The translations under genes were made by a program, and so were the position numbers. The notes under the pieces are model-generated. The model was given only the letters and a program-made list of their open reading frames with translations. It was not told the origin of the DNA and ran no database searches. A DNA stretch of 36,882 nt. Source: Candidatus Gastranaerophilales bacterium. GTDB taxonomy: Bacteria > Cyanobacteriota > Vampirovibrionia > Gastranaerophilales > Gastranaerophilaceae. Below are positions 1-36,882 of the stretch, piece after piece (the first letter of the stretch is position 1; each line of letters opens with the position of its first letter). The stretch spans positions 1 through 36,882 of the forward strand of contig CALVAL010000015.1 of assembly GCA_944325535.1 (NCBI GenBank), written 5' to 3'.

Positions 1-129
1 TTCGTATTGCTGAGAATTTAGTGATTTTATGTTTACATTTTCTTCAGGATTGTATCTTGGGTCAAATGTTGCAAATGCTGCATTTGATAACAAATATATT
101 ATGGTAAATCCTAGAAAAATTTTTTTCAT
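1..129 (-). CDS. Exported protein, 5' end only (runs off window)
   Basis: Only the first 43 codons are present; the gene continues beyond base 1. The protein starts with Lys-Lys, a hydrophobic stretch and a small-residue site (SNAAFA, then TFDPRYN), which is a standard Sec signal peptide of about 20 residues. The start is fixed by a strong GGAGG eight bases upstream. The gene lies downstream of pilM/N-like and pilO-like genes on the same strand. In many pilus clusters the next gene is a PilP or secretin PilQ protein, but too little is visible to identify it. A tRNA and a terminator hairpin separate it from pilO, so co-transcription with the pilus genes is uncertain. Confidence 0.75.
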   Translation of the reverse strand, partial: MKKIFLGFTIIYLLSNAAFATFDPRYNPEENVNIKSLNSQQYE

Positions 130-150
130 GCTTAAAACCTCCGATACATA

Positions 151-178
151 AAAAGCAAGAGAAATTTCTCTTGCTTTA
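151..178 (-). terminator. Rho-independent terminator after tRNA-Gly
   Basis: A perfect inverted repeat (AGCAAGAGAAA paired with TTTCTCTTGCT, with further A/T pairs outside) is followed on the minus strand by five T. It lies directly downstream of the tRNA and upstream of the start of the exported-protein gene. It therefore probably ends the tRNA transcript and insulates the next gene. Confidence 0.75.
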
Positions 179-184
179 TTAAAA

Positions 185-260
185 TGGAGCGGAAGACGAG
201 ACTCGAACTCGCGACAGTCTGCTTGGAAGGCAGATACTCTACCAACTGAGCTACTTCCGC
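185..260 (-). tRNA. tRNA-Gly (anticodon UCC)
   Basis: The minus strand folds as a full cloverleaf of 76 nt. The acceptor stem GCGGAAG pairs with CTTCCGC, followed by discriminator U and an encoded CCA. The D-arm contains AGCTCAGTTGGTAGAG, and the T-loop contains GTTCGAGTC. The anticodon stem TCTGC/GCAGA encloses loop CTTCCAA, so the anticodon is TCC, reading GGA glycine codons. It has its own near-consensus promoter just upstream and a terminator just downstream. Confidence 0.97.
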
Positions 261-269
261 ACAACAAAT

Positions 270-298
270 ATTCTATAACAAACATAAAAACATTTCAA
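270..298 (-). promoter_or_regulatory. Sigma-70-type promoter of tRNA-Gly
   Basis: On the minus strand a TTGAAA -35 box (293-298) and a TAGAAT -10 box (270-275) are separated by exactly 17 bases. The predicted start is near 263, a few bases before the tRNA 5' end at 260. Each box has a single mismatch to consensus. Confidence 0.75.
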
Positions 299-305
299 GT
301 CTTTT

Positions 306-959
306 TTATTGTTGTGGCAAAGGTGTTTTTGGACCTTCTACAGAAACATTCTCTTGTTGACCTTCAGCAACAGCTTCCTCATCAGGTTCTGTATGCGCAT
401 ATAAACGTAAACTTAAATTTGTTATCAAGATCTTCTTATCTTTTTGATAAGGTTTTACTTCGATCTCATTTATCTTTATATAATATGGATATTGGTAAAT
501 ATCTTGAATTAGCTTCCCTAAGTTAACATAATTAGAAACTAATTCCATATTTACATCACATACAAAATAAACATCTTTACCAAATTTTACAAATGCATCT
601 TTTTCAGGATTATAAGTATAATCTATTGCCTTAATTTTTACGGAATTAGCATGCACCATTTCTATTACATCGTTATACAATGTAAAAAATAATGTATCAC
701 TGCCTAAATCTGATTCTACTGGAGAATAGATTTTCTTTTGAGATGTAACAATAGAATCCTTTATACGTTTAATTTTCTTTTTTACAACTTCTAATTTAGA
801 TTCTAAAGAGCTCAATTCAGACTGTTTACTTTCAACCTCTGATTTTAAAGAACTTATTTCAGTCACTTTTGGCTCTATTAATTTATACATACCAAATACT
901 AAAAGCGCGACTGCAACTACAAAACCAATAACACCGTAATATCTTTTATATTTATCCAT
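306..959 (-). CDS. pilO: PilO-like type IV pilus inner-membrane protein
   Basis: A 217-residue bitopic protein. It has a short cytoplasmic N-terminus (MDKYKRYYG), one membrane helix at about residues 8-28, a coiled coil at about 30-75 rich in Glu/Lys/Ser, then a C-terminal alpha/beta domain. This is the PilO architecture, which with PilN forms the inner-membrane alignment subcomplex of type IV pili and type II secretion. The assignment rests on architecture and on its place 11 bases after a pilM/pilN-like gene; sequence identity in PilO is usually low. ATG at 959 is preferred to a TTG one codon upstream; AAAGGA lies at a suitable distance. The extreme C-terminus is Pro/Gln/Glu-rich and probably disordered. 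Confidence 0.7.
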   Translation of the reverse strand: MDKYKRYYGVIGFVVAVALLVFGMYKLIEPKVTEISSLKSEVESKQSELSSLESKLEVVKKKIKRIKDSIVTSQKKIYSPVESDLGSDTLFFTLYNDVIEMVHANSVKIKAIDYTYNPEKDAFVKFGKDVYFVCDVNMELVSNYVNLGKLIQDIYQYPYYIKINEIEVKPYQKDKKILITNLSLRLYAHTEPDEEAVAEGQQENVSVEGPKTPLPQQ

Positions 960-970
960 CAATATATCCT

Positions 971-2629
971 TTATTCTTTTATTGTTTCCAAATCTGGTAA
1001 GGTAGTACTACCGTCTTTGTTTTCGGCTTTGCCATCTTTTCCTAATTCATCCTTTGAAATTTCTGGAGCATTCGAAATTCTAAATTCATAATAATCAGCA
1101 TTCATGGACGTTAGTATAGAATCAGTATCAAATTCTGCATTTTCTTCTACTAACTCCATCTTAGAATTAGCTGCTAATCCTAGTTTTTGTAATTTCACAT
1201 CAGAATTAGGATTATAATCTTTTATACTTCTAAAGAATGAATATACACTCTCTAAGTTATCTGCTTGACCTTCTATAGTAACTTTATCATTAAACTTAAG
1301 ATATGTAAGCCATAATTTCTTAGGAATTTCTGTACCTACAATCGTATAGTATGAATATATATTTTTGTTATGAACAAGACCTGCTCGAATTTCATCGCCC
1401 TCATCAAACAAATCAGATGAAACGCTCTCGTTCTCCTTTAGGAATTTTTGAATTTGAGCTATTTTACCATCTAATTCTTCTTGCTGAGATCTATAATCTG
1501 CAACAGATTTCATCAACATTGAAAAAGCAATAAAAGCTGGTGCACATATTAAAATAGCCAAGACTATAAAAGTCTTTATCAAAAATTCATTTGTTAAAAC
1601 ATAATGTCTTCCTGCAAAATCAAATTCAGGTGGTTGTTCTGATAAGAAAATTTCACCTAAATATTTATTATATAAGTTAAAATGTGCAGAGGCATATGGT
1701 TGAAATTCCCTATATATAGCAGCACCAATAACATCTAAAGACATAATAGATGCGACACTTTCATCTACTTCTGGAGCATATGCCATAGTCTCCTCTTTCG
1801 CATATCTATTTGCATTAGAATGAACAATACTTGCAGAATAAGTTAATTTGCTAGCTAAAATCTCTGCATTAATCACATCTGTTTTAGATAATACATATAA
1901 ATATTTAGAAGGTAAATTCTTCAATAGAGGTTCTACTGCAGAAACAACTGTTGAATAATTTTCGGCATCTCCAAGAACCTCTCCAATAGCAATTTTTTCT
2001 TCAAATGCATCAACATAATTATTTCCATTCATAGAAATAATTCTGCAGCTCAAAGAATCAACTACTAAAAGAACCCATGATACATCAGCACTTACATTCA
2101 CTTGCTCTTTATATATTAAGGAATTCAAAGCTGCATTCACAGATGTTTCCATTGCATAGACTTTATATCCTAGATTTTTAATAATCATTGCAACTTCAAT
2201 CAAAGTAGCTTTTTGAGAAGCCACATACGCAATTTTATTAAATTGCATTGTTGAATTAGATAATCTATCTGCACTTATACAAGCTTCAGATTCTCTAAAG
2301 TAAGGGTTTTCGGATATTTCCTCTTCAATAGCACTTGTAACCTGTGCTTCATCTAATGCTGCAGGATAATCATTTACTTTAAATAAAACAGCAGGAGTAG
2401 AAATAACAACCATTGCAGTTTTTGGAATTTGTAATTCCATAAACAAATCCTGCAAAGCTTCTTTAAATACGTCTAAATCTGCAATATCCCTACGATTTGT
2501 ATCATAATCTAAAGGTCTAACACCGTATTTTAAAACTTGCTTTGATGCAAAATCAATTTGCGCAACTTCCAAGCCACGTTCAGGAGTTACCGCAACACCT
2601 ACTATATCACTCTTCTTAAATAATTCCAT
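971..2629 (-). CDS. Fused PilM-PilN-like pilus assembly protein
   Basis: 552 residues. Residues 1-310 look like PilM, the actin/FtsA-fold cytoplasmic ATPase of type IV pilus assembly (N-terminal DIVGVAVTPERGLEVAQ strand-turn, SSxE-like middle, SLDVIGAAIYRE near the end). A linker contains HFNLYNKYLGE at 316-326, resembling the INLLP-type N-terminal peptide of PilN that docks into PilM. A membrane helix follows at about 349-371, then a coiled coil and a periplasmic ferredoxin-like region (TYLKFNDKVTIEGQADN) typical of PilN. PilM and PilN are normally separate genes; here they form one chain. The start has AGGAAG upstream. It is followed at once by the PilO-like gene. The family call is from recall of motifs, so the domain borders are approximate. 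Confidence 0.72.
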   Translation of the reverse strand: MELFKKSDIVGVAVTPERGLEVAQIDFASKQVLKYGVRPLDYDTNRRDIADLDVFKEALQDLFMELQIPKTAMVVISTPAVLFKVNDYPAALDEAQVTSAIEEEISENPYFRESEACISADRLSNSTMQFNKIAYVASQKATLIEVAMIIKNLGYKVYAMETSVNAALNSLIYKEQVNVSADVSWVLLVVDSLSCRIISMNGNNYVDAFEEKIAIGEVLGDAENYSTVVSAVEPLLKNLPSKYLYVLSKTDVINAEILASKLTYSASIVHSNANRYAKEETMAYAPEVDESVASIMSLDVIGAAIYREFQPYASAHFNLYNKYLGEIFLSEQPPEFDFAGRHYVLTNEFLIKTFIVLAILICAPAFIAFSMLMKSVADYRSQQEELDGKIAQIQKFLKENESVSSDLFDEGDEIRAGLVHNKNIYSYYTIVGTEIPKKLWLTYLKFNDKVTIEGQADNLESVYSFFRSIKDYNPNSDVKLQKLGLAANSKMELVEENAEFDTDSILTSMNADYYEFRISNAPEISKDELGKDGKAENKDGSTTLPDLETIKE

Positions 2630-2650
2630 GTTTTGTTTCTTCCTATTTTT

Positions 2651-2683
2651 TTTTATTGTACAATAAAATTTAAATTTTGTACA
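2651..2683. promoter_or_regulatory. Palindromic operator candidate between pilM/N and nadA
   Basis: The 66-base divergent gap holds a perfect 18-bp palindrome centred on TTGTACAA (2651-2668). A second TTGTACA begins 21 bases after the first (2656 and 2677), about two helical turns. TACAAT -10-like boxes overlap the palindrome on both strands. This is a plausible binding site for a dimeric regulator of nadA, the pilus genes or both; the regulator is not identified. Confidence 0.45.
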
Positions 2684-2695
2684 CAGGATAAATGA

Positions 2696-3604
2696 ATGAA
2701 AAAAATAATAGATAAGATTAAAAATTTAAAAGAGAAAAAAAATGCTATAATCCTAGCCCATAGTTATCAAAACATAGAAATCGATACTGTTGCAGATTTT
2801 GTCGGGGACTCTTTGTACTTAAGTCAACAAGCACAAAAAACAAATGCAGATATAATTATTTTTGCAGGTGTGTATTTCATGGCACAAACTGCTAAAATAA
2901 TTTCTCCAGAAAAAAAAGTAATATTACCTAATATAAATGCAGGATGTTTAATGGCCGATATGATAGACCATAAACAAATGATAAATTTTAAAAATAGTCA
3001 TCCGAATATACCAATCGTTTGCTACATAAATTCTACAGCAGAAGTCAAGGCGGAGTGCGATATATGCTGCACAAGTTCAAACGCATTAGAAATTGTTAAA
3101 AGTCTAAACTCAGGTAAAGTTCTATTCTTACCGGATGCAAATTTAGGAAAATGGGTTGAGAACAAACTTAACAATGTAGAAGTTATAACCTACAATGGTA
3201 ATTGTCCGGTACATAATAATATCAATATAGATGATATTCAAAATGCAAGAAAACAACATCCTAATGCACAAATACTTATACATCCTGAATGCAAACCAGA
3301 AGTAAGTTCATTAGGGGACTATGTAGGAAGTACAAGTGGCATAATCAATTATGTAAAAAACAGCCAAGCTTCCCAATTTGTAATTGTTACAGAAAAAGGT
3401 GTATATGACAGATTAAAAAGAGATTACCCTGATAAAGAATTTTTCTTAATAAGAAATAACATGATATGTGATAGCATGAAGTTAACCTCATTAGAAGAAA
3501 TTTTAGATGCTCTTGAAAATGAGACTAATGAAATACACCTAGATGAAAAAATACGTAAAGCCAGTTTTAACTGCATAGAAAGAATGCTAAAGGTTTCAAA
3601 ATAA
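2696..3604 (+). CDS. nadA: Quinolinate synthase NadA
   Basis: Condenses iminoaspartate with dihydroxyacetone phosphate to quinolinate in de novo NAD synthesis, using a [4Fe-4S] cluster. It is 302 residues, the usual size of the compact NadA form. The three conserved cluster cysteines are visible: C84 in NAGCLMAD, C170 in GNCPVH, and C258 near the C-terminus (NNMICDSMKL). The N-terminal AHSYQ and the HPECKPEV and STSGI motifs also match. AGGA lies seven bases before the chosen ATG; another ATG four bases upstream is out of frame. nadB and nadC are not in the window. It begins a tight plus-strand run, with rlmB two bases after its stop. Confidence 0.95.
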   Translation: MKKIIDKIKNLKEKKNAIILAHSYQNIEIDTVADFVGDSLYLSQQAQKTNADIIIFAGVYFMAQTAKIISPEKKVILPNINAGCLMADMIDHKQMINFKNSHPNIPIVCYINSTAEVKAECDICCTSSNALEIVKSLNSGKVLFLPDANLGKWVENKLNNVEVITYNGNCPVHNNINIDDIQNARKQHPNAQILIHPECKPEVSSLGDYVGSTSGIINYVKNSQASQFVIVTEKGVYDRLKRDYPDKEFFLIRNNMICDSMKLTSLEEILDALENETNEIHLDEKIRKASFNCIERMLKVSK

Positions 3605-3606
3605 TC

Positions 3607-4356
3607 ATGGAAAACAATTTCATATATGGTAAAAATGCAATAATAGAAGCTCTTGAAGCTAATAATAGAGAGTTTAATAAAATACTCATCGCAAATAATG
3701 CAAGAGCTGATATAAAAATTGAAAAAATCAAACAACTTGCTTCAAATTTAGGAATTGTATTTCAATTTGTCGCACCACAAAAACTTAATCAAATAGAACC
3801 AGATGGTCGACATCAAGGTGTGATTGCTCAAATTTCACCTGTCAAATACGTGGAACTTGAAGATTTTATTGAACAAAATCAAAATAAAGAAACTTCTGTT
3901 GTCATTTTAGACGGGGTAGAGGATTCTCACAATGTAGGTGCTATAATTCGTTCCTGCGTATGCGCTGGCATAAAAGGAATCATTTTACCATCAAGAAGAG
4001 GAGTCTTGATTAATTCTACAGTAGAAAAAACTAGTGCTGGTGCAATTAATCATATTTCAATAATTAAAGTCAATAGCCTTGTAAATGCCGTACAAAAACT
4101 AAAAGAAAACGACTACTGGGTAATTGCATCAGACCATCATGCAAAAGATAATTATTATGAAATTGATTATACAAACATGAATTTTGCATTAATTATGGGA
4201 GCTGAGCATTCAGGAATATCTAAATCATTACTTAAATTATCAGATTTTCAAGTAAAAATACCAATGTTAACAAAATTTAATTCTTTAAATGTTTCTAATG
4301 CAGCTGCTATAATACTATTTGAGAGCGTTAAACAAAGAGGTAAGAAAAATGGGTAA
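3607..4356 (+). CDS. rlmB: 23S rRNA 2'-O-ribose methyltransferase (RlmB/TrmH family)
   Basis: SpoU/TrmH-class (trefoil knot) SAM-dependent ribose methyltransferase of 249 residues; RlmB modifies a guanosine of 23S rRNA. The N-terminal substrate-binding domain starts [10 protein letters not shown] and ends GRHQGV. The knot domain shows motif 1 ([16 protein letters not shown]), motif 2 ([10 protein letters not shown]) and motif 3 ([14 protein letters not shown]). Family membership is clear; the exact target nucleotide is inferred from the closest named family. Its last eight bases overlap the start of the sigma factor gene, suggesting translational coupling. Confidence 0.93.
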
Positions 4357-5350
4357 AAAGAGAGAATCAATAAATCTTATGGTCGATGATATTTCTGATG
4401 AAGGAATAGATTTTAATAGTATTGAACCTATCGAAGAAGATGATGATGACTCCATTGCCATAGAAGAGCCTAAGACTCAAGAAAGTCTTAACTCTGTAAA
4501 TTCTGACGATTCAGTAAGAATTTATCTTCAACAAATTGGTAAAATCCCACTTTTATCAGCTCAAGAAGAACTTGATGTTGCAAAAAAAATATATGAAACT
4601 CAAAGTGAAATTGCAAGAAAAGTTCTAATAAATGCAAACTTGAGACTTGTTGTTAGTATTGCAAAAAAATATATAGGAAGAGGACTTTCCTTCTTAGACT
4701 TAATCCAAGAAGGAAATATGGGACTTATTAAAGCTACAGAAAAGTTTGATTATACAAAAGGATATAAATTTTCAACATATGCTACATGGTGGATTCAACA
4801 ATCTATTACAAGAGCTATTGCAGATAAAGCAAGAATTATAAGACTTCCTATTCACTTAATTGAATCTATCAATAAGATTAAAAAAGCAACAATGGATCTA
4901 ACTACAGAACTTGGTAGAATTCCTAATAAACAAGAAATTGCTGACAAAATGGGAATTACAGTTGCAAAGCTTAACTCTATAGTAAAATCAACACAATCTA
5001 CAATAAGTATTGATACACCAACTGGTCAAAAAGATGATTCTAATAAAATCATTGATTACATAGTAGATGAATCAACTATCGCACCTGATAACTTAGTATC
5101 ACAAGAAAGCATGCTTGATGATATAAAAAACATGCTTGAACAGTTAAGTCAAAAAGAAAGAGATGTGCTTATATTAAGATTTGGACTAAATAATGATGGA
5201 AATAAAAAAACATTAGACGAAATTGGTTCTATATATGGAGTATCAAGAGAAAGAATTAGACAAATCGAAAATAGAGCAATATCTAAACTAAAAAAACTAT
5301 GTAAAAACAAAAATCTATCTTCTGGATTAAAAAATTATTTTGGAGCATAA
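4349..5350 (+). CDS. RNA polymerase sigma-70 factor (RpoD/SigA family)
   Basis: 333 residues. An acidic N-terminus (about 20-50) is followed by region 1.2 ([17 protein letters not shown], about 54-70), region 2 ([18 protein letters not shown] through [17 protein letters not shown], about 95-157) and region 3. Region 4 follows, with the -35-binding helix [17 protein letters not shown] near the C-terminus. This is the group 1/group 2 layout; region 1.1 is short. It could be the primary factor or a group 2 paralogue, and the window cannot decide. ATG 4349 is chosen over an upstream TTG because AGAGG sits eight bases before it and it overlaps the rlmB stop. Promoters in this window match the TTGACA/TATAAT boxes such a factor reads. 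Confidence 0.93.
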
Positions 5351-5356
5351 ATTAAA

Positions 5357-7120
5357 ATGACCGATATAGAAAAAATTAGAGAATTAGTTGGAAATAAGGA
5401 ATTTGATTTAGCAAAAAATCTCATTCAACAAGCATTAAAAAATGACAATTCTAATATAGAATTACTAAAGCTCTCAGGACTTACATTCGTCAATTTAGAA
5501 GAATGGAAAGAAGCACAAAATGATTTTGAAACAGTAGTAAAATATGAGCCAGAAGATGCAACCTCTTGGTTTTATTTAGGTATTTGCTACGATAAATTAG
5601 GAGATTTTATTTCTTCTAAAAACTCATATATTAAGGTTATTGAATTAAGAAAAGACTATGTTGAAGCTTATAAAAACCTTTGTGTTATTTTGATGAAGCT
5701 TAATGTTCCGGAAGAAGCATTAAAATACGCACTAATGGCAAATACAATTGCACCAGAAGAATACATTTTTGATTTTGTTGTTGGTACAGCTTATATGAAA
5801 ATAAAAGAATTTTCAAAAAGTATTGAACCATTTAAAAAAGCACTAGAAAAATCACCTGACAATCTAGGAATAATAAATAGCTTAGGAACTGCATTAATGG
5901 CAACTGGGCAAAGTGAGTATGCAATTCAATACTATGAAAAAGCTGTTAATATTGACCCTAAAAACCCTATGGGATATTATAATTTAGGCTCAGCATATCA
6001 AATTCAGCAAAATCATCTTGAAGCTTGCAAATATTTAAAAGAAGCTGTTGCATTAGATAGTGATGATGAAAGCTTCAAAGTAGCCTATGCTATGTCACTA
6101 GTTAAATCTGAACAATACAAAGATGCTGCAGAAATATACAAAACGCTAATCGCGCAGCATCCTGAAAAAGAAAATTATAAGTACAATTTAGTCACATGCT
6201 ATGAAGCATTAGGAGATTTTCAAACCTCTATTTCTATGCTTGAAAAAATAGTATATGTTAACCAAAAGTTCATCTTACCAGCTCAGAAACTTGCAAGTCT
6301 TTATATTCGTACAAATCAACTTGCAAAAGCAAAAGATATCTATGATAATATTCTGCTAAAAAATAACCCTTCTCCAGAGACATTACATCAATATGCAGTA
6401 TTATCATCCAGTCTTTGCGATACAGATACGGCTGAGAGAATTTTGAAAAAAGTTATAAAAATGAATCCTAATATTGCAAAAGCTCATAAAGATTTGGCAA
6501 TTATTTATTTGAATAAAAGACTATTTGATTACGCAGAAGACGAATTTAAAACTGCACTTAACTTAGCGCCAAATGATTTTGAAATGATTTTTGAATATGG
6601 GAATTTCTTATACTCTATTTCAAAAAATAATGATGCTGAAAGATATTACCAAGAGGCATTAGATATTGAACCTGAAAATATCCTTGCTCTTACTTTTATG
6701 GCTTTAAATAAACTTATTTTAAATCAATTAGACGAAGCCAAAAATTATATAATGAAAGCTTTTAAAATAAATCCTCACCATGAATATATTCAATTTTGTG
6801 TAGGTAGGATTCTATTTGCAAGAAAAGAATTCGATGAAGCTAAACAATATTTAATAAAAGCAGTGGAGCAAAACCCAGATATCGAAACACAAAATACTCT
6901 CGCATTAACTTATTATGAATTAGAAGAATACAATTCTGCTATAAATATTTTTAATAATCTGCTTGCCAAAAAACCTGATAATATTTCAGTTCTTATGAGC
7001 ATAGCTAAATGTTATGAAAAACTAAATAATAATGACAAAGCGCTTGAATATCTGGAAAAATTAGTTTCTATCTTCCCTGAAGATGAAGAAGCTCAAGAAA
7101 TGATTAGAAAACTTTCATAA
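5357..7120 (+). CDS. Tetratricopeptide-repeat (TPR) protein
   Basis: 587 residues made almost entirely of 34-residue TPR units, roughly 15-16 of them. Recurrent W/Y-x2-LG-x2-Y...A-x3-[FY]-x2-A-[IL]...P patterns are seen, for example WFYLGICYDKLGD, GYYNLGSAYQIQQN and VLMSIAKCYEKLNN. There is no signal peptide, membrane helix or catalytic domain, so it is probably a cytoplasmic protein-interaction scaffold. It begins six bases after the sigma factor stop and is likely in the same transcript. The partner is unknown. The next gene is on the other strand, and its stop is only 14 bases away. Confidence 0.88.
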   Translation: MTDIEKIRELVGNKEFDLAKNLIQQALKNDNSNIELLKLSGLTFVNLEEWKEAQNDFETVVKYEPEDATSWFYLGICYDKLGDFISSKNSYIKVIELRKDYVEAYKNLCVILMKLNVPEEALKYALMANTIAPEEYIFDFVVGTAYMKIKEFSKSIEPFKKALEKSPDNLGIINSLGTALMATGQSEYAIQYYEKAVNIDPKNPMGYYNLGSAYQIQQNHLEACKYLKEAVALDSDDESFKVAYAMSLVKSEQYKDAAEIYKTLIAQHPEKENYKYNLVTCYEALGDFQTSISMLEKIVYVNQKFILPAQKLASLYIRTNQLAKAKDIYDNILLKNNPSPETLHQYAVLSSSLCDTDTAERILKKVIKMNPNIAKAHKDLAIIYLNKRLFDYAEDEFKTALNLAPNDFEMIFEYGNFLYSISKNNDAERYYQEALDIEPENILALTFMALNKLILNQLDEAKNYIMKAFKINPHHEYIQFCVGRILFARKEFDEAKQYLIKAVEQNPDIETQNTLALTYYELEEYNSAINIFNNLLAKKPDNISVLMSIAKCYEKLNNNDKALEYLEKLVSIFPEDEEAQEMIRKLS

Positions 7121-7134
7121 AATATATACTATTT

Positions 7135-7935
7135 TTATTCTTCTAGATAATTTATACGGTAATAATTAAAAATTAATACTCCGACAAAAACCAAGTAATA
7201 GAAATTGATTAGCGTAAATATAAAATGTGTAACTACATTAGCTGCAAATATTGTCGTAAGTATTGATAATACAAAATAAGAAAGAAAAAGCATTAAATAT
7301 ATTAATACATTTTTTATAAACCTCTTACTAAATAAGTTTTTCAAAGATATCATATAAGCATTGAATGGATTTGAAGATTTAAAGAACATTGCTGGCGGAT
7401 ATAACATAAGCATAAAATATGTTATAAACATTGTCGCTAATAATAATAAATTCCAAGCATTAAGCTTCAATAATTGAACCTCGCTAAGAGAGTATAAAAA
7501 AGTTTTCAAAGCATCTACAGATGACATAGCCTTAGAAAAAGATTCAGAAGATATTCCAATATCTCCTATAAATTGCATTCCTATAAAATAAGACAGCATC
7601 AAAAATAGCAAAACTACCAAAAACATAGTAAATACCATTCCTATTGCACTTAAAAAATACTCTCCCACACCTGCTGGAAACTCTTTAATCAAAGAATTAG
7701 GGTCTTCATCATATTCATTTGATGTTATGCCTTTTCTTATCATAAAAAACCAACCTGATAAAAACGCACATAACATTAATACAAATAAGATAGCAGCAAA
7801 CGCTAATCCAAATATATTTCCACCTAAAGAAAATAAAACGTACAAACTAGAAATTAATGAAAATAATATTAATGGCGTTGCTAGAATTATATATTTATTA
7901 GTTAAACAAAAACTTTCTTTTAAACATTTCAACAT
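7135..7935 (-). CDS. Six-helix integral membrane protein, unknown family
   Basis: 266 residues with about six hydrophobic segments: near residues 17-37, 40-65, 90-115, 155-180, 205-230 and 235-260 (examples: FGLAFAAILFVLMLCAFLSG and FVLSILTTIFAANVV). ATG 7935 is preferred to a TTG 12 bases upstream because GGGAGA precedes it at the right distance. It starts 13 bases after the stop of the Rec-ParA gene, so the two are probably co-translated. The family is not recognised. Its position suggests it may be a membrane partner of the Rec-ParA and Hcp-like proteins, but that is inference. Confidence 0.75.
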   Translation of the reverse strand: MLKCLKESFCLTNKYIILATPLILFSLISSLYVLFSLGGNIFGLAFAAILFVLMLCAFLSGWFFMIRKGITSNEYDEDPNSLIKEFPAGVGEYFLSAIGMVFTMFLVVLLFLMLSYFIGMQFIGDIGISSESFSKAMSSVDALKTFLYSLSEVQLLKLNAWNLLLLATMFITYFMLMLYPPAMFFKSSNPFNAYMISLKNLFSKRFIKNVLIYLMLFLSYFVLSILTTIFAANVVTHFIFTLINFYYLVFVGVLIFNYYRINYLEE

Positions 7936-7948
7936 AGATTCTCCCAAA

Positions 7949-9097
7949 TCACATTCTGTATTGAATAACAGCTTGCTCTATTATATCGTCAGAGACTTTC
8001 ATTGCAAATTCTCTAAAATTATTCCCTATATTCGAAGATGAATTCACCTCAGATATAGATACTCCCTTATTTATAGCATCCATAATAGTAAAATAATTAT
8101 TAGGAATTTTCCAATATATTTTTTCTCCTAATGTATTCTCGATATCTTCAATTTTAATCTCATCATTATCCATATAACGATTTACAATTATTTTTACCTT
8201 ATCATTCGGATAATGTCTTGATTTAAAAAGATTTAAACATCTTTGTGCATTCCTAATTGCAGGAATATTAACAATTGTTGTAAAGAAAATTAAATCAGAA
8301 CAATCTAATATTTTTAAAGAATTCTCATCTATAGCAGAAGACATATCAACTATAATATATGTGAATACTTTTTTCATTGCTTTAAAAAGACTAACTATCT
8401 CTTGAGGAGAAATTCTTTCAGCTTGTTCTATATATGTAGGGTCTGATAAAACATATAATGACGAATCTTTATACTGTTCAAATGATTTTAAAAACTCATC
8501 CTCATTTTTACCTACAAAATTCTTCATCACATAACTAACATCAAAAATCGGATTTAGATTCAAAAAAGTTGCAACATCACCCAATTGTAAATTTAAATCA
8601 ACTAATGCGACTTTACTCTTGGTTACTTGAGCTAGTTCTTTTGCCAAATTAACAGCAATTACAGTTTTCCCAATCCCACCTTTATTTGAATATACGGAAA
8701 TAACCTTTGAATTAGAATCTTCGCTACTATAATTTTCATCTGCAAACATTTTTAAAACACGAAATAAATCATTTTTTAAAACTGGCTTAGGCAAAAATTC
8801 TTTAGCCCCCATTCTCAAAGCCTTAACTATCATATTAGTTGAATAATCTGTGGAGGTAATTATAAGCTTTGAAACATGCAATCTTACTTTTTCAATAAAT
8901 TCATCAGAATTTCCTTGTGAAATGTCTAATATTACAATTACATCATCTTTAAGACTTTTGATTTCTTCTAGCCCTTGATTATAATCAGAATAAAGCTTCA
9001 CTTCTTGAATAAAATCCATTTCATTAATATATGAAGCTAAGATTTCTCTTGAATTCGGATTAGAATCCAAAACTACAACCATAGGCTTATTTTGCAT
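7949..9097 (-). CDS. Receiver-ParA ATPase (CpaE/TadZ-like)
   Basis: 382 residues. Residues 5-118 form a CheY-like receiver: D11, candidate phospho-acceptor D58 (VILDIS), S82/T81 and K104 (FLPKPV); only one of the usual N-terminal acidic pair is kept. Residues 130-380 are a MinD/ParA ATPase: deviant Walker A NKGGIGKT (138-145) with signature Lys139, A' VALVDLNLQLGD (D167), Walker B YIIVDMSS (D251). CpaE/TadZ proteins of this build place Tad or type IV pilus machinery at cell sites; other roles are possible. ATG 9097 is chosen because AAGAGG precedes it; an open frame extends 19 codons further without a site. It sits between an Hcp-like gene and a membrane-protein gene, same strand. Confidence 0.88.
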   Translation of the reverse strand: MQNKPMVVVLDSNPNSREILASYINEMDFIQEVKLYSDYNQGLEEIKSLKDDVIVILDISQGNSDEFIEKVRLHVSKLIITSTDYSTNMIVKALRMGAKEFLPKPVLKNDLFRVLKMFADENYSSEDSNSKVISVYSNKGGIGKTVIAVNLAKELAQVTKSKVALVDLNLQLGDVATFLNLNPIFDVSYVMKNFVGKNEDEFLKSFEQYKDSSLYVLSDPTYIEQAERISPQEIVSLFKAMKKVFTYIIVDMSSAIDENSLKILDCSDLIFFTTIVNIPAIRNAQRCLNLFKSRHYPNDKVKIIVNRYMDNDEIKIEDIENTLGEKIYWKIPNNYFTIMDAINKGVSISEVNSSSNIGNNFREFAMKVSDDIIEQAVIQYRM

Positions 9098-9172
9098 AGA
9101 ATACCTCTTCTTATAAAACAAGTAAAATATTTTTCTTACTTTACTATACTCCAAATCGAAAATTTGAACAAT

Positions 9173-10756
9173 CTATTTTTCTTGTTTTATATCTTCCAAG
9201 TCCTTTTTTACACTTGAAAGAGTCTTTATCCCAAAAATATCACCTACTGTAGATATCAATGTTGGATTTAAAAGTACCGGAGTACATTTCCCAACATAGA
9301 CCTTTATATTTTCCAATGTTGATAAAAATAACATCTGAGAAATACTATGTCTATCGCAACGTGGGAAAAATATTATCTTTGGCAAATCAAACTTACTTAA
9401 AATATCTTGAGCAAATTTATTAATTGCAAAAATATCAAAACAAGTATTAAAACAAACAATATTTTCACTATTTACACAATATGATAATGAAACAATCAAT
9501 ACATCTTTAGGTGCTTGTTTTATTAATTTTTCAAAATAAGACTTTTGCTCAATCGTATAAGCATTAAGACCTATTAAAAAGATTTTATTATAATTTCCAT
9601 TTTCTAATTTTTCTTGAATTCTATTTTCAGCCTCTTTGAAATCATAACCGATTTCAACAGTTTCACATTCTTTACCGGTCTTAAAACCCTTTGATTCTTG
9701 TGCTGAAAGAATCACTGGAGAAAAATCCTTATTCTGTATAGAAATTACACCCTTTGAATAAGCTATATCTGTAGTATAAAGCCTTCCTCTATATAAATTT
9801 TCTACATTATAAAGAGAATGTCTTGTTAAAACAATTGGTCCTGGGAAGGTTGCAAAATCTAAAAGACAATTTTCCATTCCTTGTCCATACTGACCTTTTA
9901 AATGTTTATACTCACTAAATTTTGGGAATGTATGTGCTAGCATCATTTCATCATGAGTATAAACATCAATTTCAGTATTTTTAGTTGCTTCAAGAACATC
10001 TTCTAGTTCACGGATATTGGAACCTACAACTAGTATCGCCTTTGATGGAACTGTCGTATAAGAAACAGAATTTTCTTTTTGCAGACCATATCTTTTTTCT
10101 TGAGCATCTCTCACTAAGTGCATTAGCTTATTATCAATTTTTACAACATCTTTAATGAAACTAACAACTTTTTCTCTATCATATTCTTTTGCATTCAAAG
10201 AATCTAAAAGTTTTAAAATGGTTACATAACCTTCTTCATCAAAAATAGCGTACGTTTCCAAATCTAAAAGATTTATACAAATACTCTTTGCGAGTACTAG
10301 CATAATCGTATATAGATTTCTGACCTCTACCGGAATTAATTTCACCTTTTTTAAAAGTTCTTTTTCTCCTAATTGTATGGATTTTATAATATCAGCAGAT
10401 TTATCAAATTTTAAAACTGATTTTAAATAATCCGGAATAATATCATTTTCCTCACAAGAAAGTGAATATTCATTAATTATTCTAGGTATTTCTTCATTTA
10501 ATTTTGAAATTATTTTTTTAAAATCCGATTCTGAAAAATCAGAATTTAATACTGCTATTGAAATAGTATTTAAAATCAAATTTTTTGCATTATCATCAAA
10601 ACTTCCATTCTCATTAAGTTTTAAAACATAATGAGCAAGTAATTTTAAATACAAAATTAGAACTTCTTGCAAAGAAGATATTCTTGGATTTATAGAACAT
10701 CTGCCATTTGCTATACAACTGTCATATTGGTAATCTTCATTAAAATTATTTATCAT
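9173..10756 (-). CDS. Degenerate hybrid-cluster-protein (Hcp) homologue, probable pseudoenzyme
   Basis: 527 residues that follow Hcp (prismane/hydroxylamine reductase) end to end. N-terminal CIANGRC (C14, C20) matches the second half of the Hcp cysteine cluster. AILVVGSNIRELEDVLE, DVYTHDEMMLAHTFPKF, the GQYGQGMEN/FPGPIVLT segment and the C-terminal TLISTVGDIFGI all align by eye with E. coli Hcp. The cluster ligands are mostly gone. The first CxxC is missing. The ligand His is S246, the ligand Cys in the PIVxT segment is S314, the persulfide Cys is N398, the next Cys is Y426 with a neighbouring C427, and the last Glu is D468; only E270 clearly remains. It is therefore unlikely to be an NO or hydroxylamine reductase. 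No Shine-Dalgarno is evident. It heads the operon with the Rec-ParA gene. Confidence 0.8.
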   Translation of the reverse strand: MINNFNEDYQYDSCIANGRCSINPRISSLQEVLILYLKLLAHYVLKLNENGSFDDNAKNLILNTISIAVLNSDFSESDFKKIISKLNEEIPRIINEYSLSCEENDIIPDYLKSVLKFDKSADIIKSIQLGEKELLKKVKLIPVEVRNLYTIMLVLAKSICINLLDLETYAIFDEEGYVTILKLLDSLNAKEYDREKVVSFIKDVVKIDNKLMHLVRDAQEKRYGLQKENSVSYTTVPSKAILVVGSNIRELEDVLEATKNTEIDVYTHDEMMLAHTFPKFSEYKHLKGQYGQGMENCLLDFATFPGPIVLTRHSLYNVENLYRGRLYTTDIAYSKGVISIQNKDFSPVILSAQESKGFKTGKECETVEIGYDFKEAENRIQEKLENGNYNKIFLIGLNAYTIEQKSYFEKLIKQAPKDVLIVSLSYCVNSENIVCFNTCFDIFAINKFAQDILSKFDLPKIIFFPRCDRHSISQMLFLSTLENIKVYVGKCTPVLLNPTLISTVGDIFGIKTLSSVKKDLEDIKQEK

Positions 10757-10843
10757 AGTATCTACATAATAATTTCTTATTTAAATTTTTAAATTGCCTA
10801 AACTGGCTATAAAAAAATAGTGTAAAATTTTATTACATGGATA

Positions 10844-10872
10844 TTGACATTTTACATACTTTGATTTATAAT
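10844..10872 (+). promoter_or_regulatory. Perfect consensus sigma-70 promoter
   Basis: TTGACA (10844-10849), a 17-base spacer and TATAAT (10867-10872), with no mismatches. It predicts a start near 10879 and a leader of about 27 bases before the ATG at 10906. Because the promoter lies inside the longer open frame, it argues against the upstream start at 10837. Confidence 0.85.
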
Positions 10873-10905
10873 CCCCGAGTGTGTTTAACCATGAGGGTTT
10901 ATATT

Positions 10906-11223
10906 ATGAAAATCAATGCTATCCAAAACAATGGGCTTGTTTGTTCGCCTAAAAAAATGAACAAAAAAATAGGTAATCAAATCCCTACTAACACTAATGG
11001 AACTATAGCTACAGATACCGTTTCATTCAAAGGAAAAGGTGCTATTAAAGGTGCCGGGATTGGTGCTATAGTTGGGGCAGGAGCCCTTACTGCAATATCT
11101 TTATTAAGTGGTGGACTTGCAACACCTATAGCCTACTTAGGATATAGTGCACTATTTGGGACTGCAGGTGGCATGATAGGCAATGCAAGCGATAAAGCAA
11201 AAGAAAATGATAAGGATAAATAA
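10906..11223 (+). CDS. Small glycine-zipper protein with VSFKGK motif, unknown function
   Basis: 105 residues. A polar N-terminus (MKINAIQNNG...) leads to DTVSFKGKG at about 38-45. A Gly/Ala-rich hydrophobic stretch follows at about 49-95 (GAGIGAIVGAGALTAISLL and GYSALFGTAGGMIGNA) with GxxxG spacing, resembling a glycine-zipper membrane hairpin, and then a charged tail. No known family is recognised. GAGG lies nine bases upstream of the chosen ATG, and a perfect promoter lies just before that. A terminator follows, so it is probably transcribed alone and strongly. The short N-terminal peptide ending in a Phe-x-Gly/Ala motif is also seen in the protein at 16561. Confidence 0.75.
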   Translation: MKINAIQNNGLVCSPKKMNKKIGNQIPTNTNGTIATDTVSFKGKGAIKGAGIGAIVGAGALTAISLLSGGLATPIAYLGYSALFGTAGGMIGNASDKAKENDKDK

Positions 11224-11254
11224 AATTTTGTATTCTTATTTTTTAACCAAGGGG

Positions 11255-11284
11255 TGAATTGTTATTCTACAATTCATCTTTTTT
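11255..11284 (+). terminator. Rho-independent terminator
   Basis: TGAATTGT (11255-11262) pairs with ACAATTCA (11269-11276) around a six-base loop, followed by TCTTTTTT. It ends the small glycine-zipper gene's transcript. Confidence 0.75.
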
Positions 11285-11312
11285 GCTATTTTAGGAGGTT
11301 TTATGCTATAAT
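11283..11312 (+). promoter_or_regulatory. Promoter of the YhaM-type nuclease gene
   Basis: TTGCTA (11283-11288), an 18-base spacer and TATAAT (11307-11312), with an upstream TGC that makes an extended -10. It directly follows the terminator T-run and predicts a leader of about 20 bases carrying GGAG before the ATG at 11339. Confidence 0.65.
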
Positions 11313-11338
11313 TTTACCAAATTATAGGAGACATCTTA

Positions 11339-12169
11339 ATGTTCAGCACAGATATTATCTATGAAGTAGTCACTTTCTCAATCGGCGATACTAAATCAGG
11401 TACTAAAATGGGGAAATTACAATTAAAAGACCCTAAAACCGGTGAATTTTTGAATTGTATTTTATGGGAAGAAGCCTTAAACAGAATAGATTCAAAATTA
11501 TTCCGTTCAGGGAATGAACTAAAAATTGTATCCGGCTCTTTTAATGAAAAATATAATAACTGCCTGGTTTCATCACTAGAACTTATAAAAGAAGCTAAAA
11601 CCGGTCTTAATAAAGAAGAACAAGAAAACACTTATAATGAAATTTTAGAATACATAAATAAAATAGAAAACGAACAGTTAAGAGAATTTGTAAAAGATAT
11701 TTATACAAAAAATAAAGAACAAATTTTAATAAGTCCTGCAGCAAAACTTATGCACCATAATTATATAGGTGGACTTATGGTACATACTCTAGAATGTGTA
11801 AAATATGCTGAAATCAATATGCAAAACTTTTTTCAAAGAGTCAATAAAGACGAAGTATTCGCAGCTTGTCTTTTACACGATATTGGAAAAATTTTTGAAT
11901 ATAAAATTGATGTTGAATCAGGACTTATCGATTATGATGAAAACTTTAGAAAAGAATGGATTTCGCATTCCCAATACGGGTTTTCAATATGCATGTTAAA
12001 TGATTATAAAAGAATTGCCAAAATGATTGCAGCTCACCACGGAAGAGCAGAATGGGGAGCTATTGTTGATTTAAATGAGAAAGATTTAGAGCCTTATGTA
12101 TACTTAATCCATCATATTGATGATTTATCTGCTAAATTCGGAAAAACAAATGTTGCAATGTTAGGATAA
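11339..12169 (+). CDS. YhaM-like 3'-5' exoribonuclease (OB fold + HD domain)
   Basis: 276 residues. The N-terminal 90 residues look like an OB-fold nucleic-acid-binding domain (KMGKLQLKDPKTGEF, then LWEEAL). The rest is an HD phosphohydrolase: HHNYIGGLMVHTLECV, LLHDIGK (about 178-184), SHSQYGF, AAHHG and IHHIDDLSAKFG give the metal-binding His/Asp set. This is the YhaM/CBF1 architecture, an RNase trimming RNA from the 3' end. It is somewhat shorter than Bacillus YhaM. GGAG precedes the start. It is followed by the M49-type gene 25 bases downstream and is probably co-transcribed with it. Confidence 0.87.
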   Translation: MFSTDIIYEVVTFSIGDTKSGTKMGKLQLKDPKTGEFLNCILWEEALNRIDSKLFRSGNELKIVSGSFNEKYNNCLVSSLELIKEAKTGLNKEEQENTYNEILEYINKIENEQLREFVKDIYTKNKEQILISPAAKLMHHNYIGGLMVHTLECVKYAEINMQNFFQRVNKDEVFAACLLHDIGKIFEYKIDVESGLIDYDENFRKEWISHSQYGFSICMLNDYKRIAKMIAAHHGRAEWGAIVDLNEKDLEPYVYLIHHIDDLSAKFGKTNVAMLG

Positions 12170-12194
12170 ATGGGAGTAAAAAAAGGATTATTAA

Positions 12195-14147
12195 ATGAGT
12201 TTAAAAATCAACAGCTTAAAAGGTTTAACACTACCGCTTATTGCAGGAGGCTTCATGGAAATTAATCGTTTAAATAAAAACAATATTAACCTTAACAGTA
12301 TAAAATATGTATCAAAAGATGATAAAAAAGAGATAAAAAAAGATAATTCACAAAAATTAGTAGAGGAGCTTAATAGAATGAGTATGATTAATAATGTAAA
12401 TATTAATAAAAAAGATTACGAATTAAATCTTTCTATGGAAGAGTTAGAAAAAAGAACTCACAAAGATTATCTAACAACAAAAAAAATGTTAGCAGTTGAT
12501 GCACCTGAATATTTAGAACTCGCAGATGGTGATAAAGAAGCTCTTAAGCATTTAGTCAAAGCTGCTAAAGTTCTAGATAAAGTAAATATGCAACTTGATA
12601 ATCCTAATAACTTACCTTTCCAAGAATATTTAGAAAAAGAAATAGCTAAAGGTAATGAAAATGCAAAATTAACTAAAATTCTTTTTGATGCTCAAAAAGG
12701 GTTATGCTCTCTTGATAGAGAAAGCAATATGATTGAACTTGCAAAAGGGGTAAAAGAAAGAGCAGGAAAGGGTGTCTATCCACAAGACCTAGAAAAAGAA
12801 GAATTTCATAATATTTTAATCAAAATGCTAAAAGAAGGAAAAGTTGATGAAGTTGCTAAAATTCTAAATCAACGCTCTGTTGTAGAAAGAGTTGGAAATG
12901 AATTAGTAGCAACAGATTATGTTGATAAATTCAAAGATGACTTTGCTTATATGGCATCAGAATTGGAAAAAGCAGCTGAAACATCAACAAATGCCGATTT
13001 TAACGAATTCTTAAAACTGCAAGCAAAAGCTCTAAGAACTGCAGATCCTATGTTAGATGCTTATGCTGATAAAAAATGGGCAACTTTGCAAGATACACCA
13101 CTAGAATTTACAATCACAAGAGAAAATTATTCAGATGAATTAACAGAAACTGTAGTTGAAAATCCTGAATTAAAAAAATTATTAGATGAAAATGGAATTA
13201 CACCAGTTGCAAAAGACTTTTTAGGAGGTCGTGTTGGTATAGTTAACAAAAAAGGTACTGATGCTATTTTAGGAGTAAAAAACTATTTACCACTAATGGC
13301 TCAAAATATGCCATTCAAAGATAGCTATATCCAAAATATTTCACCTGATAAAGAATCAAAACAAACAATGGTAGATGTTGATTTAGTTGCTGTAAATGGT
13401 GATGTTGGAGCATTTAGAGCAGGGATTACACTTGCAGAAAACTTGCCAAATGATGATAAGCTTTCAATTAAAGAATTAGATGGCGGAAGAAGAAATGTTT
13501 ACCATAGACAAATTAGATTAATTACATCAGATGATGCTAGAGAAAAGATGAAAAAACGCTTAGATGCAACTCTAAATCCTGAGCTACATAAATATTACAA
13601 CGATGAAGCAGACCACTGGTTCACAGTAGGACATGAAAACGGCCATTCTCTTGGACCAAAATCAGGTACTGAAGGATTAGGTAAATATAAATCAATCATA
13701 GAAGAAAACAAAGCTGATATGATTTCTCTTGCAATGTTAGATGTGCTAACAGAAGCTGGAATGTATACACCGGAACAAAGAAATCAAATAATAGTAACTT
13801 ACGCTGCAGATAATATGATGACATCAAAACCAACCTTAAGCCAAGCTCATAGAGTTCGCTCAGTTATGCAGAACTACTACTTCATAAAAGAAGGTGCTAT
13901 GGAAATTTCTAAAGATGGTGTATTGAATGTTAACATAGAAAAAATGGTACCTACCGCGAAGAAAATGCTTGAAGAAATTATTCAAGTACAAATGAAAGGT
14001 GATTTTTCTAAAGGGGAAAAATATGTAATGGACAATTTTGTATGGACTCCTGAAATGCAGACAATGTCAGAAAATATTAAAAAAGTATCAAAGACTCTAA
14101 ATGGAAAAGTCGAATCACCTTTAGCAGATAAACTTTTAAATGAATAA
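12195..14147 (+). CDS. M49 (dipeptidyl peptidase III-like) zinc metallopeptidase
   Basis: 650 residues. The zinc site is GHENGHSLGPK (H480-E481-N482-G483-H484), with the third ligand in IIEENKADM (E503/E504). HExxH followed by E-E-x-(K/R)-A-(D/E) is the M49 signature; most DPP III enzymes have a six-residue HExxGH, while a minority have the five-residue HExxH seen here. The long N-terminal helical half matches the family's two-lobed shape. There is no clear signal peptide, so it is probably cytosolic and cleaves dipeptides from peptides. AGGA lies eight bases before ATG 12195; an ATG at 12255 with GGAGG four bases upstream is a possible alternative start. A strong terminator follows. Confidence 0.8.
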   Translation: MSLKINSLKGLTLPLIAGGFMEINRLNKNNINLNSIKYVSKDDKKEIKKDNSQKLVEELNRMSMINNVNINKKDYELNLSMEELEKRTHKDYLTTKKMLAVDAPEYLELADGDKEALKHLVKAAKVLDKVNMQLDNPNNLPFQEYLEKEIAKGNENAKLTKILFDAQKGLCSLDRESNMIELAKGVKERAGKGVYPQDLEKEEFHNILIKMLKEGKVDEVAKILNQRSVVERVGNELVATDYVDKFKDDFAYMASELEKAAETSTNADFNEFLKLQAKALRTADPMLDAYADKKWATLQDTPLEFTITRENYSDELTETVVENPELKKLLDENGITPVAKDFLGGRVGIVNKKGTDAILGVKNYLPLMAQNMPFKDSYIQNISPDKESKQTMVDVDLVAVNGDVGAFRAGITLAENLPNDDKLSIKELDGGRRNVYHRQIRLITSDDAREKMKKRLDATLNPELHKYYNDEADHWFTVGHENGHSLGPKSGTEGLGKYKSIIEENKADMISLAMLDVLTEAGMYTPEQRNQIIVTYAADNMMTSKPTLSQAHRVRSVMQNYYFIKEGAMEISKDGVLNVNIEKMVPTAKKMLEEIIQVQMKGDFSKGEKYVMDNFVWTPEMQTMSENIKKVSKTLNGKVESPLADKLLNE

Positions 14148-14152
14148 TAAAA

Positions 14153-14190
14153 ATAAACCCCTCTTTTGTTAAAGAGGGGTTTATTTTTTA
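14153..14190. terminator. Bidirectional terminator
   Basis: A 14-bp perfect stem (ATAAACCCCTCTTT with AAAGAGGGGTTTAT) has a TGTT loop and a T-rich run on the plus side. It lies between the convergent M49-type gene and the XRE gene and probably serves both. Confidence 0.88.
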
Positions 14191-14191
14191 T

Positions 14192-14512
14192 TTAAGAATC
14201 AAGCGATTTAAAAATTTTATAGAACCTCTTTAGTTTTTTATCATCCGCAGTTTTAATAAAACGCTCAAATTCATTTTTAACATAATCAACCTCTTGATAC
14301 TCGTTAAAATTAAATAATTCCATTAATTCAATATCAAATGCTTTTGCAATATTTACTAGCAATTCAAACGAAGGATTCGTTCTTGCAGATTCTAATTTTG
14401 CAATATGATTCGTTGAATAATTAATCATCTCAGCTAACTTCTCTTGAGTTAGCCCTTTGCGATTTCTTAAATCAGAAATTCTTTTTCCTAATATTACCAA
14501 TAAATCTTCCAT
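14192..14512 (-). CDS. XRE-family HTH transcriptional regulator
   Basis: 106 residues. Residues 8-62 are a Cro/CI-type helix-turn-helix (LGKRISDLRNRKGLTQEKLA, then NHIAKLESARTNPSFELL). The C-terminal 40 residues are helical and charged (FERFIKTADDKKLKRF), perhaps for dimerisation. AAGGG precedes the ATG. A 15-bp palindrome lies 15 bases upstream, over its own likely -10, so it probably represses itself. It may also control the divergent glycosyltransferase-Stealth gene. A second XRE protein of similar size and shape is at 33900. Confidence 0.9.
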   Translation of the reverse strand: MEDLLVILGKRISDLRNRKGLTQEKLAEMINYSTNHIAKLESARTNPSFELLVNIAKAFDIELMELFNFNEYQEVDYVKNEFERFIKTADDKKLKRFYKIFKSLDS

Positions 14513-14526
14513 ATAAACCCTTTTGT

Positions 14527-14613
14527 ACTATTCATAATAGTTTGATTTTTTATATTATTAAATTGAATACTGTTCAATAAAAATATGCGTGTTATAATTA
14601 TGACATGAATAGT
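14527..14613. promoter_or_regulatory. Operator cluster between XRE gene and GT2-Stealth gene
   Basis: Three related sites are visible. A perfect palindrome ACTATT-CAT-AATAGT lies at 14527-14541. TTGAA-TACTG-TTCAA lies at 14563-14577. An inverted copy of the first half-site, ATGAATAGT, lies at 14605-14613. The first overlaps the XRE gene's probable -10; the last lies just past the plus-strand -10. They are plausible binding sites for the XRE protein. Confidence 0.5.
14590..14598 (+). promoter_or_regulatory. Extended -10 promoter of the GT2-Stealth gene
   Basis: TGTTATAAT (TG, one base, TATAAT at 14593-14598) is an extended -10. No good -35 box is seen at 17 bases. The leader would be about 58 bases, ending in TAGGAG before the ATG at 14663, and contains the third operator half-site. 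Confidence 0.5.
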
Positions 14614-14662
14614 TTTAAGCTATAAATATGATTAAAATGATTACAACATAGGAGTTTTTAGA

Positions 14663-16462
14663 ATGTCTAAAGGAATAGAAAATGCGATAAAAGTTTCTGT
14701 AATAATACCCGTTTACAATACAGAAAAATATCTAGAAGAATGTTTGAATAGCATAATAAACCAAACTCTTAAAGAAATTGAGATTATAATAATAAATGAT
14801 GGATCAACTGACTCTTCAACAAAAATATTAGAAGAATTTGCCCAAAAAGATAATAGAATAAAAATATTTTCTCAAGATAATTTAGGAGTATCCGTTGCAA
14901 GAAATATAGGCATAAAGAAAGCTACAGGAGAATATATTGGTTTTGTAGATAGCGATGATTTCATAGATACTGAATATTTTGAAAAATTATATTTATCTGC
15001 AAAAAAACATAATGCAGATATTGCTGCAGCATCAATTTTAAGATTAAAAAAACATAAACAAAAATTTTTACTCAAATTTAATAAAGAAAGTTATACTTCA
15101 AATATTCAAAAGAAATACAAATTATTAAAACTACCAAATTGGAGTTTTTCTTGCTGTAAAATTTATAAAACATCTAGTTTAATGAACAGCAATATTTTAT
15201 TTAAAGAAGGTGTATTTTATGAAGATATAGTTTTTACTAATAAAATTGTTCATAAACTAAAAAAGTTAGTAGTTGTGCCAAACATTAAATATTATTATAG
15301 AATACACTCAAATTCTATTACTAATAAAATCACAGCAAAACATAAATATGATGCCAAAATGGGAGCAATAGAAATTCAAAGATTTGTACAAAACGAAAAA
15401 ACATTGAAAGGAATAGGAAAACATTGGTATGGAAAAATATTAAACGAAATAAAAATTTTAAATATACCAATATTTCAAAAAATTCTTTATGGACATTATA
15501 TTTTATATAAAATATTTAAATTGCCAATTTTTTACCTTCAAATACATAAAAAATTTAAAATAGATTTGGTACATTGCTGGGTAAATGGAAATGATAACTC
15601 TTGGCAAACAAAAAGAAATTATTGGGCAAAAAAATATAATATTAAAATTGATGAATGCAGATATATTGATAATAATGAATTAAAATTTTCTTTACGTTCA
15701 ATAAATGATAATGCAAAATGGATTAATAAAATTTACATAATAACAGACTCTCAAATTCCAGAATTTTTAGATATTAACAATTCTAAAATAAAAATCATAG
15801 ACCATAATAAAATTATACCTAAAGAAAATTTACCAACATTTAACTCTGAAATGATAGAAAGTTTTATGGACTTAATACCAAAACTTTCAGAATATTTTTT
15901 ATATGCAAATGACGATACTTTTATTGGTAAACCTCTTAAATCTAGTTACTTTTTTAATAAAGACGGTAAACCTATTGTTTATATAAAGCCTCACAAATGG
16001 AAAAATAATCTGTGTTGTTATCAAAAAAATATTATTTATAGTGCTAATCTTATAAAAAAAATTTATAATAAAGATTTTACACATTATGAACCACACCATA
16101 ATATTGATGCTTATAGAAAAAGTTACATATTAGAATGTAAACAAATATTTTCAAAAGAATTTGAAAAACTTCAAAATTGTAAATTTAGAGAAGAAAATTC
16201 TATTACAAGACATATATATACCCTTTTTATGCTTGCTAATAATTTGTGCGATTACAAAATTTTAAAAAGAAAGTTATTGCAAAATAAAAGTATGCTAATA
16301 TCTACATTTTATCCTGCAAAATATATTTTTAATCAAATCAAAAAATATAAGCCTAATTTATTTTGCATAAATGATGTAGAAACTGGAACATATGAAAATC
16401 GCAAAAGTATAACAGATTTACTTGAAAAAATTTTTCCTAACAAAGCAGAATGGGAAAAATAA
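14663..16462 (+). CDS. Fusion of family 2 glycosyltransferase and Stealth-type sugar-phosphate transferase
   Basis: 599 residues. Residues 9-240 are a GT-A family 2 glycosyltransferase: VIIPVYNTEKYLEECLNSI, IINDGSTDSS, NLGVSVARNIG and the metal-binding VDSDD. Residues about 295-560 are a Stealth domain: CR1 LVHCWVNGNDNSW, CR2 ELKFSLRSINDNAKWINKIY with LPTFNSEMIES and FLYANDDTFIGKPL, CR3 EPHHNIDAYRKSY and a CR4-like ENSITRH. Stealth proteins transfer hexose-1-phosphate to build phosphate-linked capsule or glycan chains. One chain would add a sugar and a sugar phosphate to a cell-surface polymer; this is inference. Its base composition is visibly more AT-rich than that of its neighbours, and no other glycan genes are nearby, suggesting transfer. 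TAGGAG precedes the start. Confidence 0.88.
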   Translation: MSKGIENAIKVSVIIPVYNTEKYLEECLNSIINQTLKEIEIIIINDGSTDSSTKILEEFAQKDNRIKIFSQDNLGVSVARNIGIKKATGEYIGFVDSDDFIDTEYFEKLYLSAKKHNADIAAASILRLKKHKQKFLLKFNKESYTSNIQKKYKLLKLPNWSFSCCKIYKTSSLMNSNILFKEGVFYEDIVFTNKIVHKLKKLVVVPNIKYYYRIHSNSITNKITAKHKYDAKMGAIEIQRFVQNEKTLKGIGKHWYGKILNEIKILNIPIFQKILYGHYILYKIFKLPIFYLQIHKKFKIDLVHCWVNGNDNSWQTKRNYWAKKYNIKIDECRYIDNNELKFSLRSINDNAKWINKIYIITDSQIPEFLDINNSKIKIIDHNKIIPKENLPTFNSEMIESFMDLIPKLSEYFLYANDDTFIGKPLKSSYFFNKDGKPIVYIKPHKWKNNLCCYQKNIIYSANLIKKIYNKDFTHYEPHHNIDAYRKSYILECKQIFSKEFEKLQNCKFREENSITRHIYTLFMLANNLCDYKILKRKLLQNKSMLISTFYPAKYIFNQIKKYKPNLFCINDVETGTYENRKSITDLLEKIFPNKAEWEK

Positions 16463-16491
16463 GATAATCATTGTAACAAAAACTTAATATA

Positions 16492-16537
16492 TAAAAGAGC
16501 TAATAGCAAATTTTTCTATTAGCTCTTTTATTATATT
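16492..16537 (+). terminator. Rho-independent terminator
   Basis: A perfect 15-bp stem (TAAAAGAGCTAATAG at 16492-16506 with its complement at 16516-16530) has a nine-base loop and a T-rich tail. It ends the GT2-Stealth transcript. Confidence 0.85.
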
Positions 16538-16560
16538 AGTTAGTAACTAAAGGACTTATG

Positions 16561-17706
16561 ATGAAAATTTTTAACAGCTATAATCTCCAAAGAATTAATT
16601 TTCAAGCAGAAGAAAAGCAAAATGAATTACCTGTCATAAAAGATGACAACTATTTAATAGATGATGGCTTTGTGAATAATGATTTCGTTCAAACAACACA
16701 AGCAAAGAAATCAAATTTTGCTACAAAAGATATTTTACTCGCATTAGGCTTTCTTACAAGTGCTGCAACGGCAGGGGTAGCACTATACAAGAATAAAAGT
16801 TTGAATAATGATTTAAAAAAAGCTTTAGCTAACCTAAGCAATGCTGAAAAAAGCCAAAAAGAATTAACAACAAAACTTGATGAAATAACCCAAAAAGCAG
16901 AAAAAAGCGCAAAAGAAGCTGCTGAAAATCTAAAAAAAGCTAATCAAAGAAAATCAGAAACTATAACAGTATATAAGGATAGAAAAGTTCAATTAACTCC
17001 AGAAGAAATTGCAAAAGAAGCTAACAGACTTATTCAAGAAAAGAAACTCCAATTCAGACAACCTGAAAAAATAAATTTGAAAACTTTATTCAAAGTCTTT
17101 ATCTATAAACTTCTTACTAGCTCCACAAAAAATAAACAAGAACTTGGAAAAGAAGCTGCTAAAACAATTAAGCAAACTCCTAAAAATAAAGAAAAAATAC
17201 TGAATAACCATAACAACATTGATAAAAATAACAAAACCAATAAAAAAGAAAAAAGCTTTTTTAATAAGTTAAAATTTAATCTTGAAATTTTTCTATTTGA
17301 TTTAAGAACTAGAAAAAATTTAAAAATTGATAAAAAAGCTTTCTTAAATACAAAAAAAGATAAGATTATAAAATTAGATAAACCTATTGAATCGAGCCTT
17401 AAATGGACTAATATCGAACAGAATATCGACAAAAAATCCAATAAAAATTTTAAAAAACGCTCTAAAAAAGATCAAATTTTTACAGAAAAAAAAGAAGCAT
17501 TAAAAAAATCAAAAAGAAAAAATAAATCAAATAAAACAAGTAAAAAATGGGCAAAAAAATTTAATCTATATAGAACTAAGTCTAAGCAAAAATCGATAAA
17601 AACAATAAATAGTGAAAATAATCCTCCTAAGATTAGCATTAAACACAAAATAAAAAAACAAATAAAAGAATTTATAAATTTTTTAACAAATAATGATGAT
17701 TTTTAG
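16561..17706 (+). CDS. Basic coiled-coil protein with one membrane helix, unknown function
   Basis: 381 residues. The short N-terminus MKIFNSYNLQRINFQA is followed by an acidic linker and a hydrophobic stretch at about 57-74 (DILLALGFLTSAATAGVALY). A coiled coil lies at about 78-130 (LKKALANLSNAEKSQKELTT). From about residue 180 the chain is extremely Lys/Asn-rich and basic (KKSKRKNKSNKTSKKWAKKF), suggesting binding to nucleic acid or acidic polymer. No family is recognised. The second of two adjacent ATG codons is chosen because AAAGGA is six bases from it. It lies between two terminators and is probably monocistronic. The AT/Lys skew is partly compositional, so homology is hard to judge. 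Confidence 0.7.
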   Translation: MKIFNSYNLQRINFQAEEKQNELPVIKDDNYLIDDGFVNNDFVQTTQAKKSNFATKDILLALGFLTSAATAGVALYKNKSLNNDLKKALANLSNAEKSQKELTTKLDEITQKAEKSAKEAAENLKKANQRKSETITVYKDRKVQLTPEEIAKEANRLIQEKKLQFRQPEKINLKTLFKVFIYKLLTSSTKNKQELGKEAAKTIKQTPKNKEKILNNHNNIDKNNKTNKKEKSFFNKLKFNLEIFLFDLRTRKNLKIDKKAFLNTKKDKIIKLDKPIESSLKWTNIEQNIDKKSNKNFKKRSKKDQIFTEKKEALKKSKRKNKSNKTSKKWAKKFNLYRTKSKQKSIKTINSENNPPKISIKHKIKKQIKEFINFLTNNDDF

Positions 17707-17707
17707 A

Positions 17708-17743
17708 ATAAAAACGAGAAATATAAATTTCTCGTTTTTATTT
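17708..17743. terminator. Bidirectional terminator between convergent genes
   Basis: Perfect stem ATAAAAACGAGAAAT (17708-17722) with ATTTCTCGTTTTTAT (17727-17741), ATAA loop, T-rich on both strands. It overlaps the last bases of the minus-strand PurD-like gene. Confidence 0.82.
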
Positions 17744-18514
17744 ATCTAATACTATTTCATCTAACTTTTGGTAAATCATTGATATTGCTAGATACAAAAT
17801 ATCAAATTCAACATTATTCCAAGCAAAATCAAACCCTATATTAATAATTTTGCCATTATATATAATTTTCGAATTAAAAAAGCCTATAAAATTAGCACCT
17901 TCACTAACTAACATTTTTTGTAATTTCAAATTATATTCTTTTATAGTCTCATTTGGAATATCAGAATTAGGAAATGTAACAAGATTTTTTCCATCGAATA
18001 CTAATGTAAGCGAAATTTCGTGACCTTTTATATACTCTTCTAAAAATACTGACTCTACAATATTTTCGGGTAAATTTGAAATTTCTTTTCTTATTTCTAT
18101 CGTTTCAGCAATTGTATTTGCAAGCTTCACAATAGAATCTGATTTAACAACAACAGGAAAATCACTCGGATAAGTAAGAGTCTTTGGAGTTTCAATATCA
18201 TATTTTTGAGCAATATTTTTAGAAGATTTTTTTGAAGAAAAAATTGCAGCCCATTTAGAATCAATCGCAAGGCAATTAATCAAATTTGCTCTTAATACAT
18301 CAGAAATTCCCTGCTTAATCCATTTTTCATTTTCAACTAATACAACATCAATTTTTAAAGATTTACATTTTTTTGCAAGCTCTGAAAAGGTATTAAAATT
18401 AATATTTATAACCCCATCAAATTCTTTTTCTGATACAATATAAAGCTTATTCAAATATTTTGAACGTTTTATATAATCTATAGAAATTCCATTCCCAGCT
18501 ATTAGAACATTCAT
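17738..18514 (-). CDS. Degenerate PurD-like ATP-grasp protein
   Basis: 258 residues against about 420 for PurD (glycinamide ribonucleotide synthetase). The N-terminal MNVLIAGNG, VVLVENEKWIKQG (PurD: VGPEAPLVxG), SSKNIAQKYDIETPKTL, FPVVVKSD, FLEEYIKGHEISL and GFFNSKIIYNGK follow PurD in order. The GPNTGGMG loop is absent. The metal-binding E-F-N-C-R-F-G-D-P-E is replaced by INIGFDFAWNNVEFD, losing Glu and Asn ligands. The segment after the ATP-grasp core is missing. It is unlikely to make GAR. Its ATG overlaps the PurN-like stop by four bases (ATGA), so the two are translationally coupled. An open frame extends 12 codons upstream, inside the PurN-like gene. Confidence 0.78.
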   Translation of the reverse strand: MNVLIAGNGISIDYIKRSKYLNKLYIVSEKEFDGVININFNTFSELAKKCKSLKIDVVLVENEKWIKQGISDVLRANLINCLAIDSKWAAIFSSKKSSKNIAQKYDIETPKTLTYPSDFPVVVKSDSIVKLANTIAETIEIRKEISNLPENIVESVFLEEYIKGHEISLTLVFDGKNLVTFPNSDIPNETIKEYNLKLQKMLVSEGANFIGFFNSKIIYNGKIINIGFDFAWNNVEFDILYLAISMIYQKLDEIVLDK

Positions 18515-18993
18515 TTTTTGCAATTTGAACATCCTCCGCAACTTGAACAACCAGTTTTGCCAAGAATAGATTTCAAATCTATAATTTGATTATTTAAAAC
18601 TTTTTCAATAATTACTGGATAAAGAGTTTGCTCTAAATATTTTAATTCGTTTTCTACATCTACAAAATCAGTGCCATTTGATATTAAGACCGGATACTGA
18701 GCAATAATTCTTTTAGGATTTGTATAATAAAAAGTAATACCAGTCACTTTCACTCCCTCCATAAAAGCTTTCTTTACAGGCTCATAGCCCTCAAAAGCTG
18801 GTAAAAGTGAATGATGTACTGTTAAAATATTTTTGTTCTCATAATTTTCAATATCTATTCCTACGATTAAATCAAAATTATCATCTGCCTCAATTTTATT
18901 TTTAAAACAAACAACATCTACACCATGCAAATAATGAATTATTGCATCGACTGTTGGCGTATAATCAGAATAAATTATCGCAATCTTTTTCAT
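18511..18993 (-). CDS. Degenerate PurN-like formyltransferase-fold protein with Cys-rich tail
   Basis: 160 residues against about 200 for PurN (GAR transformylase). ILTVHHSLLPAFEGYEPVKKA matches the PurN region around N-x-H-P-SLLP; H60 is kept but the catalytic Asn is T58. The later DxGP catalytic Asp segment is replaced by NPKRIIAQYPVLI. The C-terminal EQTLYPVIIEKVL matches PurN. The chain ends with C149, C152, C155 and C158 in GCSSCGGCSNCKK, a CxxC ladder that could bind iron-sulfur or zinc. It is coupled to the PurD-like gene, so the pair probably arose from purine enzymes and took another role. No Shine-Dalgarno is seen; an extended -10 six bases upstream suggests a leaderless mRNA. Confidence 0.78.
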   Translation of the reverse strand: MKKIAIIYSDYTPTVDAIIHYLHGVDVVCFKNKIEADDNFDLIVGIDIENYENKNILTVHHSLLPAFEGYEPVKKAFMEGVKVTGITFYYTNPKRIIAQYPVLISNGTDFVDVENELKYLEQTLYPVIIEKVLNNQIIDLKSILGKTGCSSCGGCSNCKK

Positions 18994-18999
18994 ACTATT

Positions 19000-19008
19000 A
19001 TTCTAGCA
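19000..19008 (-). promoter_or_regulatory. Extended -10 giving a probable leaderless mRNA for the PurN-like gene
   Basis: The minus strand reads TGCTAGAAT, then six bases, then the ATG at 18993. Transcription starting seven bases after the -10 would begin on or next to the A of the ATG. No -35 box is convincing. Confidence 0.5.
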
Positions 19009-19061
19009 TAAGCTTTTTTTGCGATTCTATATTGCATTTTCGAAAAATGTTGTAATTCCAA

Positions 19062-19091
19062 TTGAAAGGCATGTAAAATATATGCTATAAT
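19062..19091 (+). promoter_or_regulatory. Promoter of the rubrerythrin gene
   Basis: TTGAAA (19062-19067), an 18-base spacer and TATAAT (19086-19091), with TGC before it (extended -10). Leader about 44 bases. No clear PerR-type box was recognised. Confidence 0.75.
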
Positions 19092-19141
19092 CCAAATTGT
19101 TAAAAGATAAAACCTTAGAATTAAAAAGAAAGGAATTAATT

Positions 19142-19684
19142 ATGGCAAAATACGTTTGTACAGTATGTGGTTATACAGCAGAAGGCGAAGCTCCTGAAAA
19201 ATGTCCAGTATGCGGAGCTGCAAAAAGTGCATTTTCTGAAATGAAAGATGGTAATAAAAATTATGCCGATGAACACAGAATCGGTGTTGCAAAAGATGTT
19301 GATGCAGAAATTCTTGAAGGCCTAAGAGCTAACTTTATGGGTGAATGCACAGAAGTTGGTATGTATCTTGCAATGGCTAGACAAGCTGATAGAGAAGGCT
19401 ATCCTGAAATTGCAGAAGCTTTCAAAAGATATGCTTTTGAAGAAGCTGATCACGCTTCAAGATTCGCTGAATTGTTGGGCGAAGTTGTTACTAATTCAAC
19501 TAAAAAGAACCTTGAATTAAGAGCTGAAGCAGAATTCGGTGCTTGCGACGGTAAAATGATGATTGCAAGAAAAGCTAAAGAATTAGGCTTAGATGCAATC
19601 CATGATACAGTACATGAAATGGCTAAGGATGAAGCTCGTCATGGACGCGGATTCGATGGTCTATTAGCTAGATACTTTGGTTAA
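19142..19684 (+). CDS. Reverse rubrerythrin (rubredoxin + diiron peroxidase)
   Basis: 180 residues. The rubredoxin-like iron site comes first (C6, C9, C21, C24: CTVCGY and CPVCGA), followed by a ferritin-like four-helix diiron domain with [12 protein letters not shown] (E68, E71), FEEADH (E101, H104), an AEAE helix and KDEARH (E164, H167). Classical rubrerythrin has the order reversed. Such proteins reduce hydrogen peroxide with electrons from rubredoxin or NADH oxidoreductases and protect anaerobes from oxygen. The start is set by AAAGGA eight bases upstream; a 15-codon upstream extension lacks a site. It has its own promoter and terminator, so it is monocistronic. This supports an anaerobic host. 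Confidence 0.93.
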
Positions 19685-19706
19685 TATTACAAATTATTTT
19701 TTAAGG

Positions 19707-19744
19707 AGTGGGTCTAGGATTAATTTCCTAGGCTCACTTTTTTT
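19707..19744 (+). terminator. Rho-independent terminator after rubrerythrin
   Basis: A 13-bp stem with two G-U pairs (AGTGGGTCTAGGA with TCCTAGGCTCACT), a six-base loop and seven T. Confidence 0.9.
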
Positions 19745-19795
19745 GCTATTTGAGCAAGTCTAAAAAATAAAAATAACGCCTGAATTTCTTTGATG

Positions 19796-19801
19796 TATAA
19801 T
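19796..19801 (+). promoter_or_regulatory. -10 box of the alaS promoter
   Basis: TATAAT at 19796-19801, no clear -35 box. The leader of about 53 bases contains a small hairpin (TTGAAA...TTTCAA) and ends in AAGGGA before the alaS ATG. The leader is too short, and lacks the conserved elements, for a T-box. Confidence 0.5.
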
Positions 19802-19860
19802 TAATTTATATTGAAATTTGTGTCTTTTTCAATAAAGTTGATTAAAAAAGGGAATTAATT

Positions 19861-22512
19861 ATGCTAAAAGGAAATGAAATTAGAAAATTATACTTAGACT
19901 ATTTTAAGAATAAGCATCAACACACTATTGTTGAAAGTTCTAGCTTGGTACCTGATAATCCGACTGTGCTTTTAACAACAGCAGGGATGTTACAATTTTT
20001 ACCTATATTTTTAGGTATCCAAAAATCACCTTATGATCCTGCAAGAGCAACTTCTTGTCAAAAATGTGCTAGAGCAGGCGGTAAAGATTCTGATATTGAA
20101 AATGTTGGAAGAACTCCAAGACATCATACCTTCTTTGAAATGTTAGGAAATTTTTCTTTCGGCGATTATTATAAGAAAGAAATCATTCCTTGGGCTTGGG
20201 AATTCGTAACTGAAGTTTTAAAATTAGATAAAGATAGACTTTGGATAACTATTTTTGAAACAGATGACGAAGCTTTTGATATTTGGAGAAGCGTTGGAGT
20301 TCCTGCTGAAAGAATTAAAAGAAAAGGTAAAAAAGATAATTTCTGGGGACCTCCGGGAGCTTCAGGATCTTGTGGGCCTTGCTCAGAAATCCACTATGAT
20401 TTAGGTGAGCAATATAAGTGTTCTGACGATTGCGGCATTGATACTTGCGAATGTGATAGATGGGTTGAAATTTGGAACTTGGTATTTACAGAATTATACC
20501 AAGATGAAGAAGGTAATCAATCACCACTAGAAAAGAAAAACGTTGATACCGGAATGGGCTTAGAACGTATTACTATGGTATGTCAGGATGTAGCTTCTAC
20601 ATTTGAAACTGACCTATTAAAGCCTATTTTAGATAAAGTATCTGAAATGAGTGGAGTTCCTTATAAAAAATCAGAAAAAACAGATATTTCCTTAAGAATT
20701 ATAACTGACCACGCAAGATGTGTTACATTCCTAATTTCTGATGGAGTAATTCCTGGAAATGAAGGAAGAAGTTATGTTTTAAGAATGATTTTAAGACGTG
20801 CATTAAGGCACGGTAAAATTTTAGGTATGGATTTACCTTTCTTATACAAACTTGTTGATACAGTTGTAGAACATTATGGTGAAGCTTATCCGGACTTAGT
20901 AAAAAATAAAGCTAAAATTATTGATGTAATCAAAAAAGAAGAAGAACGTTTTGCTAAGACTCTTGATAGAGGCTATAAAATGCTTGATGAATTCATCGCT
21001 GATAAGAAAGATATCGATGGAGAAAGTGCATTCAAGCTATATGATACATATGGTTTCCCATTTGAATTAACAAAAGAAATTGCAGAAGAAAATTCATTAA
21101 AAGTTGATGAAGAAGGATTTAAAGCAGCAATGCAAGAACAAAAAGAACGTGCAAAAGCTGCAACTGCTAAAATTTCTGTAACAGGTGATATCAAATATGC
21201 AAAAGTTGAAGAAGAGGTTGGTTCAACTGAATTTGTCGGATATGAAGAAGATGCTTGCGAAGCTAAAGTTTTAGCACTAATCGAAGGAGACGGATTCGTT
21301 GATGTAGTTCTTGATAGAACACCTTTCTATGCTGAATGCGGTGGTCAAGTTGGCGATAGCGGATTTCTTGTTAATGAAAACTTAAAAGTAGAAGTCTTAA
21401 CAACATTTAAGGTAAATCATTTATTTGTTCACAGATGTCAGGTAGTAAATGGTGAAATCAATGTAGGAGACTATGTCTTAGCTCATATTCATTCAGCGCG
21501 TAGAGCTCAAATTAGAGTACACCATACATCAGCTCACTTACTTCAAGCTGCTCTAATTAAAGTTTTAGGTAATGAAGTAAAACAAGCAGGTTCCCAAGTA
21601 GAAGAAAACCGTATGAGATTTGACTTTACATTCTCTCGTGCAATGACAGCTGATGAAATTGTAAAAACAGAAGCTATAATGAATGAATGGATTGATGATA
21701 AATTACCTGTTCAAACAGAAGTTATGGGTATAGAAGAAGCAAAACTTACCGGTGCTACTGCTTTATTTGGAGAAAAATACGAGGATGAGGTTCGTGTAGT
21801 ATCAATCGGTGGCAAGAAAAAATGTCATTGTCATGGCGGGAAATGCAAAGGTCATCATAACCATCCTGAACATGAAGTTGTTTCAATGGAATTTTGTGCA
21901 GGTACTCATGCTAAAAATACCGGCGATTTAAGATTAGTCAAAATCATTTCAGAAGGTGCTATAGCAGCAGGAACAAGAAGAATTGAGCTTGTTGTAGCTA
22001 ATGCTGCAATTGAATATTTGAACAAAAAATCTGCTGAAATTGATAAATTAGCTTCAAGATTTAAATTACATTTTGATGAAGTAAATTCAAGAGTAGAAAA
22101 ATTACTTGAAGAAAACCGCGAACTTCAAAAAGAATTAGAACAAACAAAAGCTGATATGGCAAAATCTAAATTTGCTACATTTATTTCTAAAGCAGAAGAA
22201 ATTGATGGCGGTAAATTGTTCGTATCAAAAATAGAAAATTTTGATGCAGATGCTGTAAAAGCTGGTATTGAAGCTCTTGCTAGCAAACTGGGTGAATGCG
22301 TTATTATCCTTGCTAATGAAAGAATGGTAATTTCTAAAGTTACTGATAGTTTTGTTAAAAAAGGAATTAATGCAGGAAAACTAGTTGGTGAAATTGCAAG
22401 ATTTACAGGTGCTAACGGCGGTGGTCGTCCTAATCTTGCTCAAGGTGGAATAAAAGATGCTTCTAAGTTGGATGAAATCCTAGCAAAAGTAGAAGCTGGA
22501 TTAAAAACTTAG
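19861..22512 (+). CDS. alaS: Alanyl-tRNA synthetase with a His/Cys-rich insert in the editing domain
   Basis: 883 residues, full length. The class II catalytic core shows TTAGMLQF, CARAGGKDSDIENVG, RTPRHHTFFEMLGNFSFGDY and GPPGASGSCGPCSEIHYD. The CSDDCGIDTCECDRW segment is the ordinary bacterial one. The editing domain has HHTSAH and FCAGTH (the usual CGGTH has Ala here). A coiled coil and a C-Ala domain with GGGRPNLAQGG end the chain. Between VVSIGG and SMEFCAGTH, where most enzymes have only a few residues, residues 652-672 form an insert with C655, H656, C657, H658, C662, H665, H666, H668 and H671, right beside the editing-site zinc ligands. It has its own promoter and terminator. Function is certain; the insert's role is unknown. 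Confidence 0.97.
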   Translation: MLKGNEIRKLYLDYFKNKHQHTIVESSSLVPDNPTVLLTTAGMLQFLPIFLGIQKSPYDPARATSCQKCARAGGKDSDIENVGRTPRHHTFFEMLGNFSFGDYYKKEIIPWAWEFVTEVLKLDKDRLWITIFETDDEAFDIWRSVGVPAERIKRKGKKDNFWGPPGASGSCGPCSEIHYDLGEQYKCSDDCGIDTCECDRWVEIWNLVFTELYQDEEGNQSPLEKKNVDTGMGLERITMVCQDVASTFETDLLKPILDKVSEMSGVPYKKSEKTDISLRIITDHARCVTFLISDGVIPGNEGRSYVLRMILRRALRHGKILGMDLPFLYKLVDTVVEHYGEAYPDLVKNKAKIIDVIKKEEERFAKTLDRGYKMLDEFIADKKDIDGESAFKLYDTYGFPFELTKEIAEENSLKVDEEGFKAAMQEQKERAKAATAKISVTGDIKYAKVEEEVGSTEFVGYEEDACEAKVLALIEGDGFVDVVLDRTPFYAECGGQVGDSGFLVNENLKVEVLTTFKVNHLFVHRCQVVNGEINVGDYVLAHIHSARRAQIRVHHTSAHLLQAALIKVLGNEVKQAGSQVEENRMRFDFTFSRAMTADEIVKTEAIMNEWIDDKLPVQTEVMGIEEAKLTGATALFGEKYEDEVRVVSIGGKKKCHCHGGKCKGHHNHPEHEVVSMEFCAGTHAKNTGDLRLVKIISEGAIAAGTRRIELVVANAAIEYLNKKSAEIDKLASRFKLHFDEVNSRVEKLLEENRELQKELEQTKADMAKSKFATFISKAEEIDGGKLFVSKIENFDADAVKAGIEALASKLGECVIILANERMVISKVTDSFVKKGINAGKLVGEIARFTGANGGGRPNLAQGGIKDASKLDEILAKVEAGLKT

Positions 22513-22530
22513 TAACTATCCATAAAACTT

Positions 22531-22574
22531 AAAAAAGTCGGCAATAATAAAATAGTTTTGCCGACTTATTTTTA
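22531..22574. terminator. Bidirectional terminator after alaS
   Basis: A ten-bp perfect stem (AAGTCGGCAA, 22535-22544, with TTGCCGACTT, 22558-22567) has T-rich ends on both strands. It serves alaS and the convergent EF-hand gene. Confidence 0.85.
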
Positions 22575-22648
22575 TAAGCTAATTTTCATAATAAAAACTC
22601 AAACTTAGCAATAAGATAAAATATATGCTATGGTCTATCTTACTGTTT

Positions 22649-23038
22649 TTATTTTGTAAACATACCTCCAATAGCATATCCACCTAATTTCACAAAATTA
22701 CCCATTGTTTTGCCAACAAAAGTTAAACTGGAAACAGTAGCACTTAAAACAGTCGAACCAGTATTATTATAAACTTTTTCATCTAACTCATTAGCCCTAT
22801 CGGCAGCACCTTGAACAGGATCTAACAAACAATTTACTGATTTTAATTCTTCTTCATTATCAATAACGCCATTACTATCCATATTGAACCATAAACTAAT
22901 AGCATTTTGCACTGTATTTGTAATTCCGTTTTCAATTTTATTTGAAAAACTTTCTGGTTTTGAGGATTTTAATCGTTCTAAAGCCTTAATTGCTTCTTGT
23001 TCGGTCATTCCAATTTTTAAGATGCCATAACTTGTCAT
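22649..23038 (-). CDS. Small protein with one EF-hand-type loop, unknown function
   Basis: 129 residues. Residues 52-63 (NMDSNGVIDNEE) fit a calcium-binding EF-hand loop: ligands at positions 1, 3, 5, 9 and 12, Gly at 6 and Ile at 8. The N-terminus (SYGILKIGMTEQEAIKALERLK) looks helical. The C-terminal third is Gly/Ser-rich and hydrophobic (FVGKTMGNFVKLGGYAIGG) without a clear membrane helix. AAAGGA precedes the ATG. There is no known family and no signal peptide. A second EF-hand-loop protein lies at 32991-33626, so calcium-loop small proteins recur in this genome segment. Confidence 0.72.
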   Translation of the reverse strand: MTSYGILKIGMTEQEAIKALERLKSSKPESFSNKIENGITNTVQNAISLWFNMDSNGVIDNEEELKSVNCLLDPVQGAADRANELDEKVYNNTGSTVLSATVSSLTFVGKTMGNFVKLGGYAIGGMFTK

Positions 23039-23145
23039 AAATAATTCCTTTCTATATTCTCATATTTACTATATAAATATAAAGTATATAAAGAAATCAT
23101 AATTGTTTGTTTTTATACATTTTGTTACAAAAATTAACACTTAGA

Positions 23146-23293
23146 GTTTGCGGAAAAATTGACATTTTTCTCGCAAACTGCTGGGAACGGTTTCACATCA
23201 GGTTGTGTAATATCCCACATACGACCTGATACTCACACACCTAAGGTCGGATTTGAAAAATATCAAAAATTTGTCATTTTTGGATTTTTCCGC
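23146..23293. other. Structured intergenic element (candidate ncRNA, leader or small mobile repeat)
   Basis: The 336-base gap 23039-23374 is the longest in the window and is locally richer in G+C than its flanks. GTTTGCG (23146-23152) pairs with CGCAAAC (23172-23178). ATCAGGT pairs with ACCTGAT around 23198-23230. CAAAAAT pairs with ATTTTTG (23264-23282). GCGGAAAAAT (23150-23159) is complementary to ATTTTTCCGC (23284-23293), closing the whole element and competing with the first hairpin. An open frame runs through it, but its translation looks random. Strand and identity are unknown; no named RNA family was recognised. Confidence 0.4.
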
Positions 23294-23374
23294 ATCCTCT
23301 TTATATCAAGAAATTTAAAAAAGGCAATTTTTGATTACAAATTGTTTTTATATTTATATAAAGGAAATCAAGTT

Positions 23375-23704
23375 ATGGAAAGTTGTCGAGTATTTAGCTA
23401 TTCACCTAATAATATTTATGCAAATGATTATTATAATGCGTGTAATAAATTTGATAAAATTAGAAAAGAAGTCATAGATTATGAGCATTCAACTACTGAT
23501 AGAGAAAGTCCTGCTTATAGAAAAATGCTCAATGAATTTAACTACTGGGATGCAAAAGTCCCAGAGAAATCTAATATAGCAGGCAAAGAAGAAGATAGAA
23601 TCAGAAGAGAAAAAGAGTTAGAAAATAGACAAGGGAATAATCCTTATATGAAAATGGCTGATTTTGCCCCAAATACCAATCATAAACTCGATTTCTATGC
23701 TTAG
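23375..23704 (+). CDS. Small hypothetical protein
   Basis: 109 residues, hydrophilic and charged. The start MESCRVFSYSPNNIYANDYY is preceded by AAAGGAAA, which decides it against an upstream in-frame extension running through the structured element. The middle is helical and rich in Glu/Lys/Arg (GKEEDRIRREKELENRQG). The N-terminal half has several Tyr/Asn. There is no signal peptide or known domain. Its stop overlaps that of the convergent 73-aa gene by four bases. It may be controlled by the structured sequence upstream. Confidence 0.6.
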   Translation: MESCRVFSYSPNNIYANDYYNACNKFDKIRKEVIDYEHSTTDRESPAYRKMLNEFNYWDAKVPEKSNIAGKEEDRIRREKELENRQGNNPYMKMADFAPNTNHKLDFYA

Positions 23705-23922
23705 TTAAGTTTTGTTCTATATATTTCAAGACTTATATTTTCAATTCTTTCTTGTAATTCGTCTTGATTATTAATCATCGTCTTCAGTATCTCTAATAAA
23801 TTGTATATTTCATCAATACTCTCTGAATAATACTGACAATAACCATTTATAAGCTCAAGCAGAGATTTATTTATATACAATAAATTTTCAATCTCTTCTA
23901 AATTGGATTCTATTTTTAACAT
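23701..23922 (-). CDS. Small coiled-coil protein, unknown function
   Basis: 73 residues, almost entirely predicted helix with regularly spaced Leu/Ile (LKIESNLEEIENLLYINKSL and LQERIENISLEIYR), strongly acidic. AGGAG lies about ten bases before the ATG. No family is recognised. Codon use and the ribosome site support a gene, but short Leu/Glu-rich frames are common in AT-rich DNA, so confidence is moderate. Confidence 0.55.
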   Translation of the reverse strand: MLKIESNLEEIENLLYINKSLLELINGYCQYYSESIDEIYNLLEILKTMINNQDELQERIENISLEIYRTKLN

Positions 23923-24045
23923 TTTTAATTAGCTCCTATATAAAAGAGTATAATTTGATATCATTTTGATGCCAATATGCACGCTTGATTATTTTTTTGA
24001 AAGACTATAAGATTTACTCAATAGCTAATTTAAGGAAATCTTAAT

Positions 24046-24186
24046 ATGTCAGAAAAAAATCAAAAAGTATTTACGCTAAGAATTGATAATTCTCTTTTCG
24101 AACGTGTTAAAAAAGATGCAGAAAAAAATAAACGCACTATCACTAAACATATTGAGTATATTTTAGAAAAAAGTCTTGAACAATAA
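24046..24186 (+). CDS. Ribbon-helix-helix (Arc/CopG-type) DNA-binding protein, 46 aa
   Basis: A very short gene: MSEKNQKVFTLRIDNSLFER, then a Lys-rich helix, TITKHIEYILEKSLEQ and stop. The strand KVFTLRID followed by two helices joined at KNKRTITK is the Arc/MetJ/CopG ribbon-helix-helix pattern, in which paired beta strands read the major groove as a dimer. AAGGA lies nine bases upstream of the ATG. No toxin-like gene follows; the next gene (tsaC) is convergent and ends four bases after this stop. A role as a stand-alone repressor is likely, with targets unknown. Confidence 0.78.
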   Translation: MSEKNQKVFTLRIDNSLFERVKKDAEKNKRTITKHIEYILEKSLEQ

Positions 24187-24190
24187 TTAA

Positions 24191-24778
24191 TTAAATTTCA
24201 ATTTCGCCTTGTCTAAAAATAACTATTTCATTATCTTTAAATCCAGCTACAGTAGAAGCTTTGCCTTTTGCGGTATGTCCGAAATCCGGAATTACTAAAT
24301 CAACTTTATCACCAATATAATTCATTGCTTCTTCGTAGCTTAATGCTGCAGGCTCGCCAGATAAATTTGCACTAGTAGTAGCAAGAGTATGACCTTCAAT
24401 ATTCTTACATATTTCTTGAAAAACTTTATTATCAGGAATTCTTACACCCACTGTATTCATTCCTGATGTAATATAATCTGGTGTATTTTCAGATTTTTCA
24501 AGCACAAGAGTTAATGCTCCAGGGAAATATTTTTTGATTAATTTTTGAGCCTCTTTAGGAATTGGCTGTTTTAAATAATCAAAAAGATTATAAAATTCAT
24601 TACTCATTAAAATTAGTGGTTTTTTACCATCTCTATGCTTAATTTCATAAATCTTTTTAACAGCTTCTTCATTATTTGGCAAACATCCAAGTCCCCATAC
24701 GGTATCAGTAACATATGCAATTACTCCACCATTTTTTAAAATTTCGTTTATATTATTTTTTGTAAAAAAATCTTTCAT
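24191..24778 (-). CDS. tsaC: L-threonylcarbamoyladenylate synthase (TsaC/Sua5/YrdC family)
   Basis: 195 residues, the single-domain YrdC form. It makes threonylcarbamoyl-AMP from Thr, bicarbonate and ATP for the t6A modification of ANN-decoding tRNAs. Motifs: NGGVIAYVTDTVWGLGC, KIYEIKHRDGKKPLILM, YFPGALTLVLE, VGVRIPD and TTSANLSGEPA. The start at 24778 gives the normal short N-terminus before the YrdC core and has GAGG nine bases upstream. An ATG 13 codons further (24817) is close to a -10 box and cannot be excluded. Divergent from the lipid-synthesis cluster. Confidence 0.93.
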   Translation of the reverse strand: MKDFFTKNNINEILKNGGVIAYVTDTVWGLGCLPNNEEAVKKIYEIKHRDGKKPLILMSNEFYNLFDYLKQPIPKEAQKLIKKYFPGALTLVLEKSENTPDYITSGMNTVGVRIPDNKVFQEICKNIEGHTLATTSANLSGEPAALSYEEAMNYIGDKVDLVIPDFGHTAKGKASTVAGFKDNEIVIFRQGEIEI

Positions 24779-24831
24779 ATCCTTAGTCCTCATCCTAGTT
24801 TTAAATGACTTGCTCATGAAATCACTTTTAT

Positions 24832-24839
24832 ATTATAAT
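24832..24839. promoter_or_regulatory. Overlapping divergent -10 boxes
   Basis: ATTATAAT carries TATAAT on the plus strand (24834-24839) and on the minus strand (24837-24832). The plus side has TTGCTC 18 bases upstream and serves the 81-aa gene and yceD. The minus side would serve tsaC. The two promoters probably exclude each other. Confidence 0.5.
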
Positions 24840-24870
24840 ACAGTAGCATTATAAAGATAAAGGAGACATT

Positions 24871-25116
24871 ATGGTTCAACAATTTAATACTCCACAAAAG
24901 ACAAGACAAGCAGTTATTTTGTTCTTAAAAGGATCTGCAACTCCGGTTGTAATGTATTTTGAAAATCCTCAAGCTGTTTATGCAGAATTAAAACAGTTAA
25001 TGAAAAGTCCTACACCAGTTCTCGTAGAAAAAGAACCTATAGGACCTATTAAAAAATTATGTTTTGTCTCTACGCAAATAGCAGGTCTTGTATTACAGGA
25101 AGAACCTTATGCATAA
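24871..25116 (+). CDS. Small conserved-looking protein, unknown function
   Basis: 81 residues, compact alpha/beta pattern: RQAVILFLKGSATPVVMYFE, a helix AVYAELKQLMKS, then strands PTPVLVEKEPIGPIKKLCFV and STQIAGLVLQEE. No known family. A strong AAAGGAGA precedes the ATG. Its last eight bases overlap the yceD start, so it is translationally coupled to the yceD-rpmF-plsX cluster and may belong to that regulon. Confidence 0.72.
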   Translation: MVQQFNTPQKTRQAVILFLKGSATPVVMYFENPQAVYAELKQLMKSPTPVLVEKEPIGPIKKLCFVSTQIAGLVLQEEPYA

Positions 25117-25612
25117 TAATGATGAAAATCTAAAAATTATATCTATAGATGATATTGAAAAATCAAGTAATAAAACTCTTTTTTATGAATATGACGGTGA
25201 AATTACTGAACTTGAAGATTGTAAGATTAAAGCAGAATTAGAACTAAAATCTTTAGGTGAATATATAGAAGTCAAGGGAACTATCGAAGGGAAAATAAAA
25301 CTTGAATGTGATAGATGCCTAAGCAAATATGATTATGATTTAGATTTTACGCTCGATGAAATGTATGCAAAAAATTCACTTTATGAAGAATACGGTCAAG
25401 AGCTAGAACTCAAGTCAGGACAGTTTGTTACGGATTTAAATGGTGCGAAAGAAATTGATATTTATGACTTATTGTATCAATCTGTAATATTGCAGTTACC
25501 AAATAAAAAAGTTTGTGGTATAAATTGTAATGAGGGATTATTTGTTTCAGATGATGAAATGAAAATTCCCGATGAACGAATGGAAGTATTCAAAAATATC
25601 AAAATAGAATAA
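25109..25612 (+). CDS. yceD: YceD/DUF177-family protein
   Basis: 167 residues. The DUF177 (YceD) pattern is seen: a central VKGTIEGKIKLECDRCLSKY with the CxxC pair, and later acidic FVTDLNGAKEIDIYDLLYQSVILQLP and VCGINC. YceD sits before rpmF in most bacteria and is linked to 23S rRNA/L32 levels. Here too it precedes rpmF, plsX and fabH. ATG 25109 overlaps the previous gene and has AGGAAG upstream; an open frame extends seven codons further without a site. Confidence 0.87.
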   Translation: MHNNDENLKIISIDDIEKSSNKTLFYEYDGEITELEDCKIKAELELKSLGEYIEVKGTIEGKIKLECDRCLSKYDYDLDFTLDEMYAKNSLYEEYGQELELKSGQFVTDLNGAKEIDIYDLLYQSVILQLPNKKVCGINCNEGLFVSDDEMKIPDERMEVFKNIKIE

Positions 25613-25737
25613 CCCGATAATATAAGTAGTACTCAACATTATACGCTGTAACAATAAAAAGTATTTTGTAAAAAAGAATAGAATAAAATCAAAATACATT
25701 GGAATAGCAAACAAATTTAGAAAGGATGATATAAGAA
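25613..25737 (+). promoter_or_regulatory. rpmF leader with possible hairpin
   Basis: A 125-base AT-rich gap in an otherwise compact operon. GTATTTTG (25661-25668) is complementary to CAAAATAC (25690-25697). AAAGGA lies about 11 bases before the rpmF ATG. It could hold a promoter, a processing site or an L32 feedback site; nothing decides between these. Confidence 0.3.
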
Positions 25738-26076
25738 ATGGCAGTACCAAAGAAAAGAACAGGGCATAGCGCTCAAGGAAAAAGAAGATCAAATTGGAAG
25801 GCTACAAAGCCTGAATTAACAACTTGTCCTAATTGCGGACAAAAAGTATTAACTCACACAGTATGCACAGCTTGTGGAACTTACAAAGGAAAAGTAGTTT
25901 CTAAAAAAGCTGAAGGCTATGTAGAAGAAGTTAAAGAAGAAAAAAAAGCTAAAAAATCAACTAAAAAAGCAGAAGCTCCAGTAGCTGAAGAAGTAAAAGT
26001 TGAAGAAGCTAAAGCTGAAGAAACTGTAGAAGAAGCAAAAGAAGAATCTCCAGCTGAAGAAAAAACTGAAGAATAG
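25738..26076 (+). CDS. rpmF: 50S ribosomal protein L32 with long acidic/Lys tail
   Basis: 112 residues against about 57 for typical L32. Residues 1-60 are L32: MAVPKKRTGHSAQGKRRSNW, then a zinc ribbon with CPNC (C30, C33) and CTAC. From about residue 60 a low-complexity tail of Glu, Lys, Ala and Val runs to the end (VEEVKEEKKAKKSTKKAEAP and AEETVEEAKEESPAEEKTEE). The tail is not needed for the known L32 fold and would extend from the ribosome surface. It precedes plsX by 13 bases, the classic rpmF-plsX-fab order. Confidence 0.95.
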   Translation: MAVPKKRTGHSAQGKRRSNWKATKPELTTCPNCGQKVLTHTVCTACGTYKGKVVSKKAEGYVEEVKEEKKAKKSTKKAEAPVAEEVKVEEAKAEETVEEAKEESPAEEKTEE

Positions 26077-26089
26077 AGGGATGAATTAG

Positions 26090-27145
26090 ATGACAAGAAT
26101 AGCTATAGATGCGATGGGGGGAGACCACGCTCCGTTTGAGATAGTTGCAGGTGCAGTATGGGCAGCAGCAGAATATGGCGTAGCGTTGGAATTAGTCGGT
26201 AAACAAGATAGAATCGAACATTGTCTAGAGGCAATACAACAAGAAGGTTTTCTATCAGACTGCGGTAAAGCAGGAAGAAAAAGAAGAGTTCGAGTAGATG
26301 TAAAGTCTTTGGATATAAAAATTACCCACGCATCAGAAATTATTGAAATGGGCGAAGCACCAGGACAAGCTATTCGTAAAAAGAAAAATTCATCAATAGT
26401 ATTAGCGGTAAACTCAGTTGCAACAGGAAGCTCTGAAGCTCTTGTTGCAGCAGGTTCTACCGGTGCAGCAATGGCTTCTAGCTTGTTTGGTCTAGGCAGA
26501 ATTCCTGGAATCGACAGACCAGCTATTGCGGTTACATTACCTACAATGAAAAAGCCTATTGTTATAATCGATGCAGGTGCTAATAGTAATTGTACACCTC
26601 AAATGTTAAAACAATTTGCAATTATGGGTATGACTTTCTCTAAAAATGTTCTAGGTATCGAAAATCCTCGTGTTGGAGTACTAAACATAGGGGAAGAGGC
26701 TGGAAAAGGAAATGAGCTTGCTCAAAATACTTACAACATTTTAGAAGAAGAAAAAGAAAAGTTTAACTTTATGGGTAACGTTGAAGGAAGAGAGTTATTC
26801 CTTAACGTATGCGACGTAGTAGTATGTGATGGTTTTGTAGGAAACGTAGTACTTAAAGTTACAGAAGGTACATCATCATTACTATTCAAAATGATTAAAA
26901 GCGAGTTTAAGTCAGATTTTCTTGGTATGTTAATCGGACTACTTGCTAAGCCTTTTATGAAAAGAATTTATGAAAAAATTAATTACGAGGAATTTGGCGG
27001 AGCTTTATTACTCGGTGTAAAAGGTATAACTGTAATTTCACATGGCAGAAGCAAAGCTTATGCAATCAAAAATGCAGTAAGAGTTGCTAAAGAAGCCGTT
27101 GAAACAGGGGTAAACAGAAAGATTTCCGAATCAATTGAAGCATAA
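26090..27145 (+). CDS. plsX: Phosphate acyltransferase PlsX
   Basis: 351 residues. Makes acyl-phosphate from acyl-ACP for PlsY, the first step of phospholipid synthesis. The N-terminal RIAIDAMGGDHAP is diagnostic. Also SEIIEMGEAPGQAIRKKKNS, AAGSTGAAMA, GIDRPAIAVTLPT, VIIDAGANSNC, LNIGEEAGKGN, VVCDGFVGNVVLK and FGGALLLGVKG match. A short basic insert (KAGRKRRVRVDV, about 61-72) lies between the first strands. GAGGG precedes the start. Confidence 0.97.
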   Translation: MTRIAIDAMGGDHAPFEIVAGAVWAAAEYGVALELVGKQDRIEHCLEAIQQEGFLSDCGKAGRKRRVRVDVKSLDIKITHASEIIEMGEAPGQAIRKKKNSSIVLAVNSVATGSSEALVAAGSTGAAMASSLFGLGRIPGIDRPAIAVTLPTMKKPIVIIDAGANSNCTPQMLKQFAIMGMTFSKNVLGIENPRVGVLNIGEEAGKGNELAQNTYNILEEEKEKFNFMGNVEGRELFLNVCDVVVCDGFVGNVVLKVTEGTSSLLFKMIKSEFKSDFLGMLIGLLAKPFMKRIYEKINYEEFGGALLLGVKGITVISHGRSKAYAIKNAVRVAKEAVETGVNRKISESIEA

Positions 27146-27209
27146 TTTTCTATTATTTGAAAATTAATTCACCCCAAATGTAAAATATTGAAGAAGGAGT
27201 AATCAATTA

Positions 27210-28220
27210 ATGGGAAATAATCTAATTCCTTTGAGAATTGCCGGTGTTGGATATAGCCTTCCAGAAACGGTAATTACGAATGAGGATTTGACAAAACTAT
27301 ATGATACATCTGATGAATGGATTTACACTAGAACTGGAATTAAAGAAAGAAGAGTTGTATCAGGAGAAGAAAACGCAATTGATTTAGGATATCAAGCAGC
27401 AAAAAATGCAATTGAAAAATCTGGAATTGATATAGAAGAACTTGATTTAATTTTAGCGGCATCTTCCGCACCACCTGATTTATATCCTGCTATTGCTTGT
27501 CATATTCATCAAAGGCTTGGTATCCAAAGACAAATTCCAGCTTTCGACATAACAGCTGCTTGCTCTGGATTAATTTATGGACTAAGCATTGCAAAAGCTT
27601 ATATTTCATCAGGAATGTATAAAAATATATTGATTGTAGCAACTGATAATAATTCAAGACTAGTTGACTGGACAGATAGAGGAACTTCAATTCTATTCGG
27701 CGATGGTGCTGGAGCTATGGTTGTTACAGCATCTGAAGACGGAGTTGATGATGTAATTGCAATTGATATAAAAGCAGACGGCAATTATGGAAATTTAATT
27801 GAACTAGCTTTTGATGGTAAAAACTGTCCTTTAGTTGAGCAATATGAAGAAAAACCTAAAGGAATTAGAATGAATGGACGCGGAGTATACACGTTTGTTG
27901 CAAAAATTCTTCCTCACTATGTAGAAGAATTAGTTGCAAAAGCTGGTATGAATGCTGATGATATTGATTATTTAATACCTCATCAAGCTAATATTAGAAT
28001 TATTCAAGCTGTTCAAGAAAGACTTGGATATTCAGATGATAAAGTAGTTACTAATATAAAATATTATGGTAACACCTCGGCAGCTTCTATTCCGATTGCT
28101 TTAGCTGAAAGCGTTGAAAAAGGGAAAGTTAAATTAGGAACTACTGCAATTTTATGCGGATTCGGAGCAGGTATGACCTGGGGCGGAGCTGTAGTAAGAT
28201 TAAGAGAAGGTATATGCTAA
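27210..28220 (+). CDS. fabH: Beta-ketoacyl-ACP synthase III FabH
   Basis: 336 residues. Condenses acetyl-CoA with malonyl-ACP to start fatty-acid synthesis. Catalytic triad: C118 in DITAACSGLIYG, H258 in IPHQANIRI, N288 in YYGNTSAAS. Also TRTGIKERR and FGDGAGAMV. AAGGAG precedes the ATG. Its last seven bases overlap the start of a 64-aa gene. Confidence 0.97.
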   Translation: MGNNLIPLRIAGVGYSLPETVITNEDLTKLYDTSDEWIYTRTGIKERRVVSGEENAIDLGYQAAKNAIEKSGIDIEELDLILAASSAPPDLYPAIACHIHQRLGIQRQIPAFDITAACSGLIYGLSIAKAYISSGMYKNILIVATDNNSRLVDWTDRGTSILFGDGAGAMVVTASEDGVDDVIAIDIKADGNYGNLIELAFDGKNCPLVEQYEEKPKGIRMNGRGVYTFVAKILPHYVEELVAKAGMNADDIDYLIPHQANIRIIQAVQERLGYSDDKVVTNIKYYGNTSAASIPIALAESVEKGKVKLGTTAILCGFGAGMTWGGAVVRLREGIC

Positions 28221-28408
28221 ATATAAAGACTCGCAGAAGCTTATTGTTTGGGGCTTCTGCGTTATACTTTGGAATAAATTCCAATATAAAAAATCAAGTA
28301 TTATTACCGGATATAAGTAATGAATATGTATCTTTAGTAGATATAAGAAAAAATTGGTTAAAAAAATTGTATCCTGAAACAGATATTTTTGAAAAAATTA
28401 AGGAGTAA
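28214..28408 (+). CDS. 64-aa unknown protein inside the fab operon, twin-Arg-like N-terminus
   Basis: The ATG overlaps the fabH stop (ATGCTAA), and the frame fills the otherwise empty 193 bases up to fabD, which begins six bases after it. The protein starts MLNIKTRRSLLFGASALYFG: TRRSLL followed by a hydrophobic stretch resembles a twin-arginine signal. The remainder (NEYVSLVDIRKNWLKKLYPE, then TDIFEKIKE) is amphipathic and charged. The ribosome site is modest (AAGG three bases before ATG), consistent with coupling to fabH. No family is recognised. The signal reading is tentative, as the hydrophobic part is short. Confidence 0.6.
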   Translation: MLNIKTRRSLLFGASALYFGINSNIKNQVLLPDISNEYVSLVDIRKNWLKKLYPETDIFEKIKE

Positions 28409-28413
28409 TAATT

Positions 28414-29361
28414 ATGGTAAAAAAAGTTGCATTCTTATTTCCTGGACAAGGCTCACAAGCTGTAGGAATGGGAAAAGATTTGTATGAAAATTTTGACGCA
28501 GCAAAAAATGTTTTTGATACTGCTGATAAGACTCTTGAAAAGAGTATAACAAAGATTTGTTTTGAAGGTCCTGAGGAAGATTTAAAATTAACAGTTAATA
28601 CTCAACCTTCAATTGTTACAATGTCTATTGCTGCAATGGAAGCTCTAAAATCTGAGCTAAAAATTGAGCCTAGCTATGTTGCTGGTCATTCATTAGGTGA
28701 ATATTGTGCAATGTATGCAGCTCAGGTAATGGATTTAGAAACAACCTTAAAATTAATCCAAAAAAGAGCCGATTTAATGGGTGCAACAAAAGCCGGTTCA
28801 ATGGCTGCTGTATTGAATGCAACAGAAGAGCAACTAAAAGCCGGTCTTGAAGAAGGCTCAAAAGTTGGTTATGTTGATGTAGCTAATTATAATTCCCCTG
28901 CTCAAGTAGTAATTACTGGAGCCGATGATGCTGTAAAAGCAGCTAGTGATTATCTTTTAGCAAACGGAGTAAGAAGAGTTGTCCCTCTTGCAGTATCAGG
29001 AGCTTTCCATTCTAAATTTATGGAAAATGCCGGTAAAGAATTTGCATCATTTGTTGCTGATTTTAATTTAAATGATGCAAAAGTTCCTGTTATCACAAAT
29101 GTTGATGCAGAAATTACAACAAGTGCAGATGATTTTAAATCAAAAATGCCACGTCAAATTTCTTCATCTGTACATTGGACTCAAACTATTCAAAAAATGG
29201 TCTCAGAAGGCGTTGATACATTTATAGAAATCGGACCTGGAAAAGTATTAGCAGGATTGAATAAAAAAATAGCTCCAGAAGCTACTGTTTATAATGTATT
29301 TGATAAAGCATCATTAGAAGCAACTATTGAAAGTCTAAAAGAACAATTAATTAACGCATAA
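28414..29361 (+). CDS. fabD: Malonyl-CoA:ACP transacylase FabD
   Basis: 315 residues. Loads malonyl onto ACP. FLFPGQGSQAVGMG at the N-terminus, nucleophile S93 in AGHSLGEY, catalytic H199 in SGAFHSKFM, then the conserved FIEIGPGKVLAGL near the C-terminus. Strong AAGGAG site. Part of the fabH-fabD-fabG order. Confidence 0.97.
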   Translation: MVKKVAFLFPGQGSQAVGMGKDLYENFDAAKNVFDTADKTLEKSITKICFEGPEEDLKLTVNTQPSIVTMSIAAMEALKSELKIEPSYVAGHSLGEYCAMYAAQVMDLETTLKLIQKRADLMGATKAGSMAAVLNATEEQLKAGLEEGSKVGYVDVANYNSPAQVVITGADDAVKAASDYLLANGVRRVVPLAVSGAFHSKFMENAGKEFASFVADFNLNDAKVPVITNVDAEITTSADDFKSKMPRQISSSVHWTQTIQKMVSEGVDTFIEIGPGKVLAGLNKKIAPEATVYNVFDKASLEATIESLKEQLINA

Positions 29362-29378
29362 TAATAAGGAGAAATAAA

Positions 29379-30104
29379 ATGAGTGAAAAATTAGCATTAG
29401 TAACAGGCGGTTCTCGTGGTATCGGAAAAGCTTGTGCTTTAGAACTTGCTCGCGCAGGTTATGACATTGTAATCAACTATGCAGGAAATGAAGAAGCAGC
29501 AAATAAAACTGTTGAAGAAATTAAAGCTCTTGGCGTTGAAGCTGCAGCTTATAAATTTGACGTATCAAATGCAGAACAAGTAAATGCAGGAATTGCAGAA
29601 ATTGTTGAAAAATTCGGCAGAATTGACGTTTTAGTAAACAATGCTGGTATTACTCGCGACGGTCTATTCATGAGAATGAGCGAAGAGAACTGGAATGCAG
29701 TAATTAATACAAATTTATCAAGTGCTTTCTATGTTTCACAACCGGTTGTAAAAGTTATGATGAAACAAAGATCAGGAGCAATTGTTAATATGGCATCTGT
29801 AGTTGGTGTTTCAGGTAATGCTGGTCAAGCTAACTACTCAGCTGCTAAAGCAGGACTTATCGGACTAACTAAGACTCTTGCAAAAGAATTAGGTTCAAGA
29901 GGTATTAGAGTAAACGCTGTAGCTCCTGGTTTTATTAACACTGATATGACTAAAGATTTAGATACTTCTAAATTCTTAGACTTCATTCCACTTAAGAGAT
30001 TAGGTGAAGTAGAAGATATCGCAAAAACTGTTAAATTTTTAGCTGCAGATGCTGATTATATTACAGGTCAGGTAATCGAAGTAGACGGCGGTCTTATTAT
30101 TTAA
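29379..30104 (+). CDS. fabG: 3-oxoacyl-ACP reductase FabG
   Basis: 241 residues, classical short-chain dehydrogenase. NADP-binding TGGSRGIGKA (9-18), NNAG at 87-90, catalytic S140, Y153 and K157 (YSAAK), and the C-terminal GQVIEVDGGL. Reduces the beta-keto group in each elongation cycle. Starts 17 bases after fabD with AAGGAG. Confidence 0.97.
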   Translation: MSEKLALVTGGSRGIGKACALELARAGYDIVINYAGNEEAANKTVEEIKALGVEAAAYKFDVSNAEQVNAGIAEIVEKFGRIDVLVNNAGITRDGLFMRMSEENWNAVINTNLSSAFYVSQPVVKVMMKQRSGAIVNMASVVGVSGNAGQANYSAAKAGLIGLTKTLAKELGSRGIRVNAVAPGFINTDMTKDLDTSKFLDFIPLKRLGEVEDIAKTVKFLAADADYITGQVIEVDGGLII

Positions 30105-30129
30105 GAACTGTAACAAATTTTTAAGTTTA

Positions 30130-30157
30130 TTGCAAAAATATCTTGAAATAGTATAAT
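30130..30157 (+). promoter_or_regulatory. acpP promoter
   Basis: TTGCAA (30130-30135), a 16-base spacer and TATAAT (30152-30157). A palindrome GTGTA-T-TACAC lies just downstream (30169-30179), in the leader, and could be an operator. It allows extra acpP transcription, as expected for an abundant carrier. Confidence 0.65.
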
Positions 30158-30200
30158 TTAGTAGAATAGTGTATTACACAATAAATAAGAGGATAAAAAC

Positions 30201-30431
30201 ATGAGTACATTAGAAAAAGTAAAAAAAGTTGTAGTTGATCAATTAAGCTGTGATGAAGCTTTAGTTACTCCAGAAGCTAGCTTTACTGCTGACTTAGGTG
30301 CTGACTCTTTAGATACAGTTGAATTAGTTATGGCTTTCGAAGAAGAATTCGGTTGCGAAATTCCTGATGAAGAAGCTGAAAAAATTCAAACTGTTCAAGA
30401 TGCGGTAAACTACATCGAAGCTCACTCATAG
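30201..30431 (+). CDS. acpP: Acyl carrier protein
   Basis: 76 residues, very acidic, four-helix ACP. S36 in [13 protein letters not shown] is the 4'-phosphopantetheine site. It has its own promoter, and a hairpin follows before fabF. AGAGGA precedes the ATG. Confidence 0.98.
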
Positions 30432-30450
30432 TTAGTTAAAAATTTATATT

Positions 30451-30485
30451 AAGAGGGTGAGGATACTATATATTTTCGCCCTCTT
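30451..30485 (+). terminator. Weak terminator/attenuator hairpin after acpP
   Basis: AAGAGGG pairs with CCCTCTT around a 21-base loop, followed by a broken T run. It probably reduces read-through from acpP to fabF rather than blocking it. Confidence 0.5.
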
Positions 30486-30511
30486 ATTTATTATTAAGGA
30501 AAAGGAAAGAA

Positions 30512-31759
30512 ATGACAAAACGTAGAGTTGTAATTACAGGGATGGGAGCAGTATCACCTTTCGGTGTTGGGGTTGATGTGCTATGGAATTCTTTAATTTC
30601 AGGAAAAAGCGGAATCTCTCTTACTGAAGCGATGGATACTGAAAAACATACTGTTAAAATTTCAGGAGAATGCAAAACTTTTGATCCTGAACAATATATT
30701 GATCCAAAAGAAGCTAAGAAAATGGACAGATTTACTCAATTTGCAATCGTAGCAGCTGATGAAGCTATTAAAGATGCAAAATTAGAAGGAGTAGATGTTG
30801 ATCCTTATAGAATAGGGGTTATGGTAAGTTCAGCAGCTGGTGGTTTTAAAACTTTTGAAAAAAGCCACAAGGCTATTATTGATAGAGGACCTACTAAATG
30901 TTCTCCATTTACAATCCCTATGATGATTGTTGATATGCCATCAGGTAGAATTTCTATGAAATATGGCTATAAAGGTGTTAATAAGGCAGTTGTTTCTGCT
31001 TGTGCAACTGGTTCACATTCAATTGGTGATGCATTCCGTACTATTCAATATGGTGATGCTGATATTATGATTGCTGGCGGTTGCGAAGCTACAATTTGTG
31101 ATGTTGGTATTGGTGCTTTCTCTGCAGCAAGAACACTTTCTAAGAGAAATGATGAGCCTGAAAAAGCTTCTAGACCTTATGATAAAGACAGAGATGGTTT
31201 TATTATGTCAGAAGGTGCTGGAGTTTTAGTTCTTGAAGAATATGAAATGGCTAAAAAACGTGGTGCACATATTTATGCAGAAATCGTAGGTTATGGTCAA
31301 TCAGCTGATGCTTATGATATGGTTGCTCCTTGTCCAGAAGGTAAAGGTGCTACAAAATCTATGGAATTCGCTCTATCTGATGCTGGACTTGAGCCTAAAG
31401 ATATTCAATATGTTAACACTCACGGTACAAGTACTGGTTTAGGTGATATCGCTGAATCTCAAGCTGTTGCTAGAGTATTTGGGGATTTAGATACAAATAA
31501 AAATTTATATGTATCATCTACTAAATCTATGCACGGTCACATGTTAGGTGCTACTGGTGCTGTTGAAGCTATTGCTTGTATTAAAACAATTAATGAAGAT
31601 ATAGTTCCTCCAACAATCAATCTTGATAATCAAGATGAACGTGTTGCTAATTTGAACTATGTTCCTCATAAAGCAGTAAAAGCTGATGTTAAAGCTGCAT
31701 TATCAAATTCATTCGGATTTGGTGGTCACAATGCAACTTTAGTATTCAAAGAAATATAG
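30512..31759 (+). CDS. fabF: Beta-ketoacyl-ACP synthase II FabF
   Basis: 415 residues. Elongating condensing enzyme. Catalytic C164 in VSACATGSHSIG, H304 in NTHGTSTGLGD and H343 in SMHGHMLGATG. Also the N-terminal RRVVITGMGAVSPFG and the C-terminal NSFGFGGHNATLVF. Ends the fatty-acid cluster; no fabZ, fabI/fabK or acc gene is in the window. Confidence 0.97.
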   Translation: MTKRRVVITGMGAVSPFGVGVDVLWNSLISGKSGISLTEAMDTEKHTVKISGECKTFDPEQYIDPKEAKKMDRFTQFAIVAADEAIKDAKLEGVDVDPYRIGVMVSSAAGGFKTFEKSHKAIIDRGPTKCSPFTIPMMIVDMPSGRISMKYGYKGVNKAVVSACATGSHSIGDAFRTIQYGDADIMIAGGCEATICDVGIGAFSAARTLSKRNDEPEKASRPYDKDRDGFIMSEGAGVLVLEEYEMAKKRGAHIYAEIVGYGQSADAYDMVAPCPEGKGATKSMEFALSDAGLEPKDIQYVNTHGTSTGLGDIAESQAVARVFGDLDTNKNLYVSSTKSMHGHMLGATGAVEAIACIKTINEDIVPPTINLDNQDERVANLNYVPHKAVKADVKAALSNSFGFGGHNATLVFKEI

Positions 31760-31770
31760 GATTCTAATTT

Positions 31771-31810
31771 TAAGGGCGGAGCCTTTTGAAAGGCTCCGCC
31801 CTTTATTTAT
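31771..31810 (+). terminator. GC-rich terminator after fabF
   Basis: A long stem, TAAGGGCGGAGCC... with ...GGCTCCGCCCTTTA, is followed by a T-rich but interrupted tail. It is the most GC-rich hairpin in the window. The next gene's ATG lies only about ten bases beyond the stem. Confidence 0.88.
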
Positions 31811-31815
31811 TGATT

Positions 31816-32493
31816 ATGTTTGAAGATTTAAAAAACAAATTTGATTTTTATATAAGAACAAAAACTAAATTTTCAAGAAAAAATTATTCTGGGAACATAA
31901 ATAACTCAGAGGCAGAATATTTATTCGATATTTTAACTAATTATTTCCCAATTGATTTTCAAGATAATATTAGTGTTTTAGATATCGGCTCTAAAAACTG
32001 GGCTTATGTAAAAGGAGAATATGATTTTTTTAAAAACTACTCAAATCAACTAATTTTAGATGGGGTAGAAATTGATGCGTATCGCTTAAATTCAAATTTT
32101 TACTCAAGATATGAAATTGCTCAATTTTATATAAAAAATCTTCAGGGGGTAAATCAAGGGGTAAGTCATAGGGTAAACTATTATCCGGATAATCTTTTGA
32201 ATATAAATAAAAAATATGATTACATAATATGGCTTTTGCCTTTTGTTACAATTTATCCTCTTCAAAAATGGGGACTTCCTAAAAAATACTTTATGCCTCA
32301 AATACTCTTACAGCACGCTTATAGCCTTTTAAATAAACAAATGCTAATAATAAATCAAGGCGAAGAAGAAGCCGAGATTCAAAAAACTATGTTCGATAAT
32401 TTGGGTATCGAGTATAAAGAGCTTGGAACTATTAAAAGCCAAGCTCTAGAATTCAAAAATAGTCGTTATGGTTTTTTAGTAATAAAAAATTAA
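31816..32493 (+). CDS. SAM-dependent methyltransferase-like protein
   Basis: 225 residues. VLDIGSKNW (54-62) resembles the SAM-binding motif I, and LDGVEIDAYR (81-90) the acidic ribose-binding strand of class I methyltransferases. YDYIIWLLPFVTIYP may be the post-II/III region. The substrate is unknown and the match is limited to these motifs. No Shine-Dalgarno is seen, and the start lies immediately after a strong terminator stem, so expression must come from read-through, leaderless initiation or a weak site. Its stop overlaps the convergent SnoaL-like gene by four bases. Confidence 0.65.
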   Translation: MFEDLKNKFDFYIRTKTKFSRKNYSGNINNSEAEYLFDILTNYFPIDFQDNISVLDIGSKNWAYVKGEYDFFKNYSNQLILDGVEIDAYRLNSNFYSRYEIAQFYIKNLQGVNQGVSHRVNYYPDNLLNINKKYDYIIWLLPFVTIYPLQKWGLPKKYFMPQILLQHAYSLLNKQMLIINQGEEEAEIQKTMFDNLGIEYKELGTIKSQALEFKNSRYGFLVIKN

Positions 32494-32894
32494 ACAGCTC
32501 CAATTCCTCTTAATATACCAATCATCCCCTCAGCTGCAATATCATTAATAATTTTACCTTCGTCGTTAAAATAATAAAAATTCATAATACTAGCTGAAAA
32601 TTTTTTGCCTGTTGGTTTTATTCCTAAAAATTCTCCATCATGTGTTCCTGTGCAAGTCCATCTTACAGCAACTTTATTATTTTCTGCTATCATTTCTTCT
32701 AATTTCCATTGAACATCAGAAAAGCCTGATCTCATCCAATATACAACTGAAAGATACCCTTTACCGCCATATAAAGGCTCGTTTGAAGCCGGAGTATAAA
32801 AAGATGCTTTAGAATCAATTAATTCTTCTGCAAGATTTTCATCTGCAGTATTAATCATTTTTTCAAATTTTTTCATCAATTCTTTATTTGACAT
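32490..32894 (-). CDS. SnoaL-like (NTF2-fold) protein
   Basis: 134 residues. The helix-rich N-terminus (MKKFEKMINTADENLAEELI), FYTPASNEPLYGGKGYLSVV, FSDVQWKLEEMIAENNKVAV, WTCTGTHDGEFLGIKPTGKK and the final DIAAEGMIGILRGIGAV follow the SnoaL/ester-cyclase NTF2-like fold, a small cone-shaped pocket. Members isomerise or bind small molecules; the substrate here is unknown. GGGAG precedes the ATG. Confidence 0.83.
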   Translation of the reverse strand: MSNKELMKKFEKMINTADENLAEELIDSKASFYTPASNEPLYGGKGYLSVVYWMRSGFSDVQWKLEEMIAENNKVAVRWTCTGTHDGEFLGIKPTGKKFSASIMNFYYFNDEGKIINDIAAEGMIGILRGIGAV

Positions 32895-32938
32895 ACCTTA
32901 TCACTCCCTTCTTGATTTATATTTTATTTATAACACAA

Positions 32939-32975
32939 AATAAGGCTGAGAATAATCTCAGCCTTATTATAATTA
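32939..32975 (-). terminator. Terminator of the EF-hand gene
   Basis: A perfect 13-bp stem (AATAAGGCTGAGA, 32939-32951, with TCTCAGCCTTATT, 32956-32968) and ATAA loop. On the minus strand the stem is followed by TTTTG and T-rich DNA. It separates the EF-hand gene from the SnoaL-like gene. Confidence 0.8.
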
Positions 32976-32990
32976 TTCTTTTATTTAATT

Positions 32991-33626
32991 TTAATCTTCT
33001 CTAGTTGATATTTCGGCTTTTGTATTTGCATCTTTTTCTACCTTAGTTTTGCCATCTGTTTTTACATCTGTTGAACTATCCCATAGTAAGCCCTCATCTT
33101 TAACGTTTTTTAGATTTAATGCTCCTCCCCTCATAGAAATTTTCTCACAATCTGAATTGCTTACAGTTAAATCTATATTACGTCCGAATAAATTTCCTGA
33201 TGCACCCTCAACACTTACTTTAGCATTTGGCATATCGATGGTGATTTTTTTGTAGTCAGCTACTCGTCCGAAAAAGTGTTTTACATGTTCTTTACCATCT
33301 TTCATATATTTTCCAAAGGCAAAGTTAGATAAGCTATTTAGAGGTTTTCCTTTATACATGTCATATAATTCATCTAAGCTGTTATATTTGATTTGGAGGG
33401 TTCTATCGTTTGCTTTATCGTACATAGTAATTTCATTTTTCTTAGCAGTAAAGTTATAATTGTTGAATAATTCTGCTTCACCTTTTTCAAGAATTCCATT
33501 ACGATTTTTATCAAATAAGCTAACTGCTATTTTTTGTCCTGTAGAACCTTGCTGTTTAACTGTTTCAACTTTCATTCCTTCGTAAGCATTAATTCTTGGT
33601 TCAGTTTTGATTTGTGGTTGTGTCAT
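32991..33626 (-). CDS. EF-hand-loop protein with possible beta-repeat domain
   Basis: 211 residues. D39-E50 (DKNRNGILEKGE) is a canonical calcium-binding EF-hand loop. The middle (about 85-130) is mixed. Residues 130-190 show short alternating strands (KITIDMPNAKVSVEGASGN, NIDLTVSNSDCEKISMRGGA, LNLKNVKDEGLLW) suggestive of a small right-handed beta-helix. The tail is Lys/Asp/Thr-rich. There is no signal peptide. The start has a strong AAAAGGAG. Not recognised as a family. A terminator follows, so it is monocistronic. Confidence 0.72.
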   Translation of the reverse strand: MTQPQIKTEPRINAYEGMKVETVKQQGSTGQKIAVSLFDKNRNGILEKGEAELFNNYNFTAKKNEITMYDKANDRTLQIKYNSLDELYDMYKGKPLNSLSNFAFGKYMKDGKEHVKHFFGRVADYKKITIDMPNAKVSVEGASGNLFGRNIDLTVSNSDCEKISMRGGALNLKNVKDEGLLWDSSTDVKTDGKTKVEKDANTKAEISTRED

Positions 33627-33749
33627 AATAATTTCTCCTTTTCTGTTTTTGTTGTGTGTTTAATTTTTAATATCCTTGTGTTATCTTAGATTTGCAAATC
33701 CTCGTCGCTTGTATTTATATAAAGTATTTTTGTTTTAGAAAATTGCTTA

Positions 33750-33880
33750 ATTTTATGAAATTAAATTGCTAAAAACATGAAATGTAGAAGTTACGACTCA
33801 TTACAGCTTCACAAAACTTAATATAAAATACTTGTAGTTACATATTTTATCGATTTTATGAAATTAAACGTATAGTTTAA
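33750..33880. repeat. 16-bp direct repeat and palindromic operator upstream of XRE gene
   Basis: ATTTTATGAAATTAAA occurs exactly at 33750-33765 and 33853-33868. The second copy runs into a perfect palindrome TTAAAC-GTATA-GTTTAA (33864-33880) just 19 bases before the XRE start. The rest of the gap 33627-33899 (273 bases) is AT-rich without other recognisable features. Likely sites for the XRE protein. Confidence 0.55.
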
Positions 33881-33899
33881 TATGTTGTAAAAGGTAGCT

Positions 33900-34226
33900 A
33901 TGGGTATAAAAGAAGAATTAGGTAAAAAAATTAAACGAATGAGACTTAATCGCGGGCTAACTCAAGAACAGCTTGCAGAGGCGGTTGATGTATCACAAAG
34001 GACTCTAAGCGGAATTGAAATTGGAGAGAATTTTGTGACCGCAGAAACATTAGATAAAATTATTAAAGCACTAAATACAACATCAGAAGAATTATTTGCT
34101 ACTGATCATTTGAAAGAAGATGATGTAATTGTAGAAGAAATTAAAAACAGTATTAATTTTATAGCAAAAGATTCAACGAAATTAGATATTTTATATAATG
34201 TTACTAAAAGCTTAATGAAAGAATAA
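33900..34226 (+). CDS. XRE-family HTH transcriptional regulator
   Basis: 108 residues. Residues 7-65 form a Cro/CI helix-turn-helix (KIKRMRLNRGLTQEQLAEAV, SQRTLSGIEIGENFVTAETL). The C-terminal tail (IKNSINFIAKDSTKLDILYN) is helical. AAAGG lies six bases before the ATG. The palindrome overlapping its probable promoter suggests autoregulation. Its build is like that of the XRE protein at 14192-14512, including a C-terminal Lys/Asp helix. Confidence 0.9.
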   Translation: MGIKEELGKKIKRMRLNRGLTQEQLAEAVDVSQRTLSGIEIGENFVTAETLDKIIKALNTTSEELFATDHLKEDDVIVEEIKNSINFIAKDSTKLDILYNVTKSLMKE

Positions 34227-34260
34227 AGGTCTATCTAAATAAATTTAAATTATTTTGTTG

Positions 34261-34266
34261 TATAAT
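34261..34266 (+). promoter_or_regulatory. -10 box giving a probable leaderless mnmG mRNA
   Basis: TATAAT ends six bases before the mnmG ATG at 34273, so transcription would start at or next to the ATG. No Shine-Dalgarno precedes that ATG. No good -35 is visible. Confidence 0.5.
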
Positions 34267-34272
34267 CTTACT

Positions 34273-36141
34273 ATGACTAGCTTGGATTATTTGAATAACA
34301 AATTTGATGTAATCGTCGTAGGTGCAGGACATGCAGGCTGTGAAGCGGCTTTAGCTGCAGCTAAGTTAGGCTGTAATGTTTTACTTGCTACATTAGATGT
34401 AAATAATATAGCTCTTCAACCATGCAACCCAGCTATTGGCGGACCGGCTAAATCTACTTTAGTTAGAGAAATAGACGCATTAGGCGGAATTATGGGCGAA
34501 GTAGCAGATGCTACATATATTCAGATGAAAACTCTAAATTCTTCTAAAGGACCAGCAGTAAGAGCATTAAGAGCCCAATCAGATAAAAAAGAATATACTC
34601 AATATATGAGAAATATTCTTGAAAGTACTGATAATATCTGGATTAAGCAAGCTTGTATTACTGAAATAAAAGTAGATAATGGCAAAATATTCGGAGCAGT
34701 CGATGAATATGGGATAGAATATTCTTGTAGAGCGATTATTCTTACAACTGGTACCTCATTAGAAGGTAAAATGTATGTGGGCTTACAAGCTTATTCAGGC
34801 GGAAGACTTGGCGAAAGAGCTGCAATTGGTCTTTCTGAATCTTTAAGAAAACATGGTATTATTACAAAAAAATTAAAAACAGGAACTCCTGCAAGAGTCG
34901 ATAAGCGTACTATTGATTATTCCAAAATGGAAATTCAGCCAGGTGATGATAAATTAAGCTTTTATTCTTTTAAGCCTAATCGTCCTATACGTCCTCAAGT
35001 TCCTTGTTATTTAACAAGAACAAATGAAGATACGCATAAAATAATTAGAGCAAATTTAGATAAATCGCCTATGTATCAAGGCTTGATTCAAGGTGTTGGG
35101 CCTCGCTATTGCCCATCTATAGAAGATAAAATTGTAAGATTTGCATCAAATCCTTCTCATCATATTTTTATTGAACCTGAAGGATTGAATACTTATGAAG
35201 TCTATATTCAAGGTTTCTCAACAAGCCTTCCGGCTTGTGTTCAGGTAGAAATGCTACGCTCGCTTCCGGGATTAGAAAAGGCTCATATTATAAAACCTGC
35301 TTATGCTGTTGAATATGATTATGTGCCTGCAGTACAGACATTGCATTCACTTATGTCTAAAGACATTCAAGGCTTATTCTTTGCAGGACAAATTAACGGA
35401 ACAAGCGGGTATGAAGAAGCTGCTGCACAAGGATTAATTGCGGGGGTAAATGCAATTAAGTATTTGAACAATTCTGAACCTCTTGAGCTTTCTAGAGCAT
35501 CTTCTTATATTGGAACACTAATTGATGATTTGGTTACAAAAGACATCCAAGAGCCTTATAGAATGCTAACATCACGTTCAGAATATCGACTATTATTAAG
35601 ACAAGATAACGCAGATGAACGTTTAACAAAAATCGGACATGAAATTGGTCTTGTTGATGAAAGTCAATATCAAAGATTTTTAACTAAGCAAGAAAATATT
35701 CAAAAAGAAATTGAAAGATTAAAAGAAGCTAAGCTATCTGCAACAGATGAGGTAAATGAGGTTTTAGCAAAATACGGTGAACACATTGACCGTGGAATAA
35801 GGATGGCAGAATTACTCAAAAGACCTAATATCACTTATGATGTGTTTAAAGAGTTAGATGAAAATTCTAAGAAAATAAGTGAAGATGTCGCTGATGAAGC
35901 AGAAGTTTTAATTAAATATGACGGTTATATAAAAAGACAAGAACAGCAGGTAGAAACTGCAGAAAAATTAGAAAAATATAGAATACCTGCAAATCTTGAT
36001 TATTCTAAGATCAAACATATTTCAACTGAGACAAGAGAAAAATTAGAAAAAATTCGCCCTACTAATCTTGCTCAAGCCTCTCGAATAGGTGGTGTAAAGC
36101 CTGCTGATATTTCTGTTTTAATGGTCATGCTCAAGGGCTAA
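34273..36141 (+). CDS. mnmG: tRNA uridine-5-carboxymethylaminomethyl modification enzyme MnmG (GidA)
   Basis: 622 residues, normal length. With MnmE it makes cmnm5U34 in tRNAs reading two-box codons. FAD site FDVIVVGAGHAGCEAALAAA at the N-terminus, QPCNPAIGGPAKSTLVREID, SKGPAVRALRAQ, GTPARVD, FAGQINGTSGYEEAAAQG and the C-terminal GGVKPADISVLMV are all family motifs. ATG 34273 is chosen; a TTG six codons upstream overlaps the -10 box. mnmE is not nearby. Confidence 0.97.
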   Translation: MTSLDYLNNKFDVIVVGAGHAGCEAALAAAKLGCNVLLATLDVNNIALQPCNPAIGGPAKSTLVREIDALGGIMGEVADATYIQMKTLNSSKGPAVRALRAQSDKKEYTQYMRNILESTDNIWIKQACITEIKVDNGKIFGAVDEYGIEYSCRAIILTTGTSLEGKMYVGLQAYSGGRLGERAAIGLSESLRKHGIITKKLKTGTPARVDKRTIDYSKMEIQPGDDKLSFYSFKPNRPIRPQVPCYLTRTNEDTHKIIRANLDKSPMYQGLIQGVGPRYCPSIEDKIVRFASNPSHHIFIEPEGLNTYEVYIQGFSTSLPACVQVEMLRSLPGLEKAHIIKPAYAVEYDYVPAVQTLHSLMSKDIQGLFFAGQINGTSGYEEAAAQGLIAGVNAIKYLNNSEPLELSRASSYIGTLIDDLVTKDIQEPYRMLTSRSEYRLLLRQDNADERLTKIGHEIGLVDESQYQRFLTKQENIQKEIERLKEAKLSATDEVNEVLAKYGEHIDRGIRMAELLKRPNITYDVFKELDENSKKISEDVADEAEVLIKYDGYIKRQEQQVETAEKLEKYRIPANLDYSKIKHISTETREKLEKIRPTNLAQASRIGGVKPADISVLMVMLKG

Positions 36142-36182
36142 GATTAAAGTATAGTATTATATGCTATCAACATTACACATAT

Positions 36183-36211
36183 TTGCAATTTTATTCACCA
36201 ATAAGTATAAT
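36183..36211 (+). promoter_or_regulatory. Promoter of the 74-aa gene, probable leaderless mRNA
   Basis: TTGCAA (36183-36188), 17 bases, TATAAT (36206-36211), and then only seven bases to the ATG at 36219. Transcription would start on or just before the start codon; no ribosome site is present. The promoter lies inside the longer open frame, ruling out the upstream start. Confidence 0.72.
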
Positions 36212-36218
36212 TATTTAC

Positions 36219-36443
36219 ATGAGTGTAAAAGCTAGAGAACAGATAAAATCTTTATTAGCCACAAAGAATATAAAAATGAAAGAGCTTTGTGTACTTTTGT
36301 CTGAAAAGTTAAATAAAAATTATAGTGCAACCAACTTATCTAATAAGCTTAAACGAGGAACAATCAGTTACAACGAAGTCTTAGTAATATCTGAAATCCT
36401 CGGCTATGAAATTCGATTTGTTGATATTGAAAACTACAACTAA
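36219..36443 (+). CDS. Small HTH-like protein (DUF6471-like)
   Basis: 74 residues: MSVKAREQIKSLLATKNIKM, then KELCVLLSEKLNKNYSATNL, SNKLKRGTISYNEVLVISEI and LGYEIRFVDIENYN. The pattern of a first helix, a Lys-Met-Lys-Glu-Leu turn, a recognition-like helix SATNLSNKLKRGTIS and a final strand resembles lambda-repressor-like DNA-binding domains, in particular the DUF6471 group as I recall it. Its mRNA is probably leaderless. Upstream of glgA but with its own promoter. Confidence 0.72.
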   Translation: MSVKAREQIKSLLATKNIKMKELCVLLSEKLNKNYSATNLSNKLKRGTISYNEVLVISEILGYEIRFVDIENYN

Positions 36444-36529
36444 ATACTTCTATTGATTTTAAAAATTTAACAATCTATAATCATTTATCGCAAATCAAAA
36501 TAAATAAAAAAGAAGAGGAGTAATTTAAT

Positions 36530-36882
36530 ATGAAAATATTATTTGCAGCGGCAGAAGTGGCACCGTTTTCTAAAGCAGGCGGATTATCCGATGTTGTAGG
36601 AAGTCTTCCAAAAGCATTAGAAAAAGATGCTGAAATTGCAATATTTACTCCACTTCATGGTTGCATTGACTATAAAAAATGGGGCTTAAAAGAACTTGAA
36701 AATTCTGAAATGTGGATAACATTCGGAAGCTCTCCTCAAAAGTTTAAGCTTCATATAACAAAATTACCAAATACAAATATTAACGTATTTTTTGTTCAAA
36801 ATGATTGGTATTTTTCTTGTTTTCTCGAAGTATACCCTCGTTTGCTTGCTTCTAGATATGTACATGATATATATATTGCATT
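36530..36882 (+). CDS. glgA: Glycogen synthase GlgA, 5' end (runs off window)
   Basis: 117 codons visible. MKILFAAAEVAPFSKAGGLS followed by DVVGSLPKAL is the GT5 starch/glycogen synthase N-terminus; K-A-G-G-L is the ADP-glucose-binding motif (K-T-G-G-L in E. coli). VFFVQNDWYFS matches the later GT5 F-[IV]-x-N-x-x-[YF]-F strand. AGAGGAG precedes the ATG. It transfers glucose from ADP-glucose to alpha-1,4-glucan. It is open to the window end without a frameshift. Confidence 0.92.
   Translation, partial: MKILFAAAEVAPFSKAGGLSDVVGSLPKALEKDAEIAIFTPLHGCIDYKKWGLKELENSEMWITFGSSPQKFKLHITKLPNTNINVFFVQNDWYFSCFLEVYPRLLASRYVHDIYIA

Follow-up and report, generated by a model that had tools for sequence, protein, structure and literature searches.

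The DNA analysed here (the window, 36,882 nucleotides in all) is one contig of a 1.99-Mb metagenome-assembled genome; near relatives carry the titles Candidatus Gastranaerophilales or Melainabacteria, and several come from rumen or faeces. On the reverse strand, an open reading frame beginning with ATG encodes a protein of 527 residues, which we call HCPL, and two genes follow it on the same strand:

9173..10756 (-): HCPL, 527 aa, predicted Hcp-fold protein without the metal-cluster ligands (open reading frame, profile matches, alignment, predicted model)
7949..9154 (-): PARA, receiver domain plus MinD/ParA-type ATPase (Rec-ParA), true start probably M20 at 9097 (Pfam and curated profiles)
7135..7947 (-): MEMB, hydrophobic membrane protein without a Pfam match, a genus-level neighbour of HCPL (open reading frame, profile search, locus survey)

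The other side of HCPL is occupied by forward-strand features. A perfect sigma-70 consensus (TTGACA-17-TATAAT) at 10844-10872 (+) lies inside the listed frame 10837-11223, and the true start of that frame is thus probably a later ATG near 10906; a promoter scan gave counts equal to those of shuffled sequences. The HD-domain protein encoded at 11339-12169 (+), possibly a YhaM-like 3'-5' exonuclease, stands beside HCPL in 44 loci, mostly in divergent orientation. It is followed at 12195-14147 (+) by the gene for a 650-residue protein with no Pfam match and a HENGH motif, which looks like a zinc metallopeptidase and keeps its place close to HCPL in some parts of the genus.

Predicted fold and ligand positions of HCPL

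The sequence-only reading had aligned the 527-residue chain by eye with Hcp along its whole length, and this assignment was confirmed. The Pfam Prismane profile matches HCPL with 114 bits (E 9.9e-33), TIGR01703 matches residues 11-523 with 224.8 bits, and a sequence search against solved Hcps returned E values down to 6.5e-37; the homology is far beyond chance. Although HCPL shares whole-length homology and fold with Hcp, its scores fall below the equivalog cut-offs (360.8 for TIGR01703, and 367 for NF003658, which gave 218.3 bits). An AlphaFold2 model built from 75 family sequences (pLDDT 87.7, pTM 0.89) bore out the likeness when compared with the Hcp crystal structure: Foldseek aligned it to D. 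vulgaris Hcp with a TM score of 0.78–0.80, and its Z score to that structure (1e1d) was 30.7 over 501 residues, CO dehydrogenases coming next at about 16. The model is least confident at residues 1-20 (pLDDT <50), about 311-320 and 491-500. The Hcp equivalents of the first two stretches hold cluster ligands; the third follows the strand-helix unit of Glu494.

The positions of interest, numbered for the ligands as in D. vulgaris Hcp and placed by alignment, are these:

10697..10717 (-): C14 to C20, CxxxGxC, the two cysteines left from the N-terminal [4Fe-4S] motif (model pLDDT <50)
10019..10021 (-): S246 codon, at hybrid-cluster ligand His244
9947..9949 (-): E270 codon, equivalent to ligand Glu268, kept in HCPL and lost in many relatives
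9815..9817 (-): S314 codon, at ligand Cys312
9563..9565 (-): N398 codon, at persulfide ligand Cys406
9479..9481 (-): Y426 codon, at ligand Cys434
9440..9442 (-): C439 codon, equivalent to ligand Cys459, kept in HCPL; cysteine in 41% of the family
9353..9358 (-): C467 and D468 codons, C467 a new family cysteine (canonical Tyr493) and D468 at the position of ligand Glu494
9284..9286 (-): C491 codon, a new family cysteine (canonical Thr/Ser517)

Only two of the seven hybrid-cluster ligands are exact in HCPL (E270 and C439), Glu494 being replaced by D468. The residues named earlier (S246, S314, N398, Y426, D468, E270 and C14/C20, with the first CxxC missing) are all correct by alignment; that list had omitted the Cys459 equivalent, which HCPL keeps as C439 and some of its relatives do not. 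C14 and C20 correspond to D. vulgaris Cys15 and Cys21 and are all that is left of the four-cysteine class I motif (CxxC...C-x5-C). An upstream start would not restore the CxxC: the eight codons between the in-frame stop and the ATG (IRNYYVDT) include no cysteine. Nor does HCPL carry the His and Cys ligands that the C-cluster of Ni-CODH places at Hcp-shared positions (equivalences from PMC10502027), these positions being S246, S314, N398 and Y426. Given the alignment and the fold match, an intact ligand set at other positions is unlikely. Loss of both the hybrid-cluster and the [4Fe-4S] ligand sets is well supported from sequence, and the protein presumably holds no metal at all. According to PMC10502027, each of the three Hcp classes keeps its cluster ligands. 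In the C67Y variant of Mm Hcp, which lacks one [4Fe-4S] ligand, the N-terminal domain is disordered and the architecture is kept (PMC10502027); by analogy, this disorder is compatible with the low-confidence N-terminus of the HCPL model.

Extent, phylogeny and selection of the ligand-poor family

Within the GTDB family of the window, 123 distinct ligand-poor members were found in 36 genera. They keep 0–3 of the seven hybrid ligands, whereas the canonical Hcps (n = 26; from the order, the class and Azospirillum) and the D. vulgaris reference all have 7/7; the distribution of ligand counts is bimodal. An order-wide search gave matches in 360 of 383 genomes, canonical Hcps counted in, and the ligand-poor paralogue is nearly universal among species of the family, which are gut bacteria and non-photosynthetic relatives of cyanobacteria. 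Outside the order, a conserved-peptide scan of the genome collection returned, besides this order, one canonical Azospirillum Hcp, and the three class-level genomes read held Hcps with 7/7 hybrid ligands.

Two other families of the order contribute five further ligand-poor sequences (L034, L037, L040, L047 and L052). L034 (800-2446, genome G047) keeps the four N-terminal cysteines together with E268, C312 and C406, as a partly degraded intermediate; L037 and L040, from the same family (G044 and G039), are more reduced. G047 and G044 each also hold a canonical Hcp (L051 and L049). L047 (5651-7300) and L052 (5572-7212) represent a third ligand-poor type, without the N-terminal cluster cysteines and with equivalents of C406 and C434, and in both genomes a large low-complexity gene precedes the ligand-poor gene. 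Elsewhere, the cluster-free gene occurs in tandem copies, in one case in triplicate, with differing ligand remnants (L207, 2090-3688; L164, 1015-4109; L208, 6620-11485).

For a tree of the Hcp alignment, the columns of the ligands and cysteines were removed. In this tree, canonical Hcps formed one group (support 100), with every ligand-poor sequence across that branch, and the set from the window's family formed one clade (support 100). Two small groups from the other families sat on long branches between this clade and the canonical Hcps; with such intermediate placement, one or several origins of the ligand-poor form are both possible.

Is HCPL simply a gene in decay? Values of dN/dS between close pairs were 0.05–0.11; HCPL is under strong purifying selection. 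Together with its retention across genus and family, these values exclude a decaying pseudogene. Assisting a canonical Hcp within one cell is not a general role either: other genomes have both proteins, but in the window genome only one Prismane gene is present, and there is no canonical Hcp. This last fact also bears on the idea that HCPL is an Hcp relic still handling NO, for example by carrying S-nitrosothiols downstream of NO chemistry, through its kept cavity and its cysteines. Hcp is reported to act as an S-nitrosylase (for review see PMC10210160, PMC13056359), residues Y266, T267, H268, G288, G291 and T311 are common to the HCPL family and canonical Hcps, and some family genomes do contain a canonical Hcp. 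However, the metal site thought to make the nitrosyl donor is gone, and the window genome could draw on no canonical Hcp; we regard this explanation as highly improbable.

The conserved genes around HCPL were surveyed in about 60 window-genus loci whose sequence extends beyond HCPL; a few loci were entered twice. Directly after HCPL stood MEMB in 28 loci, Rec-ParA followed by MEMB in 22, Rec-ParA at a contig end in one, and other genes in 12. Rec-ParA orthologues were present in 24 of the 46 genus genomes, in some of them unlinked to HCPL, and in other genera neither gene lay near HCPL in the loci read. The sequence-only reading had suggested that HCPL might work with both the Rec-ParA protein and the downstream membrane protein, and had proposed a survey of their adjacency. 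Rec-ParA is excluded as a general partner, since it is a patchy neighbour and pairs of HCPL and MEMB without it are as common as those with it; MEMB did emerge as a frequent neighbour, inside the genus only. As for PARA itself, it resembles TadZ/CpaE-type Rec-MinD/ParA ATPases in joining a receiver domain to a deviant Walker A ATPase, but it reaches only 45.2 bits against the TIGR03815 (CpaE-homologue) cut-off of 154.45 and is present in only part of the genus. Profile searches in the window identified none of the scanned neighbours as pilus genes.

Cysteine pairs and the glutaredoxin neighbour

Two further features weigh more than the Rec-ParA neighbour, and the first is a set of four conserved cysteines. 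Among the 123 members, C14 is present in 93%, C20 in 94%, C467 in 93% and C491 in 88%; all four occur together in 98, most deep branches included, and at least one is missing from the other 25. Even on most of the deepest branches, the alignment around the quartet is clean. C14 and C20 are left from the N-terminal motif, whereas canonical Hcps have neither C467 nor C491 but Tyr/Phe493 and mostly Thr/Ser517 at these positions. Departures are largely pairwise. Window-genus members without C491 (replaced by Trp, Lys or Arg) often lack C467 too, and in other clades C14 and C20 are gone together while C467/C491 are kept; by clade, the quartet reads GFCC, AFCC or VLCC on the one hand and CCSW, CCIW or CCGF on the other. 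A tree-based test of co-loss gave no significance, there being too few independent events for adequate power.

In the HCPL model, strands E460-464 and E484-488 are consecutive, and C467 and C491 stand three residues beyond their respective ends; the same offset is seen for their equivalents in a member from a distant genus. With equal offsets after consecutive strands, the two residues should adjoin: we infer that they are side by side at the sheet edge of a beta-alpha-beta unit, beside the position of former ligand Glu494. Residues 1-20, which include C14 and C20, are placed without confidence in both models.

A second line of evidence comes from gene order. Outside the window genus, a glutaredoxin gene lies directly upstream of HCPL in 29 of 60 distinct loci, on the same strand, with a gap of 0–60 bp (mostly 0–10 bp); no adjacent glutaredoxin was found in the other 31 or in any window-genus locus. 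The linked glutaredoxins score above the cut-off of Pfam PF00462, have a CPxC/CPxS active site, and belong to two types, in two clades. Near canonical Hcp genes, glutaredoxin was found in none of 26 cases. The window genome encodes a single glutaredoxin, which is of the first type and lies on a different contig, next to a flagellin-like gene (L243, 1465-2994); a GshB homologue is encoded as well. Glutaredoxin is kept in all 30 near-complete genomes of the genus, and G009, a genus genome without HCPL, still has it. One glutaredoxin-linked member, L181, has lost C467/C491.

Do these features speak for a protein-binding platform or for chemistry? The former was the earlier proposal: a fold reused without its clusters as a non-catalytic scaffold, or else as a sensor. 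The reuse itself, under strong selection, stands. A pure pseudoenzyme scaffold, in which the fold would bind MEMB, Rec-ParA or other proteins and the cysteines would be structural or incidental, would explain why most cluster ligands are gone, and it comports with the frequency of MEMB beside HCPL in the window genus and with low-confidence stretches of the model at or near the Hcp cluster sites. It sits poorly, however, with two cysteines kept and two gained, each at 88–94%, with the glutaredoxin neighbour in 29 loci, and with the restriction of MEMB and Rec-ParA to one genus or part of it. We consider such a scaffold somewhat unlikely. The conserved and newly gained cysteines and the glutaredoxin neighbour point instead to redox chemistry on thiols or to a redox sensor.

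The same four cysteines could also build a metal site unlike that of Hcp. In this view the two pairs, C14/C20 and C467/C491, would ligate some other metal or a new kind of Fe-S cluster, perhaps helped by D468/E270 or by glutathione and a glutaredoxin cysteine, and HCPL would carry clusters or sense through its metal instead of working as a dithiol protein. The bridging of [2Fe-2S] clusters is a known ability of glutaredoxins. A CODH relative with a different Fe-S-O cluster, CooS-V, provides a further precedent (PMC10502027, PMC13056359). Yet the pairs have been lost separately in different clades, which argues against one four-cysteine site, and residues 1-20 lack a confident placement in either model. 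We deem this alternative unlikely.

The best explanation, to which we would give a little short of an even chance, is that HCPL is a cluster-free Hcp paralogue working as a glutaredoxin-coupled dithiol/disulfide protein. An old, family-wide paralogue would have kept the whole fold and lost both metal clusters, with two cysteine pairs in their place: C14/C20 left over, and C467/C491 newly acquired at the edge of what was the hybrid-cluster site. These pairs may form disulfides and act as reversible dithiol/disulfide (or S-glutathionyl/S-nitroso) switches or as redox centres, which a small glutaredoxin would reduce or oxidise; the glutaredoxin gene immediately precedes HCPL in many genera and is unlinked in the window genus. 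MEMB, and Rec-ParA in a subclade, would have joined later and may couple the switch to some membrane process of the genus. More tentatively still, we suggest that an Fe-S-O cluster enzyme became a metal-free dithiol redox protein in the ancestor of this gut family of Vampirovibrionia, the new cysteine pair replacing the metal at the old active site and glutaredoxin replacing the electron donor.

Implications and comparison with known systems

If correct, this could be a case in which one cavity has exchanged its metal centre for a dithiol centre. More generally, a cluster-free Hcp under strong selection in a gut family is a natural experiment on the Hcp fold without metal. Annotations of HCPL genes in Gastranaerophilales as "hydroxylamine reductase" are likely wrong. 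Such members may also have been filtered out of earlier work: at least one recent large survey screened its ambiguous sequences for the key clusters and treated Hcp in a similar way (PMC13056359). The sequence-only reading knew of no Hcp-derived pseudoenzyme of this kind, and the mostly non-subscription literature searched likewise yielded no account of an Hcp without clusters, of Hcp acting as a pseudoenzyme, or of any Hcp from Gastranaerophilales, an absence that is weak evidence. Judged by titles and abstracts, papers that mention Hcp and glutaredoxin together do not look related.

The closest comparison is with Hcp itself, the hydroxylamine/NO reductase (TIGR01703; 1e1d, 7de4, 8cnr), which HCPL resembles in whole-length homology and predicted fold. 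The spacing of C14 and C20 equals that of C-x5-C in class I Hcps, and E270 and C439 are shared as well. Unlike Hcp, HCPL lacks the first CxxC and five of the seven hybrid ligands, scores below the equivalog cut-off, has gained C467 and C491, and in many genera neighbours a glutaredoxin; Fe-S proteins and regulators are the common neighbours of class I Hcps (PMC13056359). Altered ligand sets have precedents elsewhere in the Prismane/CODH superfamily: CODH groups A-4, A-6 and G-1 have altered ligand sets or incomplete active-site motifs (PMC6344411), and CooS-V is a precedent for loss of the standard activity. These proteins, however, keep most of their cluster cysteines and are CODHs, whereas HCPL has lost most of its ligands and finds its structural relative in Hcp (Z of about 30 vs. 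about 16).
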